A stretch of DNA of 64,000 nt from Streptomyces dangxiongensis. GTDB taxonomy: Bacteria > Actinomycetota > Actinomycetes > Streptomycetales > Streptomycetaceae. Made by a program: the position numbers and the translations under genes. The notes under the pieces are model-generated. The model was not told the origin of the DNA. It was given only the letters and a program-made list of their open reading frames with translations, and ran no database searches. The stretch spans positions 4,402,001-4,466,000 of the forward strand of contig NZ_CP033073.1 in assembly GCF_003675325.1 (NCBI RefSeq), read 5' to 3'. Below are positions 1 to 64,000 of the stretch, piece after piece. How positions within the stretch are numbered: position 1 is the stretch's first letter; each line of letters starts with the position of its first letter.

Positions 1-805
1 CGATGCCGCCGACCGTGCGGGCGACGGCGTCCGCGGGGGCGTCGCTCTTGACGACGAGCTGGGTGACGACGAGTCCGAGGGCCGCCGGGACCATCATCCA
101 GGTGACGTACCCGAGGATGGTGGAGATGCCGGTGCGCAGCTCGGAGTGGACGAGCGTGAACCGGGACGCCTCCTCGGCGAGCTGGGCGGCGTAGGCCTCG
201 CGGCCGACCCGGGTCGCGGTGAAGGCACCACCGCCGGCGACGACGAAGCTGCCGGACATGACCCGGTCGCCGGGGCGCTTGACGACCGGCTCGGCCTCGC
301 CGGTGAGCAGCGACTCGTCGATCTCCAGACCGTCCGCCTCCGCGCACACCCCGTCGACCACGACCCGGTCACCGGGGCCGATCTCGACGAGGTCGTCCAG
401 GACGATCGCGTCGGTGCCGACCTCGACGGCGGACCCGTCCCGCCGTACCGTCGGCCGGGCCTCCCCGATCACCGCGAGCGAGTCCAGGGTCTGCTTCGCC
501 CGCCATTCCTGCACGATGCCGATACCGGTGTTGGCGATGATCACGAAGCCGAAGAGGCTGTCCTGGACCGGTGCGACGCACAGCATGACCAGCCAGAGGA
601 CGCCGATGATCGCGTTGAACCGGGTGAGGACGTTCGCCCGGACGATCTCCCGGAGCGACCGACTGCCGCGCACCGGCACGTCGTTGACCTGTCCCCGGGC
701 GACGCGTTCCGCGACCTCGGCCCCGGTCAGCCCGCCCGGCCGGTGCGCGGGCGGGGTCGCGGGGTGGACGGGGTCGAGTTCCGCACCCGCGCCTATGGGG
801 GTCAT
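1..805 (-). CDS. Cation-transporting P-type ATPase, N-terminal part (runs off window)
   Basis: Integral membrane pump of the HAD/P-type ATPase superfamily. The visible 268 residues hold the N-terminal cytoplasmic region, the first membrane hairpin (about residues 63-100) and the actuator domain with the dephosphorylation motif DESLLTGE at 163-170. A further membrane segment begins near 230. The phosphorylated Asp, nucleotide domain and C-terminal helices lie beyond the window start, so the ion cannot be decided. ATG at 805 is used because the preceding sequence no longer looks coding. It lies 59 bp downstream of the DUF2530 gene on the same strand. Confidence 0.9.
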   Translation of the reverse strand, partial: MTPIGAGAELDPVHPATPPAHRPGGLTGAEVAERVARGQVNDVPVRGSRSLREIVRANVLTRFNAIIGVLWLVMLCVAPVQDSLFGFVIIANTGIGIVQEWRAKQTLDSLAVIGEARPTVRRDGSAVEVGTDAIVLDDLVEIGPGDRVVVDGVCAEADGLEIDESLLTGEAEPVVKRPGDRVMSGSFVVAGGGAFTATRVGREAYAAQLAEEASRFTLVHSELRTGISTILGYVTWMMVPAALGLVVTQLVVKSDAPADAVARTVGGI

Positions 806-864
806 GTTCTCGACGGTACGTGCGGTTCCGCCCCGTCGCCCGCCGGATCGGGCCGGCCGGGCGG

Positions 865-1131
865 CTACTCGGCGGGCGCGGGCCGCGGCGCGGCGGCCCG
901 CTTGAGCGCGGCGTCCCGCCTGCGCACGTACCAGACGCCGATCAGGCCCAGACCGCCGCCCGCCAGACACGTCCACAGCCACCACAGGTGCCCGTGGTCC
1001 TGGAACCAGCCGTAGAAGGGCAACTGGACGAGGAAGAGCACGAACCACACGATCGTGACGCCGGTGATGGTGGCGACCACGGGGCCCTCCAGGGGCTCCG
1101 GCGCTTCGTGCTGAGGGGTCCACTTGGCCAT
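865..1131 (-). CDS. DUF2530 small membrane protein
   Basis: 88-residue actinobacterial protein of unknown function. Residues about 18-37 and 48-67 form two hydrophobic helices separated by a Trp/His-rich loop, followed by a basic tail (RRRDAALKR) that should stay in the cytoplasm. Sequence and length fit the DUF2530 family as I remember it. It is the first gene of a minus-strand pair with the P-type ATPase and diverges from the NCS2 permease. No enzymatic motif is visible. Confidence 0.85.
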   Translation of the reverse strand: MAKWTPQHEAPEPLEGPVVATITGVTIVWFVLFLVQLPFYGWFQDHGHLWWLWTCLAGGGLGLIGVWYVRRRDAALKRAAAPRPAPAE

Positions 1132-1232
1132 GGGGACAGCTTACGAGGCGGCGCGGACGCGGCGGGCGGCGCGCACGACATCGGTGCCAGGCACGTTCTA
1201 CGCGCGGAGATAGCGATCTTCTCTCTCATACC

Positions 1233-1277
1233 TTCATACTGAAACCGTTTGTCTCTGACCACTTCCGCTCGTATGAA
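1233..1277. promoter_or_regulatory. Inverted repeat in the DUF2530/permease divergent region
   Basis: TTCATAC (1233-1239) and GTATGAA (1271-1277) are perfect inverted arms separated by 31 bases, in the least GC-rich part of this intergenic region. This could be an operator or the closing stem of an RNA leader. I do not see the conserved core of a purine riboswitch inside it. Confidence 0.25.
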
Positions 1278-1322
1278 ACTCCAACGGGGCTCGGGGGAAC
1301 CCCGCTGGTGATGAGGTTGCGC

Positions 1323-2774
1323 ATGTCCACCTCGGCACCTGCCAAGGTCCCCACCCCCGAGAAGCCGGGCGGTGCGTCCGGCTTCGGTCCCCTCGACCGC
1401 TACTTCCGGATCTCCGAGCGCGGCAGCTCCGTCGCCCGTGAGGTCCGCGGTGGTTTCGCCACCTTCTTCGCGATGGCGTACATCATCGTGCTGAACCCGA
1501 TCATCCTCGGCAGCGCGAAGGACATGTACGGGCACCACCTGGACAACGGCCAGTTGGTGACCGCCACCGCGCTGACGGCCGCGTTCAGCACGCTGCTGAT
1601 GGGCGTCATCGGCAACGTGCCGATCGCGCTCGCCGCCGGCCTCGGCGTGAACTCCGTCGTCGCGCTCCAGCTCGCGCCCCGGATGTCCTGGCCGGACGCC
1701 ATGGGCATGGTCGTCCTGGCCGGCTTCGTGGTCATGCTGCTGGTCGCCACCGGCCTGCGCGAGCGGGTCATGAACGCCGTGCCGTTCGGCCTGCGCAAGG
1801 CGATCGCGATCGGCATCGGCCTGTTCATCATGCTGATCGGCCTGGTCGACTCCGGGTTCGTCACCCGGATGCCGGACGCGGCCCAGACCACCGTCCCGCT
1901 CCAGCTCGGCACCGGCGGTCACCTCACCGGCTGGCCGGTGCTGATCTTCATCCTGGGCGCCCTGCTCACCTTCGCGCTCATCGTCCGCAAGGTGCCGGGC
2001 GCCATCCTGATCTCGATCGTCGGCATGACCGTCCTCGCGGTCGTCATCAACGCGGTCGCCACGATCCCGTCCTGGGGCCTGACCGTCCCGAAGTGGCCCG
2101 GCAACCCGGTCTCCACGCCCGACTTCGGCCTGGTCGGCCAGGTCAGCCTGTTCGGCGGGTTCTCCAAGGTCGGCGTGCTGACCGGCATCCTCTTCGTCTT
2201 CACGGTCCTGCTGTCGTGCTTCTTCGACGCGATGGGCACGATCATGGGCATCAGCGACGAGGCCAAGCTGACCGACGCCCAGGGCTACATGCCCGGCATC
2301 AACAAGGTCCTCTTCGTGGACGGCCTCGCGGTCGCCGCGGGCGGTGCCAGCTCCTCCTCGGCCACCACGGCCTTCGTGGAGTCCACGGCCGGCGTCGGCG
2401 AGGGCGCCCGCACGGGCCTGGCGAACGTCGTCACCGGCGGCCTGTTCGCCGTTGCGCTGTTCCTCACCCCGATCGCCACGATGGTCCCGTCCCAGGCGGC
2501 CACCCCCGCGCTGGTCGCGGTCGGCTTCCTGATCCTGTCGAACTCGATCAAGGAGATCGACTGGGCCGACTACACGATCGCGATCCCGGCGTTCGTGACC
2601 ATGCTGATGATGCCGTTCACGTACTCGATCACGAACGGCATCGGCATGGGCTTCATCACCTTCACGGTGCTGCGGCTGGCCGCCGGGCGGGCCCGGGAGA
2701 TCCCGGTGGCGATGTACGCCGTCTCGGCCGTCTTCGCGTTCTACTACCTGATGCCGGCCCTCGGCCTGACGTGA
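1323..2774 (+). CDS. NCS2-family nucleobase permease (AzgA/GhxP-like)
   Basis: Twelve-to-fourteen-helix membrane transporter, 483 residues from ATG 1323. GTG 1308 and ATG 1311 are in frame but less likely. Recognisable family blocks are the GGFATFFAMAYIIVLNP segment near the N-terminus, the FFDAMGTIMGISDEA stretch in the middle and the SSSSATTAFVESTAGVGEGARTG block that lines the substrate site in NCS2 proteins. These place it in the AzgA-type branch, which imports adenine, guanine or hypoxanthine by proton symport. Exact substrate is inferred only. It is transcribed alone, divergent from DUF2530. Confidence 0.92.
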   Translation: MSTSAPAKVPTPEKPGGASGFGPLDRYFRISERGSSVAREVRGGFATFFAMAYIIVLNPIILGSAKDMYGHHLDNGQLVTATALTAAFSTLLMGVIGNVPIALAAGLGVNSVVALQLAPRMSWPDAMGMVVLAGFVVMLLVATGLRERVMNAVPFGLRKAIAIGIGLFIMLIGLVDSGFVTRMPDAAQTTVPLQLGTGGHLTGWPVLIFILGALLTFALIVRKVPGAILISIVGMTVLAVVINAVATIPSWGLTVPKWPGNPVSTPDFGLVGQVSLFGGFSKVGVLTGILFVFTVLLSCFFDAMGTIMGISDEAKLTDAQGYMPGINKVLFVDGLAVAAGGASSSSATTAFVESTAGVGEGARTGLANVVTGGLFAVALFLTPIATMVPSQAATPALVAVGFLILSNSIKEIDWADYTIAIPAFVTMLMMPFTYSITNGIGMGFITFTVLRLAAGRAREIPVAMYAVSAVFAFYYLMPALGLT

Positions 2775-2799
2775 GCCCCGACCACCCGCCCCACCCGTC

Positions 2800-2982
2800 T
2801 CACGTGACCCCGTAGAACCTCTCCGTCTCCTCGACGGCGGCCCGGAACCGCTCGTCGAAGTCACCGCGAATGAGCGTCCGGACGACATAGTCCTGGACGC
2901 TCATTCCTCTTTTCGCCGCGTGGTGCCGGAGCCGCTCGAGCAGCTCCCTGTCCATCCGCAGGCTGAGCACACTGGTCCCCAT
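2800..2982 (-). CDS. Ribbon-helix-helix (CopG/Arc-type) DNA-binding protein
   Basis: 60-residue protein. The first residues (TSVLSLRMD) form the expected beta strand, followed by two helices (ELLERLRHHAAKRG and SVQDYVVRTLIRGDF) typical of MetJ/Arc-fold repressors. An in-frame GTG at 3000 would add six residues, but the fold begins directly after ATG 2982, so that start is chosen. No toxin gene sits beside it, so an antitoxin role is not supported. It lies between the permease and the divergent MarR gene. Confidence 0.8.
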   Translation of the reverse strand: MGTSVLSLRMDRELLERLRHHAAKRGMSVQDYVVRTLIRGDFDERFRAAVEETERFYGVT

Positions 2983-3103
2983 GCGTACGAGGGTCGCCAC
3001 AGGCGGCCCGCCGGTGCGCCGTTTTCCGCGACCGGCTCACTCGTACGGGTGATGCGTGGGCGCAGTGGCGGGCGTCACGGGCGCCACGGCCGTTCCCGGT
3101 GGT

Positions 3104-3133
3104 CTTTAGCGAGAGTAATGAGTTACGCTAAAG
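3104..3133. promoter_or_regulatory. MarR operator overlapping a leaderless promoter
   Basis: CTTTAGCG (3104-3111) and CGCTAAAG (3126-3133) form a perfect inverted repeat with a 14-bp spacer, three bases before the marR ATG at 3137. A -10-like TACGCT (3124-3129) overlaps the right arm and would start transcription at or next to the ATG. No Shine-Dalgarno is present, so the mRNA is probably leaderless and autorepressed. Confidence 0.6.
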
Positions 3134-3136
3134 AAC

Positions 3137-3574
3137 ATGCCGGATCTTACCCATGGCGACGACGCTGCCGCCGTGAACGCCCTCCGCTCCGCCGTCATGC
3201 GGCTGTCCCGTCGGCTCAAGCACCAACGGGTCGACGAGTCGCTGAGCCCCACCGAGATGTCGGTGCTCGGCACCCTCGCCCGCTGCGGCTCGGCCACCCC
3301 GGGCGAGCTGGCCCGCAAGGAGCACGTCCAGCCGCCGTCGATGACCCGCATCGTCGCGCTGCTGGAGGCCAAGGGCCTGGTCCGGCTGGAGCCGCACCCC
3401 GAGGACCGGCGGCAGAAGGTCGTCACCCAGACCGAGCAGGCCGAGGCCATGCTCGAGGAGAGCCGCCGCAAGCGCAACGCGTTCCTGGCAGGCCTGGTCG
3501 AGGGACTCGCCGAGGACGAGTGGGTCGCCCTGCGCACCGCCGCCCCCGTGCTGGAGAAGCTCGCACATCTGTAA
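3137..3574 (+). CDS. MarR-family transcriptional regulator
   Basis: 145-residue winged-helix repressor. The MarR fold is clear: an N-terminal dimerisation helix, LSPTEMSVLGTLARCGSATPGELARKEHVQPPSMTRIVALLEAKGLV as the helix-turn-helix, and the wing HPEDRRQKVV with the conserved D-x-R motif near residue 90. It precedes an MFS exporter by 27 bp with the same orientation, so it most likely senses a substrate of that exporter and represses both genes through the palindrome over its own start. The ligand is unknown. Confidence 0.93.
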   Translation: MPDLTHGDDAAAVNALRSAVMRLSRRLKHQRVDESLSPTEMSVLGTLARCGSATPGELARKEHVQPPSMTRIVALLEAKGLVRLEPHPEDRRQKVVTQTEQAEAMLEESRRKRNAFLAGLVEGLAEDEWVALRTAAPVLEKLAHL

Positions 3575-3601
3575 GCAAGCCGACGGAGGAGGCGAACGCT
3601 T

Positions 3602-4948
3602 TTGAGTACGGGATCGGGAACACCTTCCGCCCCCGCACCGACCGCCACTACTACCCCAGCTCCCCGCACGACCTCGATGTTCAGCTCCCTGAAGATCCGG
3701 AACTACCGCCTCTTCTTCCTGGGCCAGGTCGTCTCCAACACGGGCACCTGGATGCAGCGCATCGCCCAGGACTGGCTGGTCCTCGGGCTCACCGGCTCCT
3801 CCGCGGCCGTCGGCATCACGACCGCCCTGCAGTTCCTGCCGATGCTGCTGTTCGGCCTCTACGGCGGCGTCCTCGTGGACCGCCTGCCCAAGCGGCCGAC
3901 CCTGCTGGGCACCCAGTCCGCCATGGCCGTCACCGGTCTGGTCCTGGCCGCGCTGACCCTCTCCGGCCATGTCCAGGTGTGGCACGTCTACGTCGCCGCG
4001 TTCGCCGTCGGCCTCGCCACCGTGCTCGACAACCCGGCCCGCCAGTCCTTCGTCTCCGAGATGGTCGGCCCCGACCAGCTCCAGAACGCGGTCAGCCTGA
4101 ACTCCGCGAACTTCCAGTCCGCCCGGCTCGTCGGGCCCGCCGTCGCCGGCCTGATGATCACCGGCGTGGGTACCGGCTGGGCGTTCCTCGCCAACGGCCT
4201 GTCCTTCGCCGCGCCCCTCGCCGGCCTGCTGCTGATGCGGGCCCGCGAGCTGCACGTGGTCGAGCGCGCGCCGCGCGGCAAGGGCCAGTTGCGGGAGGGC
4301 CTGGACTACGTCGCCAAGCGGCCGGAGCTGATCTGGCCGATCGTGCTGGTCGGCTTCATCGGCACGTTCGGCTTCAACTTCCCGGTGTGGCTGTCGGCCT
4401 ACGCGGACGACGTCTTCCACGCCGGCGCGGGCGCCTACAGCCTCTTCAACACCCTGATGGCCGTCGGCTCCCTCGTCGGCGCCCTGCTGGCCGCCCGGCG
4501 CGGCACGGCCCGGCTGCGCGTCCTGATCGCCGCCGCGCTGGCCTTCGGCACGCTGGAGACGGTGGCCTCGGTCGCGCCCCAGTACTGGCTGTTCGCGCTG
4601 CTCATGGTCCCCATCGGCATCTGCGGCCTGACGGTGAACGTCACCGCGAACACGGCGGTCCAGATGGCCACCGACCCGGCCATGCGCGGCCGGGTGATGG
4701 CCCTGTTCATGATGGTCTTCATGGGCGGTACGCCGCTCGGCGCGCCGGTCGTCGGCTGGATCACCGACACCTACGGCGCCCGGATCGGCTTCGCGGCCGG
4801 CGGTGTGGTGTCGGCCGTCGCGGCCGGTGCCGTCGGACTGGTCCTGGCCCGCGTCGGCGGCCTGCGCCTGTCCGTGGGCTGGCACCACGGCCACCCCCGG
4901 GTCCGCTTCGTCCCGCGCGAGCCGGAACGGCTGGCCACGGCGGCGTGA
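3602..4948 (+). CDS. MFS exporter (DHA3/EntS-like)
   Basis: 448-residue major facilitator protein with twelve membrane helices, of the MFS_3 type that includes enterobactin and macrolide exporters. The start is TTG 3602, chosen because a strong GGAGGAGG lies 9 bases upstream and no better start exists. The N-terminal 25 residues are Thr/Pro-rich, then SSLKIRNYRLFFLGQVVSNTG begins the first helix. The conserved loop GGVLVDRLPKRPTLL lies between helices 2 and 3. It is co-transcribed with the MarR gene, which implies inducible drug or metabolite efflux. Confidence 0.92.
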   Translation: MSTGSGTPSAPAPTATTTPAPRTTSMFSSLKIRNYRLFFLGQVVSNTGTWMQRIAQDWLVLGLTGSSAAVGITTALQFLPMLLFGLYGGVLVDRLPKRPTLLGTQSAMAVTGLVLAALTLSGHVQVWHVYVAAFAVGLATVLDNPARQSFVSEMVGPDQLQNAVSLNSANFQSARLVGPAVAGLMITGVGTGWAFLANGLSFAAPLAGLLLMRARELHVVERAPRGKGQLREGLDYVAKRPELIWPIVLVGFIGTFGFNFPVWLSAYADDVFHAGAGAYSLFNTLMAVGSLVGALLAARRGTARLRVLIAAALAFGTLETVASVAPQYWLFALLMVPIGICGLTVNVTANTAVQMATDPAMRGRVMALFMMVFMGGTPLGAPVVGWITDTYGARIGFAAGGVVSAVAAGAVGLVLARVGGLRLSVGWHHGHPRVRFVPREPERLATAA

Positions 4949-5007
4949 GCGGCCCGGGGCAGCCCCAGTGGTCCCGGGGTCCCCGGGAACCCGCAGGAGC
5001 CGGGGGC

Positions 5008-5523
5008 CTACAGGACCCTCCGGGCCAGCACCTGCCCCGGCCACGCGTCCTCGCCGTAGGTGAAGGGCTCGGTCCGGATGAAGCCGTTGCGCTCGTAGTA
5101 GGCGACCAGCTTGCCGTCGTCGCCCGCGTAGCAGTCCACCCGCAGCAGCGAGACCCCCTCCCGCCGGGTCACCTGGGCCGCGTGGGCGAGGAGGGCGGCC
5201 CCGGCGCCCCGCCCCTTGAACCGGCGGTCGGAGGCGAACAGGCTGATGTACCGCTCGGGTTCGTCGGCGGGCTCCAGGTAAGGGCTCGGGGCGTCGGTGA
5301 GGGTGAGGGTGGCGGCCGGGACGCCGTCCACCTCGGCCACGTACGGCCGGCCCAGGGTGGCGTACCGCTCGACCATGGCCACGGCCCGGGGATTCCCCGA
5401 CCAGGGCTCGGTGCCCCACTGCCGGGTACGGCCCTGTGAGACCAGCCACTCCACGGAGCTGTCCAGCATGCCCAGGATCAGGGGAACGTCGTCGGGGCCG
5501 CCTTCGCGGATCGTGATCGGCAT
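5008..5523 (-). CDS. GNAT-family N-acetyltransferase
   Basis: 171-residue acyl-CoA-dependent acetyltransferase. Motif A, FKGRGAGAALLAHA (about residues 103-116), gives the R/Q-x-x-G-x-G/A pyrophosphate loop that holds acetyl-CoA. The C-terminal LVAYYERNGFIRTEPF is the usual motif B region. The acceptor is unknown. It is a single gene convergent with the MFS exporter and divergent from thpR, with only 38 bp between the starts at 5523 and 5562. Confidence 0.88.
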   Translation of the reverse strand: MPITIREGGPDDVPLILGMLDSSVEWLVSQGRTRQWGTEPWSGNPRAVAMVERYATLGRPYVAEVDGVPAATLTLTDAPSPYLEPADEPERYISLFASDRRFKGRGAGAALLAHAAQVTRREGVSLLRVDCYAGDDGKLVAYYERNGFIRTEPFTYGEDAWPGQVLARRVL

Positions 5524-5561
5524 CGGATCATTCTGCCCCCGGCGTTTGGGATGGTGAAGAC

Positions 5562-6134
5562 ATGAGACTCTTCGCCGCCGTACTGCCCCCGGAGGACGTC
5601 ACCGACGAACTCGCCGCCGAGGCCGCCCGGTTGGGTGAGCTGCCGGGCGCCGGCCGGCTGCGCTGGACCGGCCGTCCCGGCTGGCACCTCACCCTCGCCT
5701 TCTACGGCGAGGTCACCGACGACCTCGTACCCGCCCTGTCGGACCGCCTGGCCCGCGCCGCCCACCGTACGGCGCCGTTCGCCCTGCGCCTCGCGGGCGG
5801 CGGCCGGTTCGGGCAGGGCCGTGCGCTGTGGGCGGGCGTCCGGGGAGACGTGGAGGCCCTGGGGCTGCTGGCCGGCCGGGCCGAGGCGGCGGCACGGAAG
5901 GCCGGGGTGCCGATGGGGGAGCACCGGCGCTACAAAGCCCATCTCACGCTGGCCCGCAGCCGGGAGGCGGTGGACGTGCAGCCGTTCGTCACCGCGCTGG
6001 CGGAGTTCACCGGCACCCCCTGGACGGTCGCGGACCTCGCCCTCGTGCGCAGCAGCCTGCCGAGGTCCGGGGTGCCCGGCGAGCAGCCCCGGTACGAGGC
6101 GGTCGCCCGCTGGGCCCTCGGCGCGGGCAGTTAG
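5562..6134 (+). CDS. thpR: RNA 2',3'-cyclic phosphodiesterase (LigT/2H family)
   Basis: 190-residue 2H phosphoesterase that opens 2',3'-cyclic phosphates on RNA. The two catalytic tetrapeptides are His42-Leu-Thr44 (HLTLAFYGE) and His127-Leu-Thr129 (HLTLARS), at the spacing expected for the bilobal LigT fold. Length is normal for the bacterial family. ATG 5562 begins the first beta strand (MRLFAAVLPPEDV). A 28-codon ORF follows after 10 bp and is probably co-translated. Confidence 0.92.
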   Translation: MRLFAAVLPPEDVTDELAAEAARLGELPGAGRLRWTGRPGWHLTLAFYGEVTDDLVPALSDRLARAAHRTAPFALRLAGGGRFGQGRALWAGVRGDVEALGLLAGRAEAAARKAGVPMGEHRRYKAHLTLARSREAVDVQPFVTALAEFTGTPWTVADLALVRSSLPRSGVPGEQPRYEAVARWALGAGS

Positions 6135-6144
6135 GCTCGACGGC

Positions 6145-6231
6145 GTGGACCCGAAGACGCGGAACCGGATCATGGCCGGTGTGCTGGTGCTGATGTTCGT
6201 GGTGGTCGCCTTGGCGGCGGCCGTGAAGTAG
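6145..6231 (+). CDS. 28-residue single-helix membrane peptide
   Basis: GTG at 6145 begins only 10 bases after the thpR stop. The product has a charged head (DPKTRNR) followed by about 18 hydrophobic residues and a Lys C-terminus, which is a short type of inner-membrane peptide. I believe similar peptides occur at this place in other streptomycetes, but cannot test that here. No function can be assigned. The continuity of the reading frame and the abrupt hydrophobic composition support real coding. Confidence 0.55.
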   Translation: MDPKTRNRIMAGVLVLMFVVVALAAAVK

Positions 6232-6314
6232 CGACCCCTGCGACCGCCGGTGGCCGTCGGCGGGGTGACGGCTGCCGGCCGTCCCAGGCCCCGCAGCCAC
6301 CGCTCCCCCCGCCC

Positions 6315-6416
6315 CCGCGGAGCACCGTCGTACGCCGCCCCGCCTGCGGAGCGCCGCCGGTCCTTGCCCCGCCTGCGGAGCGCCGCCGCCGGTCTCCGCC
6401 CCCCTGCGGAGCGCCG
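6315..6416. repeat. Four imperfect copies of a CCGCCTGCGGAGCGCCG unit
   Basis: Copies lie at 6315-6326 (partial), 6340-6356, 6369-6385 and 6401-6416, about 25-32 bp apart, in the convergent gap between the thpR pair and the aldo/keto reductase. Each unit contains short self-complementary segments (GCGGAG / CTCCGC types). The block may act as a diffuse terminator. No gene is seen in 6232-6486. Confidence 0.6.
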
Positions 6417-6486
6417 GCGTACCTCGCGGGCCCCGCGGAGGGGGCGGTGCCGGCCGGCCCTGTGGGGCGGCCGGGGCCGGCCGTTG

Positions 6487-7482
6487 TCACCAGGCGAAGG
6501 CCTCCGGGGACGGGCCCGGGCCCGGGAAGATCTCGTCCAGGCCGGAGAGCACGTCCTCGCTCAGCTCCAGCTCCACCGCCCTGAGCGCCGAATCGAGCTG
6601 CTCGGCCGTGCGCGGGCCGACGATCGGGCCGGTGACGCCGGGGCGGGTCAGCAGCCAGGCCAGGGCGACCTCGCCGGGCTCCAGGCCGTGCTTGTCCAGC
6701 AGGTCCTCGTACGCCTGGATCCGCGCGCGGGCGGCCGGTTCGCCGAGGGTGTCCGAGGCCCGGCCCGAGCCGCGGCGCCCGCCCTGGACCTCCTTCTTGA
6801 GGACCCCGCCCAGCAGGCCGCCGTGCAGCGGCGACCACGGGATGACGCCGAGACCGTAGTCCTGCGCGGCCGGGATGACCTCCATCTCGGCCCGGCGCTC
6901 GTACAGGTTGTACAGGCACTGCTCGCTGACCAGACCGAGGGTGCCGCCGCGGCGGGCGGCCGTCTCGTTGGCCTGGGCGATCTTGTAACCGGGGAAGTTG
7001 GAGGAGCCGGCGTAGAGGATCTTGCCCTGCTGGACGAGGACGTCGATCGCCTGCCAGATCTCCTCGAACGGGGTGTTCCGGTCGATGTGGTGGAACTGGT
7101 ACAGGTCGATGTGATCCGTCCGGAGCCGCTTAAGGCTGGCGTCCACCGCGCGCCGGATGTTCAGCGCGGAGAGCTTGTCCTGGTTGGGCCACACGGACGC
7201 GCCGTCCAGCTCCATGTTGCCGTACACCTTGGTGGCGATGACGACCTTGTCGCGCCGTTCACCGCCCTTGGCGAACCAGTTCCCGATGATGGACTCGGTC
7301 CGGCCCTTGTTCTCGCCCCACCCGTAGACGTTCGCGGTGTCGAAGAAGTTGATGCCCGCGTCCAGCGCCGCGTCCATGATCGCGTGGCTGTCCGCTTCGT
7401 CCGTCTGCGGGCCGAAGTTCATCGTCCCGAGGACGAGTCGGCTGACCTTGAGTCCCGTGCGTCCGAGCTGTGTGTACTTCAT
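6487..7482 (-). CDS. Aldo/keto reductase
   Basis: 331-residue NADPH-dependent TIM-barrel oxidoreductase. The catalytic tetrad is readable: Asp48 and Tyr53 in FFDTANVYG, Lys85 in VIATKVYG, and His133/134 in LYQFHHID. The C-terminal GPIVGPRTAEQLDSAL stretch binds the cofactor. It has the layout of the AKR branch that reduces aldehydes during electrophile or oxidative stress. There is no Shine-Dalgarno, and the ATG lies 8 bases after a -10 element, so the mRNA is probably leaderless. A MerR-type operator sits inside the promoter. Confidence 0.93.
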   Translation of the reverse strand: MKYTQLGRTGLKVSRLVLGTMNFGPQTDEADSHAIMDAALDAGINFFDTANVYGWGENKGRTESIIGNWFAKGGERRDKVVIATKVYGNMELDGASVWPNQDKLSALNIRRAVDASLKRLRTDHIDLYQFHHIDRNTPFEEIWQAIDVLVQQGKILYAGSSNFPGYKIAQANETAARRGGTLGLVSEQCLYNLYERRAEMEVIPAAQDYGLGVIPWSPLHGGLLGGVLKKEVQGGRRGSGRASDTLGEPAARARIQAYEDLLDKHGLEPGEVALAWLLTRPGVTGPIVGPRTAEQLDSALRAVELELSEDVLSGLDEIFPGPGPSPEAFAW

Positions 7483-7489
7483 GGTTCAC

Positions 7490-7520
7490 CAGCCAACGAC
7501 CTGGAGTGCGCTCCAGGCAA
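7490..7520 (-). promoter_or_regulatory. MerR-type long-spacer promoter of the aldo/keto reductase
   Basis: The palindrome CCTGGAG-TGCG-CTCCAGG (7500-7517) lies between TTGCCT (minus strand, 7520-7515) and TTGGCT (7496-7491), giving an 18-19 bp spacer. Placing a palindrome in an over-long spacer is the signature of MerR-family activator sites. The initiating ATG is 8 bases beyond the -10. No merR gene is present in the window, so the regulator is encoded elsewhere. Confidence 0.6.
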
Positions 7521-7548
7521 GGCCCCCGGCCGTCCACGGCCGCGCGGT

Positions 7549-8271
7549 TCAACCGTGCGCAGGGTGACCGGGAACGCCGGAACCCGGCCGGTCCGTTCCG
7601 GCCGCGTACGGCCGTCCGACCCCCCACGCCTCCCACATCGCCCCCGCGAACGCCCCCGCGATCCGGTGCTCGCCGTGCGCGTTGGGATGCGTGCCGTCGT
7701 ACGTGTCGGTGTCGATGTCGTACGCCTCCGGTGGCGAGGCGGACAGCAGGGGCGAGCGGGGCTCGTCCAGGTCGGCCACGGCCTTGGCGAGCAGGACATT
7801 GAACCGGTCCACCTGCTCGGCGAAGGACGGGTCGGCCGCGGCCCTGATGTTCGGGATCACCGGCAGCAGCACCATGCGGATGCGCGGGTCGGCCTCGCGG
7901 GCCGCGGCGACGAAGGCCCGTACGTTGTCCGCGGTCTGCTCGGCGTTGGTGTAGAAACCGAGGTCGATCAAGCCGAGGGAGACGAGGAGGACATCGGGGC
8001 GGTGGGCCCGTACGGCGTCGCCGATCAGCGGCACCATGTGCAGCCAGCCCTCGCCCCAGCCCGCCAGGTGCGCGCACGGGAAGGCGGGCTCGGCGTAGGC
8101 GAGGGACGTCGGGGCGTCGTCCTGTTTGTCGTACAGCGTCTCGCGCGGGCCGACGAAGGTGAACGGGCCGCCGTGCGACGTGCACAGGTGCCGCCACAGC
8201 CGGTAACGCCACGTGTGGTCGCCCGCGCTCCCGATCGTCATGGAGTCGCCCACGGGCATGAACCTAAGCAT
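7549..8271 (-). CDS. SGNH/GDSL-type esterase
   Basis: 240-residue hydrolase of the SGNH fold. Block I is MPVGDSMTIG with nucleophile Ser10, and block V is TYDGTHPNAHGE with the Asp-x-x-His pair near the C-terminus. LLPVIPN fits the block III/IV area. An upstream in-frame ATG at 8490 exists, but the reading frame there runs into the divergent gene and loses coding character, so ATG 8271 (MLRFMPVGDS) is chosen. No signal peptide is visible. It lies 66 bp upstream of the aldo/keto reductase on the same strand. Confidence 0.88.
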   Translation of the reverse strand: MLRFMPVGDSMTIGSAGDHTWRYRLWRHLCTSHGGPFTFVGPRETLYDKQDDAPTSLAYAEPAFPCAHLAGWGEGWLHMVPLIGDAVRAHRPDVLLVSLGLIDLGFYTNAEQTADNVRAFVAAAREADPRIRMVLLPVIPNIRAAADPSFAEQVDRFNVLLAKAVADLDEPRSPLLSASPPEAYDIDTDTYDGTHPNAHGEHRIAGAFAGAMWEAWGVGRPYAAGTDRPGSGVPGHPAHG

Positions 8272-8371
8272 CCGGTCATGATGGACGATCGCGGGAGCCG
8301 GTGGGATCCACGGTGCGTGTGAGGCGGAGCACGTCCCCCGAACACCCGCCGGTGATGGCAGGCTTGGGGGC

Positions 8372-9342
8372 ATGCGTCGATCGTTCGCCGTCCTCGCCGG
8401 GGTGCTGCTCGCCGGCGCCTGCGCGCTGCCCGCCTCCGCCGCCGACGGAACCGGCGACCGGGGGTTCACCCTCAAGGATCCACGGATCACCGAATCCAGC
8501 GGGCTCGCCGCCTCCCGTCTGCACCCCGGTGTCTACTGGACGCACAACGACAGCGACGACGGGCCGTACCTCTACGCCGTCGACAGCGCCACCGGCAGGA
8601 CGGTCGCCCGGATCACCCTGCGCGGCATCGGCTCCCCGCGCGACGTCGAGGCCGTCTCCATCGGCCCGCACAACGAGATCTACGTCGGGGACATCGGCGA
8701 CAACTTCGGCGGCCGGTGGCCGTATGTGTGGATCTACAAGTTCCCCGAGCCGAAGCGGCTGACGGACCGGACGGTCACGGCCGCGCAGTACGTCGTGAAG
8801 TACGCGAACGGGCCCCGCGACGCCGAGTCGCTGCTCGTCCATCCGACGACCGGGCGCGTCTACATCATCGACAAGAAGCAGGACGGCGGGCATCTGTACG
8901 AGGGCCCGGCCACCCTGTCCACCTCCGGCGCCAACGTCTTCCGGCCCGTCGCCGCCGTCGACCTCTGGGCCACCGACGCCGCGTTCTCCCCGGACGGCCG
9001 GCAGCTCGCCGCCCGCGGGTACTTCGGCGGCGTGTACTACGGCTTCGACGGCGGCCGGATCAAGCGCGAGGGCAGCCTCGACGTGCCGTTGCAGGGACAG
9101 GGGGAGTCGGTGTCGTACTCCGCCGACGGCACCAAGCTGATGTACGGCAGCGAGGGCGCGGGCAGCGCCGTCCGGGCGGAGGACACGCCCCGGCCCGCCC
9201 GGACGCGAAGTCGCCGTCTGCGAAGGGCGGTTCCGGCGCCTCGGAGGACAAGGGCGGCGGTGCGAGCCTCAAGGTCGGCGCCGTGATCGTGGTGGCCGGA
9301 CTGGCGGCCCTGTTCGGCCTGCGACGGCTGCGGCGCGGCTGA
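8372..9342 (+). pseudogene. Secreted beta-propeller-like protein, frameshifted before its membrane anchor
   Basis: The frame opened at ATG 8372 gives a Sec signal peptide (MRRSFAVLAGVLLAGACALPASA) and about 250 residues with propeller-like blade motifs such as GLAASRLHPGVYWTHNDSDDG and DAAFSPDGRQLAARGYFGG. After about 9185 this frame turns into an Arg-rich tail ending at 9286. Reading one base on continues as DAKSPSAKGGSGASEDKGGG and then a hydrophobic helix with an Arg tail (LKVGAVIVVAGLAALFGLRRL) that ends at 9342. The intact form would therefore be a surface protein anchored at its C-terminus. A single missing base in the C-rich run 9187-9200 explains it. This is a mutation or a sequencing error. 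The function is unknown. Confidence 0.75.
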
Positions 9343-9507
9343 ACGCGGTGGGCGGAGGGAAATCAGCCCTTCCGGGTTCTCCTCCGCACGTCCATTTCCG
9401 CCTCCTCCGTGAGGCGTAGCAAGACTGTTCCGCAGATGGATCCGATGACCTCCGTGAACACGAAATGGTGTCCGTGTCCCGGAAGTTGACGGAAAGGAAC
9501 GGCTATC

Positions 9508-11115
9508 GTGCGGAAAGGACGCTTGGCGCCCATGCTTGCCGTGGGCGTCACGGCAACGCTGCTTCCCGCTCTCGCGCCGGCGCAGGCCACCGCGGCGGAA
9601 CCGCTGGGGAAGTACGAGAACCAGAAGCCCGCGTGGCACAGATGCGACGCGTCTGAGCCCGCTGCGTACCAGTGCGCGACGATCAAGGTCCCGCTCGACT
9701 ACAGCCGCCCGGACGGCACGACGATCAAGCTGGCCATCTCCCGCCTGAAGGCCGGCGTCCCGGGCAAGCGGCACGGCGCGCTCCTCTTCAACCCCGGCGG
9801 TCCGGGGGGCGAGGGCCTGGGCATGCCCGTCATGATGAAGGACGTGCTGCCCAGGAAGGTCCGCGAGCAGTACGACCTCATCGGGTTCGATCCGCGGGGC
9901 GTGGGGCGCAGCAGCCCGGTCACCTGCCGTCTCACGGAGACGGAGCAGAACTCCGAACATCCCTACAAGCGCGCGACGTTCAGCCACGACGTCAAGTGGG
10001 CCCGGACCGTCGCCGACAAGTGCCGTGCCCGGAACGGCGACAGACTCCGGTACATCACCACCCGCAACACCGCCCGCGACATGGACGTCGTCCGCGCCGT
10101 CCTCGGCGAGAAGAAGATCTCCTACCTGGGTTACTCCTACGGCACGTACCTGGGTGCCGTCTACGCGCAGCTCTTCCCCGAGCGCACCGACCGCTTCGTG
10201 CTGGACAGCGCGGTCGACCCGGCACGTGTCTGGCGCGGCATGATCCAGATCTGGGCGGAGGGCAGCGAGCCGGCGTTCACCCGCTGGACGAAGTGGACCG
10301 CGCAGCACCACCGCACCTACAAGCTCGGCACCACCCCGACCCAGGTGAGGAAGTCGTTCTGGGATCTGATCGCCCGGGCCGACCGCACCCCTATTGAGGA
10401 CGGCGACGCGAAGGTCACCGGTGACGACATCCGCGCAGCCCTGCGCGGCGCGTTCTTCAGCCCCAAGTACGCGGCTGAGGCGGTCGTCCAGCTCAAGAAG
10501 GCCGCCGACGGCCGTGCGCCCTCCCGCCACGCCCTCCTCCCGGGCGTCCAGCAGGAGCCGCGCTGGTCCGCGGCCCACGCGGGTTCCAGGGCTTCCGCCG
10601 CTTCCGCCGCGCAGCCGCCGGCCGACAACGGCAGCGCTGTCTTCTGGGCCGTGGTCTGCGGCGACACCGGGGCCTGGCCGCGCGACCCGGAGCAGTACCG
10701 GCGTGACGCGATCCGGGACAAGGCCAGGTATCCGCTCTACGGCGACTTCGGCTCCAACATCACGCCCTGCGCGTTCTGGGACAAGCCGACCGAGCCCGTC
10801 ACCGCCGTCCGCAACCACGTCGGTCTGCTCACCGTGCAGAACCAGTGGGACCCCCAGACGCCTCTGGCCAGCGGCCTGGGCATGCACCGCGCCCTGAGGG
10901 GGTCGCGCATGGTGTACGTCAAGGGCGGCGAGGGCCACGGCGTCTACTCCATGGACCCGCGCTCCTGCGCCGACCGCACCGTCAACGCCTACCTGAGCAC
11001 CGGGAGGCTTCCGGCACGGGACGTCACCTGCAAGTCGTCCGGCAGCCAGGGCCTCGGCGTGAAACCGCAGATCATCCCGGCACCCCGGCACACCCCCCGA
11101 AGCCCCCGCTTCTGA
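9508..11115 (+). CDS. Secreted alpha/beta hydrolase (tripeptidyl aminopeptidase-like, S33/TAP type)
   Basis: 535-residue exported serine hydrolase. It begins at GTG 9508 behind GGAAAGGA and has a signal peptide ending around ATAAEP. The oxyanion region is NPGGPGGEGL, the nucleophile is Ser210 in GYSYGTYLG, and the TAP-like C-terminal domain carries Asp448 (QWDPQTPL) and His477 (GEGHGVY). This architecture matches the Streptomyces tripeptidyl aminopeptidase/SlpD-E family, which trims N-terminal peptides outside the cell. The exact substrate is inferred. It is a single gene closed by a strong hairpin. Confidence 0.92.
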   Translation: MRKGRLAPMLAVGVTATLLPALAPAQATAAEPLGKYENQKPAWHRCDASEPAAYQCATIKVPLDYSRPDGTTIKLAISRLKAGVPGKRHGALLFNPGGPGGEGLGMPVMMKDVLPRKVREQYDLIGFDPRGVGRSSPVTCRLTETEQNSEHPYKRATFSHDVKWARTVADKCRARNGDRLRYITTRNTARDMDVVRAVLGEKKISYLGYSYGTYLGAVYAQLFPERTDRFVLDSAVDPARVWRGMIQIWAEGSEPAFTRWTKWTAQHHRTYKLGTTPTQVRKSFWDLIARADRTPIEDGDAKVTGDDIRAALRGAFFSPKYAAEAVVQLKKAADGRAPSRHALLPGVQQEPRWSAAHAGSRASAASAAQPPADNGSAVFWAVVCGDTGAWPRDPEQYRRDAIRDKARYPLYGDFGSNITPCAFWDKPTEPVTAVRNHVGLLTVQNQWDPQTPLASGLGMHRALRGSRMVYVKGGEGHGVYSMDPRSCADRTVNAYLSTGRLPARDVTCKSSGSQGLGVKPQIIPAPRHTPRSPRF

Positions 11116-11128
11116 CCCGCCGGCGCGC

Positions 11129-11160
11129 GAAGGGCGCCCGGTGGCCACCGGGCGCCCTTC
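11129..11160. terminator. Strong bidirectional hairpin, left edge of the XRE/DUF397 cassette
   Basis: GAAGGGCGCCCGGTGG followed directly by its exact reverse complement makes a 16-bp stem between convergent genes (ends 11115 and 11164). It is almost the same sequence as the hairpin at 14103-14136. Confidence 0.85.
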
Positions 11161-11163
11161 CCC

Positions 11164-11646
11164 TCAGACGCCCAGCGGGCACGGCAGGGTGGGGAGCTGA
11201 TGGTTCGGGGCGCAGCTCACCAGCGCCAACGAGAGGTACGCGGGACGTTCGAGGTAGAAACCGAGCGAGACGTCACCACCCGATTCCAGCCGCTCGGCTG
11301 CGGAGGTGACGAGGGTGCTCAGACGCGTGCCGCTGCGCTGTGCCTCGGATGCGAACCGGGGTGCGTACTCGGTGAGACGGTCACTCAGCCAGGCTGCCGC
11401 CGCCTTCGCGTCCTGCCATGTGCCGCGCACCAGTCGGCGTGGCTTGGCGAGCCAGTAACCCGTCTCCAACGGGGGCAGGTCGCAGGCCGGGAACTCGACG
11501 GCGGCCGTGCGGTACCGCTGGATCAGCTCGGGGCTGCTGCCGGGCGGAGGCGGATCGGGATGGGGAGGCCGTCGCAGGGCCTCCTGGTCGAAGCGGGCCT
11601 TGGGCCCGGTCCAGAGGTAGGCGTGATGGTGCACGGGATGTCCCAC
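11164..11646 (-). CDS. Hypothetical protein of the XRE/DUF397 cassette
   Basis: 160-residue protein that I do not recognise. It starts at GTG 11646, with a second in-frame GTG at 11634. The N-terminus has a His cluster (HPVHHHAYLW) and a proline run (HPDPPPPGSS). The rest is mixed helix-forming sequence (LVRGTWQDAKAAAAWLSDRLTEYAPRFASEAQRSG) with no signal peptide or membrane segment. It is the last minus-strand gene of the accessory cassette, 67 bp after the DUF397 gene, and ends against the left hairpin. Codon use is slightly less GC-biased than in the flanking core genes. Confidence 0.7.
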   Translation of the reverse strand: MGHPVHHHAYLWTGPKARFDQEALRRPPHPDPPPPGSSPELIQRYRTAAVEFPACDLPPLETGYWLAKPRRLVRGTWQDAKAAAAWLSDRLTEYAPRFASEAQRSGTRLSTLVTSAAERLESGGDVSLGFYLERPAYLSLALVSCAPNHQLPTLPCPLGV

Positions 11647-11712
11647 TCGGTGCGTAGAAGGAGGGCAGCCGGTCCCTGACGCGGCTGCGCCACGCGGGGA
11701 CCGGCTGGTTAC

Positions 11713-11946
11713 TCAGACCGACAGGCCGAACCGCGCCGGATCGAGGCCGGCGGCTGCCAGCTCGGCCGAGGTGAAGCGCAACGGCTGCGCGTCGGGCCGC
11801 TTGCTGTCACCGAGGGCCCAGGCGTCCTCGCCGATACGGGCCAGGGTCACGCAGGCCTCGCCGTCCGGGTGAGTACTTCCCCCGCACGCCTTCACGAACG
11901 AGGCGCTGTCGAGGTCGAGGGCGTACAGGTCACTTCCGTTCACCAT
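11713..11946 (-). CDS. DUF397 small protein
   Basis: 77-residue protein with the DUF397 pattern: an N-terminal beta section with a conserved Ser/Gly/Cys stretch (ASFVKACGG), then CVTLARIGEDAWALGDSKRPDAQPLRFTSAEL, where DSK-x-P-x-x-x-P-L-x-F is the family hallmark. ATG 11946 is chosen because AGGAAGG lies 7 bases upstream. The start lies inside the end of the preceding ORF (17-base overlap), which suggests translational coupling. DUF397 proteins are usually partners of XRE-DUF5753 regulators such as the WhiJ-type pairs of Streptomyces. The matching regulator is at 13203. Confidence 0.88.
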   Translation of the reverse strand: MVNGSDLYALDLDSASFVKACGGSTHPDGEACVTLARIGEDAWALGDSKRPDAQPLRFTSAELAAAGLDPARFGLSV

Positions 11947-12241
11947 CGGTGCACCTTCCTGCTCCGCTGTCGCGGCCGTGTCCGGCCGCCGCCGCCCTGG
12001 ACGGGCGGGAGTCCATGGGGGGAGAGGGGCGGTCGTGGACGCCCGACGGGTGGTCACGGATCTCGGTGGCGTGACGCCCCGCCCGCGTGATGTCACCGGC
12101 CTGCTCGCAGGCGAGGAGCTGCCGCCAGTTCGCGACGCACACGTCGCAACCGGCGACGGGGACGCAGTCCAGCAGCCAGGCGTCGAAGCCGTGGGGCAGG
12201 TGCGCCGAGTGCTTCTGCCGCGCGTTCACCATGCGTGTCAC
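11930..12241 (-). CDS. Small Cys-containing protein preceding DUF397
   Basis: 103 residues from GTG 12241, or 100 from ATG 12232. The GTG is preferred because GGGGAGA ends four bases before it. The conserved-looking part is HGFDAWLLDCVPVAGCDVCVAN, where spaced cysteines could bind metal, followed by an Arg/Ser/Pro-rich tail that looks disordered. The stop lies 17 bases inside the DUF397 gene. I know of no named family. Its position suggests it belongs to the same regulatory module. Transcription diverges from the DUF6879 gene. Confidence 0.6.
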   Translation of the reverse strand: MTRMVNARQKHSAHLPHGFDAWLLDCVPVAGCDVCVANWRQLLACEQAGDITRAGRHATEIRDHPSGVHDRPSPPMDSRPSRAAAAGHGRDSGAGRCTDGERK

Positions 12242-12300
12242 CGTGTCTCCCCGAGTGGGTGTGGCTTCGGGGATGACCGTAGAGAGGGGGAGGGGAGCAA

Positions 12301-12363
12301 CGGATCGAATATTCTCCACTATTCTCGTGAGGTCACTCAGAATGCATGGACATTCACTCTGAG
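12301..12363. promoter_or_regulatory. Shared divergent control region of the XRE/DUF397 cassette
   Basis: Unusually A/T-rich stretch between the minus-strand start (12241) and the plus-strand start (12416). It holds two TATTCTC copies exactly 10 bp apart (12310 and 12320) and nested inverted repeats: CTCAGA (12336-12341) with TCTGAG (12358-12363), and GAATG (12340-12344) with CATTC (12351-12355). The phased copies suit a dimeric helix-turn-helix regulator, most simply the XRE protein of this cassette. Confidence 0.4.
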
Positions 12364-12415
12364 GTACCGCCATGCTGGCGCACGAACATCATCGACACCC
12401 AGGGGGTGGTTGTGC

Positions 12416-13184
12416 GTGGCACGCAGGTTGCGGTTCAACGGGACCGGGAGCGGTGTTACCGGATGCCCGTCCGTCCACGAGGATCTGGACAGTGGGGAGG
12501 TGATCGTGCACGGTCCTCCGCTCACCGATCCGGAGGAGGTCGAACAGCTTCAGCATCTTTCAGAGGGCGAGGTCGCCGTCGTAGTGCCACGGGATCTCCT
12601 GGTGGACTGGGGCCCGAAGGAGCGGACACGGCAGGTGCGGACGATCGATCTGGGTGAGTTCCACACACTGTTCGAAAAGTTCGAGCACACGGCGTGGCGA
12701 CTGGAGACGCGCCGCCGGTACGCGAGTGACGAAACGGGTGAACGGTGGAAGCGGTTCGTCAAGAACGGAACGATCGGTGAGAGCGAGGATTCAGAATCGG
12801 TCTATAGCTGGTGGGCCGAGACGATTCGCGCTCACGCAGCGCAGGGCAGGCGGGTCGAGCGGGTACGCATCGTGGACCAGCCCCCCCACCACCGGTCAGC
12901 GATACCTCCTCGACAGCGCAAGGTGGAACGTCGGACTCGGCGAGGACATCCGCAATATGTGGCGCACCGACGCGGACCGGCTTCGGCTGCCCGCCGAGGA
13001 CTTCTGGCTGTTCGACAGCCGCCTCATCGCCCTCCTGCGCTTCGATGACGACGATCAGCTCACGCATGTGGACCTGATCACCGAGCCCGCGGAGGTGGTG
13101 CGCTGCTGCATGGTGCGGGATGCTGCCTGGCACCACGCCGTACCGTGGAAGCAGTTCACGGCGGAGATGCACAGCGACACGTAA
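12416..13184 (+). pseudogene. DUF6879-type protein, frameshifted in a run of seven C
   Basis: From GTG 12416, with AGGGGG 9 bases upstream, the frame reads GCPSVHEDLDSGEVIVHGPP, then DLGEFHTLFEKFEHTAWRLETRRRY, as in DUF6879 proteins that accompany XRE/DUF397 pairs. At the C7 run 12881-12887 the frame is lost. One base on, the protein continues as TTGQRYLLDSARWNVGLGEDIR and DFWLFDSRLIALLRFDDDDQ to the stop at 13182-13184. Six Cs would restore one protein of about 255 residues. The cause is either a homopolymer sequencing error or a real inactivation. The stop lies 18 bp before the XRE gene, so the two are one operon. Confidence 0.78.
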
Positions 13185-13202
13185 GGACAAGAGCGAGTAC
13201 CG

Positions 13203-14051
13203 GTGAGCACGGACTATCAGAGAGCGCGCGCGGAGCTGGGCCACAGGCTCAGGGAGCTTCGCGTCGAGAGCCCTGATGGCCGGCTCACCGGTACGGAGCT
13301 GGCCCAGCGGCTGCGGTGGCCGCAGTCGAAGGTCAGCAAGCTGGAGAACGGCAGGCAGACCCCCACGGACGATGACCTGCGCGCATGGACCGATGCCGTG
13401 GGGCAGTCGGCCGCTTTCGATGAACTCCGCGCCCGGCTCAGGGGTTTCGAGAGTCATATCCGCTCCTGGCAGCGCCAGTTGGCGGCAGGTCACCGCCCTG
13501 TGCAGGAAACCTGGAATGCGCTTGTCGCGGAGTCCCGGGTTCTGCACATGTGGGAGAACAACGCGGTCAGCGGCATGCTTCAGACCGCCGAGTATGCCCG
13601 ATGCATCTTTGAGCGCTACACCGATCTCCGTTCCTCCCCGCGAGACATGGAAGAGGCCGTGAGGGCTCGGATGAAGCGGCAGGACTGGCTGTACCGACCC
13701 GGTAGACGGCTCAACCTGCTCATGTGGGAAGGGGCCCTGCGGGCCCGAGTGTGTCCCGCGGAGGTCCTGGTTGCTCAACTGGACCGCTTGTCCGGCGTGG
13801 TGGGCATGGACACGGTGCGCCTCGGCATCCTGCCCCTGGACGCAGAACTCCGAATCCCGCCGGGCAACCCCTTTTCCGTACTCGACGAGCGTCTGGTCGT
13901 GGTCGAGGACTGGCACGCCGAACTCTGGCTGGACGAGGCAGAAACGATCGCCCTCTACCGTCGCGTGTGGGACACCTTCGCCGAGTCGGCCGTGTTCGGC
14001 ACCGAAGCCCAGCAGGTGATCGCCCGTGTCCGCCGGAGCATCAAGGTCTGA
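13203..14051 (+). CDS. XRE-family regulator with DUF5753 domain (WhiJ-like)
   Basis: 282-residue regulator. The N-terminal helix-turn-helix is residues about 28-55 (LTGTELAQRLRWPQSKVSKLENGRQTPT). The remainder is the DUF5753 sensor/interaction domain, with the typical ENNAVSGMLQTAEYARCIF and later LGILPLDAELRIPPGNPFSVLD. GTG 13203 follows a short AAGGA. In Streptomyces such proteins pair with DUF397 partners and influence sporulation or antibiotic production. Here the partner at 11713 is on the opposite strand, across a shared control region. It probably binds that region. Confidence 0.92.
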   Translation: MSTDYQRARAELGHRLRELRVESPDGRLTGTELAQRLRWPQSKVSKLENGRQTPTDDDLRAWTDAVGQSAAFDELRARLRGFESHIRSWQRQLAAGHRPVQETWNALVAESRVLHMWENNAVSGMLQTAEYARCIFERYTDLRSSPRDMEEAVRARMKRQDWLYRPGRRLNLLMWEGALRARVCPAEVLVAQLDRLSGVVGMDTVRLGILPLDAELRIPPGNPFSVLDERLVVVEDWHAELWLDEAETIALYRRVWDTFAESAVFGTEAQQVIARVRRSIKV

Positions 14052-14102
14052 GGACGTACGGCCGCGCCACCTCGTCGGAGGTCTCCCACAGGGGCTGACA
14101 CA

Positions 14103-14136
14103 CGAGGGGCGCCCGGTGTTCACCGGGCGCCCCTCG
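14103..14136. terminator. Strong bidirectional hairpin, right edge of the XRE/DUF397 cassette
   Basis: CGAGGGGCGCCCGGTG, loop TT, then the exact complement: a 16-bp stem between the convergent XRE gene (end 14051) and serC (end 14155). It shares the GGGCGCCCGGTG core with the hairpin at 11129-11160. Confidence 0.85.
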
Positions 14137-14154
14137 CTGTCGTGCCGGTGACGG

Positions 14155-15285
<1,131 letters not shown>

Positions 15286-15396
15286 GCCCGTGGCGTCGGC
15301 CGGGGGAGCGGCGTGTCCGTCGGATGAGACGAGTCGCACGGGACGCTGACTTGTGAGGTTGTACGACGATACGGATGGGGTTGTGGAAAAGAGGCG

Positions 15397-18312
15397 GTGA
15401 CTGTGCGTGATCGGATGCATCCTGGACGCATGACAGATCTTGCGGGTGAGCTGCGCGGGGCCGTCCGGGGCGAGGTCGGCTTCGACGCGGGCTCCCGGGC
15501 ACTGGTGACCATGGACGCGTCCAACTACCGGCGCGTGCCCCTGGGCGTGGTGGCCCCCCGGGACGCCGACGACGTCTCCGCCGTGCTGGAGGTGTGCCGG
15601 GCGCACGGGGTGCCGGTGGTGGCGCGCGGCGGGGGCACGTCGATCGCCGGGCAGGCGACCGGCACGGGCGTGGTGCTGGACTTCACCCGGCACATGAACG
15701 GCCTGCTGGGGCTGGACCCGGAAGCCCGGACGGCCGTCGTGCAGCCGGGACTCGTGCTCGACCGCCTCCAGGAGGCCGCCGCCCCGCACGGACTGCGGTT
15801 CGGCCCCGACCCGTCCACACACAGCCGGTGCACGCTCGGCGGGATGATCGCCAACAACTCCTGCGGCTCCCACTCGGTCGCCTGGGGCACCACCGCGGAC
15901 AACGTACGGGAGCTGTCCGTCCTCACCGCGCGCGGGCAGCGGCTGCGGCCCGGCCAGGACTGGGCGGGCGCCCCCGACGGCCTGCGGGAGCTGGTGGCGG
16001 GCGAGCTGTCCCGGCTGCGCACGGGCTTCCCGGACCTGCCCCGCCGCATCTCCGGCTACGCACTGGACGCGCTCCTGCCCGAGCGGGGCGCGGACGTCGC
16101 CCGCTCCTTCTGCGGCTCCGAGGGCACCCTCGGCATCCTCACCGAAGCGGTGGTCCGCCTGGTCGAGGTCCCCCGGGCGCGCGCCCTGGCGGTCCTGTCG
16201 TACGCCGACGAGAGCGCCGCCGCCGAAGCCGCCGCGGGCCTGCTGCCGCACGGACCGCTGACGGTGGAGGGCATGGCCGCCGACCTCGTTCCGGCCGGGG
16301 CCGGCCTGCCCCCGGGCGGCGCCTGGCTGTTCGTGGAGACCGGCGGCCGGACGGCGGCGCAGGCACACGCCCGTGCCCGGGAGATCATCCGCGCCGCCGA
16401 CGTCGTGGACGCCCTGGTCGTCACCGACCCGGCGGCCCAGCGCACCCTGTGGCGCATCCGTGAGGACGCGGCCGGCACGGCCACCCGGATGCCGGACGGC
16501 ACGGAGGCGTGGCCCGGCTGGGAGGACTGCGCGGTGCCGCCCGCCCGCCTCGGCGCCTACCTGCGCGACTTCCGCGCCCTGCTGACCGCCCACGGGCTGC
16601 GCGGCACGCCCTACGGCCACTTCGGCGACGGCTGCATCCACGTCCGCATCGACTTCGACCTGCTCACCGAGGCCGGTGTCGGACGCTTCCGCCGCTTCTC
16701 CGAGGAACTGGCCGACCTGGTGACACAGCACGGCGGCTCGCTGTCCGGGGAGCACGGGGACGGACAGGCCCGCGCGGAACTGCTGCCGCGCATGTACGGC
16801 GCGGAGACGGTCCGGCTCTTCGAACGCGCCAAGGCCCTCTGGGACCCGGACGACCTGCTCAACCCCGGCATGCTGGTCCGTCCCGCCCCGCTCGACAGCA
16901 ACCTCCGCTTCTCCGTCCTGCCCCGCCGCCCGGTCGACGTGACCTTCGGCTACCCGGCCGACGGCGGCGACTTCCGCGCGGCCGTCAGCCGCTGCGTCGG
17001 CGTCGCCAAGTGCCGTACGGCCTCCATGACCGGCCCCGCCGTGATGTGCCCCTCCTTCCGGGCCACCGGCGAGGAGCAGCACTCCACCCGCGGCCGGGCC
17101 CGCCTGCTGCACGAGATGCTCGCGGGCGAACTGGTCACCGACGGCTGGCGGTCCACGGAGGTCCGGGACGCCCTCGACCTCTGCCTGTCCTGCAAGGGCT
17201 GCCGCTCGGACTGCCCGGTCGGCGTCGACATGGCCACCTACAAAGCGGAGTTCCTCCACCATCACTACGCCGGCCGCCGTCGCCCCGCCGCCCACCACAG
17301 CATGGGCCGGCTCCCCGAGTGGCTGCGCTGGACCGCCCGCACGCGCACGGCCCCCCTCCTCAACGCGCTCGCCTCGATACGGCCGCTGGCGGCCCTCGGC
17401 AAACGGCTGGGCGGCATCGCGGCGGAACGGGACATCCCCCGGCTGGCGGCACGGACGTTCACCGCGTGGTGGCGCCGCAGGAAACCCACCCGGGGCACCG
17501 GGGACCTCGTCGTCCTCTGGCCGGACACCTTCACCGAGCACCTCACCCCGTCCGTCGGCCGGGCCGCCGTCCGCGTCCTGGAGGACGCCGGCCTGCGCGT
17601 GGCCCTCCCGCCGACGCTGCCACCACACCGGGGAGTGATCGGCGACGGCCGGACCAGGGCGGCGACCGCGCTGCTCACGGCCCGCCGCGCCCGGGTCTGC
17701 TGCGGCCTGACCTATGTCTCCACCGGCCAGCTCGACCGCGCCCGTGCGGTGCTGCGCCGCACCCTGGACCTGATGGAACCGGTACTGCGGGCCGGACTGC
17801 CGGTCGTCGTCCTGGAACCGAGCTGCGCCGCGGCCCTGCGCGGTGATCTCCCGGAACTCCTGCACGACGACCCGCGTGCCGCCCGGCTGTCCGCCGCGGT
17901 CCTCACCTTCGCCGAAGCATTGGAGCGGCACGCCCCGCACTGGACACCGCCCGCCGTCGACCGCCCGGTGGCCGGCCAGACCCACTGCCACCAGCACGCG
18001 GTGCTCGGTGACACCCCCGACCGCCGGCTGCGCGCCGCCGCGGGCCTCACCGGCGACCTCAGCGGAGGCTGCTGCGGCCTCGCGGGAGACTTCGGCTTCG
18101 AGAGAGGCCACTTCGACGTCTCCCGGGTCTGCGCGGAGGAGCAGCTTCTGCCGGCCGTACGGGAGGCACCCGAGGGCACGGTGATCCTCTCGGACGGCTT
18201 CTCCTGCCGTACCCAGTTGGACCAGCTCGCCGGAGTCCGGGGCAGGCACCTGGCGGAGGTACTGGCGGAGGCACTGGAGAGGAGGACGGGGACGACGAAG
18301 CCGACGCCGTGA
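15397..18312 (+). CDS. FAD-linked oxidase fused to Fe-S and CCG domains (YdiJ/D-2-hydroxyacid dehydrogenase type)
   Basis: 971-residue three-part oxidoreductase. Residues about 50-270 form the PCMH-type FAD domain (VARGGGTSIAGQATGTGVVLDF). The FAD-oxidase C-terminal domain follows, with GHFGDGCIHVRID and SGEHGDGQARAEL. Next is a ferredoxin-like segment with GVAKCRTASMTGPAVMCPSF and CLSCKGCRSDCPVG for [4Fe-4S] clusters. At the end come two cysteine-rich CCG motifs (VCCGLTYVS and GGCCGLAGDFG). Enzymes of this build oxidise D-lactate, D-2-hydroxyglutarate or similar acids and pass electrons to the membrane. The substrate is not readable. GTG 15397 follows AAAAGAGG. ATG 15430 is an alternative. 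Confidence 0.92.
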   Translation: MTVRDRMHPGRMTDLAGELRGAVRGEVGFDAGSRALVTMDASNYRRVPLGVVAPRDADDVSAVLEVCRAHGVPVVARGGGTSIAGQATGTGVVLDFTRHMNGLLGLDPEARTAVVQPGLVLDRLQEAAAPHGLRFGPDPSTHSRCTLGGMIANNSCGSHSVAWGTTADNVRELSVLTARGQRLRPGQDWAGAPDGLRELVAGELSRLRTGFPDLPRRISGYALDALLPERGADVARSFCGSEGTLGILTEAVVRLVEVPRARALAVLSYADESAAAEAAAGLLPHGPLTVEGMAADLVPAGAGLPPGGAWLFVETGGRTAAQAHARAREIIRAADVVDALVVTDPAAQRTLWRIREDAAGTATRMPDGTEAWPGWEDCAVPPARLGAYLRDFRALLTAHGLRGTPYGHFGDGCIHVRIDFDLLTEAGVGRFRRFSEELADLVTQHGGSLSGEHGDGQARAELLPRMYGAETVRLFERAKALWDPDDLLNPGMLVRPAPLDSNLRFSVLPRRPVDVTFGYPADGGDFRAAVSRCVGVAKCRTASMTGPAVMCPSFRATGEEQHSTRGRARLLHEMLAGELVTDGWRSTEVRDALDLCLSCKGCRSDCPVGVDMATYKAEFLHHHYAGRRRPAAHHSMGRLPEWLRWTARTRTAPLLNALASIRPLAALGKRLGGIAAERDIPRLAARTFTAWWRRRKPTRGTGDLVVLWPDTFTEHLTPSVGRAAVRVLEDAGLRVALPPTLPPHRGVIGDGRTRAATALLTARRARVCCGLTYVSTGQLDRARAVLRRTLDLMEPVLRAGLPVVVLEPSCAAALRGDLPELLHDDPRAARLSAAVLTFAEALERHAPHWTPPAVDRPVAGQTHCHQHAVLGDTPDRRLRAAAGLTGDLSGGCCGLAGDFGFERGHFDVSRVCAEEQLLPAVREAPEGTVILSDGFSCRTQLDQLAGVRGRHLAEVLAEALERRTGTTKPTP

Positions 18313-18631
18313 CCGCGAGACGACCGGCCGCCACGTCGGTCACCTGGGGGAGACGCGGTGGGCCCGCCGGCGTCCGGGGGCTGGGCCGCGGGTGACGCCG
18401 AGAACCACCGTTGAGCACGATCACCTGAGTCGTCACCGCGTCACAGCAGAGGCACCGGGGGAGCGGCCGGAACGCGATGGCGTCACGCGACCGCACTGTC
18501 CGGGGGCCCGGTGGGAGCCGGTGCGACCCGCGGTCGAGTCCAGGTGACGTGATCCGTACAGTCCGCCGGAGCCCGACGCGATACGCGGGACGGCGGGCAC
18601 CGGTCCTCGGCCGGGCCGGCCAGGTGGGGCG
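18313..18631. other. Gene-free convergent gap
   Basis: 319 bp between the convergent oxidoreductase and EamA genes. It is GC-rich, without a good long stem, ORF or repeat that I can support. Confidence 0.5.
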
Positions 18632-19561
18632 TCACTGGCCCTCGACGGGGAGGGGGAGTCTGCCTCGGGTCACCTGGGTGCGTACCGCGCCGATGCTCGC
18701 CGCGATGACCAGGGCGATCGCGGCGGCCTCCGTGGCGGACAGGGCCTGGTCGAGGATCAGGAAGCCGGCCGTGGCCGCGAGGGCCGGTTCCAGGCTCATC
18801 AGGATGGCGAAGGTGGAGGCGGGCAGCCGGCGCAGGGCCAGGAGTTCGAGGGTGTAGGGCAGGACCGAGGACAGCAGCGCCACCGCCGAGCCGAGGGCGA
18901 TCGTGGTGGGGTTCAGCAGGCGGGTGCCCGCCTCGGTGATGCCGAGGGGGAGGAAGAGCAGGGCCGCGACCGCCATGGCCAACGCCAGACCGTCGGCCTG
19001 GGGGAAGCGGCGCCCCGTACGAGCGCTGAAGATGATGTAGGCCGCCCACATGGCGCCCGCGCCCAGGGCGAAGGCGACACCTGTGGGGTCCAGGTCGCCG
19101 AAGCCTCCGCCGCCGAGGAGGAACACGCCCGCGAGGGCCAGGCCCGCCCAGAGCGCGTTGACGGCGCGGCGGGAGGCCAGGACGGACAGGGTCAGCGGGC
19201 CGAGGACCTCCAGGGTGACCGCCGGGCCCAGTGGGATGCGGGCGACCGCCGAGTAGAACAGGCCGTTCATCGCGCCCATCGCCATGCCGAAGACGATCAC
19301 CGTCCCCCAGTCGGTGCGCGAGTGCCCGCGCAGCCGGGGCCGGCAGACCACCAGGAGGACGATCGCCGCCGCGAGCAGGCGCAGGGTCACCACACCGAGC
19401 GCGCCCGCCCTGGGCATCAGGGTCACCGCCAGGGCCCCGCCGAACTGCACCGAGATGCCGCCGGTCAGGACCAGCCCCACGGGGCCGAGCGTGCCGAGGC
19501 GGCCCTGCCCCGGGGCGGGGGCGACCGGGGTCGGCGTGGCGGTGCTGGATCTGGCGGTCAC
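18632..19561 (-). CDS. EamA/RhtA-like exporter (DMT superfamily)
   Basis: 309-residue membrane protein with ten predicted helices arranged as two EamA repeats, the second beginning near VAFALGAGAMWAAYIIFSARTGRRF. The charged C-terminal tail is short. The pattern, including VTLEVLGPLTLSVLASRR, resembles RhtA-type exporters of threonine/homoserine and other small metabolites. The substrate is unknown. It is a single gene. Upstream lies the decayed ABC gene rather than a functional partner. Confidence 0.9.
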   Translation of the reverse strand: MTARSSTATPTPVAPAPGQGRLGTLGPVGLVLTGGISVQFGGALAVTLMPRAGALGVVTLRLLAAAIVLLVVCRPRLRGHSRTDWGTVIVFGMAMGAMNGLFYSAVARIPLGPAVTLEVLGPLTLSVLASRRAVNALWAGLALAGVFLLGGGGFGDLDPTGVAFALGAGAMWAAYIIFSARTGRRFPQADGLALAMAVAALLFLPLGITEAGTRLLNPTTIALGSAVALLSSVLPYTLELLALRRLPASTFAILMSLEPALAATAGFLILDQALSATEAAAIALVIAASIGAVRTQVTRGRLPLPVEGQ

Positions 19562-19693
19562 GGGCGGTCCTGTGGCTTGGCTCGGGGTGAGGGGTACGGT
19601 CGCCGGAGTTCATCGGGATGTACTTTTGCGTCCAGGGTAATGGACTTCGACAGGTGCGTGAACCCCTTTAGGAACTGTCCCGGATGCTGGGAC

Positions 19694-19760
19694 CGGATCA
19701 CTCCGGTCGCTCGGATCACTCCGGTCGCTGGGATCACTCGGATCACTCGGGTCGCTCGGC
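19694..19760. repeat. Short tandem repeats, CGGATCACTCCGGTCGCT type
   Basis: Two perfect 18-bp copies (19694-19711 and 19712-19729) are followed by shortened GGATCACTCG and GGTCGCTCGG pieces to about 19760. They sit beyond the end of the decayed ABC gene. Confidence 0.7.
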
Positions 19761-19824
19761 TCAGAGGCCCTGTGGCCGGAGCCGGCTTCCGTCCGGGTAC
19801 CCGTAGTCGTGCCCGTACCCGTAC

Positions 19825-20105
19825 TCGTAGGCATCATGATCGTCGTACGGCCCGCCATCAGGCGGCGCAACGGTGTGACGACGCGGCGGGCGGCCATCGC
19901 GTCCAGCCCGGTGGTCGGCCCGTCCAGGACCAGGACGGGCGCGTCCCGCAGAATGGCGCGGGCGATCGCCGACGCTGCGACCGGCCGCCGGACAGCCGCG
20001 CCGAGTGGGCGTCGGCCCGGGTGTCGTAGCCGTCGGGAAGCCCGAGGACGAAGTCGTGGGTGTCGGCGGCCGGTGCGGCGTCCAGGATCGCCCGGTCGCC
20101 GGCAC
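19825..20105 (-). pseudogene. Remnant of an ABC transporter ATPase domain
   Basis: The minus strand shows the second half of a nucleotide-binding domain in two frames. First comes [29 protein letters not shown] with the LSGG signature. After a frameshift near 19985 come [23 protein letters not shown] (Walker B and D-loop) and [12 protein letters not shown]. The Walker A half and the membrane domain are missing. The catalytic Glu after Walker B is Gly, and the final His loop is not seen. This is the residue of an exporter of the fused ABC type, lost by deletion. It lies between the EamA and femX-like genes. Confidence 0.75.
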
Positions 20106-20153
20106 CGGGCCGGCCGCAGGCTGTCGAATCCGCTGTGCAAGCCGGGGAGGGCC

Positions 20154-21275
20154 TCAGCGTCGGGCCATGTAGACGTTCAGCGCCTTGTGCAGCAGGCGGT
20201 TCAGCGGGAAGTCCCACTCGCCCACGTACTCCACGGCCTCGCCGCCCGCGCCCACCTTGAAGCGCAGCAGGCCGAGCAGGTGGTCGGACTCCTCCAGGGT
20301 GTCGGTGATGCCCCGGAAGTCGTAGACGTGGGCGCCGAGTTCATGGGCATCGCACATCATGCGCCATTGCACGGCGTTGCTGGGCTGGACCTCGCGCCTA
20401 CGGCTGGTGGAGGCACCGTAGGAGTACCAGACATGGCCGCCGACGACCAGCATCGTCGCCGCGGCGAGCACGTCCCCGTCGTGGTGGGCGAGGTACAGCC
20501 GCATCCGGTCGGGGTGTTCGGCGGTGAGCGCGCCGAACATGCGCTGGAAGTACGGCAGCGGGCGCGGCAGGAACCGGTCGCGCTCGGCGGTCTCGGCGTA
20601 CAGCTCGTAGAAGGCCGGCAGGTCCTCCGGGCCGCCCCGCACGACCTTCACGCCCGCCTTCTCGGCCTTCTTGATGTTGCGTCGCCACTGCTGGTTGAGC
20701 CCGCGGTGGATGTCCTCGAGCGATCGTCCGGCGAACGGCACCTGGCACACGTACCGGGGCTGCCCGGCGGCGAAGCCCTCCTCCCCGCCCGGCTCGGCCT
20801 GCCGCCAGCCCATGCGGCGCAGCCGGTCGGCGAGTTCGATGCCGCCCGGCTCTTCCGACGTCGCCGGCACATCGCGCAGCCGGTGCGCGTCGGGGTCGGC
20901 GATCGCGGCCTTCACCGCCTCGGGGCTCCACCGCCGGGTCACCACGGGCGGCCCCATCTTCACCGAGAAGGCACCCCGGTTCCTGAGATGGGCCAGCATC
21001 GGCTCCAGCCAGTGCTCCAGGTCGGGCGTCCGCCAGTCGATGACCGGACCCTCCGGCAGATACGCCAGGTACCGCTTCGTCCGGGGCAGCGGGCGCAACA
21101 GCACCAGGCCGACTCCCGCCAGCCGACCGTCCTCCTCGAACCACCCCAGGCTCTCGGCCCGCCAGTCGGGCTTCACGTCACCCCAGGACGGCACCTGCAT
21201 ATGGCTGGCCGAAGGGCGCTGTGCCACGAAGGAGAGGTGGTCGGCGCGGGACACGGGGCGGACGGTGAGGCGCAT
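20154..21275 (-). CDS. femX: FemAB/FemX-family peptidyltransferase
   Basis: 373-residue enzyme with two GNAT-like lobes. The family adds the first glycine to the lysine or LL-diaminopimelate of lipid II, using glycyl-tRNA, to start the peptidoglycan cross-bridge. Diagnostic pieces are [18 protein letters not shown] near the N-terminus, [17 protein letters not shown] (the tRNA-facing helical arm), and [24 protein letters not shown] with [27 protein letters not shown] at the end. It is full length. The gene symbol is given by family resemblance only. It diverges from the catabolic operon. Confidence 0.85.
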
Positions 21276-21396
21276 GCGCGGGCTCCTTCGGTTCGGCTCC
21301 TCCGGTCACTGTATGAGCGCGTTGCGGCCGGCCTCGGTTCCGCTCGCCCACCTGGAGCACCATTCCGCGTCCGGGTGAGCGGGGGACCAATTCATG

Positions 21397-21408
21397 CAAG
21401 CATGCTTG
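21397..21408. promoter_or_regulatory. TetR-type palindrome before the catabolic operon
   Basis: CAAGCATGCTTG is a perfect 12-bp palindrome 32 bp upstream of ATG 21441, in an AT-richer stretch. The TetR gene that ends the operon (29774) is the obvious candidate to bind here. Confidence 0.5.
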
Positions 21409-21440
21409 ATTGTTTCTGCTCCCGCTGCCATGCTCCCCCC

Positions 21441-22310
21441 ATGTCCGATCCGACGCCCGTCTTCGACGACCTGCGTGAGGAAAGTGAGCAACTCGACCTG
21501 CTGGTCGCCGAGTTGCCCGAGGAGCGGTGGGCCCTCGGTACGCCCGCCCCACGCTGGACCATCGCCCACCAGATCGCCCACCTGCATTGGACGGACCGGG
21601 CCGCGCTGCTCGCCGTGACGGACGAGGACGGGTTCGGGACGGTGCTCCGTCCGGCCCTGACGTCACCCGACGCCTTCGTGGACGAGGCCGCCGACGAGGG
21701 CGCCCGCCTCCGGCCCGCCGAACTGCTGGCCCGGTGGCGGGAGGGCCGGGCCGCGCTCGACACGGCGCTGCGGGCCGCCCCGAGCGGCAGCCGCTTCCCC
21801 TGGTTCGGGCCACCCATGTCGGCCGCCTCTATGGCCACCGGTCGCCTTATGGAGACCTGGGCCCACGGGCAGGACGTGGCGGACGCCCTGGGTGTGGTCC
21901 GCGCACCCACCGACCGGCTCCGGCATGTGGTCCGTATCGGGGTGCGAGCCCGGGACTTCGCCTTCGGGGCACGGGGGCTGCCTGTGCCGGCGGAGGAGTT
22001 CCGCATCGAGGTGACCGCGCCGTCCGGACAGATGTGGGCCTACGGCCCGCCGGACGCCGCCCAGCGGGTCACCGGCCCCGCCCTCGACCTCTGCCTCCTC
22101 GTCACCCAGCGCGCCCACCGCGCCGACCTCGCCCTGCACGCCGAGGGCCCGGACGCCGACCGCTGGCTCGGCATCGCCCAGGCCTTCGCGGGCCCCCCGG
22201 GCACGGGCCGCCCGCCGAAGCGCCCCGACCACGCCGACGCCGCACCCGGGGGTTCCGGCCCTCCACCCGGTGCCTCCCAACCCCACCGGGACGAGGGGAC
22301 CACCCCATGA
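21441..22310 (+). CDS. TIGR03084-family metal-binding protein (DinB/maleylpyruvate-isomerase fold)
   Basis: 289-residue protein with the four-helix mycothiol-dependent maleylpyruvate isomerase fold. The start region [15 protein letters not shown] supplies His residues, and [15 protein letters not shown] supplies the third metal-binding His. The family is typical of actinobacteria, and its reaction is unknown. The C-terminal 30 residues are Pro/Gly-rich. The stop overlaps the AtuA start (ATGA at 22307-22310), so it is the first gene of a translationally coupled operon. ATG 21441 begins [11 protein letters not shown]. Confidence 0.88.
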
Positions 22311-24040
22311 CCGGTTCAGGCGCGCCCGAGCCGGTGGCGCCGACCGGGTCCGACGCGTCCGAGCCGGTGGCCCTGCGTATCGGCAACTTCTCCGGCTTCT
22401 ACGGCGACCGCTCCGACGCCCTGCGCGAGATGCTCACCGGCGGCGACGTGGACGTCCTCACCGGTGACTACCTCGCCGAACTCACCATGCTCATCCTCGG
22501 CCGCGACCGGCTGAAGGACCCGGCCGCCGGGTACGCCCGTACCTTCCTGCGCCAGTTGGAGGACTGCCTCGGCCTCGCCCACGCGCGCGGGGTGCGGATC
22601 GTCACCAACGCGGGCGGTCTGCACCCGGCCGGACTCGCCGGGGAGATACGGAAGCTGGCGGACCGGCTCGGCGTCCCGGTGCGGGTCGCCCATGTCGAGG
22701 GCGACGACCTGGGCGCGGCCCACCCCGGAACCCTCGCCGCCCACGCCTACCTCGGCGGTTTCGGGATCGCCGCCTGCCTGCGGGCCGGCGCCGACATCGT
22801 GGTCACCGGCCGGGTGACCGACGCGGCGCTCGTCACCGGGCCCGCCGCCGCCCACTTCAACTGGCAGCCCGGGGAGTACGACCGTCTCGCCGGTGCCGTC
22901 GTCGCCGGACACGTACTGGAGTGCGGCACCCAGGCGACCGGCGGCAACTACGCCTTCTTCACGGAGGGCGACGTGCGCCGGCCCGGCTTCCCGCTCGCCG
23001 AGATCCACGCCGACGGCAGCAGCGTCATCACCAAGCACCCCGGCACCGGCGGCTTCGTGGACCCGGGCACGGTCACCGCCCAGCTACTCTACGAGACCGG
23101 CGGCGCCCGGTACGCCGGCCCCGACGTCACCGCCCGGCTGGACACCGTACGGCTCGGCCGGGACGGGCCGGACCGGGTGCGGATCGAGGGCGTGCGCGGC
23201 GAGGCGCCCCCGCCCGCCCTCAAGGTCGGGCTCAACCGGCTCGGCGGTTTCCGCAACGAGGTCGTGCTCGTCCTCACCGGGCTCGACATCGAGGCCAAGG
23301 CGGCCCTGGTGCGGGAGCAGCTCGCCGGCGCGCTCGCCGCGTCGCCGCCGGAGGAGGTCCGCTGGGACCTGGTGCGCACCGACCGCGCCGACGCCGACAC
23401 CGAGGAGACGGCCAGCGCGCTGCTGCGGCTCGTCGTACGGGACCCGGATCCACAGGTGGTCGGGCGGGCGCTGAGCGGGGCCGCCGTGGAGCTGGCGCTC
23501 GCCAGCTACCCCGGCTTCCACATGCTGTCCCCACCCGGAAAGGGCGCTCCCTATGGGGTCTTCGAGGATGTGTACGTGCCCCATGGGGCCGTAGCCCATA
23601 TGGCCGTCCTCCATGACGGGCGCCGGGTCCCCGTGCCGCCGCCCCAGGAGACGCGCCCCCTGGAGGCCGTACCGCCTCCGCCCCTCCCTGAACCCCTCCC
23701 GCCCGGCCCGGTCCGCCGCGCGCCCCTCGGCCTGGTCGCCGGGGCCCGCAGCGGGGACAAGGGCGGGAACGCCAACGTGGGTGTGTGGGCGCGGACGGAC
23801 GAGGCCTGGCGGTGGCTCGCGCACACGCTGACCACCGCACGCCTGCGCCGGCTGCTCCCCGAGGTCCGGGACCTGCCCGTCACCCGGCACGTGCTGCCGC
23901 ACCTGCGCGCCGTGAACTTCGTCGTCGAGGGTCTCCTCGGCGCCGGCGTCGCCGCCCAGCACCGCTTCGACCCGCAGGCCAAGGCCCTCGGCGAATGGCT
24001 GCGCTCCCGCCACCTGGACATCCCGGAGACCCTGCTGTGA
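22307..24040 (+). CDS. atuA: AtuA-family protein (acyclic terpene utilisation)
   Basis: 577-residue member of the AtuA/DUF1446 family found in citronellol/geraniol and leucine-type catabolic clusters. [38 protein letters not shown] is the N-terminal signature, and ITNAGG-type ([16 protein letters not shown]) and [11 protein letters not shown] motifs follow. The C-terminal part ([23 protein letters not shown]) corresponds to the associated small domain that is sometimes separate. The biochemical role is not established. It overlaps both neighbours by four bases (ATGA and GTGA), so it is part of one coupled operon. The symbol follows family usage. Confidence 0.88.
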
Positions 24041-25635
24041 CGGTTCTGCGAACGGCCCTCGACCCCACGGGACCCGACTTCCGGGCCCACCGCGAGGCGA
24101 TGCTCGCCAAGCTCGCCGGCCTGGAGGCCGAACACGCCAAGGCGCTCGCCGGCGGCGGCGAGAAGTACGTCCGGCGGCACCGGGAGCGCGGCAAGCTGCT
24201 CGCCCGCGAGCGCATCGAACTGCTGCTGGACCCCGACACCCCGTTCCTGGAGCTGTCCCCGCTGGCCGCCTGGGGCAGCGATCACCCCGTCGGCGCCTCC
24301 CTGGTCACCGGCATCGGCGTGGTCGAGGGCGTGGAGTGCCTGATCACCGCCAACGACCCGACCGTACGCGGCGGCGCCAGCAACCCCTGGAGCCTGAAGA
24401 AGGCCCTGCGCGCCAACGACATCGCCCTCGCCAACCGGCTGCCCTGCATCAGCCTGGTGGAGTCCGGCGGTGCCGACCTGCCCTCCCAGAAGGAGATCTT
24501 CATCCCGGGCGGCGCCGTCTTCCGGGACCTCACCCGGCTCTCCGCCGCCGGCATCCCGACGATCGCGGTCGTCTTCGGCAACTCCACCGCCGGCGGCGCC
24601 TACGTTCCCGGCATGTCCGACCACGTGATCATGGTCAGGGAGCGGGCGAAGGTGTTCCTCGGCGGGCCGCCGCTGGTGAGGATGGCCACCGGTGAGGAGA
24701 GCGACGACGAGTCCCTGGGCGGCGCCGAGATGCACGCGCGCGTGTCCGGCCTCGCCGACCACTTCGCCCTGGACGAGCCCGACGCGCTGCGCCAGGCCCG
24801 GCGGGTCGTGGCCCGTCTCAACCACCGCAAGGCCCACCCGGACCCCGGCCCGGCCGAGCCGCCCCGGTACGACCCGGAGGAGCTGCTGGGCATCGTCCCC
24901 GAGGACCTGAAGGTCCCCTTCGACCCGCGCGAGGTCATCGCCCGGATCGTGGACGCCTCCGACTTCGACGAGTTCAAACCGCTGTACGGCACCAGCCTGG
25001 TCACCGGCTGGGCGGCCCTGCACGGCTACCCCGTCGGCATCCTGGCCAACGCCCGGGGCGTCCTGTTCAGCGCCGAGTCCCAGAAGGCCGCCCAGTTCGT
25101 CCAGCTCGCCAACCAGCGCGACATCCCGCTGCTCTTCCTGCACAACACCACCGGCTACATGGTCGGCCGGGAGTACGAGCAGGGCGGGATCATCAAGCAC
25201 GGCGCGATGATGATCAACGCGGTCGCCAACAGCAGGGTCCCGCACCTGTCGGTCCTCATGGGGGCGTCGTACGGGGCCGGGCACTACGGCATGTGCGGCC
25301 GGGCCTACGACCCCCGGTTCCTGTTCGCCTGGCCCAGCGCCAAGTCCGCCGTCATGGGCCCGCAGCAGCTCGCCGGCGTGCTGTCGATCGTCGCCCGGCA
25401 GTCGGCGGCGGCGAAGGGACAGCCGTACGACGAGGACGCGGACGCGGCGCTGCGCGCCATGGTGGAGCAGCAGATCGAGGCCGAGTCGCTGCCCATGTTC
25501 CTGTCCGGGCGGCTGTACGACGACGGCGTCATCGACCCGCGCGACACCCGCACCGTTCTCGGCCTGTGCCTCTCCGCCCTGCACACCGCCCCCTACGAGG
25601 GCGCGCGCGGCGGCTTCGGCGTCTTCCGGATGTGA
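24037..25635 (+). CDS. Acyl-CoA carboxylase, beta (carboxyltransferase) subunit
   Basis: 532-residue carboxyltransferase that moves carboxyl from biotin to an acyl-CoA. It has the tandem crotonase folds of the methylcrotonyl/geranyl/propionyl-CoA class: GASNPWSLKKALRANDIALANRLPCISLVESGGADLP in the N-domain, the GGAYVPGMSDHVIMV oxyanion region, and LLFLHNTTGYMVGREYEQGGIIKHGAMMINAVA plus GASYGAGHYGMCGRAYDPRFLFAWP in the C-domain. The last two patterns point to an MccB/AtuC type. GTG 24037 overlaps the AtuA stop. Context (AtuA, ACAD, ECH) favours a 3-methylcrotonyl- or geranyl-CoA-like substrate. Confidence 0.92.
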   Translation: MTVLRTALDPTGPDFRAHREAMLAKLAGLEAEHAKALAGGGEKYVRRHRERGKLLARERIELLLDPDTPFLELSPLAAWGSDHPVGASLVTGIGVVEGVECLITANDPTVRGGASNPWSLKKALRANDIALANRLPCISLVESGGADLPSQKEIFIPGGAVFRDLTRLSAAGIPTIAVVFGNSTAGGAYVPGMSDHVIMVRERAKVFLGGPPLVRMATGEESDDESLGGAEMHARVSGLADHFALDEPDALRQARRVVARLNHRKAHPDPGPAEPPRYDPEELLGIVPEDLKVPFDPREVIARIVDASDFDEFKPLYGTSLVTGWAALHGYPVGILANARGVLFSAESQKAAQFVQLANQRDIPLLFLHNTTGYMVGREYEQGGIIKHGAMMINAVANSRVPHLSVLMGASYGAGHYGMCGRAYDPRFLFAWPSAKSAVMGPQQLAGVLSIVARQSAAAKGQPYDEDADAALRAMVEQQIEAESLPMFLSGRLYDDGVIDPRDTRTVLGLCLSALHTAPYEGARGGFGVFRM

Positions 25636-25643
25636 GGGATCCC

Positions 25644-27491
25644 GTGATTTCCAGTGTGCTCGTCGCCAACCGGGGCGAGATCGCCTGCCGCGTCTTCCGT
25701 ACCTGCGCCGGCCTCGGCATCCGCACGGTCGCCGTGCACTCGGACGCGGACGCCGCCGCGCTGCACGCGCGCGAGGCCGACACGGCCGTACGGCTGCCGG
25801 GCGTGGCGCCCGCCGACACCTATCTGCGCGGCGACCTGATCGTGCGGGCGGCCCTGAGCGCCGGCGCCGACGCCGTGCACCCCGGGTACGGCTTCCTGTC
25901 GGAGAACGCCGGCTTCGCGCGCGCCGTCCAGGCCGCCGGTCTGACCTGGATCGGGCCGCCCCCGCAGGCCATCGAGGCCATGGCGTCCAAGACCCGCGCC
26001 AAGCGGCTGATGGGCCTCGCCCCGCTCGACGCGGACCGGGTCACCGACGCCGACCTGCCGGTCCTGGTGAAGGCGGCGGCCGGCGGCGGCGGGCGCGGCA
26101 TGCGGATCGTGCGCCGCGCGGAGGAGCTGCCGGCCGCGCTGGAGGGCGCACGCGCGGAGGCCGCGAGCGCCTTCGGCGACGGCGAGGTGTTCGTGGAGCC
26201 GTACCTCGCACACGGCCGCCATGTGGAGGTGCAGATCCTCGCCGACACCCACGGCACCGTGTGGCCGCTCGGCACCCGCGACTGCTCCCTCCAGCGCCGC
26301 CACCAGAAGGTGATCGAGGAGGCCCCGGCGCCGGCCCTGCCGGCCGCGCTCACCGAGGAGCTGTACGCGCTGGCGGTGCGCGCCGCCCGGTCCGTCTCCT
26401 ACGTCGGCGCCGGCACGGTGGAGTTCCTGGTCGCCGACGGCCGCGCGCACTTCCTGGAGATGAACACCCGGCTCCAGGTCGAACACCCGGTCACGGAGGC
26501 GGTGTTCGGGATCGACCTCGTCGCGGAGCAGATCCGGATCGCCGAGGGGCACGCCCTCGACACCGTGCCGCCCCGCGCGAGCGGCCACGCGGTCGAGGCC
26601 CGCCTGTACGCCGAGGACCCGGCCCGCGACTGGACCCCGCAGACCGGCATCCTGTACCGGCTCGCCGTACCGGCCGGCGTCCGCCTGGACACCGGTTACA
26701 CCGACGGCGACCCCATCAGCGTCCATTACGACCCGATGCTCGCCAAGGTCGTCGCCCACGCCCCCACCCGGGCCGAGGCGATCCGCCGGCTGGCCGGCGC
26801 GCTGGAGCGGGCCACGGTGCACGGCCCGGTCACCAACCGCGACCTGCTGGTGCGGTCCCTCAGGCACGAGGAGTTCACGTCCGCCCGCATGGACACCGGC
26901 TTCTACGACCGTCACCTCGCCGGGCTGACCACGCCGGCCCACGACCCGTACGCCCCCCTGGCCGCCGCCCTGGCCGACGCCCACGGCCGCTCCCGCTTCG
27001 GCGGCTGGCGCAACGTGTCGTCGCAGCCTCAGGTGAAGCGGTACGCGAGGGACGGCGAGGAGCACGAGGTCCGCTACCGGCACACCAGGCAGGGCCTCAC
27101 GGCGGAAGGGGTGCGGGTCGTGCACGCCGACGCCCGTCTGGTCGTCCTCGAGATCGACGGCGTCCGGCGCCGGTTCGAGGTGTCCGCGTACGGCGACCGG
27201 ATCCACGTCGATGGCACCGCCCTCACCGCACTGCCCCGCTTCCCCGACCCCGCCGCCCGGCTCGCTCCCGGCTCCCTGCTGGCCCCCATGCCGGGCACGG
27301 TCGTACGCGTCGCCGAGGGCCTCGCGGAGGGCATGGCCGTCGAGGCGGGCCAGCCGCTGATCTGGCTGGAGGCGATGAAGATGCAGCACCGGATCTCCGC
27401 CCCGGCCGCCGGAACGCTCACCGCCCTGCACGCCAGGCCGGGACAGCAGGTGGAACCGGGCCTGCTGCTCGCCGTCGTACAAGAATCCTAG
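25644..27491 (+). CDS. Acyl-CoA carboxylase, alpha (biotin carboxylase + BCCP) subunit
   Basis: 615-residue biotin-dependent subunit. Biotin carboxylase occupies residues 1 to about 435 (VLVANRGEIACRV, glycine loop KAAAGGGGRGMRIV at 143-156, FLEMNTRLQVEHPVTE), then comes the BT linker, and the biotinyl domain has EAMKM at 576-580 with Lys579 as attachment site. One oddity: between SKTRAKRLM and GLAPLDAD the usual A-x-x-A-G-V-P-V-L segment is absent, a gap of about eight residues beside the ATP-grasp entrance. GTG 25644 follows GAGGGA. It is in one operon with the beta subunit. Confidence 0.9.
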   Translation: MISSVLVANRGEIACRVFRTCAGLGIRTVAVHSDADAAALHAREADTAVRLPGVAPADTYLRGDLIVRAALSAGADAVHPGYGFLSENAGFARAVQAAGLTWIGPPPQAIEAMASKTRAKRLMGLAPLDADRVTDADLPVLVKAAAGGGGRGMRIVRRAEELPAALEGARAEAASAFGDGEVFVEPYLAHGRHVEVQILADTHGTVWPLGTRDCSLQRRHQKVIEEAPAPALPAALTEELYALAVRAARSVSYVGAGTVEFLVADGRAHFLEMNTRLQVEHPVTEAVFGIDLVAEQIRIAEGHALDTVPPRASGHAVEARLYAEDPARDWTPQTGILYRLAVPAGVRLDTGYTDGDPISVHYDPMLAKVVAHAPTRAEAIRRLAGALERATVHGPVTNRDLLVRSLRHEEFTSARMDTGFYDRHLAGLTTPAHDPYAPLAAALADAHGRSRFGGWRNVSSQPQVKRYARDGEEHEVRYRHTRQGLTAEGVRVVHADARLVVLEIDGVRRRFEVSAYGDRIHVDGTALTALPRFPDPAARLAPGSLLAPMPGTVVRVAEGLAEGMAVEAGQPLIWLEAMKMQHRISAPAAGTLTALHARPGQQVEPGLLLAVVQES

Positions 27492-27498
27492 GAGCGCC

Positions 27499-28659
27499 AT
27501 GACCTCCGTCATCGAATCCGAAGAGCACCGGGCCCTGCGGTCCGCGGTCGCCGCCCTGGGCGGGCGCTACGGCCGCGACTACCTCACCCGGACCATCGCG
27601 GACGGCCGCCACCCCACCGAACTGTGGTCCGAGGCCGGCGCACTCGGCTACCTCGGGGTCAACCTGCCCGAGGAGTACGGCGGCGGAGGCGGCGGCATCG
27701 CCGAACTCTCCATCGTGCTGGAGGAACTGGGAGCGGCGGGGTCGCCCCTGCTGATGCTCGTCGTCTCGCCCGCGATCTGCGGGACGGTGATCTCCCGCTT
27801 CGGCACGCACGAGCAGAAACGGGCCTGGCTCCCCGGACTCGCCGACGGCACCCGCACCATGGCCTTCGGCATCACCGAGCCGGACGCCGGATCCAACTCC
27901 CACCGCATCACCACCACCGCCCGCCGTGACGGCGCCGACTGGCTCCTGACCGGCCGCAAGGTGTTCGTCTCCGGCGTGGACCAGGCGGACGCCACGCTCA
28001 TCGTGGGCCGCACCGAGGACGCCCGCACCGGCACCCTCAAGCCCTGCCTGTTCATCGTCCCGCGCGACACCGAGGGGTTCTCGCGCCACCCGATCGACAT
28101 GGAACTCACCGCCGCGGAGAAGCAGTTCGAGCTGGTCCTGGACGACGTGCGGCTGCCCGCACAGGCGCTGGTCGGTGACGAGGACGCCGGTCTGCTCCAG
28201 CTATTCGCCGGGCTCAACCCCGAGCGGATCATGACGGCCGCGTTCGCGATCGGCATGGGCCGCTACGCCCTCGCCAGGGCCGTCGCCTACGCCCGCGAAC
28301 GCACCGTGTGGAAGTCGCCCATCGGTGCCCACCAGGCCGTCGCACACCCTCTGGCGCAGGCGCACATCAGCCTGGAGCTGGCCCGGCTGATGATGCAGAA
28401 GGCGGCCCGTCTGTACGACGCGGGCGACGACGCCGGCGCGGGCGAGGCCGCCAACATGGCCAAGTACGCGGCCGGTGAGGCCTGTGTGCAGGCCGTCGAC
28501 CAGGCCGTGCACACCCTCGGCGGCAACGGGCTCACCCGGGAGTTCGGGCTCGCCTCGCTGGTGACGGCCGCGCGCGTGGCCCGTATCGCCCCGGTCAGCC
28601 GGGAGATGATCCTCAACTACGTCTCCCACCAGACCCTGGGCCTGCCCAAGTCGTACTAG
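27499..28659 (+). CDS. Acyl-CoA dehydrogenase family protein
   Basis: 386-residue FAD enzyme of the ACAD fold, normal length. Readable blocks are GVNLPEEYGGGGGGIAELSIVLEELG, the FAD-contact MAFGITEPDAGSNSHRI, and TLGGNGLTREFGLASLVTAARVARIAPVSREMI at the end. The C-terminal position where many ACADs carry a catalytic Glu (Y-E-G-T) reads PVSR here, so the base must be elsewhere, as in isovaleryl-CoA-type enzymes, or the activity is different. The start (ATG 27499, GGAG upstream) is 7 bp after the carboxylase alpha gene. It is part of the catabolic operon. Confidence 0.9.
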   Translation: MTSVIESEEHRALRSAVAALGGRYGRDYLTRTIADGRHPTELWSEAGALGYLGVNLPEEYGGGGGGIAELSIVLEELGAAGSPLLMLVVSPAICGTVISRFGTHEQKRAWLPGLADGTRTMAFGITEPDAGSNSHRITTTARRDGADWLLTGRKVFVSGVDQADATLIVGRTEDARTGTLKPCLFIVPRDTEGFSRHPIDMELTAAEKQFELVLDDVRLPAQALVGDEDAGLLQLFAGLNPERIMTAAFAIGMGRYALARAVAYARERTVWKSPIGAHQAVAHPLAQAHISLELARLMMQKAARLYDAGDDAGAGEAANMAKYAAGEACVQAVDQAVHTLGGNGLTREFGLASLVTAARVARIAPVSREMILNYVSHQTLGLPKSY

Positions 28660-28682
28660 GCCGCGTCCGCCCTGGAGGACCC

Positions 28683-29043
28683 GTGTTCCGCAGCGAGTAC
28701 GCAGACGTCCCGCCCGTCGGCCTGCCCACCCGGACGGCCGGCTGTTCGTCGTGGACCGGGTGAAGGAACTCATCAACCCGAACCGGAGGCTCTCCTGCTC
28801 ACCCACCCGGGCATCGCCGACGCCGCCGTCGTCGGCGCCCGCACCGAGGACGGCAACGAGATCCCGCACGCCTTCGTCGTCCGCCGCCCCACCGCCGCCG
28901 ACCTGACCGGGAACGACGTCCCGCTGTACGTCGCCGAACGCGTCGCCCCCTGCAAACGCGTCCGCCGGATCACTATCAGGGGCGCCGTCCCCCGCGCCGC
29001 CTCCGGCAAGATCGTGCGACGGCAGCTCAGGGAGCACACATGA
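28683..29043 (+). pseudogene. Internally deleted cinnamate/4-coumarate-CoA ligase
   Basis: An intact GGAGG and GTG (28683) open MFRSEYADVPPVGLP, the N-terminus of the Streptomyces cinnamate:CoA ligase (SCO4383-type, as I recall it). The next bases already encode GRLFVVDRVKELI from the C-terminal domain, in another frame, so nearly 400 residues of the adenylation domain are gone. A second small deletion or frameshift follows, then LLLTHPGIADAAVVGARTEDGNEIPHAFVV to ASGKIVRRQLREHT. The translated start frame ends at 28763. The old stop still overlaps the next ATG (ATGA, 29040-29043). The adenylate-forming core is absent, so no activity is possible. Confidence 0.88.
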
Positions 29044-29777
29044 GCGCACCGATCGGACGCACGCGCGCGCGTGGCGTCGACACCCTCAGCCTGGACGCCA
29101 CCGGCAGCCGCAACGCCCTCTCGGCGTCCCTGGTGTCCGCACTCGCCGAGGCCCTGGCCGACTGCGGCCGGGACCCGGACGTACGGGCCGTGGTCCTCAC
29201 CCACACCGGTACGACGTTCTGCGCCGGCGCCGACCTGCGCGACCCGCCGGACCCCCACGCCCTGGTCGCCCTGCTGCGGCAGATCGTCGAACTGCCCCGA
29301 CCGGTCGTCGCCCGCGTCACGGGACACGTCCGCGCCGGCGGCCTCGGCCTGCTCGCCGCCTGCGACATCGCCGTCTCCTCCACCGCGGCCACCTTCGCCT
29401 TCACCGAGGTACGCATCGGCCTCGCCCCCGCGGTGATCTCCCTGCCGGTGCTCCCGCGCGCCGACCCCCGAGCCCTCGCCCGCCACTACCTCACCGGCGC
29501 GCGCTTCGACCCCGCGGAGGCCGTCCGCACGGGCCTGCTCACGGCGTGCGCCGACGATGTGGACGACGCCCTCGCCCCCGTCCTGGAAGGCCTGCGCCGC
29601 TCCTCCCCCGAGGCCCTGGCCGAGACCAAACGGCTGCTCACGGCTAGGGTGCTGGAGACGTTCGACCGGGACGCGGCGGAGCTGACCGCGCTCTCGGCCC
29701 GGCTGTTCTCCTCCGCCCACGCCCGGGAGGGGATGACGGCCTTCCTGGAGGGACGGGACGCGGCATGGGTGGTGTGA
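29040..29777 (+). CDS. Enoyl-CoA hydratase/isomerase family protein
   Basis: 245-residue crotonase-fold protein. The oxyanion-hole segments are FCAGADLRDPP (residues about 60-70) and GHVRAGGLGLLAACDIAVSS (about 100-119). The position of the first catalytic Glu carries ALVAL-type residues rather than a clear Glu, but TFAFTEVRIGLAPA supplies the second. It is likely to hydrate an unsaturated acyl-CoA made by the acyl-CoA dehydrogenase. It overlaps the dead ligase gene by four bases upstream and TetR by four bases downstream, so translation of the operon is coupled throughout. Confidence 0.9.
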   Translation: MSAPIGRTRARGVDTLSLDATGSRNALSASLVSALAEALADCGRDPDVRAVVLTHTGTTFCAGADLRDPPDPHALVALLRQIVELPRPVVARVTGHVRAGGLGLLAACDIAVSSTAATFAFTEVRIGLAPAVISLPVLPRADPRALARHYLTGARFDPAEAVRTGLLTACADDVDDALAPVLEGLRRSSPEALAETKRLLTARVLETFDRDAAELTALSARLFSSAHAREGMTAFLEGRDAAWVV

Positions 29778-30406
29778 GTACGACGGAACGCGAGCGGGTG
29801 CCCAAGCAGGACCGCAGCCGGGCCACCCGGCAGCGGCTGCTGGAAGCCGCCGTGGCCTGCCTCGCCGAGCACGGCTGGGCGGGCTCCACGGTCGCCGCCG
29901 TGGCCGAACGGGCCGGCGTCTCCCGGGGCGCCGCCCAGCACCACTTCCCCACCCGCGAGGACCTCTTCACCGCCGCCGTCGAGTACGTCGCCGAAGAACG
30001 CTCCACCGCCCTCAGAGCCCTCTTCCCGGACGGCCCCGCCGAGCGCCACGCCGTCGTCGCCGCCCTCGTCGACCTCTACACCGGCCCCCTCTTCCGCGCC
30101 GCCCTCCACCTGTGGGTCGCCGCCTCGGACGAGGAGCAGCTCCGTGGCCGGGTGACCGAGCTGGAGGCCCGCGTCGGCCGCGAGACCCACCGCATCGCCG
30201 TCGACCTCCTCGGCGCCGACGAGACCCGCCCCGGCGCCCGCGAGAGCGTCCAGGGCCTCCTCGACATGGCCCGCGGCCTCGGCCTCGCCAACCTCCTCAC
30301 CGACGACACCGCCCGCCGGCAGCGGGTCGTGGCCCAGTGGGCCGCCCTGCTGGATCAGAGCCTGGGCCGTGACCCGGGCGGGAACGCGGGCGGAAACCCG
30401 GGCTGA
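29774..30406 (+). CDS. TetR-family regulator of the catabolic operon
   Basis: 210-residue repressor from GTG 29774 (GTGA overlap with the hydratase stop). An in-frame ATG at 29765 would add three residues. The helix-turn-helix is STVAAVAERAGVSRGAAQHHFPTREDLFTAAVEYV near residues 35-70, where AAQHHF replaces the common TLYHHF. The C-terminal ligand domain is unclassified. As the last gene of a coupled operon, it probably senses an acyl-CoA intermediate and acts at the palindrome 21397-21408. Confidence 0.9.
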   Translation: MSTTERERVPKQDRSRATRQRLLEAAVACLAEHGWAGSTVAAVAERAGVSRGAAQHHFPTREDLFTAAVEYVAEERSTALRALFPDGPAERHAVVAALVDLYTGPLFRAALHLWVAASDEEQLRGRVTELEARVGRETHRIAVDLLGADETRPGARESVQGLLDMARGLGLANLLTDDTARRQRVVAQWAALLDQSLGRDPGGNAGGNPG

Positions 30407-30450
30407 CGAGTTCGGACGCACCACCGGCACGGGGGGTTACTCTTGGGCCC

Positions 30451-30531
30451 ATGCCTCCGATGCTCGTCCGCCGCCGCCACGTGGACTACGTGCGCGTCAC
30501 GAGCATGGGCTGTCGGCGCTTCTCCGCCTGA
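30451..30531 (+). CDS. 26-residue leader peptide (putative Cys-responsive attenuator)
   Basis: ATG 30451 (or 30460) encodes a short basic peptide whose core VRRRHVDYVRVTSMGC ends with Cys followed by RRFSA and a stop. It matches the R-x-H-V-D-x-x-R-V-x-S-x-x-C pattern of the actinobacterial leader peptides that precede sulfur-related genes, as I remember them. A GGGGGG tract lies upstream. The 94 bases between its stop and the oxygenase start contain a C/G-rich foldable segment (30568-30595). Ribosome pausing at the Cys codon could control the downstream gene. Confidence 0.65.
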   Translation: MPPMLVRRRHVDYVRVTSMGCRRFSA

Positions 30532-30625
30532 TCCAGCCCCCTTTCTCCCTTCCTCTTCCGGCACCCGGGGGCCGCTCTCGACCCCTCGGCGGCCACCCGT
30601 GCCCCGTACACCCTGCGGACGCACC

Positions 30626-31672
30626 ATGACGATCCACCCCGCGACGACGCACACCCCGGCGACCCCGTCGTACCACCAGCTCCCGATCATCGACCTGTCG
30701 GCGGCCGACCGCGGCCCCCAGGCCCGCGCCCTGCTCCACGCCCAGCTCCACAGCGCCGCCCACGACGTCGGCTTCTTCCAGCTGACCGGGCACGGCGTGA
30801 CCCAGGCCGAGACCGACGCCCTGCTCACCGCCATGCGCGCCTTCTTCGCCCTCCCCGAGGCCGACCGGCTCGCCCTGGACAACGTCAACTCCCCGCACTT
30901 CCGCGGCTACACCCGCACCGGCGACGAGCGCACCGGCGGCTCCCGCGACTGGCGCGACCAGCTCGACATCGGCGCCGAACGCCCCGCCCGCGTCCCCGGC
31001 CCCGGCGAACCCCCCTACTGGTGGCTCCAGGGCCCCAACCAGTGGCCGGCCGCCCTGCCCGCACTGCGCACGGCCGCCCTGGCCTGGATCGACCGGCTGA
31101 GCGCGGTCGCCCAGCGCCTGCTGCGCGAACTGCTGACCGCCATCGGCGCCCCCGCCGGCTTCTACGACCCCGTGTTCGGCGCCCACGCCCACCCGCACCT
31201 CAAGCTCGTCCGCTACCCCGGCAGCGCGGACGACGGCACCGGCCAGGGCGTCGGCGCCCACAAGGACTACGGCTTCCTCACCCTGCTCCTCCAGGACACC
31301 GTCGGCGGCCTCCAGGTCCAGCGCGAGGACGGCCGCTTCCACGACGTACCGCCCATCGAGGGCGCCTTCGTCGTCAACCTCGGCGAACTCCTGGAGGTGG
31401 CGACCGACGGCTACCTCCTGGCCACGAACCACCGGGTCGTCAGCCCGCCCGGCGCCACCGAGCGGTTCTCCGTCCCGTTCTTCTACAACCCGCGCCTGGA
31501 CGCGCGCATCGAGCCGCTGCCCTTCCCGCACGCGTCGAAGGCCCCCGGCATCACCGCCGACCCGGCCAACCCGTTGCACGCGGAGTACGGCTACAACGAA
31601 CTGAAGGGGAAGCTCAGGGCCCACCCGCTGGTCGCCGAACGCCACCACGCGGGCCTGCTGACACCGGCGTGA
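30626..31672 (+). CDS. Isopenicillin N synthase-like 2-oxoglutarate/Fe(II) oxygenase
   Basis: 348-residue non-haem iron enzyme. The facial triad is His212-x-Asp214 (GAHKDYGFLTLLLQD) and His269 (LATNHRVV), with the 2-oxoglutarate/carboxylate-binding Arg280-x-Ser282 (ERFSVPFFYNP). The N-terminal DIOX_N part is PIIDLSAADRG...DVGFFQLTGHGV. Despite its family name there is no beta-lactam context. The leader peptide upstream suggests control by cysteine or sulfur supply, so an organosulfur or sulfur-amino-acid substrate is a reasonable guess only. ATG 30626 is used because the upstream frame overlaps the leader. Confidence 0.9.
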   Translation: MTIHPATTHTPATPSYHQLPIIDLSAADRGPQARALLHAQLHSAAHDVGFFQLTGHGVTQAETDALLTAMRAFFALPEADRLALDNVNSPHFRGYTRTGDERTGGSRDWRDQLDIGAERPARVPGPGEPPYWWLQGPNQWPAALPALRTAALAWIDRLSAVAQRLLRELLTAIGAPAGFYDPVFGAHAHPHLKLVRYPGSADDGTGQGVGAHKDYGFLTLLLQDTVGGLQVQREDGRFHDVPPIEGAFVVNLGELLEVATDGYLLATNHRVVSPPGATERFSVPFFYNPRLDARIEPLPFPHASKAPGITADPANPLHAEYGYNELKGKLRAHPLVAERHHAGLLTPA

Positions 31673-31690
31673 CACACCGCCCGGGAGGGT

Positions 31691-31718
31691 GCGGAGCCGC
31701 ACCGGTACGCGGCTCCGC
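31691..31718. terminator. Convergent hairpin terminator
   Basis: GCGGAGCCGC, an 8-base loop and GCGGCTCCGC form a perfect 10-bp stem between the oxygenase stop (31672) and the citrate synthase stop (31722). Confidence 0.75.
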
Positions 31719-31721
31719 CCC

Positions 31722-32840
31722 CTAGCGGGCGACGTCGGCGATGTCCGTGATGTCGGCGTATCCCTCGATCTCCTGCGGACGGCGCGACCCCGGCCCCACA
31801 TACCGCGCGGAGGGCCGCACCAGCCGCCCCGTGCGCTTCTGCTCCAGGATGTGCGCCGACCAGCCCGCGGTCCGGGCACACGTGAACATCGACGTGAACA
31901 TGTGCGCCGGCACCTCGGCGAAGTCCAGCATGATCGCCGCCCAGAACTCCACGTTCGTGGCGAGCACCCGGTCCGGCCGGCGGTTGTGCAGCTCCTCCAG
32001 CGCGGCCTTCTCCAGCGCCTCGGCGACCTCGAACCGGGGCGCCCCCAGCTCCCGCGCCGTACGCCGCAGCACGCGCGCCCGCGGATCCTCGGCCCGGTAC
32101 ACCCGGTGCCCGAACCCCATCAGCCGCTCACCGCGGTCCAGCGTCCGCCGGACGTACGCCTCCGCGTCGCCCGTCCGCTCGATCTCCTCGATCATCCCGA
32201 GCACCCGTGAGGGCGCACCGCCGTGCAGCGGCCCGGACATCGCGCCCACCGCACCCGACAGCGCGGCGGCGACGTCCGCGCCGGTGGAGGCGATGACCCG
32301 CGCGGTGAAGGTGGACGCGTTCATGCCGTGCTCGGCGGCGGACGTCCAGTACGCGTCCACGGCGGCGACGTGCCTCGGGTCCGGCTCCCCCCGCCAGCGG
32401 ATCATGAACCGCTCCACCACCGAGTGCGCCTTGTCGATCTCCCGCTGCGGCACCATCGGCAGCCCCTGCCCGCGCGCGGACTGGGCCACGTACGACAGGG
32501 CCATCACGGCGGCCCGCGCCAGGTCCGCCCGCGCCTGCCGCTCGTCGATGTCGAGCAGCGGCCGCAGGCCCCACACCGGAGCCAGCATCGCCAGCGCCGA
32601 CTGCACGTCCACCCGGATGTCACCGGAGTGCACCGGGATCGGGAACGGCTCGGCGGGCGGCAGACCGGGGTTGAACGCGCCGTCGACCAGCAGCCCCCAC
32701 ACGTTCCCGAACGAGACGTGCCCGACCAGGTCCTCGATGTCGACGCCCCGGTAGCGCAGGGCGCCGCCCTCCTTGTCGGGTTCGGCGATCTCCGTCTCGA
32801 ACGCGACGACTCCTTCGAGCCCGGGTACGAAGTCGGACAT
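31722..32840 (-). CDS. Citrate synthase-family protein (citrate synthase 2 type)
   Basis: 372-residue condensing enzyme that joins acetyl-CoA (or propionyl-CoA) to oxaloacetate. The two catalytic histidine motifs are SGPLHGGAPSRV and GFGHRVYRAEDPRA. The third catalytic position falls in TNVEFWAAIMLDFAEVP, with Glu/Asp as in the short citrate synthase 2 group. It lacks the N-terminal extension of hexameric enzymes. ATG 32840 is chosen because GAGGAG lies 8 bases upstream, while the longer frame to 32972 crosses the promoter region. It diverges from pdxH. Confidence 0.92.
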   Translation of the reverse strand: MSDFVPGLEGVVAFETEIAEPDKEGGALRYRGVDIEDLVGHVSFGNVWGLLVDGAFNPGLPPAEPFPIPVHSGDIRVDVQSALAMLAPVWGLRPLLDIDERQARADLARAAVMALSYVAQSARGQGLPMVPQREIDKAHSVVERFMIRWRGEPDPRHVAAVDAYWTSAAEHGMNASTFTARVIASTGADVAAALSGAVGAMSGPLHGGAPSRVLGMIEEIERTGDAEAYVRRTLDRGERLMGFGHRVYRAEDPRARVLRRTARELGAPRFEVAEALEKAALEELHNRRPDRVLATNVEFWAAIMLDFAEVPAHMFTSMFTCARTAGWSAHILEQKRTGRLVRPSARYVGPGSRRPQEIEGYADITDIADVAR

Positions 32841-33016
32841 CTGGCGGCTCCTCGTGATGTACGGCCGGCGGTCACCCCGGTGATGCCCCGATCGGCCGGT
32901 GGTCACCCGTGGTGAACCCAACCGCAAGGGGATCAGCACGATAACCCCCGGTGCCGGACTTGGGGAGACCACACGACACCCGGTGCCATACCCGTTCGAT
33001 ACGGCAAGATGACCGC

Positions 33017-33703
33017 GTGACCGACCGCGACCCGTTCCTGGACCCCGTCCTCGATCCCGCCGCCATGCGCAAGCAGTACCGGGCCGACGGCCTCGCCGAG
33101 GAGGACCTCGCCACCCACCCCATGGACCAGTTCGCCCGCTGGTTCGAGGACGCCGCCCGGGCGGCCGCCCACGGCACGCTCTACGAGGCCAACGCGATGG
33201 TCGTCTCCACCGTCGACCCGACGGGCCGGCCCAGCTCCCGCACGGTCCTGATGAAGCAGTACGACACCGACGGCTTCGTCTTCTACACCAACTACGACTC
33301 GCCCAAGGCCCGCGACCTCGCGCACAACCCGCGCGTCGGTCTGCTCTTCCCCTGGCATCCGCTGGCCCGCCAGGTCATCGTCACCGGCACCGCCCGCCGC
33401 ACCGGCCGCGACGAGACCGCCGCCTACTTCCGCACCCGCCCGCACGGCTCCAAGCTGGGCGCCTGGGCCAGCGCCCAGTCCACGGTGATCGCCTCCCGCA
33501 CCGACCTGGACACCGCCTACGCCGCGCTCGAGGCCCGCTACCCCGCCGACGAACAGGTCCCGGTCCCGCCCCACTGGGGCGGCTTCCGCGTCGCGCCGGA
33601 GACCGTCGAGTTCTGGCAGGGCCGCGAGAACCGGCTGCACGACCGCCTGCGCTACGCCGCCCGGCCCGACGGCACCTGGCGCGTGGAACGCCTCAGCCCC
33701 TGA
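33017..33703 (+). CDS. pdxH: Pyridoxamine 5'-phosphate oxidase
   Basis: 228-residue FMN enzyme that oxidises pyridoxamine/pyridoxine phosphate to PLP. It has the N-terminal helix [30 protein letters not shown], the FMN-binding strands [29 protein letters not shown], and the C-terminal dimerisation motif [24 protein letters not shown]. It is full length. GTG 33017 is the only suitable start. PLP made here serves enzymes such as SerC in this same window. A convergent structured element follows the stop. Confidence 0.94.
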
Positions 33704-33727
33704 CCGGGAGGGACCGGGGAACGCAGA

Positions 33728-33789
33728 CGACCCGCGGGCTGGGTTCCTCGAAGAGGAGCCGGCCGGACGTACCGGCAGCCCGCGGGTCG
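33728..33789. terminator. Three-arm RNA structure between pdxH and the small ORF
   Basis: CGACCCGCGGGCTG (33728-33741) pairs perfectly with CAGCCCGCGGGTCG (33776-33789). Inside lie a second stem, GGTTCCTC-GAA-GAGGAGCC (33742-33760, complete with one G-U pair on the plus strand), and a third, CCGG-ACGTA-CCGG (33763-33775). It looks like a three-way junction and probably terminates transcription in both directions. Confidence 0.65.
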
Positions 33790-33864
33790 GGTGACTGCGT
33801 TGGATTGGCCGGCCGCGTGGTGCACACGCCGGTCCGGCACCGCACTGGGTGTGGTGGCGGGCCG

Positions 33865-33903
33865 CTAGCCCGCAGCCACCTCGCGCGTCCGGGTTTCACT
33901 CAT
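33865..33903 (-). CDS. 12-residue ORF with a perfect Shine-Dalgarno
   Basis: ATG 33903 opens MSETRTREVAAG and a TAG stop. The last codons form one arm of a hairpin whose loop contains the stop codon. The peptide is hydrophilic and has no recognised family. An alternative GTG at 33899 opens a 68-codon frame (to 33693) that contains cysteines and overlaps the pdxH end. It is poorly spaced from the Shine-Dalgarno, so I prefer the short ORF. The peptide may itself matter, or translation may only control RNA folding. Confidence 0.45.
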   Translation of the reverse strand: MSETRTREVAAG

Positions 33904-33909
33904 GTACCC

Positions 33910-33923
33910 GATCACCTCCTTTC
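33910..33923 (-). promoter_or_regulatory. Full-length Shine-Dalgarno (GAAAGGAGGTGATC)
   Basis: Fourteen bases on the minus strand are an exact complement of the 3' end of 16S rRNA, far beyond the usual 4-6. The start codon follows with 11 bases between GGAGG and ATG. Confidence 0.8.
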
Positions 33924-33935
33924 GTACGTGCCCCC

Positions 33936-33964
33936 AGCGTAGAAAGGCGGCCCGGTGGACTCAA
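33936..33964 (-). promoter_or_regulatory. Near-consensus vegetative promoter for the small ORF
   Basis: On the minus strand TTGAGT (33964-33959), a 17-bp spacer and TACGCT (33941-33936) match the principal sigma (HrdB) consensus. Transcription should begin near 33929, leaving a leader of about 26 bases. Confidence 0.65.
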
Positions 33965-34063
33965 CCGTTTTTTCCGGCGGCCCGCGCACCGGGCCCGCCG
34001 GAACTCTCCCGGGCCGGGGGTTTCCCCTGACAGGCGGGCGACGCGGATGGTAGACGTGCTGGC

Positions 34064-34522
34064 GTGACCGGACTTCGGATCGTCGCCGTCGACGACGACG
34101 ACATGCTCGAACACTGGCGGTACGTCCACAACGCGGTCGTACCGCCCGCCGCCCTGTCCCCGCAGGACGCCCGGCGGCGACGGCAGTGGTACCGGCTGGC
34201 CAACGCCTACCTCGGGGACGTGGTCGTCGGGTGCTCCACCGTGCGGCCCCCGACGGGCCGGGACGGCGTGGCCACCGTCATCGCGCGCGTGCTGCCCGCG
34301 TTCCGGGGACGCGGGTTCGGGACGGCGGTGTGGGAGGACGGGCGGGCACACGCGCGCGTGCTCGGCGCCGCGGTGATCGAGACGTGCGTGCTCGCGGCGA
34401 ACGAGGACGGGCTGCGGTTCGCCCTGCGGCACGGGTTCGTGGAGGTCGAGCGGTACGTGCTGGAAGGCGAACCGGACGAGTGGGTGGATCTGCGGCTCCC
34501 GCCGGGCGGGCCCGGGGATTGA
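34064..34522 (+). CDS. GNAT-family N-acetyltransferase
   Basis: 152-residue acetyltransferase from GTG 34064. Motif A is VLPAFRGRGFGTAVWEDGRAHA (R-G-R-G-F-G acetyl-CoA loop, about residues 82-90), preceded by the beta strand VATVIARV and followed by LAANEDGLRFALRHGFVEVERYVLEG. Strand 1 at the N-terminus (LRIVAVDDDDM) is normal. The acceptor is unknown. It is a single gene between the small transcription unit, which is divergent, and the PAS protein gene. Confidence 0.88.
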   Translation: MTGLRIVAVDDDDMLEHWRYVHNAVVPPAALSPQDARRRRQWYRLANAYLGDVVVGCSTVRPPTGRDGVATVIARVLPAFRGRGFGTAVWEDGRAHARVLGAAVIETCVLAANEDGLRFALRHGFVEVERYVLEGEPDEWVDLRLPPGGPGD

Positions 34523-34635
34523 TTGCCGCAATCTTGCGGGAACAGGATGTGGGCTGTGTCACGTTCCAGTTGAATGAAGGCCAATGAGCGGACCGAGCGC
34601 CGTACGTGCGCGGACGCAGCCTCCAGGGGGTCCAG

Positions 34636-36045
34636 GTGAGTGCTTCGCGGCGGAGTGGGACCACGGACGAGCTGGGGCCGGACGAGCCCGGTGAGCCCGG
34701 GGGTTCGGACCTGCTCGCCGCACTGCTGGACGGCATGGACGCAGCCCTCTGCGCCTTCGACGCCGACGGGGTGGTGACCCACTGGAACCGGGAGGCCGAG
34801 CGGATCCTCGGCTGGACGGCCGGTGAGGCCGTCGGCCGGCACGGGTTCGCCGGCTGGGCCGTGCGCAGCGCCGACGCCGAGGAGGTGCACGCCCGGCTGA
34901 TGTCGGTGATGCGGGCCCCCGGGCGACAGGTGCACGAGTTCGCGCTGGTGACCAAGGACGGCGGCCGGGTGCTGGTGCGGACCCAGTCCGCCGCCGTACG
35001 CGGGCCCGACGGGAAACCCGCGGGGGTGTACTGCGCGTTCAGCGAGGTGCACGCGCAGATCGACCTGGAGCGGTCCATCGCGTTGAGCGAGGCGCTGTTC
35101 GAGAACGCGTCCTGGGGGGTCGTACTGGTCGACGCCGACCTGCGGCCCGCCGTGGTGAACGCGCACGCGGCACGGGCCCTGGGCGTGGGACGCACGTCCG
35201 TGCTGGGGCGTCCGCTGGGCGAACTGCTCGGGCGGGGCGTGGAGGAGCTGGAGGCGGCGCTCACCCACGTCCTGGCCGAGGGCGCGCCGCCCGCGCCCGC
35301 CGACCTGTGGGTCGGCGTGCGCACACCGGAGGGCGAGAAGCGGCGCTGCTGGCGCAGCGGGTTCCTGCGGCTGGCGTCACCGCTCGCGGAGGAGCCGGTG
35401 CCGCTCGGCGTGGCCTGGCTGTTCCAGGACGTCACCGAGGCCCGGCAGGGCGAGCAGGAGACGGCCCTGCTGCGGTTCCGGGCCAACCAACTGCACCGGG
35501 CGGTCCGGGCCGCGGCCGAGTGCGAGGACCCGGCCGAGGCGGCGACCGTCCACCTGGACTTCGCCCTCGCCGGCTTCGCCGACCACGCGCTCATCGACCG
35601 GGTGGCGGGCACCCCGCGCGCGGAGGGCGCGCAGGAGGAGGGCACGGATCCGGTACGGCTGGTACGGCTCGCCGCCACACCCGCCGGAGCGCCCGGCCCG
35701 AGCGTGCCGACGGGTGCGGCGGGACTGCCCGTGCGGTACGCGGAGGGGCATCCGGCGCTCCAGTGCGTGGAGCGGGCCGGGATCGTGCGTGCGGACGCCG
35801 GGTCGGTGCCGGCGGAGCGGGCGCGGGAGTGGGCGCTGGAGCGGCGGTGGCCCGGCGACGCGGTGCACGCGCTGTGCGCGGTGCTGCGCAGCCGGGGGCG
35901 GACGCTGGGCGTGGTGACGTTCCTGCGCGGGGCCGGCCGGAACCGCTTCGAGCGGTCCGACACGGCCTACGCGGAGGACGTGGCCGTACGGATCGCCGCG
36001 GCCCTGGACCTGGCGGAGGCGCTGCGGGGGCGACCGGGGGAGTAG
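34636..36045 (+). CDS. PAS-domain sensor protein
   Basis: 469 residues from GTG 34636 (AGGGGG 7 bases upstream). GTG 34606 would add ten. The first PAS domain is residues about 25-150 (LLDGMDAALCAFDADGVVTHWNREAERILGWTAGEAVG), the second about 155-280 (LFENASWGVVLVDADLRPAVVNAHAARALGVG), and the C-terminal part resembles a degenerate GAF domain (DAVHALCAVLRSRGRTLGVVTFLRG...FERSDTAYAEDVAVRIAAAL). There is no phosphatase, kinase or DNA-binding output domain, so it must signal by protein contact. It ends 9 bp before the convergent SIS gene. Confidence 0.88.
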   Translation: MSASRRSGTTDELGPDEPGEPGGSDLLAALLDGMDAALCAFDADGVVTHWNREAERILGWTAGEAVGRHGFAGWAVRSADAEEVHARLMSVMRAPGRQVHEFALVTKDGGRVLVRTQSAAVRGPDGKPAGVYCAFSEVHAQIDLERSIALSEALFENASWGVVLVDADLRPAVVNAHAARALGVGRTSVLGRPLGELLGRGVEELEAALTHVLAEGAPPAPADLWVGVRTPEGEKRRCWRSGFLRLASPLAEEPVPLGVAWLFQDVTEARQGEQETALLRFRANQLHRAVRAAAECEDPAEAATVHLDFALAGFADHALIDRVAGTPRAEGAQEEGTDPVRLVRLAATPAGAPGPSVPTGAAGLPVRYAEGHPALQCVERAGIVRADAGSVPAERAREWALERRWPGDAVHALCAVLRSRGRTLGVVTFLRGAGRNRFERSDTAYAEDVAVRIAAALDLAEALRGRPGE

Positions 36046-36054
36046 CCTCCCCGC

Positions 36055-36810
36055 TCAGCGGCGGTAGAAGATCCGGTCGCCGTACTCCTCCATCACCCGG
36101 CCGTTCCACTCGTGTCCGCCGTCGACGTTGCCGGAGCGCAGCAGCGGGGGCTCGATGCCGCGGTCGGCGAGGGCGGCGGCGGCGGTCGCCATGACGGCCT
36201 GCACGAGGGCGGTGGTGACGACGGTGGAGGCGGGGGCGAAGGGCGCCGGGATGGTGTCGAGGGTGAGTTCCGCGTCGCCGACCGCGATCTTCGAGTCGAG
36301 GACGATGTCGCAGTGGTCCTTCAGGAAGGTGCCGGAGGCGTGCCGGGACGTGGTGTCCGTGGCGTAGGCGACGGAGGTCACGCCGATGACCTTCACGCCC
36401 AGGGCGCGGGCGCCCTGGGCCATCTCCACGGGCAGGGCGTTGCGGCCGGAGAGCGAGATGATCAGGAGGGCGTCGCCGGCGCGGACCGGGGAGGTGCCGA
36501 GGACGGCGCTCGCGAGGCCGTCGACGCGTTCCAGGGCGGAGCCGAGGGTGGCGGGGGTGACGTCGACGCCGACGACACCGGGGACGGCGAGCAGGTTCAT
36601 CAGGGCCAGGCCGCCCGCGCGGTAGACGACGTCCTGGGCGGCCAGGGAGGAGTGTCCGGCGCCGAAGGCGAACAGGCGGCCGCCGGCCGCGACGGTGTCG
36701 GCGAGCAGGGTGCCGGCCGCGGTGATCGCCCCGGCCTCCTCGTCCCGGACCCGTTGCAGCAGGCCGACGGCGGCGTCGAAGAACAGGTCGGCAGGCGTGC
36801 CGTCGCTCAT
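36055..36810 (-). CDS. SIS-domain sugar-phosphate binding protein
   Basis: 251-residue protein of the phosphosugar isomerase fold. FAFGAGHSSLAAQDVVYRAGG contains the Ser-rich phosphate-binding loop, and GDALLIISLSGRNALPVEMAQGARALGVKVIGVTS is the second sugar-binding block. It may isomerise or sense an amino-sugar phosphate. The family is also known without enzymatic proof. ATG 36810 follows GAAGGGGC. The upstream frame to 36846 is less likely. It diverges from dmdR1. Confidence 0.88.
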   Translation of the reverse strand: MSDGTPADLFFDAAVGLLQRVRDEEAGAITAAGTLLADTVAAGGRLFAFGAGHSSLAAQDVVYRAGGLALMNLLAVPGVVGVDVTPATLGSALERVDGLASAVLGTSPVRAGDALLIISLSGRNALPVEMAQGARALGVKVIGVTSVAYATDTTSRHASGTFLKDHCDIVLDSKIAVGDAELTLDTIPAPFAPASTVVTTALVQAVMATAAAALADRGIEPPLLRSGNVDGGHEWNGRVMEEYGDRIFYRR

Positions 36811-37025
36811 GCGGTGCCCCTTCGCAGCGTCTGTGTCGCGGATCACCGTGCGGTCTGGACCAGTGCGGTGTCAATACGGCCGACGGCGCCGGGTACCGGT
36901 GCCGGCCCCGGCCGGACGGGCCCCCGTTTCCGCGGCGCCGCACGCTTGTCAGTGGGATCCGGCAGAATTGGGTCCAGGGCCAGCGCACGCGTCGGGCTGC
37001 CGGCCGAGGTAATCGAGGGGCACGT

Positions 37026-37718
37026 ATGTCCGGACTGATCGACACCACGGAGATGTATCTCCGCACCATCCTCGAACTCGAAGAGGAAGGCGTAGTCCCC
37101 ATGCGCGCCCGCATCGCGGAGCGGCTGGACCAGAGCGGGCCGACGGTGAGCCAGACGGTGGCGCGGATGGAGCGCGACGGCCTGGTGTCCGTGGCCAGCG
37201 ACCGGCACCTGGAACTGACGGACGAGGGGCGCCGGCTGGCGACGCGCGTGATGCGCAAGCACCGGCTGGCCGAATGTCTCCTCGTGGACGTGATCGGCCT
37301 GGAGTGGGAGCAGGTGCACGCGGAGGCGTGCCGCTGGGAGCACGTGATGAGCGAGGCGGTGGAGCGCCGCGTGCTGGAGCTGCTGCGGCATCCGACCGAG
37401 TCGCCGTACGGCAACCCCATCCCGGGCCTGGAGGAGCTGGGCGAGAAGGACGGGGCGGAGGCGTTCCTCGACGAGAGCATGGTGTCGCTGGCCGACCTGG
37501 ACCCGGGCACCGACGGCAAGACGGTCGTGGTGCGCCGCATCGGTGAGCCCATCCAGACGGACGCGCAGCTTATGTACACGCTGCGGCGGGCGGGCGTGCA
37601 GCCCGGCTCGGTGGTGAGTGTCACCGAGTCGCCCGGCGGGGTGCTGGTGGGCAGCGGCGGCGAGGCGGCCGAGCTGGCGGCGGACGTCGCCTCTCATGTG
37701 TTCGTGGCCAAGCGCTGA
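37026..37718 (+). CDS. dmdR1: Iron-dependent repressor of the DtxR/IdeR family
   Basis: 230-residue Fe(II)-activated repressor of siderophore and iron-uptake genes. The winged helix is MRARIAERLDQSGPTVSQTVARMERDGLV. All DtxR metal ligands stand at their canonical numbers: Met10, Cys102, Glu105 and His106 for one site, and His79, Glu83 and His98 for the other. A C-terminal SH3-like domain is present (VVVRRIGEPIQTDAQLMYTLRRAGVQPGSVVSV). Sequence and position match S. coelicolor DmdR1. GAGGGGC precedes ATG 37026, and a strong hairpin closes the gene. A long antisense frame (36843-37697) overlaps it. Confidence 0.96.
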   Translation: MSGLIDTTEMYLRTILELEEEGVVPMRARIAERLDQSGPTVSQTVARMERDGLVSVASDRHLELTDEGRRLATRVMRKHRLAECLLVDVIGLEWEQVHAEACRWEHVMSEAVERRVLELLRHPTESPYGNPIPGLEELGEKDGAEAFLDESMVSLADLDPGTDGKTVVVRRIGEPIQTDAQLMYTLRRAGVQPGSVVSVTESPGGVLVGSGGEAAELAADVASHVFVAKR

Positions 37719-37727
37719 GACGGGAGA

Positions 37728-37757
37728 GGGTCCCGGCGCCGTGCGGCGCCGGGACCC
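37728..37757 (+). terminator. dmdR1 terminator
   Basis: GGGTCCCGGCGCC, loop GTGC and GGCGCCGGGACCC form a perfect 13-bp stem ten bases after the dmdR1 stop. Confidence 0.85.
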
Positions 37758-37925
37758 GTCCTCCCCTGTGCTGACCCGGAGCCCCGAGCTCCCAGGGTCA
37801 TTTCCCCTCGGACCGTTTTTCCCCGAGCGGTCCGCCTCCTGACAGAAGAGATCCCCTCGGTCACGGCGATCATTCCTTGAGAGGTGTCACTCGAATGAGG
37901 GGTGTTGTCCGCAGAGACAGTATTT

Positions 37926-37941
37926 TCGAATAGGCATTCGA
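37926..37941. promoter_or_regulatory. Palindrome before the hydrolase gene
   Basis: TCGAAT-AGGC-ATTCGA lies 54 bp upstream of ATG 37995, in an AT-rich patch. Another CTCGAATGAG stands 33 bp earlier. This is a candidate operator for an unknown regulator. It does not resemble a DmdR iron box. Confidence 0.35.
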
Positions 37942-37994
37942 TAGCCTGAAACAAGTGGACGACGAGGCACGCGGAGCTGGGGGGTACCAGGCCG

Positions 37995-38888
37995 ATGGCA
38001 CGGCGTATCGACGTGACGGGAGCGGGCGGGGTGCGCCTGGCCGCCTGGGAGTTCGCGGACCCTCCGAAAGCGGAACCTCCGGAACCGACGGGGGAGCCGG
38101 GCGTGCAAGCGGAGTCCGATGCCCCCGGCGTGCTGTTACTGCACGGCCTGATGGGCCGCGCCTCCCACTGGGCGGCCACCGCCCGCTGGCTCGCCGGGCG
38201 CCACCGCGCCGTGGCGCTCGACCAGCGCGGCCACGGCCAGAGCGACAAGCCCGCCCCGGCCGCCTACACCCGCGAGGCCTACGTCGAGGACGCCGAGGCC
38301 GCCGTCGAGCAGCTCGGCCTCGGCCCGGTCCTCCTCGTCGGCCACGCCATGGGCGCCCTCACCGCCTGGCAGCTCGCCGCCAAACGCCCCGACCTGGTGC
38401 GCGGGCTGATCATCTGCGACATGCGGGCCTCCGCCCTCGGCGCGGCCTCACAACGGGACTGGGCCGACTGGTTCCGGTCCTGGCCCCTCCCGTTCGCCAG
38501 CCTCGCCGACGTCCGCGCGTTCTTCGGCGAGCACGACCCCTGGGTGGAGCGGCCGAACCCGGCGCGCGGCGCGTTCTACGCCGAGGTGATGCACGAGTGC
38601 GAGGACGGCTGGCGGCCGGTGTTCGAGCCCGAACAGATGCTCAGCTCCCGCGAGGCCTGGGTGTACGACGCCCACTGGGAGGAACTGGCCCAGGTCCGGT
38701 GCCCCGCGCTCGTCGTCCGCGGTCTCGACGGCGAACTGGGCCGCGCCGAGGCCCAGGAGATGGTCCGGGTCCTGCCCCGGGGCGTCTACGCCGAGGTGCC
38801 CGACGCCGGCCACCTCGCCCACTACGACCACCCCGAGTCCTGGCGCGCCGCGGTCGAACCCTTCCTGGGCCGCGTCCTCACCGCCTGA
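37995..38888 (+). CDS. Alpha/beta-fold hydrolase
   Basis: 297-residue hydrolase. Motifs are LLLHGLMGRASHW (oxyanion region), DQRGHGQSDKP, the nucleophile elbow LVGHAMGAL (G-H-A-M-G, with Ala in place of Ser), and DAGHLAHYDHPE with the terminal His. The nucleophile position needs care: Ala at the elbow would remove classical Ser hydrolase activity, so it may be a cofactor-free dioxygenase- or lyase-like member. ATG 37995 follows GGGGGGT. It is a single gene after dmdR1. Confidence 0.88.
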   Translation: MARRIDVTGAGGVRLAAWEFADPPKAEPPEPTGEPGVQAESDAPGVLLLHGLMGRASHWAATARWLAGRHRAVALDQRGHGQSDKPAPAAYTREAYVEDAEAAVEQLGLGPVLLVGHAMGALTAWQLAAKRPDLVRGLIICDMRASALGAASQRDWADWFRSWPLPFASLADVRAFFGEHDPWVERPNPARGAFYAEVMHECEDGWRPVFEPEQMLSSREAWVYDAHWEELAQVRCPALVVRGLDGELGRAEAQEMVRVLPRGVYAEVPDAGHLAHYDHPESWRAAVEPFLGRVLTA

Positions 38889-38999
38889 CCAACCACGCCC
38901 ACCCCTGTCCTTGACGGCCGCATCCTGTCCCCGGCCGCCCCGCCTCCGCCTCCGCCTCAAGGGTCACCGCCCCCCCGTACTCACAGTGAGGACCGCGTC

Positions 39000-39823
39000 A
39001 TGAGCACCCGGACCCAGGAGGACTTCCTGAAGGGCTTCCACGCCGAGCGGCCGGCGGTGACCACCGAGGTGTTCGCCGCGGCCCGCGCCGCCGGCGCCCG
39101 CACCGGCTACGAGGCCCTGCGGGACCGTGTCGCCGACCGCCGCCGCGTCCTGGACCTCGGCTGCGGTGACGGCCTGCTGCTGGAGCTGCTGGCCCGCACC
39201 CCGGGCCGCCGGCTCGCCGGGGTCGACCTCTCACCACGCTCGCTGTCCCTGGCCCGCCGCCGGCCGGGGCTGTCCACGGCGGCCCTGCTGGAGGCCCGGG
39301 CGCAGCGGCTCCCGTTCCGTACCGGCGCCTTCGACGCCTGCGTCTCGCACCTGGCGCTGATGCTGATGGCCGACCTGGACCAGGTCCTCGCCGAGCTGTC
39401 CCGGGTGCTGGCGCCGGGCGGCCTGCTGGTGTGCGCCATCGGGGCCGGCGGGGGCGGGACGGCGTACGAGCTGTTCGGCGAGCTGCTGCCGCAGGCGCTC
39501 GCCGGGGCGCCCGCCGGCCGCCGGATGCCGGCGCTGGGCGACCGCCGGGCCCGGGACCCCGAGGCGCTCGGCGCGCTGATCGCCGGGGCCGGGTTCGCCG
39601 GTGAGCCGGAGTGGGAGACGGTGACGGTCGACATCGGCGGGCCGCCCGAGCGGGTCTGGAGGGCGCTGTCCGGCATGTACGACCTCGCCGCGCTGGACAC
39701 CGCGGCGCTGGCCTGGCCGCGCTCGGGCAGACCTTCCGCACCCGGTCCGCCGCCGTCACCGACGAGGACGAGGACCTGGACTGCCGCTTCCGCCTGCGCA
39801 TACTGACGGCCCGACGTCCCTGA
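39000..39823 (+). pseudogene. Class I SAM-dependent methyltransferase, frameshifted near the C-terminus
   Basis: ATG 39000 behind GTGAGGA opens a Rossmann methyltransferase. Motif I is RVLDLGCGDGLLLELLA (about residues 49-65), the acidic motif II is AGVDLSPRSLSLARRRP, and the later LSRVLAPGGLLVCAIGAGGGG is motif post-III. After LDTAALA (near 39710) the frame becomes Pro/Arg-rich and ends at 39806. One base away the protein continues LAALGQTFRTRSAAVTDEDEDLDCRFRLRILTARRP to 39823, a normal C-terminus for the family. A single missing base explains it. The catalytic core is intact, so activity could remain. Confidence 0.78.
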
Positions 39824-39967
39824 CCCGGCCCGGTCACGTCTCCCGCCGCCGCCCCAGGTGAACCCGAGCGGACCTGAGCGGCCCCGAGCGGATTCGAGCG
39901 GCCCCGAGCGGACGCGGACGGACGTGGGCCGGGCCCGGTCGCCCCCGTCCCGGCCGGCGGCGGATGG

Positions 39968-40633
39968 CTAGCGGTCCCGGCCGCACGCGTAGGTCAGCGG
40001 GGAGATCAGTTCCTCCGCGTCCGGCAGCCAGCGGTTCGCCGGGGTCGGCCGGCGGGCCCACTGCACGGCCCCCCGGGACCCGAGCCGGGTGGGCGGCGCG
40101 GCCACGTACGCGCCCTCGCCCAGCGCGAGCAGATCCAGGGACGACTGCGACCACCCCAGTTTCCGCACCAGGTCCGGCACCTTCGCGCCGGCCCCCGGCA
40201 GCACGAAGAAGTGCATCCGCCGGTCAGGAGTCAGCGTGACCGGCCCGAGCGACAGCTCCATCCGCTCCATCCGGGCGAGGGCCAGGAACCCCGTGCTCTC
40301 CGGAACGGACAGCGTGTCGAAGGTCCGTCCCGTCGGCAGCAGGATCGACGCCGTCGGCTGCTGCTGCCACATCCGGCGCACGACGGTCGCGCTGCCGGTC
40401 GCCTGGGCCGCCCAGTCGGGGCGCGCGGGGTGCGCACCCGGCGCGGGACAGGAGACGTCACGGCACGAGCAGTACGGCACCCCGTCGACCGCTTCCAGCC
40501 AGCTTCCCGGGACCACGTCCCAGTGCCGCTCCTCGGCGTACCGTACGGCGCTCTCCAGCAGCGATTCCCCCCGTTGCTGCGGAACGTGACCGGCAGTCTG
40601 AGTGTCCTGGGCGCCCGCGATCGTCTCTTCCAC
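39968..40633 (-). CDS. Prim-pol (bifunctional DNA primase/polymerase)-like protein
   Basis: 221 residues from GTG 40633, chosen because GAGAGGGGC precedes it. GTG 40657 is an in-frame alternative. It resembles the N-terminal prim-pol-like domain common in Streptomyces: LLESAVRYAEERHWDVVPGSWLEA, a Cys cluster (YCSCRDVSCPAPGAHPARPDW), then TGRTFDTLSVPESTGFLALARM. The acidic catalytic residues of true archaeo-eukaryotic primases are not obvious, so replication activity is uncertain. It diverges from the NsdA-like regulator. Confidence 0.8.
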   Translation of the reverse strand: MEETIAGAQDTQTAGHVPQQRGESLLESAVRYAEERHWDVVPGSWLEAVDGVPYCSCRDVSCPAPGAHPARPDWAAQATGSATVVRRMWQQQPTASILLPTGRTFDTLSVPESTGFLALARMERMELSLGPVTLTPDRRMHFFVLPGAGAKVPDLVRKLGWSQSSLDLLALGEGAYVAAPPTRLGSRGAVQWARRPTPANRWLPDAEELISPLTYACGRDR

Positions 40634-40900
40634 GCCCCTCTCAACTCCCTCACCCACCCGGGGTTACGGCCGCGGCGCGCGCGGGGGAGGAGCACCGGTC
40701 CGGCAGTCGGGGCGCATGGGAGCACGTGCGGGGGCGCGCGGGAGGAGGCGAGGCGTGGGGTGGGTAGCCAGGAAGGGGGAGGGCAACCGTCGTTACCCCG
40801 GCAAAACGCACATGTCGTGCATTGGCGGTATGTCGGCTGGGCAGTGATCTTCCCGGCCTGAACTTCACGCTCCAGGGGATCGCAACGCAGGGGGTAGCAC

Positions 40901-42286
40901 ATGGCCGCAAGGCCGCTCGTGGCGAGGCAGCCGAACGAACGCCTCCAGACACTCATCCAGGAAGCGGGGTGCTCGAACGCCGGGCTGGCCCGGCGGGTCA
41001 ACATGTGCGGCGCCGAGCACGGTCTCGACCTGCGCTACGACAAGACGTCCGTGGCACGCTGGCTGCGCGGCCAGCAGCCGCGGGGCCGGGCGCCGGCGAT
41101 CATCGCCGAGGCGCTCGGGCGCAAGCTCGGCCGTACGGTCACGATCGACGAGATCGGCATGGCCAACGGCAAGAACCTCGCCTCGGGGGTCGGTCTCCAG
41201 TTCTCGCCGACGGTACTGGGAGCCATCGAGCAGGTCTGCGAGCTGTGGCGCAGCGACGTGGGGCGCCGGGACTTCCTGTCCGGCTCCTCCGTCGCCGCCT
41301 CCGCGCTGGTCGAACCCAGCCGCGACTGGCTGATCTCGGCGCCGGACGCCCAGGTCGCCCGGCAGGCGGGCCCGCGCGTCGGCCAGTCGGACGTCGCCGC
41401 CGTACGGGCCATGACCCAGTCGCTGACGGACCTCGACCACCAGTACGGCAGCGGGCACGTGCGCCCGGTCGTCGTGCACTACCTGAACAGTGTCGTCTCC
41501 GGACTGCTCGCGGGCTCCTACCGGGAGGCCGTCGGGCGGGAACTCTTCGCGGCCGTCGCCCGGCTGACCGAACTGGCCGGGTACATGGCCGTGGACACCG
41601 GGCAACCGGGCCTGGCCCAGCGGTACTACATCCAGTCGCTGCGGCTCGCCCAGGCCGCCGGGGACCGGGGGTACGGCGGCTACGTCCTCGCCGCCTCCAT
41701 GAGCCACCTGGCCGCCCAGCTCGGAAACCCGCGGGAGATCGCCCAGTTGGCGCGGGCGGCGCAGGAAGGGGCACGCGGGCAGGTGACCCCGCGCGTGGAA
41801 GCGATGTTCCACGGGGCCGAGGCACGCGGGCACGCCCTGCTCGGCGACGCGCGCGCGGCGCAGGCGTCCACCGGGCGGGCGGTCGCGGCGATGGAGCGGG
41901 CGGACGACTCCCGCGGCGACGACCCGGTGTGGATCCGGCACTTCGACGAGGCCTACCTCGCCGACGAGTTGGCGCACTGCCACCGTGACCTCGGACAGGC
42001 CGAGCAGGCGGCGCGGTACGCCGAGCAGTCGCTGGCCGGACACCCCGAGTCCCGCGCCCGCCGGCGCGCCATCGGCTATGTGCTGCTGGCCACGGCCCAG
42101 GTGCAGCAGCGCGAGATCGAACAGGCCTGCAGCACGGGCATGAGGGCGGTCGAGCTGCTGGAGACCCTGCGGTCCAACCGGGGCGCCGAGTACCTGGACG
42201 ACCTCCAGCAGCGGCTGGAGCCGTTCGGGGACGAGGCGGTGGTGCGGGAGTTCGGGGCGCGCCTGGAACTTCCGCAGGCCGCGTGA
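40901..42286 (+). CDS. NsdA-like regulator with TPR repeats
   Basis: 461-residue cytoplasmic protein. The N-terminal 90 residues resemble a Cro/C1-like fold (LIQEAGCSNAGLARRVNMCG and YDKTSVARWLRGQQPRG). The remainder consists of tetratricopeptide-like helical pairs (GQPGLAQRYYIQSLRLAQAAGD, DLGQAEQAARYAEQSLAGHPESRARRRA, TAQVQQREIEQACSTGMRAVELL). This architecture is that of NsdA/NsdB-type negative regulators of sporulation and antibiotics in Streptomyces. A strong AGGGGG precedes ATG 40901. The target is unknown. Confidence 0.85.
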   Translation: MAARPLVARQPNERLQTLIQEAGCSNAGLARRVNMCGAEHGLDLRYDKTSVARWLRGQQPRGRAPAIIAEALGRKLGRTVTIDEIGMANGKNLASGVGLQFSPTVLGAIEQVCELWRSDVGRRDFLSGSSVAASALVEPSRDWLISAPDAQVARQAGPRVGQSDVAAVRAMTQSLTDLDHQYGSGHVRPVVVHYLNSVVSGLLAGSYREAVGRELFAAVARLTELAGYMAVDTGQPGLAQRYYIQSLRLAQAAGDRGYGGYVLAASMSHLAAQLGNPREIAQLARAAQEGARGQVTPRVEAMFHGAEARGHALLGDARAAQASTGRAVAAMERADDSRGDDPVWIRHFDEAYLADELAHCHRDLGQAEQAARYAEQSLAGHPESRARRRAIGYVLLATAQVQQREIEQACSTGMRAVELLETLRSNRGAEYLDDLQQRLEPFGDEAVVREFGARLELPQAA

Positions 42287-42487
42287 ACACCCACCCGGCC
42301 AGGGGGTGAACGGACGGCGAACGACGGCCGGGTGTGCGCCCGGTGGCGTGAAGGGCGCGTCGTGGGGCGGCTCTGTTACCGCCGTCACAGGAAAGGGGAT
42401 TGCGTCCTGAGCTGCGTGGCACCCGGCTCGGGGGACCCGATAGCGTGAGCCGACGATTCACAAGGTCCCCCATTAGTAGGAGTCCCG

Positions 42488-44275
42488 GTGACGCAGAGTG
42501 GACAGGGCGAGGAGCCCTCGGCGCGGCCCGCGCGCGAAGGCATCGTGCTGCCCTCCGACGGAGGCGAGCCCCTGCTGCCGGGCACGACCGGAACGCCCGC
42601 CCCCGCGGCCCCGGCCGGCGGCCAGGCCTGGGGCGGCCCCCGGGGCCCGGAGCGGCAGGCACCCCAGCCGGATCAGGGGCTGCCCCCGGTGGCCGCCCCG
42701 CAGTGGGGCACCCCGGACGGCTCCGGCCCGCAGTCCCCGCCCCCCGGGAACCCGGGCCCGCTGCCCCCCGAGGGCGCCCCGGCCCCGTCGTACGGCGGCC
42801 GGACCCCGTCCTACGGCGCCCAGGCCCCGGCGTACGGCCCCGGCGGCCAGCCCCCCACGTACGGCTCCCCGGCCGGCCCGGACGCGCAGTACTACGGCGG
42901 CCAGAACGGTCCCGCCGGGCAGGGCGGGCAGCAGTACGGCGGCCAGAACGGTCCCGCCGGGCAGGGGGCGCAGCAGTACGGTGCTCAGGGCGATCCGGCC
43001 GGGCAGGGCGGGCAGCAGTACGGCGGCCCGCAGAGCGGTGGCTACGGCGTGCCCCAGCAGCCCCCGTACGGTACGCCCGGCCCCTACGGGCAGCCCCAGC
43101 CCCAGCACCCCCAGTCGCAGCAGCACCCCCAGTCCCCGCAGCACCCCCAGTACCCGGCGGCGGGTGCGCCGTTGCCGCCCATGGCCGACGGAGCCACCCA
43201 GTACCTTCCGCCGATACCCGCCGGCCCCGCCGACGAGGGCGCCACCCAGTACATCCCGCCCGTCCAGGCGGCCCCCGCGGACCAGGCCGCGACCCAGTAC
43301 CTCCCCCCGGTGCCGCCCGGCACGGCGCCGTCCGGGTCGGCCGGTGAGCAGACGCGGTACCTCGGCCACGGGCCCCGCCCGGCGGCGCCCGCGCACTCCG
43401 ACGCGGAGGCCACGCAGTACATCCCGCCCTACGCCGCCCAGGCCCAGGCGGCCGGCGGGGACCGGCAGCCGCCCGCCGAGTTCGACAACCTCTTCCGCGG
43501 CGGCCCGGCGGGCGACGACAGCCCGGCCGGGTCCACCCAGCAGCTCCCCCGGGTGCCTGACCCCCACCCCGGCCCGGCGCAGGCGCCGTACCGCCCGGCG
43601 CGGCCGTCGTACGGCCCCGAGGCGGACGACGAGGGCGGGCGGCGCCGGGGCCGGTCGCGGCTGCCGCTGATCGCCGCCATCGGCATCGGCCTCGTCGTGC
43701 TCGGCGTGGGCGCCGGCGCGCTGCTCAGCGGCGGGGGCGGCAAGGACGGGGGCACCGACGACAAGACGGCCGCCAGCGCTCCCCCCACCACCCACGGCTC
43801 CGCCTCGCCGACCGTCGACCCGGCCCGGCAACAGGCGGTCGACCTGGACAAGCTGCTCGCGGACAGCGGCAGCAGCCGTGCCTCGGTGATCCAGGCGGTG
43901 ACCGACGTCCGGCGGTGCGACAACCTCGACCGGGCCGCCGCCGACCTGCGGGACGCCGCCAAGCAGCGCGGCGGGCTGGTCACCCGGCTCGGCAGCCTGT
44001 CCGTCGACGAGCTTCCGGGCAGCGGCGACCTGACGGCCGCGCTGACCAGCGCGTGGCAGGCGTCCGCCGCCGCCGACAACCACTACGCGGTCTGGGCCGA
44101 CCAGGCCAAGAACCGCAAGGTCTGCCACAAGGGGCACGCCCGGACCACCGGTGAGACGCAGGCCGGCAACCGGGAGAGCGGCACCGCCAGCGCGCAGAAG
44201 GCGAAGGCGGCGGCGCTGTGGAACACGATCGCGCGGAAGTACGGCCTGACCCAGCGCCAGCCCACCCAGCTATGA
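42488..44275 (+). CDS. Repeat-rich single-pass membrane protein
   Basis: 595 residues from GTG 42488 (GGAG upstream). Residues 1 to about 395 are a disordered Pro/Gln/Gly/Tyr-rich cytoplasmic tail with YGGQNGPAGQGGQQ repeats (about 135-180) and five ATQYLPP-like repeats (about 238-320). The helix LPLIAAIGIGLVVLGVGAGALL (about 391-412) crosses the membrane. An extracellular domain of 180 residues follows, with two cysteines (RRCDNL and KVCHKG) that could form a disulfide. No catalytic motif is present. The tail resembles substrates of Ser/Thr kinases or scaffold proteins. It is closed by a convergent hairpin. Confidence 0.8.
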   Translation: MTQSGQGEEPSARPAREGIVLPSDGGEPLLPGTTGTPAPAAPAGGQAWGGPRGPERQAPQPDQGLPPVAAPQWGTPDGSGPQSPPPGNPGPLPPEGAPAPSYGGRTPSYGAQAPAYGPGGQPPTYGSPAGPDAQYYGGQNGPAGQGGQQYGGQNGPAGQGAQQYGAQGDPAGQGGQQYGGPQSGGYGVPQQPPYGTPGPYGQPQPQHPQSQQHPQSPQHPQYPAAGAPLPPMADGATQYLPPIPAGPADEGATQYIPPVQAAPADQAATQYLPPVPPGTAPSGSAGEQTRYLGHGPRPAAPAHSDAEATQYIPPYAAQAQAAGGDRQPPAEFDNLFRGGPAGDDSPAGSTQQLPRVPDPHPGPAQAPYRPARPSYGPEADDEGGRRRGRSRLPLIAAIGIGLVVLGVGAGALLSGGGGKDGGTDDKTAASAPPTTHGSASPTVDPARQQAVDLDKLLADSGSSRASVIQAVTDVRRCDNLDRAAADLRDAAKQRGGLVTRLGSLSVDELPGSGDLTAALTSAWQASAAADNHYAVWADQAKNRKVCHKGHARTTGETQAGNRESGTASAQKAKAAALWNTIARKYGLTQRQPTQL

Positions 44276-44281
44276 CCGCCC

Positions 44282-44308
44282 GACGGGTCCCGGCCGCCGG
44301 GACCCGTC
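44282..44308. terminator. Convergent hairpin terminator
   Basis: GACGGGTCCCGG, loop CCG and CCGGGACCCGTC: a perfect 12-bp stem that begins six bases after one stop (44275) and overlaps the other (44307). Confidence 0.8.
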
Positions 44309-45632
44309 ACGGCACGTCCGCGTGCTCCAGGGTCGACGTCATGTCGGTGATCCCGGTGCCGCGGCCGACGCCCTTGCGGGCCGCGACCAGCCTGCCGTCC
44401 CGGACGACCTGGAGGGTGACGTCGGCGTTGACCAGCCGCGGGAAGCCGACCGCGGCGAGCCTGCTCTCGTAGGGCCAGCGCAGGGTCGGGGTGAGGCCGC
44501 CGGTGGAGACGCGCAGGCCGCCGCCGAGGGTGTGCCGCACGGTGTCGGCGCTCACCTCGCCGCCACCGATCCGCTCCAGGGCGGCCCTGAGGACGGTGTA
44601 GGCGATCCAGGTGGTCTGCACACCGGCGTCCGCGGGATCGATGCGGTTGTCGCCGAAGGCCTCCTCGTTGATCACCTTCTTCATCGGGGCCCACCGCGGA
44701 TCGGAGGCGACCGGGTACCAGCCGGTGATGTACGCCCCCTCGTAGGGGCCCGACGCCCCGCCGGTGGCATCGATCACGGTCTGGTCGACGCTGCCCAGCA
44801 CGGTCGCCGTGCGCACCCGCGGGAAGTCGTCGCGGGCCCGCCGGAAGGAGTCCATGAAGGTGTCCGTGCGGTCCCCGAGCGCGGGCACCACACAGCCCTT
44901 CCGCGCCGTGTCCCCGGTCGCGTAACGCAGCGCCCGTTCGGCCTGGCCGCCGTACTCGGTGGCGTCCTCCGCGGCCGGCTGGTCGCCGGCGTCCGGGTGC
45001 CCGGCCACCCGCAGCCCCGAGTCGAGCATCGTGGGCAACTGGTCGCCGGCGATGCTGTCGGGCCGGACCAGGGCGACATTGCCGCAGCCGTCCGCGAGGG
45101 CCTCGCCGAGCCCGGCCAGGAGGGCGGGCTGGCCGCCGTTGACCGGGTAGGACATGGAGCCGGTGAACTCGTCGTTGGTGACGCCGTAGCCGCCGATGTA
45201 GGGGATGCCGGCGCCCTCCAGAGGGGCGAGGAAGGAGTCGCCGAACTGGCTGTAGGAGCCGACGACCGCGACGACGTTCTCGTCCGCCGCCCGCCGGGCG
45301 CACTTCGCCGCGCCCACGCTGTCGTTGTGGTCGTTGCAGGTCAGCACCTGGAGCCTGTGGCCGTGGATGCCTCCGTGCGCGTTGACCCAGCGGGCGTAGG
45401 CGCGGGCCATCGCCGGCATGCCGGGCTTGTTGGTCGCGTCGGTGTCCTGCGGGGCCCAGGTCATCACCTTGACGGGGTCGTCCCCGGAGCCCCCCGTGGC
45501 ACCGGGGACGACCCCGCACGCGGCGGTCAGCGACGTACAGAGAGCCACGGCGCCCGCCGCGAGGGCGGTGGCTCTGACAGCACGGGACGGTACGGGAGGA
45601 AAGGTGCTGCGGGTGCGTCGCCTGCCGGTCAT
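44307..45632 (-). CDS. Lipoprotein amino-acid receptor (periplasmic-binding type I fold)
   Basis: 441-residue substrate-binding protein. The N-terminus has basic residues, a hydrophobic stretch and the lipobox LTAAC, so Cys39 should carry the lipid. The mature part follows the LivJ/branched-chain amino acid receptor fold: VKVMTWAPQDTDATNKPGMPAMARAYARWVNAHGGIHG, then VVAVVGSYSQFGDSFLAPLEGAGIPYIGGYG. No permease or ATPase genes are adjacent, so it is an orphan receptor. ATG 45632 is used because the frame further upstream runs antisense to the next gene. Confidence 0.88.
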   Translation of the reverse strand: MTGRRRTRSTFPPVPSRAVRATALAAGAVALCTSLTAACGVVPGATGGSGDDPVKVMTWAPQDTDATNKPGMPAMARAYARWVNAHGGIHGHRLQVLTCNDHNDSVGAAKCARRAADENVVAVVGSYSQFGDSFLAPLEGAGIPYIGGYGVTNDEFTGSMSYPVNGGQPALLAGLGEALADGCGNVALVRPDSIAGDQLPTMLDSGLRVAGHPDAGDQPAAEDATEYGGQAERALRYATGDTARKGCVVPALGDRTDTFMDSFRRARDDFPRVRTATVLGSVDQTVIDATGGASGPYEGAYITGWYPVASDPRWAPMKKVINEEAFGDNRIDPADAGVQTTWIAYTVLRAALERIGGGEVSADTVRHTLGGGLRVSTGGLTPTLRWPYESRLAAVGFPRLVNADVTLQVVRDGRLVAARKGVGRGTGITDMTSTLEHADVP

Positions 45633-45749
45633 GCGCACACACGATTCCCTCACACCGCTAACCCGGAAGTGACCCACGGTCGACAAAGGGTGACGCCGGG
45701 ATGAATTACGGGGGCCGGTGGGACCCGCGACGGGCGGAACGTACGATCG

Positions 45750-46250
45750 ATGACCGTGCAAGGTTCGGAGAACACTTCCCGTCGCGGCCGTCGCTCCTCC
45801 ACCATGGGCGGCATGCCCTTGAACGACATGCCGTGGTGGCGGTGGCGCAGCAACGTGCGCTCGGCGCTGCACATGCTCTCCGACCCGGTGTTCCAGCGGG
45901 ACGTCTGGCTGGCCGGTGCGGACGGCTTCGGTGACGTCACCGACGCCGTGTACCGGCTGGTGGAGGACACCTGGCTGGACAACTGGTCCGCGGAGAAGTA
46001 CGTCGGCACCGTCTTCCGCGACTCGCAGGAGGCGGCGCTCGTCGACACCGCCGTGCTGCGGGTGCTGCGGATCATGCACCAGGTCGGGCCGGACGCGCCG
46101 GTCGCCACGTACCTGGAGCATCCCGGGTGGCCGGAGGCGGTGCGGGCGGCGCGTGACGCGCACGTGCGGATGTCGGTGAGCGACGGGGACGACCCGGAGG
46201 CGCCGCCGAAGAGCCTGGACATCCTGCGCATCCAGACCCGCAGCGCGTAG
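45750..46250 (+). CDS. SCO4402-family protein of unknown function
   Basis: 166 residues. The conserved core starts MPLNDMPWWRWRSNVRSALHMLSDPVFQRDVWL and continues YRLVEDTWLDNWSAEKYVGTVFRDSQEAALVDTAVLRVLRIM, a helical domain without recognised catalytic residues. I recall RefSeq using the name SCO4402 family for this protein, which fits its place directly before purU. The first 18 residues are basic and poorly conserved-looking, so ATG 45804 is a possible alternative start. Function unknown. Confidence 0.82.
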   Translation: MTVQGSENTSRRGRRSSTMGGMPLNDMPWWRWRSNVRSALHMLSDPVFQRDVWLAGADGFGDVTDAVYRLVEDTWLDNWSAEKYVGTVFRDSQEAALVDTAVLRVLRIMHQVGPDAPVATYLEHPGWPEAVRAARDAHVRMSVSDGDDPEAPPKSLDILRIQTRSA

Positions 46251-46311
46251 CGCGGGTCCGGCTGGCGGACGGGCGGGGGCGGCGGGCCGCCGGTATGGGA
46301 CCCTGTGGTGC

Positions 46312-47196
46312 ATGAACGAGCAGTCCGCCTCCTCGGCCGCCGCGCCGGCCGACCAGTACGTCCTCACGCTCTCCTGCCCGGACAAGCAGGGCATCGTGCA
46401 CGCCGTGTCCAGCTACCTGTTCATGACCGGCTGCAACATCGAGGACAGCCAGCAGTTCGGCGACCACGACACGGGTCTGTTCTTCATGCGCGTCCACTTC
46501 TCGGCCGAGGCGCCGGTGACGGTGGAGAAGCTGCGGGCGAGCTTCGCCGCGATCGGTGACTCCTTCCACATGGAGTGGCAGATCCACCGGGCCGACCAGA
46601 AGATGCGGATCCTGCTGATGGTCAGCAAGTTCGGGCACTGCCTGAACGACCTGCTGTTCCGGGCGCGGACCGGGGCGCTGCCCGTGGAGATCGTCGGGGT
46701 GGTGTCGAATCACACCGACTTCCAGGAGCTGGTGGGTTCGTACAACATCCCCTTCCACCACATTCCGGTGACGAGGGAGAACAAGGCGGAGGGCGAGGGC
46801 AAGCTCCTCCAGATCGTCCGCGAGGAGAACGTCGAACTCGTCGTCCTCGCCCGCTACATGCAGGTCCTCTCGGACGACCTCTGCAAGCAGCTCAGCGGGC
46901 GGATCATCAACATCCACCACTCCTTCCTGCCGAGCTTCAAGGGCGCGAAGCCGTACCACCAGGCGCACGCGCGGGGCGTGAAGCTGATCGGGGCGACGGC
47001 GCACTACGTCACCGCCGACCTCGACGAGGGGCCGATCATCGAGCAGGAGGTCGAGCGGGTCGGGCACGACGTGACGCCGGACCAACTGGTGGCCGTCGGG
47101 CGGGACGTGGAGTGCCAGGCGCTGGCGCGGGCCGTCAAGTGGCACGCGGAGCGCAGGATCCTGCTCAACGGCCGGCGGACGGTCGTCTTCGCCTGA
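46312..47196 (+). CDS. purU: Formyltetrahydrofolate deformylase
   Basis: 294-residue enzyme that hydrolyses 10-formyl-THF to THF and formate, keeping the one-carbon pool balanced and feeding purine synthesis. The N-terminal ACT domain is residues about 12-90 (YVLTLSCPDKQGIVHAVSSYLF). The formyltransferase-type catalytic domain begins near 97 (KMRILLMVSKFGHCLNDLL) and contains INIHHSFLPSFKGAKPYHQAH and GATAHYVTADLDEGPIIEQ, with the catalytic Asn/His/Asp set. Full length. Confidence 0.95.
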   Translation: MNEQSASSAAAPADQYVLTLSCPDKQGIVHAVSSYLFMTGCNIEDSQQFGDHDTGLFFMRVHFSAEAPVTVEKLRASFAAIGDSFHMEWQIHRADQKMRILLMVSKFGHCLNDLLFRARTGALPVEIVGVVSNHTDFQELVGSYNIPFHHIPVTRENKAEGEGKLLQIVREENVELVVLARYMQVLSDDLCKQLSGRIINIHHSFLPSFKGAKPYHQAHARGVKLIGATAHYVTADLDEGPIIEQEVERVGHDVTPDQLVAVGRDVECQALARAVKWHAERRILLNGRRTVVFA

Positions 47197-47198
47197 GC

Positions 47199-47228
47199 CG
47201 CCACGGTGGCTACGGCGGCCACGGTGGC
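47199..47228. repeat. Two GCCACGGTGGC palindromes in tandem
   Basis: GCCACGGTGGC occurs at 47199-47209 and again at 47218-47228, at the convergent junction of purU and the EF-hand gene. The second copy touches the EF-hand stop. It may serve as a weak terminator. Confidence 0.5.
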
Positions 47229-47740
47229 TACTCGGCGACCGTGAAGTAGCGCGCGAACGCCGGTACGATCTCGGCCTCGCCGATCCCGCCGTCGCCGTCG
47301 GTGTCGAGGTCGGCGGCGACCTGCCGGGCGACCTCCTCCGGCACGCGCAGCACCCGCAGCACACGCGCGGTCTCGGCGGTGCCCAGCCGGCCGTCGTCGT
47401 CGGCGCCGGCCACGGCCAGGGCCGCGTGCAGGAAGGGGCGGGCGATCTCGGCGAAGCGGCCGGGGTTGTCCCGCAGCCGCTTGACCGCCCCGGTGACGAA
47501 TTCCTCGCGGGTGATGCGCTGGTCGCCGTCCCGGTCGGCGATGCCGGCCATGCCCTGCCAGAACGCCTCCGCGCCGGCGTACAGCGCCTGCCCCCGGTCG
47601 GAACGGGCGGGCACGGCGAACTCGGCGAGCAGGGCCTTGGCCGCCGCGTTGAAGTCCGCGCGGTCGATGGTGCCGTTGCCGTCCTGGTCGAAGGTGGCGA
47701 ACCGGGCGGCGATCCTGCGCTCGTACTCGGTGCTGACCAT
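47228..47740 (-). CDS. EF-hand calcium-binding protein (calerythrin-like)
   Basis: 170-residue protein with four EF-hand loops in the order DQDGNGTIDRAD (about 16-27), DRDGDQRITREE (about 70-81), ADDDGRLGTAE (about 113-123) and DTDGDGGIGEAE (about 147-158). Loops 1, 2 and 4 have proper Asp/Glu ligands. Loop 3 is shortened and probably weak. It resembles calerythrin and CabC-type calcium buffers of Streptomyces. Cytoplasmic, single gene. ATG 47740. Confidence 0.92.
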   Translation of the reverse strand: MVSTEYERRIAARFATFDQDGNGTIDRADFNAAAKALLAEFAVPARSDRGQALYAGAEAFWQGMAGIADRDGDQRITREEFVTGAVKRLRDNPGRFAEIARPFLHAALAVAGADDDGRLGTAETARVLRVLRVPEEVARQVAADLDTDGDGGIGEAEIVPAFARYFTVAE

Positions 47741-47920
47741 GTCTGTTCGGGCCGCCTTATGTGGGGGTCGTCCATGTGGGCCGCGCCTGTCGGTGGGGCC
47801 GGCCTGGCAGGGAGCGTACGACGCGGGTGACCGCCAGGTGGCGGGAAACCGGCAGTTGTGCCAAGACCGGGGGAATTCCGCGACAACGATGTGGCCGAGT
47901 CACGCAGTCGTGCGGGCCGC

Positions 47921-48295
47921 TCAGGCGGAGAGGGGCCCGGCCTCGTCGTTGGTCGCCGCGTCGAGGTCGGGGTGGACGTCGAAGAGGCGCCGGACGCCGA
48001 GCGCGCCGAGGACGCGGTTGACGTGCGAGCCGTCCTCCGCGCCCCGGTCCGGCAGGATCAGCCGGAGCCGGCCCTGACAGGAGCGGATCAGCCGACGGGA
48101 GGCGATGAGCACGCCGACTCCGCTGGAATCGCAGAAGAAGACGTCCGAGAGGTCCACGACCAGGCTGTGATTGCCCTCGGCGACGACATCGTGCACCCGC
48201 TGGCGCAGCACCGGGGAGGTCATCAGGTCCAGTTCCCCGGAGACCCGGAGCACGGTCCACTCGCCCCGTTCGACGCCGGTCACGTTGAATGCCAC
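47921..48295 (-). CDS. STAS-domain anti-sigma factor antagonist
   Basis: 124 residues from GTG 48295, with a strong GGAGGGG upstream. It is a SpoIIAA/BldG-type STAS domain: VLRVSGELDLMTSPVLRQRVHD, then LVVDLSDVFFCDSSGVGVLIASRRL, where Ser57 or Ser58 after Asp56 is the expected phosphorylation site. When unphosphorylated, such proteins bind an anti-sigma kinase and free its sigma factor. The ATP-binding kinase at 51445 is a possible partner nearby. The longer frame to 48448 has no matching start signals. Confidence 0.9.
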   Translation of the reverse strand: MAFNVTGVERGEWTVLRVSGELDLMTSPVLRQRVHDVVAEGNHSLVVDLSDVFFCDSSGVGVLIASRRLIRSCQGRLRLILPDRGAEDGSHVNRVLGALGVRRLFDVHPDLDAATNDEAGPLSA

Positions 48296-48675
48296 GGCCC
48301 TGCCCCTCCGTTCGCCGGATCTCCCGGAACCGCCCGGAAACGGAAGCAGTTCCTGCGTTTCCTTCCGGGCTGCTGCCCAGCGGCCGTTCCCTGAAACGCC
48401 AAGCGGTAAACGGCAGATGATCGACAAGGGACTCATTTCGGTCACCATCGATCATGTTCGATCAGAGGCGCACGCGTTGGGCGTGAAGGATGTGTGAAGG
48501 GGGCACTATCACCTGCGGTGCTCCGGGGGGCGCACTTTGACACAGAGGGGCGTGCACCGTCAGACGTGCCGACTACATTCGGGACGGCAGGGACGACAGG
48601 CTGGTCGGGCCGGACACGCGCGAGGGAAGGGGACGGCATGGCCGGAAGGACGTACCACCCCGCTGGGACCGGAAA
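48296..48675. other. Divergent control region of the STAS and sigma genes
   Basis: 380 bp without a convincing gene. It contains GATCGA-type elements close together (48417-48465: TGATCGA, TCGATCA, TTCGATCA), which could be regulatory. The last 135 bp are open in the frame of the sigma gene but have no ATG, GTG or TTG. Confidence 0.4.
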
Positions 48676-49194
48676 ATGCAGCAGCGGCTCGCCCGCGGAG
48701 AGGCCGCGGCCCTCGGCGAGCTGTACGACCGGTTCGCCTCCCTCGTGCACGGCCTCGCCCACCGCGTCCTGGGCGCCGAGGAGGCCGCCGACGCCGTCAC
48801 CCGCGAGATCTTCGCCCACGTCTGGGAACACCCCGAGACCTACGACCCCGGACAGGGTCCCCTGCGCACCTGGATCGCCGGCCTCACCCACCGGGCCGCC
48901 GTCCGGCGGCTGCGCGACCGGGAGGAACGGGAGCAGCCCCGGCCCGAGGAACTGGAGAACACCGTCCGCCGCGCCTCGGTCGCCGCCCGCGCCGATTACA
49001 TCGTCCACTCCATGCCGGCCCCACTGCGCGCCGCCCTGGACCTCGCCTACTCCCGGCGCCGCGACTACCGCCAGACCGCGGCCGACCTCGGAGTGACCGA
49101 GGAGGAGGCCCGCCGCCGGCTCCGCCTCGGCCTCCAACTGCTGTCCACCGCCCACGACGCCGGGACACCGCCGGAACACGGAGGTGCGGCGTGA
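48676..49194 (+). CDS. ECF-type RNA polymerase sigma factor
   Basis: 172 residues. Region 2 is GELYDRFASLVHGLAHRVLGAEEAADAVTREIFAHVWEHPETYDPGQGPLRTWI. Region 4 is SMPAPLRAALDLAYSRRRDYRQTAADLGVTEEEARRRLRLGLQLL. Both are somewhat diverged. ATG 48676 has only a weak GGGA upstream, and the preceding in-frame sequence also looks coding (DDRLVGPDTREGR), so a longer non-canonical start or a lost start is possible. The stop overlaps the anti-sigma start (GTGA), as is typical of a sigma/anti-sigma pair. Confidence 0.85.
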   Translation: MQQRLARGEAAALGELYDRFASLVHGLAHRVLGAEEAADAVTREIFAHVWEHPETYDPGQGPLRTWIAGLTHRAAVRRLRDREEREQPRPEELENTVRRASVAARADYIVHSMPAPLRAALDLAYSRRRDYRQTAADLGVTEEEARRRLRLGLQLLSTAHDAGTPPEHGGAA

Positions 49195-50753
49195 GCGGCG
49201 CGGACCGGAGCGAGGCGCACGACGGACACGAGGACCGCGGACCGGAGCAGCGGCACGCCCACGAGACCGACGGCGAACAGCCGCACGCCGCCGCCGACCC
49301 GAACCCCGGCCACCCGGCCCACGAGGGTGGGAACGCCGCTGCCGGCACGGACGCCGCTGCCGGCACGGACGCCGCTGCCGGCACGGACGCCGCCGCCGGC
49401 ACGGACGCGGACGCCGGCACGGGGGACGCGTCGCCCGTCTCCGGTGGCGCCGACGGCGGTGCGGGGAGCGCGTCGCACGGCAACGGCGGTTCCGGCCCCG
49501 CCCGGCAGCCCCGGATACCCACACCCCGCGCCTCCGTCGAGGACAGCGGGCTCCGGCTGCCCGGCCCGGTGGGCCAGGCGCCCGCGTCGTCCGGCCTGTC
49601 CGGTCCGGCGGGGCACGCGCCCGCGTCGTCCGGTCTGTCGCACGGTGTCCTGAAGTCGCTTCTCGGTGCCTGGGCGCTGGCCGCCTGCTCGGCGGCGGAG
49701 ACGGCGGCCGTCGAGGAGCACCTGGGCGACTGCGGCGGCTGCGCCGACGAGGCCCGCCGGCTGCGCGAGGCCGTCGGCCTGCTGCACCAGCCGGAGAGCC
49801 TCGACCTGAACCCGGCCCTGCGCACCCGCGTCCTGAAGAACTGCCTGAGCCGCCGGCCGCCGCGCATCCCGGTGCCCGACTGGGCGCTGCCCTACGACGC
49901 CGAGACCGCCCGCCTGGACGCGCTGCTCCAGGACTTCGGCGACGCGGAGTGGCACGCGCCGGTGCGGCTGCGCTGGTTCGACGACGACCGCCCGACCGGC
50001 CGCCGTACGACCGTCGCCGGGGTCATCGCGCACCTGCTGTCGGTCGACGGGCTGGTCGCGACGGCGCTCGGCCTGGAGGACCCGCTCCCCGCCGCGCCCG
50101 GGCACGGCGATGGCGTCACCGGCCCGGCCGGGCGCACGGAGGCGTACTGGCGGGCCTCCCGCTTCCCGCCGACCCGCACGGTCCGCGGCCCCTGGCGGGA
50201 GCAGAGCCACAACCTGGTGCGGACGGTGTCCTTCACGGGCAGCCACGCCGGTGGACTGCCGGTGGCGTACGGCGACTTCGCCCTGCCCCTGCACGACGCG
50301 ATGCTGGACCGCGCCTTCGAGTGCTGGGTGCACGCCGCGGACATCGCGGAGGCGGTGCACTACCCGTACGAGCCGCCGGCCCCGCGCCACCTGAACCGGA
50401 TGATCGACCTCGCGGCCCGGCTGCTGCCGGTGGTACTCGCCGAACGCCGCCGCGCGGGCCTGTCCGCACCGGGCGACCGGACACCCCACCTGGTCCCGGC
50501 CGGCGCCCCCGGACGCAGTCTGCGCCTGGAGATCGAGGGCGCGGCCGGCGGCGAGTGGCTGATCCCGCTCGACTCACCGGCGGCGGTGGGCTCAGCCGAC
50601 CACGAGGTGGCCCATGTCGCCCTGGACGGTGTGGAGTTCTGCCACCTGGCCGCGGGCCACATCTCCCCGGAGGACGCCGCGGCGGGCCGGCGCGGCGACC
50701 GCCAGGCGATCAGAGACGTACTCTTCGCCACGGCAAGCCTGAGCCGGATGTGA
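49191..50753 (+). CDS. Zinc anti-sigma factor fused to a mycothiol-isomerase-like domain
   Basis: 520 residues from GTG 49191 (GGAGGTG upstream). Residues 1 to about 160 are disordered and His/Asp/Ala/Gly-rich, and contain an 18-bp coding repeat. The zinc anti-sigma motif H-x3-C-x2-C (EEHLGDCGGC) is at about 177-184, within a normal ZAS helix. The C-terminal half from about residue 235 resembles the maleylpyruvate-isomerase/DinB fold (LLQDFGDAEWHAPVRLRWF, AHLLSVDGLVATALG, FECWVHAADIAEAVHYPY). There is no membrane helix, so it is cytosolic. It likely sequesters the sigma factor and responds to thiol or redox state. Confidence 0.87.
   Translation: MSGADRSEAHDGHEDRGPEQRHAHETDGEQPHAAADPNPGHPAHEGGNAAAGTDAAAGTDAAAGTDAAAGTDADAGTGDASPVSGGADGGAGSASHGNGGSGPARQPRIPTPRASVEDSGLRLPGPVGQAPASSGLSGPAGHAPASSGLSHGVLKSLLGAWALAACSAAETAAVEEHLGDCGGCADEARRLREAVGLLHQPESLDLNPALRTRVLKNCLSRRPPRIPVPDWALPYDAETARLDALLQDFGDAEWHAPVRLRWFDDDRPTGRRTTVAGVIAHLLSVDGLVATALGLEDPLPAAPGHGDGVTGPAGRTEAYWRASRFPPTRTVRGPWREQSHNLVRTVSFTGSHAGGLPVAYGDFALPLHDAMLDRAFECWVHAADIAEAVHYPYEPPAPRHLNRMIDLAARLLPVVLAERRRAGLSAPGDRTPHLVPAGAPGRSLRLEIEGAAGGEWLIPLDSPAAVGSADHEVAHVALDGVEFCHLAAGHISPEDAAAGRRGDRQAIRDVLFATASLSRM
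49335..49424 (+). repeat. 18-bp coding minisatellite (GCCGCTGCCGGCACGGAC)
   Basis: Three perfect copies (49335, 49353, 49371), a fourth with one change (49389) and a diverged fifth (49407) encode AAAGTD repeats in the anti-sigma linker. Copy number should vary between strains without breaking the frame. Confidence 0.9.
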
Positions 50754-51303
50754 CAGGAGCCGGCCGGCGCGCCGTCCCCGTTCGCACCGCCGTGGCCGCG
50801 TCGGTCCGGAAGGGGGCCACGGGCGTTCTCGCCCGGCGGATCGACACCCCCTTCCGACCGCCACGATCGGAAGGTGGAGGGGCCGGGCGGGGGCGGCGGC
50901 CGGGGGTCGGTTCGCGGCTGCGGCGGGGGCGGGATGCCGAAAGCTTTGGCCTTTGATGTCGCGGATCGTGGCGTGTCGGCATCACAGAGCGTTGATACCG
51001 GGTTGTGTCCATACCGCGACTTGTCACGGCCTGGAGTCGGGCGTCCGCTCCGGTACCTTGTGTGGGATGCGAGTGGCTGCGCGGACGAGCCGGGCCGGTG
51101 ATGCCCCTGGGGCGATGCCGGGCCGTGCGGTGCGCGCCGCTGCTGGCAGGGCGGTCGGGCCTTCGGCCGTCGCCTGTTCGACTCCCCGGCACGAGCGTCG
51201 CACAGTATGCCTCACGCGTACTCCTTCGCGCGGGAATATGCCCGAAGCGCTTGTTGGGGTGACTGTACGTCAACCATGCTGTCTCGCAAGGGAGTCACAC
51301 AAC
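50754..51303. other. Gene-poor region before the anti-sigma kinase
   Basis: 550 bp. The first half is a G-rich low-complexity tract (about 50870-50935). The second half has lower GC with A/T clusters, and a CGGG-AATATG-CCCG hairpin (51229-51242). No ORF with a good start and composition is visible. Probable promoter and leader of the small ORF at 51304. Confidence 0.4.
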
Positions 51304-51441
51304 GTGACCCCTGCTCTGGCCGTTGTCCTGGCCATGCAGAAAATGGCTACGATCGTGGCCCTCGTCGTGATCGCCGCCGCGGCTGACGCCGTGACGCGCG
51401 GCCGGCGTGGGGTCATGTGTCCGCCGGTTCGGATGGTGTGA
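51304..51441 (+). CDS. 45-residue membrane peptide coupled to the anti-sigma kinase
   Basis: GTG 51304 has an AAGGGAG ten bases upstream and opens a peptide with one hydrophobic helix (about residues 3-28: ALAVVLAM, then MATIVALVVIAAA), then a basic segment (TRGRRG) and a Cys. The stop is three bases before the GTG of the kinase gene, which suggests translational coupling. I know of no named family. It could anchor or regulate the kinase, or act only as a leader ORF. Confidence 0.5.
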   Translation: MTPALAVVLAMQKMATIVALVVIAAAADAVTRGRRGVMCPPVRMV

Positions 51442-51444
51442 GCG

Positions 51445-51933
51445 GTGCAGGTGCTTCAAGTGCAGCTGGAGATCCGGCCCGACCCCGCGGAGGTGGGACG
51501 GGCCAGGAAGTGGGCCCGCTCGCGGCTCGCCGGGTCGGGGATAACGGCCGACGAACCGCTGGCCGAGACCCTGATCCTGCTCGTCTCCGAGCTGGTGACC
51601 AACGCCGTGGTGCACACCGGCCGTCCGGCCGTGCTGCGCCTGTGCCTGCCGGGTCCGGTGGCCGGGAGGGCCGCGTCGGCCACGGTGCGGGTGGAGGTGG
51701 CCGACACCAGTTCCCGCGCTCCTGTGCCCCGTTGTGCCGGCGGTGACGCCACCGGCGGCCGCGGCCTGGCCCTCGTGGACTGTCTGGCCGACCGCTGGGG
51801 CTGGAGCCCCGACGGTGCGGGGAAGAGCATCTGGTGCGAGCTGGACCGCTGTTCCAAGCCCCGGGACAGCGCGGCGACGGCGTACGGGGGCGCGCTCTCC
51901 GCGTACGAGGGCTTCGCGTTCGAGGTGGTGTAG
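51445..51933 (+). CDS. ATP-binding anti-sigma-type serine kinase (HATPase_c_2)
   Basis: 162-residue GHKL ATPase of the SpoIIAB/RsbW class. The N box is LILLVSELVTNAVVHTG (Glu and Asn for Mg-ATP). The G1 region is VEVADTSSRAPVP with Asp as adenine contact, and G2 is GGRGLALVDCLADRWGW. Such proteins either hold a sigma factor or phosphorylate STAS antagonists. The STAS gene at 47921 is a plausible partner. The C-terminal 35 residues (SKPRDSAATAYGG...) extend past the fold. GTG 51445. Confidence 0.9.
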   Translation: MQVLQVQLEIRPDPAEVGRARKWARSRLAGSGITADEPLAETLILLVSELVTNAVVHTGRPAVLRLCLPGPVAGRAASATVRVEVADTSSRAPVPRCAGGDATGGRGLALVDCLADRWGWSPDGAGKSIWCELDRCSKPRDSAATAYGGALSAYEGFAFEVV

Positions 51934-52328
51934 TCCCTCCGCGCGGTGGTGCGCCGGCGGTGCACCCGTGCGCGGGGTCCGCGCAGAGCGCGTGGACGGG
52001 CAACGCCCGTACCGGCGTTGACGTCAGCCCGTTGTCTGATCAGGCTGGTGGACGTCGATTCGCCGCGAGGGGACGGCGAGGGCCCGGGTGACGGCGACCC
52101 TCGTCGAGCGTGGGTCGCATCGGAGGGCGGCGCGCGCGGTGACGCTTGGGGGGCGCGCCGCCAACCCCCCTGCCGCCACGAGCGTGCCCCGCGCGGGGCC
52201 GGCATCCAGACGATCACCACCGGTGTCCCCGTGTCCCCGGCGACCGCCGACGGTGGGGGAGCGCGTCCGTCTTTTTACTCCACAGGCTGTGGATAACTTT
52301 TCGCCGTCCGGCGGAGCGGTGCTCGCGC
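51934..52328. other. Gene-free convergent gap with a DnaA-box-like pair
   Basis: 395 bp between convergent genes. It is GC-rich except at 52271-52305, which holds the element described at 52279-52296. No ORF has adequate support, and I see no strong terminator stem. Confidence 0.45.
52279..52296. other. Inverted DnaA-box-like pair
   Basis: TCCACAG-G-CTGTGGA is a 15-bp palindrome, and its right half continues as TGTGGATAA, the exact reverse complement of the consensus DnaA box TTATCCACA. It sits in a short A/T-rich patch. Confidence 0.45.
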
Positions 52329-53321
52329 TCAGATGCCGCTGGCCGCCCGGAACGTCCGCCGGTACGCCGTCGGCGTCACCCCGAGTGTCTGCAGGAGGTG
52401 CTGCCGCATCGACTGAGCCGTGCCGAAGCCCGCCTCCCGGGCCACCTGGTCCATGGACAGACCGGTGGATTCCAGCAGATGCCGGGCACGTTCCACGCGC
52501 TGCCGGGTGAGCCACTGGCCGGGACTGACGCCGACCTCCTCACGGAAGCGGCGGGTGAACGTGCGTACCGACATGGCCTCCCGCCCGGCCATGTCCCGTA
52601 GCTGGATCGGTTCGTGCAGCCGGGTCAGCGCCCACGCGCGGGCGGCGGCCGTCGTGGCCAACTGCGGATCGGGGACCGGGCGGTGGATGTACTGCGCCTG
52701 GCCGCCGTCGCGGTGGGGCGGTACGACCGTGCTCCGGGCGACCTCGTTGGCGACGGCCGTGCCGAAGTCGCGGCGGACCATGTGCAGGCACAGGTCGATC
52801 CCGGCGGCCACCCCGGCCGAGGTCAGCACGTCACCGTCGTCGACGAACAGCACGTCCGCGTCCACCCGGATCCGCGGGAACATCCGCTGGAGGTGTTCCG
52901 CGTGTGCCCAGTGCGTGGTCACCGGGCGGCCGTCGAGGTAGCCGGCGGCGGCGAGGACGTAGACGCCGGTGCAGATGGAGGCGAGCCGGGTGCCGGGGCG
53001 GATGCGGGCGAGGGCGGCGGCCAGGTCGTCGGTGAGCCGGCCCTCGTCGTGAACCGGGCCGCGTTCGTGCGACGCCGGGACGATCACCGTGTCGGCCGTG
53101 GCCAGCGCCTCGGGGCCGTGGGTGACGTGCACGGTGAAGTCGGCGTCCGTCTCGACCGGGCCGGGTGGCCGTACCGAGCAGGTCACGACCTCGTACAGGT
53201 GCCGTCCCCGCGCGTCCCGAGGGCGGCCGAAGATCCGGTGCGGGATGCCGAGTTCGAAGGGCAGCAGGCCGTCCAGGGCGAGGACGGCGACCCGGTGCGG
53301 CCGGAATTCCCTGGATGTCAT
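52329..53321 (-). CDS. GlxA/FtrA-type AraC regulator with DJ-1/PfpI domain
   Basis: 330 residues from ATG 53321. The N-terminal class I glutamine amidotransferase-like domain (about 1-185) includes LASICTGVYVLAAAGYLDG, with the Cys that replaces the protease nucleophile, and VLTSAGVAAGIDLCLHMVRR. The C-terminal AraC DNA-binding domain (about 220-325) has both helix-turn-helices: LRDMAGREAMSVRTFTRRFREEVG and MDQVAREAGFGTAQSMRQHLLQTLGVTPTAYRRTF. It diverges from an MFS gene 72 bp away and probably controls it. The longer frame to 53405 overlaps that neighbour. Confidence 0.92.
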   Translation of the reverse strand: MTSREFRPHRVAVLALDGLLPFELGIPHRIFGRPRDARGRHLYEVVTCSVRPPGPVETDADFTVHVTHGPEALATADTVIVPASHERGPVHDEGRLTDDLAAALARIRPGTRLASICTGVYVLAAAGYLDGRPVTTHWAHAEHLQRMFPRIRVDADVLFVDDGDVLTSAGVAAGIDLCLHMVRRDFGTAVANEVARSTVVPPHRDGGQAQYIHRPVPDPQLATTAAARAWALTRLHEPIQLRDMAGREAMSVRTFTRRFREEVGVSPGQWLTRQRVERARHLLESTGLSMDQVAREAGFGTAQSMRQHLLQTLGVTPTAYRRTFRAASGI

Positions 53322-53392
53322 GGCCCGATCGTAGCGAAGGCTGTCCTCCGGGCCACTCGTCGCACGCGCGCGAGGATCGGAGGCTGGGTGAC

Positions 53393-54724
53393 GTGACTCG
53401 GACAAGCCCAGCCCCCGCCCCGGACGCCACCCCCGCCCCGGACGCCGCTCCCGTCCAGGCCCCGTGGGCCCGCCACCACCGCGTGCACCGTGCCTGGTTC
53501 GTCGCCGCCGTCACATTCGTCACGATCATCGGCGCGGCGGCCTTCCGTTCCCTGCCCGGCCTGCTCATCGACCCGCTGAACCAGGAGTTCGGCTGGTCGC
53601 GCGGCACGATCGGCGCGGCAGTCTCCCTCAACCTCGCGCTGTACGGCCTCACCGCGCCCTTCGCCGCCGCGCTGATGGACCGCTTCGGCATACGGCGCGT
53701 GGTCGCCGTCGCGCTCACCGTGATCGCGGCCGGCTCCGGGCTGACGGTCTGGATGACGGCGGCCTGGCAACTGTGGCTGTGCTGGGGTCTGCTGGTCGGC
53801 CTCGGTACCGGCTCCATGGCGCTGGCCTTCGCCGCGACCGTCACCAACCGCTGGTTCACCGAGCGGCGCGGCCTGGTCAGCGGCATCCTCACCGCGGCCT
53901 CCGCCTCCGGGCAGCTGATCTTCCTGCCGCTGCTGTCCCGGATCGTCGAGCGGCACCATTGGCGTCCCGCCGCGGTGACCGTCGCCCTTGCCGCGCTCGC
54001 GGTGGTGCCCTTCGTCTGGCTGCTGCTGCGCGACCACCCGGCCGACGTGGGCGTGGCTCCGTACGGCGCGCGGGAGTTCGTGCCGAAGCCGCCGCCCGTC
54101 ACCGGCGCAGCCCGCCGCACGCTGACCGTCCTGTCCTCTGCCGCCCGGACGGGCACCTTCTGGCTGCTCGCCGGCACCTTCGCGATCTGCGGTGCCTCCA
54201 CCAACGGGCTGATCCAGACCCACTTCGTGCCCGCCGAGCACGACCACGGGATGCCCGTGACGACGGCGGCCTCGCTGCTCGCGGTGATCGGCGTGTTCGA
54301 CGTCGTCGGCACGATCGCCTCCGGCTGGTTCACCGACCGCTTCGAACCGCGCCGCCTGCTCGCCGTCTACTACGCCCTGCGCGGCCTGTCACTGCTCTTC
54401 CTGCCGATGCTGCTGGGTCCCGCCGTGCACCCGCCGATGCTCTTCTTCATCGTCTTCTACGGCCTGGACTGGGTGGCCACCGTCCCGCCCACCCTGGCCC
54501 TGTGCCGCGAGCGGTTCGGCGAGGACAGCGCCATCGTCTTCGGCTGGGTCCTCGCCTCCCACCAGATCGGCGCCGCCCTCGTCGCCTACCTCGGCGGTCT
54601 CGCCCACGACGTCCTCGGCTCGTACGACCTGGTCTGGTACGCCTCCGGCACCCTGTGCGCGGCGGCGGCCCTCATGTCCCTGGTCATCCGCCGCCGCCCG
54701 GCCGCCCTCCCGGTCGCCGCGTGA
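53393..54724 (+). CDS. MFS transporter (oxalate/formate or monocarboxylate type)
   Basis: 443 residues from GTG 53393 (GGAGG upstream). Twelve helices. Loop 2-3 is AALMDRFGIRRVVAVALTV and loop 8-9 is GWFTDRFEPRRLLAVYY, both the charged MFS motif. N-terminal FRSLPGLLIDPLNQEFGWSRGTIGAAVSLN is typical of the OFA/MCT group that moves small carboxylates. It is divergent from the AraC regulator, so probably induced by its substrate. Convergent with the flavin monooxygenase gene. Confidence 0.9.
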   Translation: MTRTSPAPAPDATPAPDAAPVQAPWARHHRVHRAWFVAAVTFVTIIGAAAFRSLPGLLIDPLNQEFGWSRGTIGAAVSLNLALYGLTAPFAAALMDRFGIRRVVAVALTVIAAGSGLTVWMTAAWQLWLCWGLLVGLGTGSMALAFAATVTNRWFTERRGLVSGILTAASASGQLIFLPLLSRIVERHHWRPAAVTVALAALAVVPFVWLLLRDHPADVGVAPYGAREFVPKPPPVTGAARRTLTVLSSAARTGTFWLLAGTFAICGASTNGLIQTHFVPAEHDHGMPVTTAASLLAVIGVFDVVGTIASGWFTDRFEPRRLLAVYYALRGLSLLFLPMLLGPAVHPPMLFFIVFYGLDWVATVPPTLALCRERFGEDSAIVFGWVLASHQIGAALVAYLGGLAHDVLGSYDLVWYASGTLCAAAALMSLVIRRRPAALPVAA

Positions 54725-54739
54725 GGGCGCCCGGCGGGG

Positions 54740-55927
54740 TCACCCCCGGGCGGGAAGGCTCCTGGCGACGGCCCGCGCGATCCTGCGCGCGTCGATCGCC
54801 AGCTCCCGCAACATCCCGCTGATCGGGTTGGTGAAGCCGGTGAAGTACAGGCCGGGCGCCTGCGCGGGCGTACGGCCGCCGTGCACCACCGGCCGCCCGC
54901 GTTCGTCCAGCACCCCGAGGTGCCCGACGAGCCCCTCCAGCGCCCGGACGTACCCGGTCGCCGCGATCACCACGTCGGGTGTGATCCGGCTGCCGTCGGC
55001 GAGGACCACCTTCCCGTCGTCGAACGCCTCGACGGCGGCGACGATCTCCACCTTGCCGCCGCGCACGGCGTCGGTCAGGCCGACGTCCTGGACCGGGATC
55101 GCGCCCTGCCGCACCCTGCTGTAGAGGCCGGTGTCCGGGCGCGGCAGCCCGTGCGCGGAGAGGTCGGGGGTGCTGAGCCGGGTCACCGGACCGGCGAGCC
55201 GGTCCACGAGCCGCACCGGCAGCCGCCGGACCAGCACGCCCGTGTACTGGGCGGCCCAGCCGAGGGTCGACCGGCGCAGGATGTGCGGCGCCGTGCGCAC
55301 CGCCAGCCGCACCCGCGCGGCCCCGCCCTCCACCAGGTCGACGGCGATCTCCGCGCCGGTGTTGCCGATGCCGACGACGAGCACGTCCCGGCCGGCGTAC
55401 GGCCCGGCGGCGCGGTACTCGCCCGCGTGCAGGAACTCCCCGGTGTACGTCCGGCGGCCGGGCCAGTCGGGGACGCGCGGGGTGTGGTTGTGGCCGGTCG
55501 CGACGACCACCGCGGTGCCGGTCAGCTCCCGTCCGCCGGAGGCGTGCAGCAGCCAGCCGGTGCCGTCCCCGGTCCGCTCGACGCGGTGCACCTCCACCCC
55601 GGTGACGATCTCCAGCCGGTGGTGTTCGGCGTACTTCTCCAGGTAGCGCACCACGTTGTCCCGGGCCACCCAGCGCCCGAACCGGCGGGGGATGGCGAGG
55701 CCGGGCAGCGCGGACAGCCGCCGGGTGGTGTGCAGCCGCAGCCGGTCGTAGTGCCGGCGCCAGGAGGCGCCCACCCGGTCGGACCTCTCCAGCACCACGG
55801 CCCGTACGCCCCGTGCCCGCAGCGCGTGGGCGGCGGCCAGGCCGCCCGGACCGGCGCCGATGACGTAGACCGGGCGGTCCGCGGGGGTCGGCGGGAGAGG
55901 GGCGGGGGAGGGGCGGGAGACGGCCAT
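54740..55927 (-). CDS. Flavin-containing monooxygenase-like NAD(P)/FAD oxidoreductase
   Basis: 395 residues from ATG 55927. FAD is bound by VYVIGAGPGGLAAAHALRARG at about residues 20-40, and NADPH by VLVVGIGNTGAEIAVDLVEGG near 180. Between them, GRRTYTGEFLHAGEYR approximates the FMO/Baeyer-Villiger fingerprint, and VVIAATGYVRALEGL is the ATG motif. YucA-like members oxidise amines, sulfides or ketones, and the substrate here is unknown. The longer frame to 56035 lacks start signals. It ends 15 bp after the MFS stop, on the opposite strand. Confidence 0.9.
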   Translation of the reverse strand: MAVSRPSPAPLPPTPADRPVYVIGAGPGGLAAAHALRARGVRAVVLERSDRVGASWRRHYDRLRLHTTRRLSALPGLAIPRRFGRWVARDNVVRYLEKYAEHHRLEIVTGVEVHRVERTGDGTGWLLHASGGRELTGTAVVVATGHNHTPRVPDWPGRRTYTGEFLHAGEYRAAGPYAGRDVLVVGIGNTGAEIAVDLVEGGAARVRLAVRTAPHILRRSTLGWAAQYTGVLVRRLPVRLVDRLAGPVTRLSTPDLSAHGLPRPDTGLYSRVRQGAIPVQDVGLTDAVRGGKVEIVAAVEAFDDGKVVLADGSRITPDVVIAATGYVRALEGLVGHLGVLDERGRPVVHGGRTPAQAPGLYFTGFTNPISGMLRELAIDARRIARAVARSLPARG

Positions 55928-56078
55928 GAGCGGGAGCGTAATCACCCACCAGGTTGATGGGTCTCGGTCAAGACCGGAATCGGTTGCGGATTGATCACGG
56001 CGCCCGGCCCGCGGCGCGCCCACGGCCGCCGGCACGCCCCGCCCGGTGGACCCCCGGCTCAGTGCCCGGCCGGCGCCC

Positions 56079-56747
56079 TCAGGGCCACAGCAGGCCCCTG
56101 CTCCAGCCGAACCCCGTGCTCCGGTACTCCAGCCGGACGTGCCGGCGTCGCGCGTCCCCCTGGAAGAACTCCACCGTCTCCGGGCGGACCCGGTACAGCG
56201 TCCAGGTCGGCGACGGCTCGTCCGGGTTCTCCCGTGCCCTCTCCCACGCCGCCTCCGAGGCCTCCCGCAGCTCGGCCGCCGAGGACAGCTCCTCGCTCTG
56301 CCGCCCGGTCAGCGCCGCGGCCAGCGCGCCGGTGGAGCGCGCGTGCAGATCGGCCTGGCTCTCCGGCGACGGCGCCGCCGCCACCGGCCCCCGCAGCCGT
56401 ACCTGCCGCCCGAGCACCGGCCAGTAGAAGGTGAGGGCGGCATACGGCCGGGCGCCCAGGTCGCGGCCCTTGCGGCTCGTGGCGTGCGTGGCGAAGGACC
56501 AGCCGTCCGCGTCGGCGCCGTGCAGCATCACGATCCGCGCATCCGGCCGGCCCTCCTCGTCCACGGTCGCCAGCGACATGGTGTGCGGCTCCGGCTGCCC
56601 CGCCGCCACCGCCTCCGCGAACCAGTCCGTGAACAGGGTCAGCGGTGTGGGAGGTGCCGTGTCCGGGTCGAAGGGACGCAGCTCCGTCACCCCGGGGTCC
56701 CAGACGCGCAGCGAGCGGAGGAGTACGTGGAGATCCTTTTGTGCCAT
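56079..56747 (-). CDS. Pyridoxamine-phosphate-oxidase-like flavoprotein
   Basis: 222 residues from ATG 56747. It has the split-barrel PNPOx fold: LFTDWFAEAVAAGQPEPHTMSLATVDEEGRPDARIVMLHGADADGWSFATHATSRKGRDL, then ALTFYWPVLGRQVRLRGPV, and the C-terminal VRPETVEFFQGDARRRHVRLEY with R-H in place of the R-L-H-D-R of true PdxH. It is therefore a paralogue of the pdxH gene at 33017 and probably acts on a different substrate, as PhzG-like proteins do. Single gene on the minus strand. Confidence 0.88.
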   Translation of the reverse strand: MAQKDLHVLLRSLRVWDPGVTELRPFDPDTAPPTPLTLFTDWFAEAVAAGQPEPHTMSLATVDEEGRPDARIVMLHGADADGWSFATHATSRKGRDLGARPYAALTFYWPVLGRQVRLRGPVAAAPSPESQADLHARSTGALAAALTGRQSEELSSAAELREASEAAWERARENPDEPSPTWTLYRVRPETVEFFQGDARRRHVRLEYRSTGFGWSRGLLWP

Positions 56748-56860
56748 GGGGCGAGTATCACCGGTGGACGCGGTCTCACTCCCGCCCGACGCCACTGTCC
56801 CCGATGCCTCGCGCCGCGGGCCCGGGCGCCGCCGTCCCCGGGGCCCCGGGCGCGGGAACC

Positions 56861-57478
56861 CTAGAGCGTGGCCAGCCGTTCCACCAGCAGCAGGGCGCCG
56901 ATGCCCAGCATCGCCGCGCCGGAGGTGCGGGTCACCGCGCGCGCCGCCGCGGGGCGGGCGGTGAGCAGGGTGCGGGCGAGGACCCCGACGCTGAGGTAGA
57001 CGGCCGCGCAGCACGCCATGTGGAGCAGCCCGAGTGCCGCCGTCTGCGCGGGGACGGGGAGGTGGGCGCCGCGCAGGGTGAGGAACTGGGGGAGGACGGA
57101 GAGATAGAGCAGCAGGCCCTTGGGGTTCAGGCCGCTGATCGTCGCGCCGCGCAGGAACGGCCGCCCGGCCGGCGGGGGCCCGTCGGCGGCGCCGGGGGCC
57201 GCCGGGCGGCGCAGGACGCCCCAGCCCAGCCACAGCAGATAGCCGGCGCCGGCCACGGTCAGCGCCGTCAGCAGCCGGGGGGAGCCCGCCACCAGCACCG
57301 CGAGGCCGGCCGCCGCCAGGGCCGTGTGCAGCGCGTATCCGCAGACCAGGCCCGCCACCGCGCGCGGGACCGGGCTGCCGCGCAGGGCGCCCGCGATGAC
57401 GTACGCCCAGTCGGCGCCCGGCACGCACACCAGCAGCAGGTCCACGACGAGGAAGGAGAAGAGCAGTCCCGAGTCCAT
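56861..57478 (-). CDS. LysE-family exporter
   Basis: 205 residues from ATG 57478 (MDSGLLFSFLVVDLLLVCVPGADW). Six helices, with the conserved PGAD/PGP-like motif in helix 1 and GLNPKGLLLYLSVLPQFL, where N-P-K is the family signature. LysE/RhtB-type proteins export amino acids. No clear Shine-Dalgarno precedes the ATG. It is divergent from an Lrp/AsnC regulator 82 bp away, the usual arrangement for LysE-type exporters, so an amino acid inducer is likely. Confidence 0.92.
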   Translation of the reverse strand: MDSGLLFSFLVVDLLLVCVPGADWAYVIAGALRGSPVPRAVAGLVCGYALHTALAAAGLAVLVAGSPRLLTALTVAGAGYLLWLGWGVLRRPAAPGAADGPPPAGRPFLRGATISGLNPKGLLLYLSVLPQFLTLRGAHLPVPAQTAALGLLHMACCAAVYLSVGVLARTLLTARPAAARAVTRTSGAAMLGIGALLLVERLATL

Positions 57479-57493
57479 GTCGGGGACATTAGG

Positions 57494-57520
57494 CCCGAAT
57501 GGCCCGAAAGTGTTCCCGAA
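57494..57520. promoter_or_regulatory. Three CCCGAA copies between lysE-like and lrp-like genes
   Basis: CCCGAA at 57494, 57503 and 57515 in the divergent region, followed by an A/T-rich AGCAAATATC. The repeated spacing fits cooperative binding of an Lrp octamer. Confidence 0.4.
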
Positions 57521-57560
57521 GTTTGCCCATGATCGCGAGGTCTGAGCAAATATCTTCTTC

Positions 57561-58013
57561 ATGGACGATGTGGACCGGAAAATCCTTGCCGAGCTGCAAG
57601 AGGACGGGCGGCTGACCGTGACCGAGCTGGCCGCCCGGGTGCGGCTGAGCGTCTCGCCCTGCCACCGGCGGCTGCGCGAGCTGGAGCGGTCCGGCGCCAT
57701 CCAGGGTTACCGCGCGGTGGTGGACGCGACGGCGCTCGGGCTGAACTTCGAGGCACTGGTCTTCGTGTCCATGCGGCAGGAGGACCGGGACACGGTCGCC
57801 GGGTTCGAGCGGGCGGTCGGTGAGCTGGAGCATGTGCTGGACGCCCAGCGGCTCTTCGGGGAACCGGACTATCTGCTCCGGGTCGCCACCGCCGACCTGG
57901 CCGCCTTCCAGCGGCTGTACGACGAGCGGCTGGCGACCCTGCCGGGGGTGCAGCGGCTGACGTCGACACTGGTGATGAAACACGTGGTGCGGGACCGGCC
58001 GTTGCCGGCATGA
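57561..58013 (+). CDS. Lrp/AsnC-family regulator
   Basis: 150-residue feast/famine regulator. The N-terminal helix-turn-helix is DRKILAELQEDGRLTVTELAARVRLSVSPCHRRLRELERSGAIQGYRAVVD. The RAM/ACT-like effector domain follows (FEALVFVSMRQEDRDTVAGFERAV, then GEPDYLLRVATADLAAFQRLYDERLATLPGV). The G-x-x-D-Y amino-acid site is kept. It very likely senses the amino acid exported by the divergent LysE-type protein. ATG 57561, closed by a perfect hairpin. Confidence 0.94.
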   Translation: MDDVDRKILAELQEDGRLTVTELAARVRLSVSPCHRRLRELERSGAIQGYRAVVDATALGLNFEALVFVSMRQEDRDTVAGFERAVGELEHVLDAQRLFGEPDYLLRVATADLAAFQRLYDERLATLPGVQRLTSTLVMKHVVRDRPLPA

Positions 58014-58018
58014 CGACA

Positions 58019-58053
58019 CAGGCGGTGGTTCACCTCGGGTGAACCACCGCCTG
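58019..58053. terminator. Hairpin terminator after the Lrp gene
   Basis: CAGGCGGTGGTTCACC, loop TCG and the exact complement: a 16-bp stem between the convergent Lrp (stop 58013) and TetR (stop 58103) genes. Confidence 0.9.
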
Positions 58054-58102
58054 CCGGACAGGACATGGGCCGGGACATAAGGAGTGGCATAAGGAGTGGG
58101 CG

Positions 58103-58750
58103 CTACTTGCTCGGCTTCCTGCCGGTCACGCCCAGGTGCACCAACAGCGCCAGAGCGGGCTTGAGTTCGGCCGCCTTCACGCCCCAGGGCGAGGGGCCCT
58201 TCTGGTGGCCCGCGACCGCCGCGAGCATGGCGACCAGCGCACCGGCCACCGCCGCCGGGTTCACGTCCTTGTCGACCCTGCCCTTGGACTGGAGTTCGGC
58301 GATGGAGCCGGCGAGAGAGGTGTTCACCGAGTTCAGGATCTTCATGCGGATCTTGTGGAACCGTTTGTCCCCCTCGGCCGCGCCGAGGTCGATCACCCGC
58401 AGGATCGCGTCGTTGCGGCGCCAGAACTCCAGGAACCCGTCCACGAGTTCCTGCGAGGTCTGCCAGCCCGACCGGCCGGCCCAGGTGCGTCCCCCGAGCA
58501 GTTCGGTCAGCCCCGTGCCCTCGGCCGCCATCTGCTCGGCGACCTCCAGGACGGCGCCCTCGACGTCCGGGAAGTACTGGTAGAAGGTCGCCGGCGACGT
58601 CCCCGCCCTGCGGGCGACATCGATGACCTTGACGTCCCGGTAGGGGGAGGAGCTGAGCATCTCGCTGAGGCAGTCGAGCAGCTTCTGCCGGGTCGCCTGC
58701 CCACGCCGGCCGGCCACGCGGCCGTCGACGGTACGCACCTGTCCTGTCAT
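58103..58750 (-). CDS. TetR-family regulator
   Basis: 215-residue repressor. The DNA-binding part is GQATRQKLLDCLSEMLSSSPYRDVKVIDVARRAGTSPATFYQYFPDVEGAVLEVAEQM (about 18-75), where TFYQYF is the recognition helix end. The C-terminal ligand domain is undefined (FLEFWRRNDAILRVIDLGAAEGDKRFHKIRM). ATG 58750. It is divergent from the VOC gene by 122 bp. The target is not readable. Confidence 0.92.
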   Translation of the reverse strand: MTGQVRTVDGRVAGRRGQATRQKLLDCLSEMLSSSPYRDVKVIDVARRAGTSPATFYQYFPDVEGAVLEVAEQMAAEGTGLTELLGGRTWAGRSGWQTSQELVDGFLEFWRRNDAILRVIDLGAAEGDKRFHKIRMKILNSVNTSLAGSIAELQSKGRVDKDVNPAAVAGALVAMLAAVAGHQKGPSPWGVKAAELKPALALLVHLGVTGRKPSK

Positions 58751-58872
58751 GTCGTCAGCTTACCGAGGGGTGATGGGAGCGCGATTCGGCCGACTGCAAA
58801 TGGGGTGCGCGGGGGGATCGAGGGTGGCGTGCCTGGTCTGCGCGCTGCGCGCGGCCCGGTTACTTTGACCGC

Positions 58873-59607
58873 ATGGCCGAAAACAGGGCATCCAGGAACG
58901 AAGAGGTGTACGGGGAGGGCGTCCCCTGCTGGGTCGACGCCCAGCTACCCGACGTCGAGGCGGGCAAGCGGTTCTACGGCGGGCTCTTCGGGTGGACCTT
59001 CGAGGAGGCCCACGGTTCCGCCGTGTGGGCACGGCTGGACGGCGGCCTCGTCGCCTCGCTGGCCCCGAAGTCGGACGGCCGCATGCCCACCGTCTGGACC
59101 GTCTCCTTCGCCACCTCCGACGCCGAGGCCCTCGGCCGGCGGATCACGGCGGCCGGCGGGCAGGTGGTCATGGCCCCGTTCCCGGTGGGCGACCTCGGGA
59201 CCGCCGCCCTGGCCGCCGACCCCGAGGGCGCGGTGTTCGGGCTGTGGCAGCCCGGCACCCACCGCGGCTTCGACCGGCGGCACGAGCCCGGCACCTTCGT
59301 CTGGGCCGAGCTGTACACCCGGGACACCGCCGGCGCCAACGCCTTCTACGGCGGCCTCTTCCACGACGCCCTGTTCGGTGGCGGCGCCGAACCCGACTTC
59401 GGCCGCGCGGAGGTCACCGAGGTGTTCCCCGCCGAGATGCCCTCGCACTTCCTCGCCCATTTCCGGGTCGCGGAGCTGGCGGACTCCCTGGGGCTCGTGG
59501 GGCGGCTCGGCGGGCGGGTGCAGGCGCCACCCTTCGAGGCGTCGTACGGACGCGTGGCCGTGGTCACCGACAATCAGGGGGCGTCGTTCGCGCTGCTGGC
59601 GCGCTGA
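58873..59607 (+). CDS. VOC-family protein with two glyoxalase-like domains
   Basis: 244 residues made of two beta-alpha-beta-beta-beta modules. The first (about 16-120) is GVPCWVDAQLPDVEAGKRFYGGLFGWTFEE...VGDLGTAALAADPEGAVFGLWQP, and the second (about 130-244) is GTFVWAELYTRDTAGANAFYGGLFHDALFG...GRVAVVTDNQGASFALL. The metal-binding His/Glu positions are only partly kept, as in bleomycin-resistance-like or hydroxylase proteins of Streptomyces. ATG 58873. It precedes afsK. Confidence 0.9.
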   Translation: MAENRASRNEEVYGEGVPCWVDAQLPDVEAGKRFYGGLFGWTFEEAHGSAVWARLDGGLVASLAPKSDGRMPTVWTVSFATSDAEALGRRITAAGGQVVMAPFPVGDLGTAALAADPEGAVFGLWQPGTHRGFDRRHEPGTFVWAELYTRDTAGANAFYGGLFHDALFGGGAEPDFGRAEVTEVFPAEMPSHFLAHFRVAELADSLGLVGRLGGRVQAPPFEASYGRVAVVTDNQGASFALLAR

Positions 59608-59776
59608 CGCGTCCGCTTTGACATGAGACACCCCGATATCTGACCGGGTTCGCAACCAGCCGCCCGGCCAGGAAGAATCGGGGTGCGTGCCGCCATGGCG
59701 GTGCGGTGGTGAGACGCTGCACTTCGGTCGCGTACATATGTGGGTGGCGCGGCTCGTACGGGGAGGTGGCAGGCAA

Positions 59777-62128
59777 GTGGTGGATCAGCTTACGCAGCAC
59801 GATCCGCGGCGGATCGGGCCGTTCGAGGTGCTGGGCCGGCTGGGGGCCGGCGGCATGGGGCTGGTCTATCTCGCGCGCTCGGCGTCCGGCCGGCGCGTGG
59901 CGATCAAGACGGTGCGCACCGAGCTGGCCGAGGACCAGCTCTTCCGCGTCCGCTTCACCCGCGAGGTGGAGGCGGCCCGCGCGGTCTCCGGCTTCTACAC
60001 CGCGGCCGTGGTCGACGCCGACCCGCGCGCCGCCGTGCCCTGGCTGGCCACCGCCTACGTGCCCGCGCCCTCGCTGGAAGAGATAGTGAACGATTGCGGG
60101 CCGCTCCCGGCGCAGGCCGTGCGCTGGCTCGCGGCGGGCGTCGCCGAGGCCCTCCAGTCCATCCACGGCGCGGGCCTGGTCCACCGCGACCTCAAGCCGT
60201 CCAACGTCCTCGTCGTCGAGGACGGCCCCCGGGTGATCGACTTCGGTATCGCCTCCGGTGTCTCGAACACCCGGCTGACGATGACGAACGTCGCCGTCGG
60301 CACCCCCGCCTACATGTCCCCGGAGCAGGCCAAGGACTCCCGCAGCGTCACCGGCGCCAGCGACGTCTTCTCGCTCGGCTCCACCCTTGTCTTCGCGGCC
60401 ACCGGCCACCCGCCCTTCCACGGCGCCAACCCGGTCGAGACCGTCTTCATGCTGCTCCGCGAGGGCCCCGACCTCACCGGCCTCCCGGACGAACTGCGCC
60501 CGCTCATCGACGCCTGCATGCAGATGGAGGCCACCGGCCGCCCCAGCCCCGCCGACCTCCAGTCGCAGCTTGCCCCGCACCTGTTCGGCTCCGGCTCCGA
60601 CGACAGCGGCACCGCCTCCGCCTGGCTGCCGGAGAAGGCGGTCGCGCTCATCGAGACCCGCCGCGGCGGCCGTACGGCCGTCAAGGCCGCCCCGGTCGCC
60701 ACCGGCGGACCCCGCAGCGGTGGCCGGCAGGCCGTCCCCCCGCCGCCGCCCTACGACCCCCCGGTCCCGGCGTCCGTGCCCACCCCGGCCGGAGCCCCCG
60801 ACACGGGCCCGATCCGGCTGGCCGGCGCCCAGGTGCCCATCGGCCCCGGCCCCCGGGTCGCCGACGCCCGCGCCGCGGCCGTCAAGGCGCCGCCGCCCGA
60901 GGCCGGCCTGGTGGCCAGTTGGTCCCGGCCCCGCCCCGGCGTGGCCGGCGCCGACCCCGCCGTACCGCCCGTGCCGCCGTCGCCCCCGGAGACCTCGGGT
61001 GGCTGGCGCCCCTGGCGTTTCCGCATGTCCAACGACGTCTGGGGCACCCCGTCGGTCGACGGCGACCTCGTCTACGTCACCTCCTTCGAGGTGCACGCCC
61101 TGGACGTGGCCACCGGCCGCCGCCGGTTCAAGACCCGGGACGTGGCCTGGTCCATGGCGGTGGCGGACGGCCGTGTCCACGCCTCCGACGGTCCCACCCT
61201 GTTCGCCCTGGACGCCCGCGAGGGCACCGACCTGTGGCGGCTGTCCACGGACGCGTGGGTGTACTCCCTGAACGCCGACCGCGGCACCGTCGTCACCGGC
61301 ACCCGGGGCGGCGGCGCGCAGGCCTGGGACGCGGTCAACGGCCAGAAGCTGTGGGAGATCACCGGCTGCCAGACCGACTTCGAGTCCCCCGAGGCGGGCC
61401 CGGTCGTCCACGACGGCACGGTCTACGTGTGGCAGGACGCCCGGCTGCGCGCCCTGGAGGCCCGCACCGGCGAGGAACGCTGGTCGTACCCCATCGGCGA
61501 CGCGGCCTCCTGCGGCGGCGTCCCCGTCCGTCTCGCCCCGGCCCCCGACGGCTGCGTCTACCTCTCCGCCGGCACCCGGGTCCTCGCCGTCGAGGCGGCG
61601 AGCGGCATGGTCCGCTGGCACTTCGAGGCCCCCGCGGTCTTCCTGTCCCCGCCCGCGTTCGCCCCGGGCCCGGCCGTCACCGGCGGCGGCGTCTACCTCG
61701 CCGACTACCTCGGCACGGTCTACGCCCTCGACGCCGCCGACGGCCGCGACCGCTGGCGCATCGCGACGGAGGCCCGCTCCTCGGTGGAGCCCGTCCTGGT
61801 GGCCGCCGGGCACGTGCACGTCGGCAGCGGAAAGGGGCTGTACACCCTGGACGCGGTCACGGGCACGCCCAAGTGGCGCTTCCAGGCGGGCGGTGACGTC
61901 GTGGGCGCGCCCGCCGTGGCGGAGGGCCGCATCCACTTCGGCTCCACCGACCACCTGCTGTACACCCTCAAGGCCGACGACGGCCGGCTGCGCTGGAAGC
62001 TCGCCACGGGCGGTGAGATCACCGGCTCGCCGGTCGTCCGGGACGGGGTGGTGTACGCGTGCAGCAAGGACCGGTGCGTGTACGCGCTGGACGCGGAGAA
62101 GGGCACGGGGACCGCGCGGACCGCGTAG
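59777..62128 (+). CDS. afsK: Ser/Thr protein kinase AfsK
   Basis: 783-residue kinase. From GTG 59777 (GGGAGG upstream) the kinase domain holds the Gly-rich loop LGAGGMGLV (22-30), Lys44, HRDLKPSN (136-143, catalytic Asp138) and DFG (155-157). Thr168, the autophosphorylation site reported for S. coelicolor AfsK, falls exactly at LTMT. A Pro-rich linker (about 300-405) leads to seven or eight PQQ-like beta-propeller blades (for example [21 protein letters not shown]). There is no transmembrane helix. AfsK phosphorylates AfsR, encoded nearby, to switch on afsS. Confidence 0.95.
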
Positions 62129-62258
62129 CGCGCGACGGCCGTCGCACCGGTGTACACGGAAGGGCTCCGGACGGCGGCCGTCCACGGCCGACGCTACCCC
62201 CGCCACCCGGCCCCCGCCAGACGGCACGCCCCCCGGCCGTCCCGCCCGACGGCGCGGC

Positions 62259-62284
62259 GCCGGTGGTTCCCGGGAACCACCGGC
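62259..62284. terminator. Perfect palindrome between afsK and afsS
   Basis: GCCGGTGGTTCCC directly followed by its complement, 13-bp arms, in the convergent gap between the afsK (62128) and afsS (62361) stops. Confidence 0.8.
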
Positions 62285-62360
62285 TTCCGGACATGCCTCG
62301 GCCGCGACGGCTCCCCCTCCGCGCCGCCGCGGCCGATTCCCCCGTCGGATGAGAGGCCGG

Positions 62361-62534
62361 TCAGACCGTCTCGTCGGTGGCGTGCGAGTTGTCCGGCGTG
62401 GCCTCACCGGTGGTCCCGTCACCGGAGACGGGGCTCAGCTTCACCGGCTGGATGGTGGCGTGGCTGTTCAGCGTGGTGATCTCGGCCGCCTCGGTGTTCG
62501 CCGCCGCTGCCTCGGTCGTCTGGTTGTCGCTCAT
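62361..62534 (-). CDS. afsS: AfsS small regulatory protein
   Basis: 57 residues from ATG 62534 (AGGGGAG upstream). It carries one clear copy of the AfsS repeat T-x-x-T-L-N-S-H-A-T (EITTLNSHATIQPV) and a diverged second copy, TPDNSHATDETV. S. coelicolor AfsS is about 63 residues with more copies. AfsS is a sigma-like small protein that raises actinorhodin and prodigiosin output downstream of AfsR. The gene lies on the same strand behind afsR. Confidence 0.9.
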   Translation of the reverse strand: MSDNQTTEAAAANTEAAEITTLNSHATIQPVKLSPVSGDGTTGEATPDNSHATDETV

Positions 62535-62572
62535 GACTTCGCTCCCCTGAAAGTTCTTGCTCCGTGGCCTGG

Positions 62573-62615
62573 AAGGCCCGTCCGGCACTCCCCCGAGTGC
62601 CACCGGACGGGCCTT
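62573..62615 (-). terminator. Strong hairpin in the afsR-afsS gap
   Basis: AAGGCCCGTCCGG plus CACTC (62573-62590), loop CCCC, GAGTG, a 3-base bulge and CCGGACGGGCCTT (62603-62615). It can terminate afsR transcripts, but it also lies inside the expected afsS leader, 39 bases before the ATG. A smaller hairpin, ACACC-TTAC-GGTGT, follows at 62625-62638. Confidence 0.65.
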
Positions 62616-62702
62616 CGGGCCGCTACACCTTACGGTGTGGCCGCTCGCCGGCCCGCGTGCCCCCCGACGTGACGGATCGACAGCACGAGAGTGCCCTGAG
62701 GC

Positions 62703-62720
62703 GATAAACGAACGATGAAC
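62703..62720 (-). promoter_or_regulatory. PHO-box-like AfsR/PhoP site before afsS
   Basis: On the minus strand GTTCATC (62720-62714) and GTTTATC (62709-62703) form a direct repeat with an 11-bp period, the form of the PHO box bound by PhoP and AfsR at S. coelicolor afsS. It lies just after the afsR stop and 169 bp before afsS. Confidence 0.6.
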
Positions 62721-62730
62721 GCGCCCGGCT

Positions 62731-64000
62731 TCAGGCGAGGGCACGGGGCTGGAGAAGGGCCCTGACCTCCCCGGCCTCCGCGGCCTTCAGGGCGTCGAAG
62801 ATCTCGAGCGCCTCCTGCCAGCAGACCTGTGCCCGGCCGGGCTGCCCGATGCCGGTCAGGGCGCGACCCAGCACGGTGAGCACGTTCCCGCGCCGCCAGT
62901 CGCCCCCGACCTCGCGCAGGAGGGCGAGCGCCGTCTCGGCATCGGTCGCCGCCTGCGCCGGGCGTCCGGCCGCCAGGGCGAGTTCCGCGAGCCGGAACAG
63001 TGACATGCCCTCCCACAGACGCTGCCGGCTGTCCCGGAACACCGAGAGCGCTTCCTCCAGACGCTCCGCGGCCTGCTCGTACCGGCCGCACTGGGTGAGC
63101 GCGAGCCCCAGCGCGTACCGCCCGTTGGCGCCCTTCAGGGCGTGCCCCATGTCGTCGTACATGTCGGTGCCCTGCTGGGCCAGGGAGACGGCGCTGCGGG
63201 TGTGTCCCATGGCCAGCCGGATCCGCGAGAGGTTGCACAGGGCGCTGGCCTCGCCGGGGCGGTCCGCGCAGGAGCGGAAGCTGTCGATGGCCCGGGTCAG
63301 GTGCTTCTCGCCGTCCTCGAACCGGCCCTGGTACAGCGCGATGATGCCCAGCATGTTGGAGGCCCAGCAGCAGGGGAGGGGGTCTCCCGTCAGGTCCGCG
63401 AGCCGCAGCGCCTGGCCGGCCTCCTCGTCGGCGAGTTCGAACCGGCCGGTCAGATGATGGGCGTTGGCCAGGGTGACGAGGGCGCGTGCCTCCGCGTGCC
63501 GGTCGGCCGCCGCCCGTGCCGCGGCGCGGATGGAGTCGCCGGTCGCCTCGTACTCCCGGGAGTTGGCGCCCGACTCGGTCAGGTCGATGGCGGCCCACAG
63601 CAGATCCACGGCGCGCCTGAGGCGGCCGGGAGCCGTGGACTGCCGCACGCACGCCAGCAGGGTCGTGGCCTCCGCGTACAGCCAGTCGCGGGCCTGGTGC
63701 CGGTCGTCGAAGGCCAGCCCCGGGTACGCCGTGGCCTCCCGGTGGTCCACCAGCCGGTCCCCGGGCCGTTCGATGGCGTAGACCCCCGCCGCCGTCGCCA
63801 GGTAGAAGTCCAGCAGTCGGGACAGGGCCGCCTCCCGTTCGCCCGGCGGTTGTTCGTCGCGCTCCGCGCACGCCCGGGCGTAGAGGCGGACCAGGTCGTG
63901 GAAGCGGTAGCGGCCGGGTGCCGCCGACTCCAGGAGGGACGTGTCCACCAGGGACTCCAGGAGGTCCTCCGTGTCGTCCGCGGGGAGGTCCAGGACCGCT
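62731..64000 (-). CDS. afsR: AfsR global regulator, C-terminal part (runs off window)
   Basis: About 423 C-terminal residues of the SARP/STAND regulator AfsR. The visible start (LDLPADDTEDLLESLVDTSLLESAAPGRYRFHDLVRLYARACAE) is the winged helix that ends the NB-ARC ATPase part. The rest is a series of TPR-like helical hairpins (RGNVLTVLGRALTGIGQPGRAQVCWQEALEIFDAL is the last). The N-terminal SARP DNA-binding domain and nucleotide site lie beyond 64000. The order afsR-afsS with convergent afsK is as in S. coelicolor. Phosphorylation by AfsK increases binding at the PHO-box-like repeat before afsS. Confidence 0.92.
   Translation of the reverse strand, partial: AVLDLPADDTEDLLESLVDTSLLESAAPGRYRFHDLVRLYARACAERDEQPPGEREAALSRLLDFYLATAAGVYAIERPGDRLVDHREATAYPGLAFDDRHQARDWLYAEATTLLACVRQSTAPGRLRRAVDLLWAAIDLTESGANSREYEATGDSIRAAARAAADRHAEARALVTLANAHHLTGRFELADEEAGQALRLADLTGDPLPCCWASNMLGIIALYQGRFEDGEKHLTRAIDSFRSCADRPGEASALCNLSRIRLAMGHTRSAVSLAQQGTDMYDDMGHALKGANGRYALGLALTQCGRYEQAAERLEEALSVFRDSRQRLWEGMSLFRLAELALAAGRPAQAATDAETALALLREVGGDWRRGNVLTVLGRALTGIGQPGRAQVCWQEALEIFDALKAAEAGEVRALLQPRALA

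Follow-up and report, generated by a model that had tools for sequence, protein, structure and literature searches.

The closest described counterpart of the element analysed here, which lies on the minus strand of a 64,000-nucleotide stretch of the Streptomyces dangxiongensis genome (the window), is the Rfam family RF02471, Ms_IGR-5, described there as "Actinobacteria sRNA". The entry leaves the role of the RNA unexplained, and it marks neither an open reading frame (ORF) nor a pseudoknot. In the available text of the published surveys, the S. lividans homologue SLIV_16488 is reported as transcribed (PMC8079986), the S. avermitilis homologue is one of two with an Rfam match among 139 sRNA units (PMC8780764), and significant ribosome reads are reported for the MS_IGR-5 homologues of M. 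abscessus and M. smegmatis (PMC4974804). Coding by sRNAs, those of S. coelicolor included, is itself the subject of a survey (PMC5521070), and 31 of 230 potential S. coelicolor sRNAs are reported to be ribosome-occupied (PMC4895711). The literature searched, mostly outside the subscription journals and without supplements, contains no description of the ORF, the pseudoknot or non-actinobacterial members.

Some better known RNAs invite comparison. Like tmRNA, Ms_IGR-5 appears to be a stand-alone, ribosome-read RNA with a short ORF, pseudoknotted structure and a stop codon in a structured part, but unlike tmRNA it has a canonical Shine-Dalgarno sequence (SD) and a start codon of its own; neither ARAGORN nor Rfam finds a tmRNA or a tRNA-like domain in the window, and a tmRNA was rejected as a candidate on that ground. 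Dual-function sRNAs of the SgrS/SgrT kind likewise carry a short ORF, whereas in Ms_IGR-5 the peptide appears poorly conserved and the ORF overlaps the structural core. The 6S RNA regulates globally by binding a core machine, as Ms_IGR-5 would too, except that its proposed partner is the ribosome, via the 3′ end of 16S rRNA. Finally, in leader-peptide attenuators a ribosome on a short ORF chooses between competing pairings, as we propose here, but Ms_IGR-5 lacks a conserved downstream gene.

The Rfam search matches minus-strand positions 33722–33929 of the window to RF02471 with 82.1 bits against a gathering cut-off of 45 and over the full model (positions 1–184 of 184), which places the locus in the family; our own covariance model, R1, scores 83.2 bits at 33786–33929 on the same strand. 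The original prediction was of a small RNA of which no description was known. The first part holds, since this is a known family with homologues reported as transcribed in the available text of two studies (PMC8079986, PMC8780764), and the second does not: the element is already catalogued, and the notion of an undescribed element was rejected. What the comparison adds to the Rfam entry is a conserved ORF, members in other phyla, and a predicted pseudoknot absent from the structure line.

We take the RNA to span 33722–33929, its 5′ end following from the promoter and its 3′ end from the family model. The predicted promoter, TTGAGT-17-TACGCT, is present on the minus strand with a −35 element TTGAGT at 33964–33959, a 17-nt spacer and a −10 element TACGCT at 33941–33936, and it was not called by a generic sigma-70 scan of the window. 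The first base of the family match is 33929. Across 167 actinobacterial loci, 132 have a [TC]ANNNT box beginning 13 or 12 nt upstream of the base where the model match begins, and at each of seven other offsets 1–11 of the 167 have one; this first base is A in 165. The recurrence of a −10-like box at this distance indicates that the RNA probably starts at the helix that we call P1.

The RNA is present in 20 of 21 near-relative genomes drawn, S. dangxiongensis itself included. Over the actinobacterial phylum, RF02471 has a match in 88 of 396 genomes drawn (50 above its cut-off and 38 below), and R1, built from 61 sequences, has one in 158 of the 396 at the same E-value limit; RF02471 scores most of the deep loci below its cut-off and matched none of 14 control genomes. 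Among the matches listed there is one copy per genome, bar one genome with 7% contamination that shows two. The distribution is patchy, with none of eight genomes matched in a family of the same class (label f10). In a mycobacteria-like genus (label g7), 2 of 14 genomes have no match. Both gaps are possibly losses.

A pattern scan of named species genomes matched at least 120 stretches. The 80 matches listed include Streptomyces, Mycobacterium, Nocardioides, Actinomadura, Cellulomonas, Micromonospora, Amycolatopsis, Rhodococcus, Acidimicrobiia and Solirubrobacterales, together with three records titled Acidobacteria, Acidobacteriota and Spirochaetia, and R1 matched all 36 of the stretches tried out of these 80. 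R1 also matches 18 of 149 genomes of the "Acidobacteria"-titled phylum and 6 of 149 of the "Spirochaetia"-titled phylum, both phylum names resting on the titles of MAG records; with R2, in which 16 of 98 rows come from these two phyla, the numbers are 22 of 149 and 7 of 149, a rise that is not independent. RF02471 itself matches 11 of 16 loci of the other phyla at E ≤0.05, two of them (L332 and L334, both of one phylum) above the cut-off. By the matches of R1 and R2 and an rpoB tree, membership extends past the Actinobacteria named in its description, which is no scoring criterion. In this tree, four sampled members of one phylum and three of the other lie outside the actinobacterial clade (100/99), whose members include the probably mislabelled "Acidobacteriota" record of locus L247 (genome G418). 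The tree also contains G152 and G099, two genomes drawn in the phylum searches that the models did not match; for G585 no rpoB was found.

Between P1 and P2 lies GAAAGGAGGTGATC (33923–33910, minus strand), which is, as predicted, an exact 14-nt complement of the 16S rRNA 3′ end. The exact 14-mer occurs eight times in the 8.16 Mb genome, against none for the reversed pattern; six copies were assigned by eye to the antisense strand of 16S 3′ ends, one is this site, and the sole other non-rRNA copy is at L318. Scored against the 16S tail of the S. dangxiongensis genome, all 167 loci have a complementarity of 12–23 nt with a mode of 17, G-U pairs allowed. Ribosome binding, which had been suggested along with the site, is supported by this conservation and by the mycobacterial ribosome reads reported in the available text of PMC4974804. 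A second anti-SD complement (SD2), GAGGTG, is located at 33877–33882 on the minus strand, 9 nt before a stop codon. This sequence is GAGGTG in 165 of the 167 loci and GAGGTA in two, and it is GAGGTG in 29 of 29 loci of the two other phyla, with the stop 15 nt later (L333 and L335 carry two GAGGTG each, one of which was chosen by hand for this count).

The stop belongs to the predicted 12-codon ORF MSETRTREVAAG, ATG to TAG, at 33903–33865 (minus strand), and it does lie within a hairpin of the minimum-energy fold. Comparison of this ORF across loci reveals several features. First, the frame is kept. In 166 of the 167 actinobacterial loci a start lies 4–14 nt from the SD and no stop interrupts the frame before the one whose place is fixed, and in the remaining one (L065) ACG alone is a possible start; the arrangement GAGGT[GA]-9 nt-stop is present in 156 of 167. 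In the first set (n = 107), 103 loci have their stop exactly 15 nt downstream of the first base of GAGGTG and one has it a codon later (+18), and three (L086, L091 and L098) are open in another frame that ends at the same GCTAG stop. Reading from 4 nt past GGAGGT, 103 of the 107 are open in the frame that runs through GAGGTG (the other frames in 55 and 16), an AUG, GUG or UUG start is found at 5–14 nt in 83, and four have an in-frame stop near the SD: it precedes the start codon in L035, L041 and L042, and L086 uses the other frame. The distance from SD to GAGGTG in this set ranges over 23–39 nt and all three phases with the frame retained. The second set consists of 60 loci found by R1 alone, a model that holds no information on reading frames, and the ORF is present in all 60, in the first frame in 53 and in a shifted frame in seven.

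Second, the start codons over the 167 loci are TTG (69), ATG (54), GTG (15) and near-cognates (28), with none accepted in one. In the 28, only AUU, AUC, AUA or CUG is available behind a strong SD, and initiation may be weak at these loci and, with its ACG, at L065. The 28 near-cognate starts would suggest a tuned, low-yield initiation. A near-cognate start after a strong SD is known for infC, and sensitivity to IF3 may be what it means here. Third, the stop codons are interchangeable (TAG 133, TGA 25 and TAA 9); genomes of this kind usually employ UAG less often than other stops. Fourth, the ORF is short, 10 to 17 codons over the 167 loci and 11–22 codons in the two other phyla. Finally, the peptide is not kept in the way that the frame is. 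Ten of the 167 loci have a shifted frame, and there the ORF survives with a different peptide end, GGGSS or others, where most loci end like EVAAG; the N-terminal half varies freely, as judged by eye, and an x-E-V ending is widespread, recurring in loci of three phyla. We conclude that translation appears to have been selected more than the peptide, and this suggests that being translated, and not the peptide made, is the job of the RNA. Conservation of an ORF without conservation of its peptide is readable from sequence alone.

The minimum-energy fold of the window's RNA beats 200 shuffles with z −4.4, and comparison of the family predicts the following helices, all on the minus strand. P1 joins 33928–33926 to 33884–33882, and P2 joins 33911–33907 to 33893–33889 with the start codon in its loop, both proposed from covariation (107 rows, 98 of them distinct, for P1). 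P3 pairs 33880–33872, GGTGGCTGC, with 33798–33790, GCAGTCACC; P4 pairs 33870–33864, GGCTAGC, which contains the stop, with 33813–33807, GCCGGCC, and is followed by a conserved bulge, AATCC. P6 is the 3′ hairpin (33789–33728), whose 14-bp stem of 33789–33776 with 33741–33728 bears out the 14-bp closing stem of the original prediction. The 5′ pairing of GGUGGU with GCUGCC in the RF02471 structure line is not P1, P2 or P3. The window departs from the family fold in that P1 has only three pairs, one of them G-U, and P4 has a mismatch; in its own minimum-energy fold a local hairpin at the stop replaces P3 and P4, and the 3′ tail is predicted to pair with the SD.

Conservation and covariation in relatives, by which the predicted element could be checked, are both found, related sequences inflating the shuffle tests that follow. 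In a plain MAFFT alignment, 91.2% of P1 and P2 cells are paired versus 76.8% with shuffling and at most 44.8% in slid alignments, and cells changed on both sides number 102 versus 29, with none of 500 shuffles as high; two of the five measures do no better than shuffles (pairs with changes on both sides, 4 vs 4.7, and further pair types, 16 vs 15.7). P2 covaries little, with three of its four pairs varying on one side only. When P3 and P4 are included (61 rows), 87.3% of cells are paired versus 75.7%, changed cells are 156 versus 52, and slides reach at most 40.2%. For P3 the partner was chosen by complementarity, which biases its count toward pairing; the guards against this are a shuffled-partner test, with 8.65 versus 8.18 (maximum 8.30 of 200), and the slid alignment count. 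The middle base of the stop is in a standard P4 pair in only 35 of 61 rows.

The pseudoknot is predicted between 33892–33886, CCGGACG, in codons 4–6, and 33769–33763, CGTCCGG, in the loop of the 3′ hairpin (minus strand), also from covariation; it and P2 would be mutually exclusive, because both use the same bases. The mean complement is 5.56 nt versus 4.48 in shuffles (maximum 4.68 of 300) and 3.3–3.9 in slid windows, and 91 of the 167 loci reach 6 nt or more versus a shuffled mean of 22.8 and at most 36; since each locus contributes its best match within 47 nt, the shuffles and slid windows serve as guards. Base by base, 126 of the 167 loci are readable and 41 are not, and in 83 of the readable ones the nucleotide that follows GGA[CT] is complementary to its partner in the loop (C-G 33, G-C 34, T-A 9 and A-T 7), versus 37 expected from the table margins; this match is not explained by the SD extension, which is near constant there. 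By eye, the P6 loop is absent in families f25, f50, f55 and f67, two f46 loci and many members of the "Acidobacteria"-titled phylum, where a terminator-like hairpin stands in place of P6, and the pseudoknot is therefore not universal. Outside Actinomycetota its placement is wrong for several loci, and we claim little there.

The reading that we prefer, with a probability of about 0.5, is that Ms_IGR-5 is a translated regulatory RNA that stands alone and is switched by the ribosome. The conserved facts are that the RNA offers what should be a very strong ribosome site and a minimal ORF that could not be read without undoing the core fold: the comparison places P1 and P2 at the flanks of the 16S-complementary site and the start codon in the P2 loop, has codons 4–6 pair with either the SD extension (P2) or the 3′ hairpin loop (pseudoknot) and the last codons and stop with downstream strands (P3 and P4), and finds the frame open from near the SD to the stop in the loci examined. 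With the RNA starting at P1, the pseudoknot, P1, P3 and P4 would, as long as no ribosome is bound, keep the RNA compactly folded with its SD accessible. To this long SD a 30S subunit would then pair and initiate the short ORF, and the ribosome would strip P1–P4 and the pseudoknot and end at the stop. There the GAGGUG 9 nt upstream could pair with the anti-SD and delay departure, the fixed 9 nt putting the anti-SD of the terminating ribosome at normal SD spacing, and the 3′ strands (GAAUCC..CAGUCACC) and 3′ loop would be set free. The RNA would in this way report on free ribosomes or on initiation, with occupancy setting its action or life-time. Candidate outputs are trans pairing, the holding of 30S and RNA stability, and we lean to an occupancy-gated exposure of the 3′ half. 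In favor of this reading are the retained frame, the covariation of the helices and the pseudoknot, the lineage-dependent neighbors and the mycobacterial ribosome reads reported in PMC4974804. Against it count the possibly weak initiation at the near-cognate and ACG loci, the short P1, mismatched P4 and local stop hairpin of the window, the scant covariation of P2, the poor pairing of the middle stop base, the loci that lack a P6 loop, the widespread x-E-V ending and the possible read-through from gyrA in 18 loci.

If the ribosome is the ligand, this RNA would be a global translation sensor. More tentatively, and we think it somewhat less probable than otherwise, it could represent a hitherto unrecognised, ancient ribosome-sensing RNA class in at least three phyla that docks on the 16S 3′ end, makes an irrelevant peptide, parks the ribosome via GAGGUG and signals occupancy by the breaking of the pseudoknot, as a translation counterpart of 6S RNA.

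The same observations bear on other readings. The original prediction also raised the possibility of a micropeptide, in which case this would be a structured mRNA with a peptide of 10–22 residues as its product. The strong SD, the conserved ORF and the reads reported in the available text of PMC4974804 are all compatible with such a gene, and the x-E-V ending shared by three phyla makes some peptide role possible; however, the conserved codons double as SD2, P1 and P3, GAGGTG being constant as nucleotides (165/167), and both the freely varying N-terminal half and the altered endings of the ten shifted loci argue against it. The ORF thus stands as a conserved feature, and the peptide product is the weaker reading, which we consider unlikely. 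We are equally doubtful that the RNA is a sink that titrates free 30S subunits or ribosomes through a 16S duplex of 14–23 nt, somewhat as 6S RNA does RNA polymerase, with translation hardly mattering. The 16S complementarity of 12–23 nt across the 167 loci, the single other non-rRNA copy of the 14-mer in the genome and the near-cognate starts of 28 loci would suit a sink, but an open frame with a fixed stop in 167/167 and 29/29 loci is unexpected if initiation is irrelevant. If the RNA were an ordinary non-coding sRNA and structural constraint had left it an ORF incidentally, this would agree with the Rfam listing and with the extent to which P1 and P3 cover the ORF; that the start codon, placed in a variable loop, follows the frame when this shifts, that stop codons interchange and that the second set retains the ORF in 60/60 make this very improbable.

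That the RNA is a cis-acting leader or attenuator of the next gene is favored by the leader-like ORF, by a stop codon placed within a helix and by pairings that compete, and in family f25 a tRNA-Glu (UUC) gene is present 46–111 nt downstream on the same strand in six of seven loci fetched out of 10 matched genomes (L091, L098, L191, L192, L194 and L195). In the window, however, there is, as predicted, no gene for the RNA to lead into: the next gene, for pyridoxamine-phosphate oxidase, has a convergent orientation, with its end at 33703, and the next minus-strand gene, for citrate synthase, begins only at 32972 (Pfam names these two and a GNAT gene as neighbors). Neighboring genes differ between lineages, and in two lineages the conserved downstream gene is on the opposite strand, an HNH gene in 16/16 loci of one and an NAD-dependent ligase gene in 10/11 of the other. 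Moreover, terminator-like hairpins follow the RNA in 31 of 167 loci (14 on the reverse strand), and by eye hairpins followed by T-tracts do so in several loci outside the Actinobacteria. With no conserved same-strand downstream gene and convergent neighbors in several lineages, the cis leader was rejected and seems to us a far-fetched reading; by its gene surroundings the RNA is a stand-alone element, as the ribosome-gated reading would have it.

On the upstream side, gyrase A (gyrA) lies on the same strand in 18 loci, those of the lineage with the HNH gene among them, and read-through is possible there; a class IV aminotransferase gene lies upstream in 13 loci, 12 of which are L021–L032. One protein of each such neighbor cluster was identified, and a ygfZ-like-looking gene at L152 has no Pfam match at 1e-5. 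From gene order, the S. coelicolor copy may be scr4389. A distant blastn search with 33700–33960 found no match in plasmid and phage collections and one exact pattern had no matches in viral contigs, and at blastn sensitivity nothing was found for a mobile or viral origin. In some deep lineages, genes for tRNA-Sec (L099, L103 and L107) or tmRNA (L077) are located within 3 kb of the RNA.
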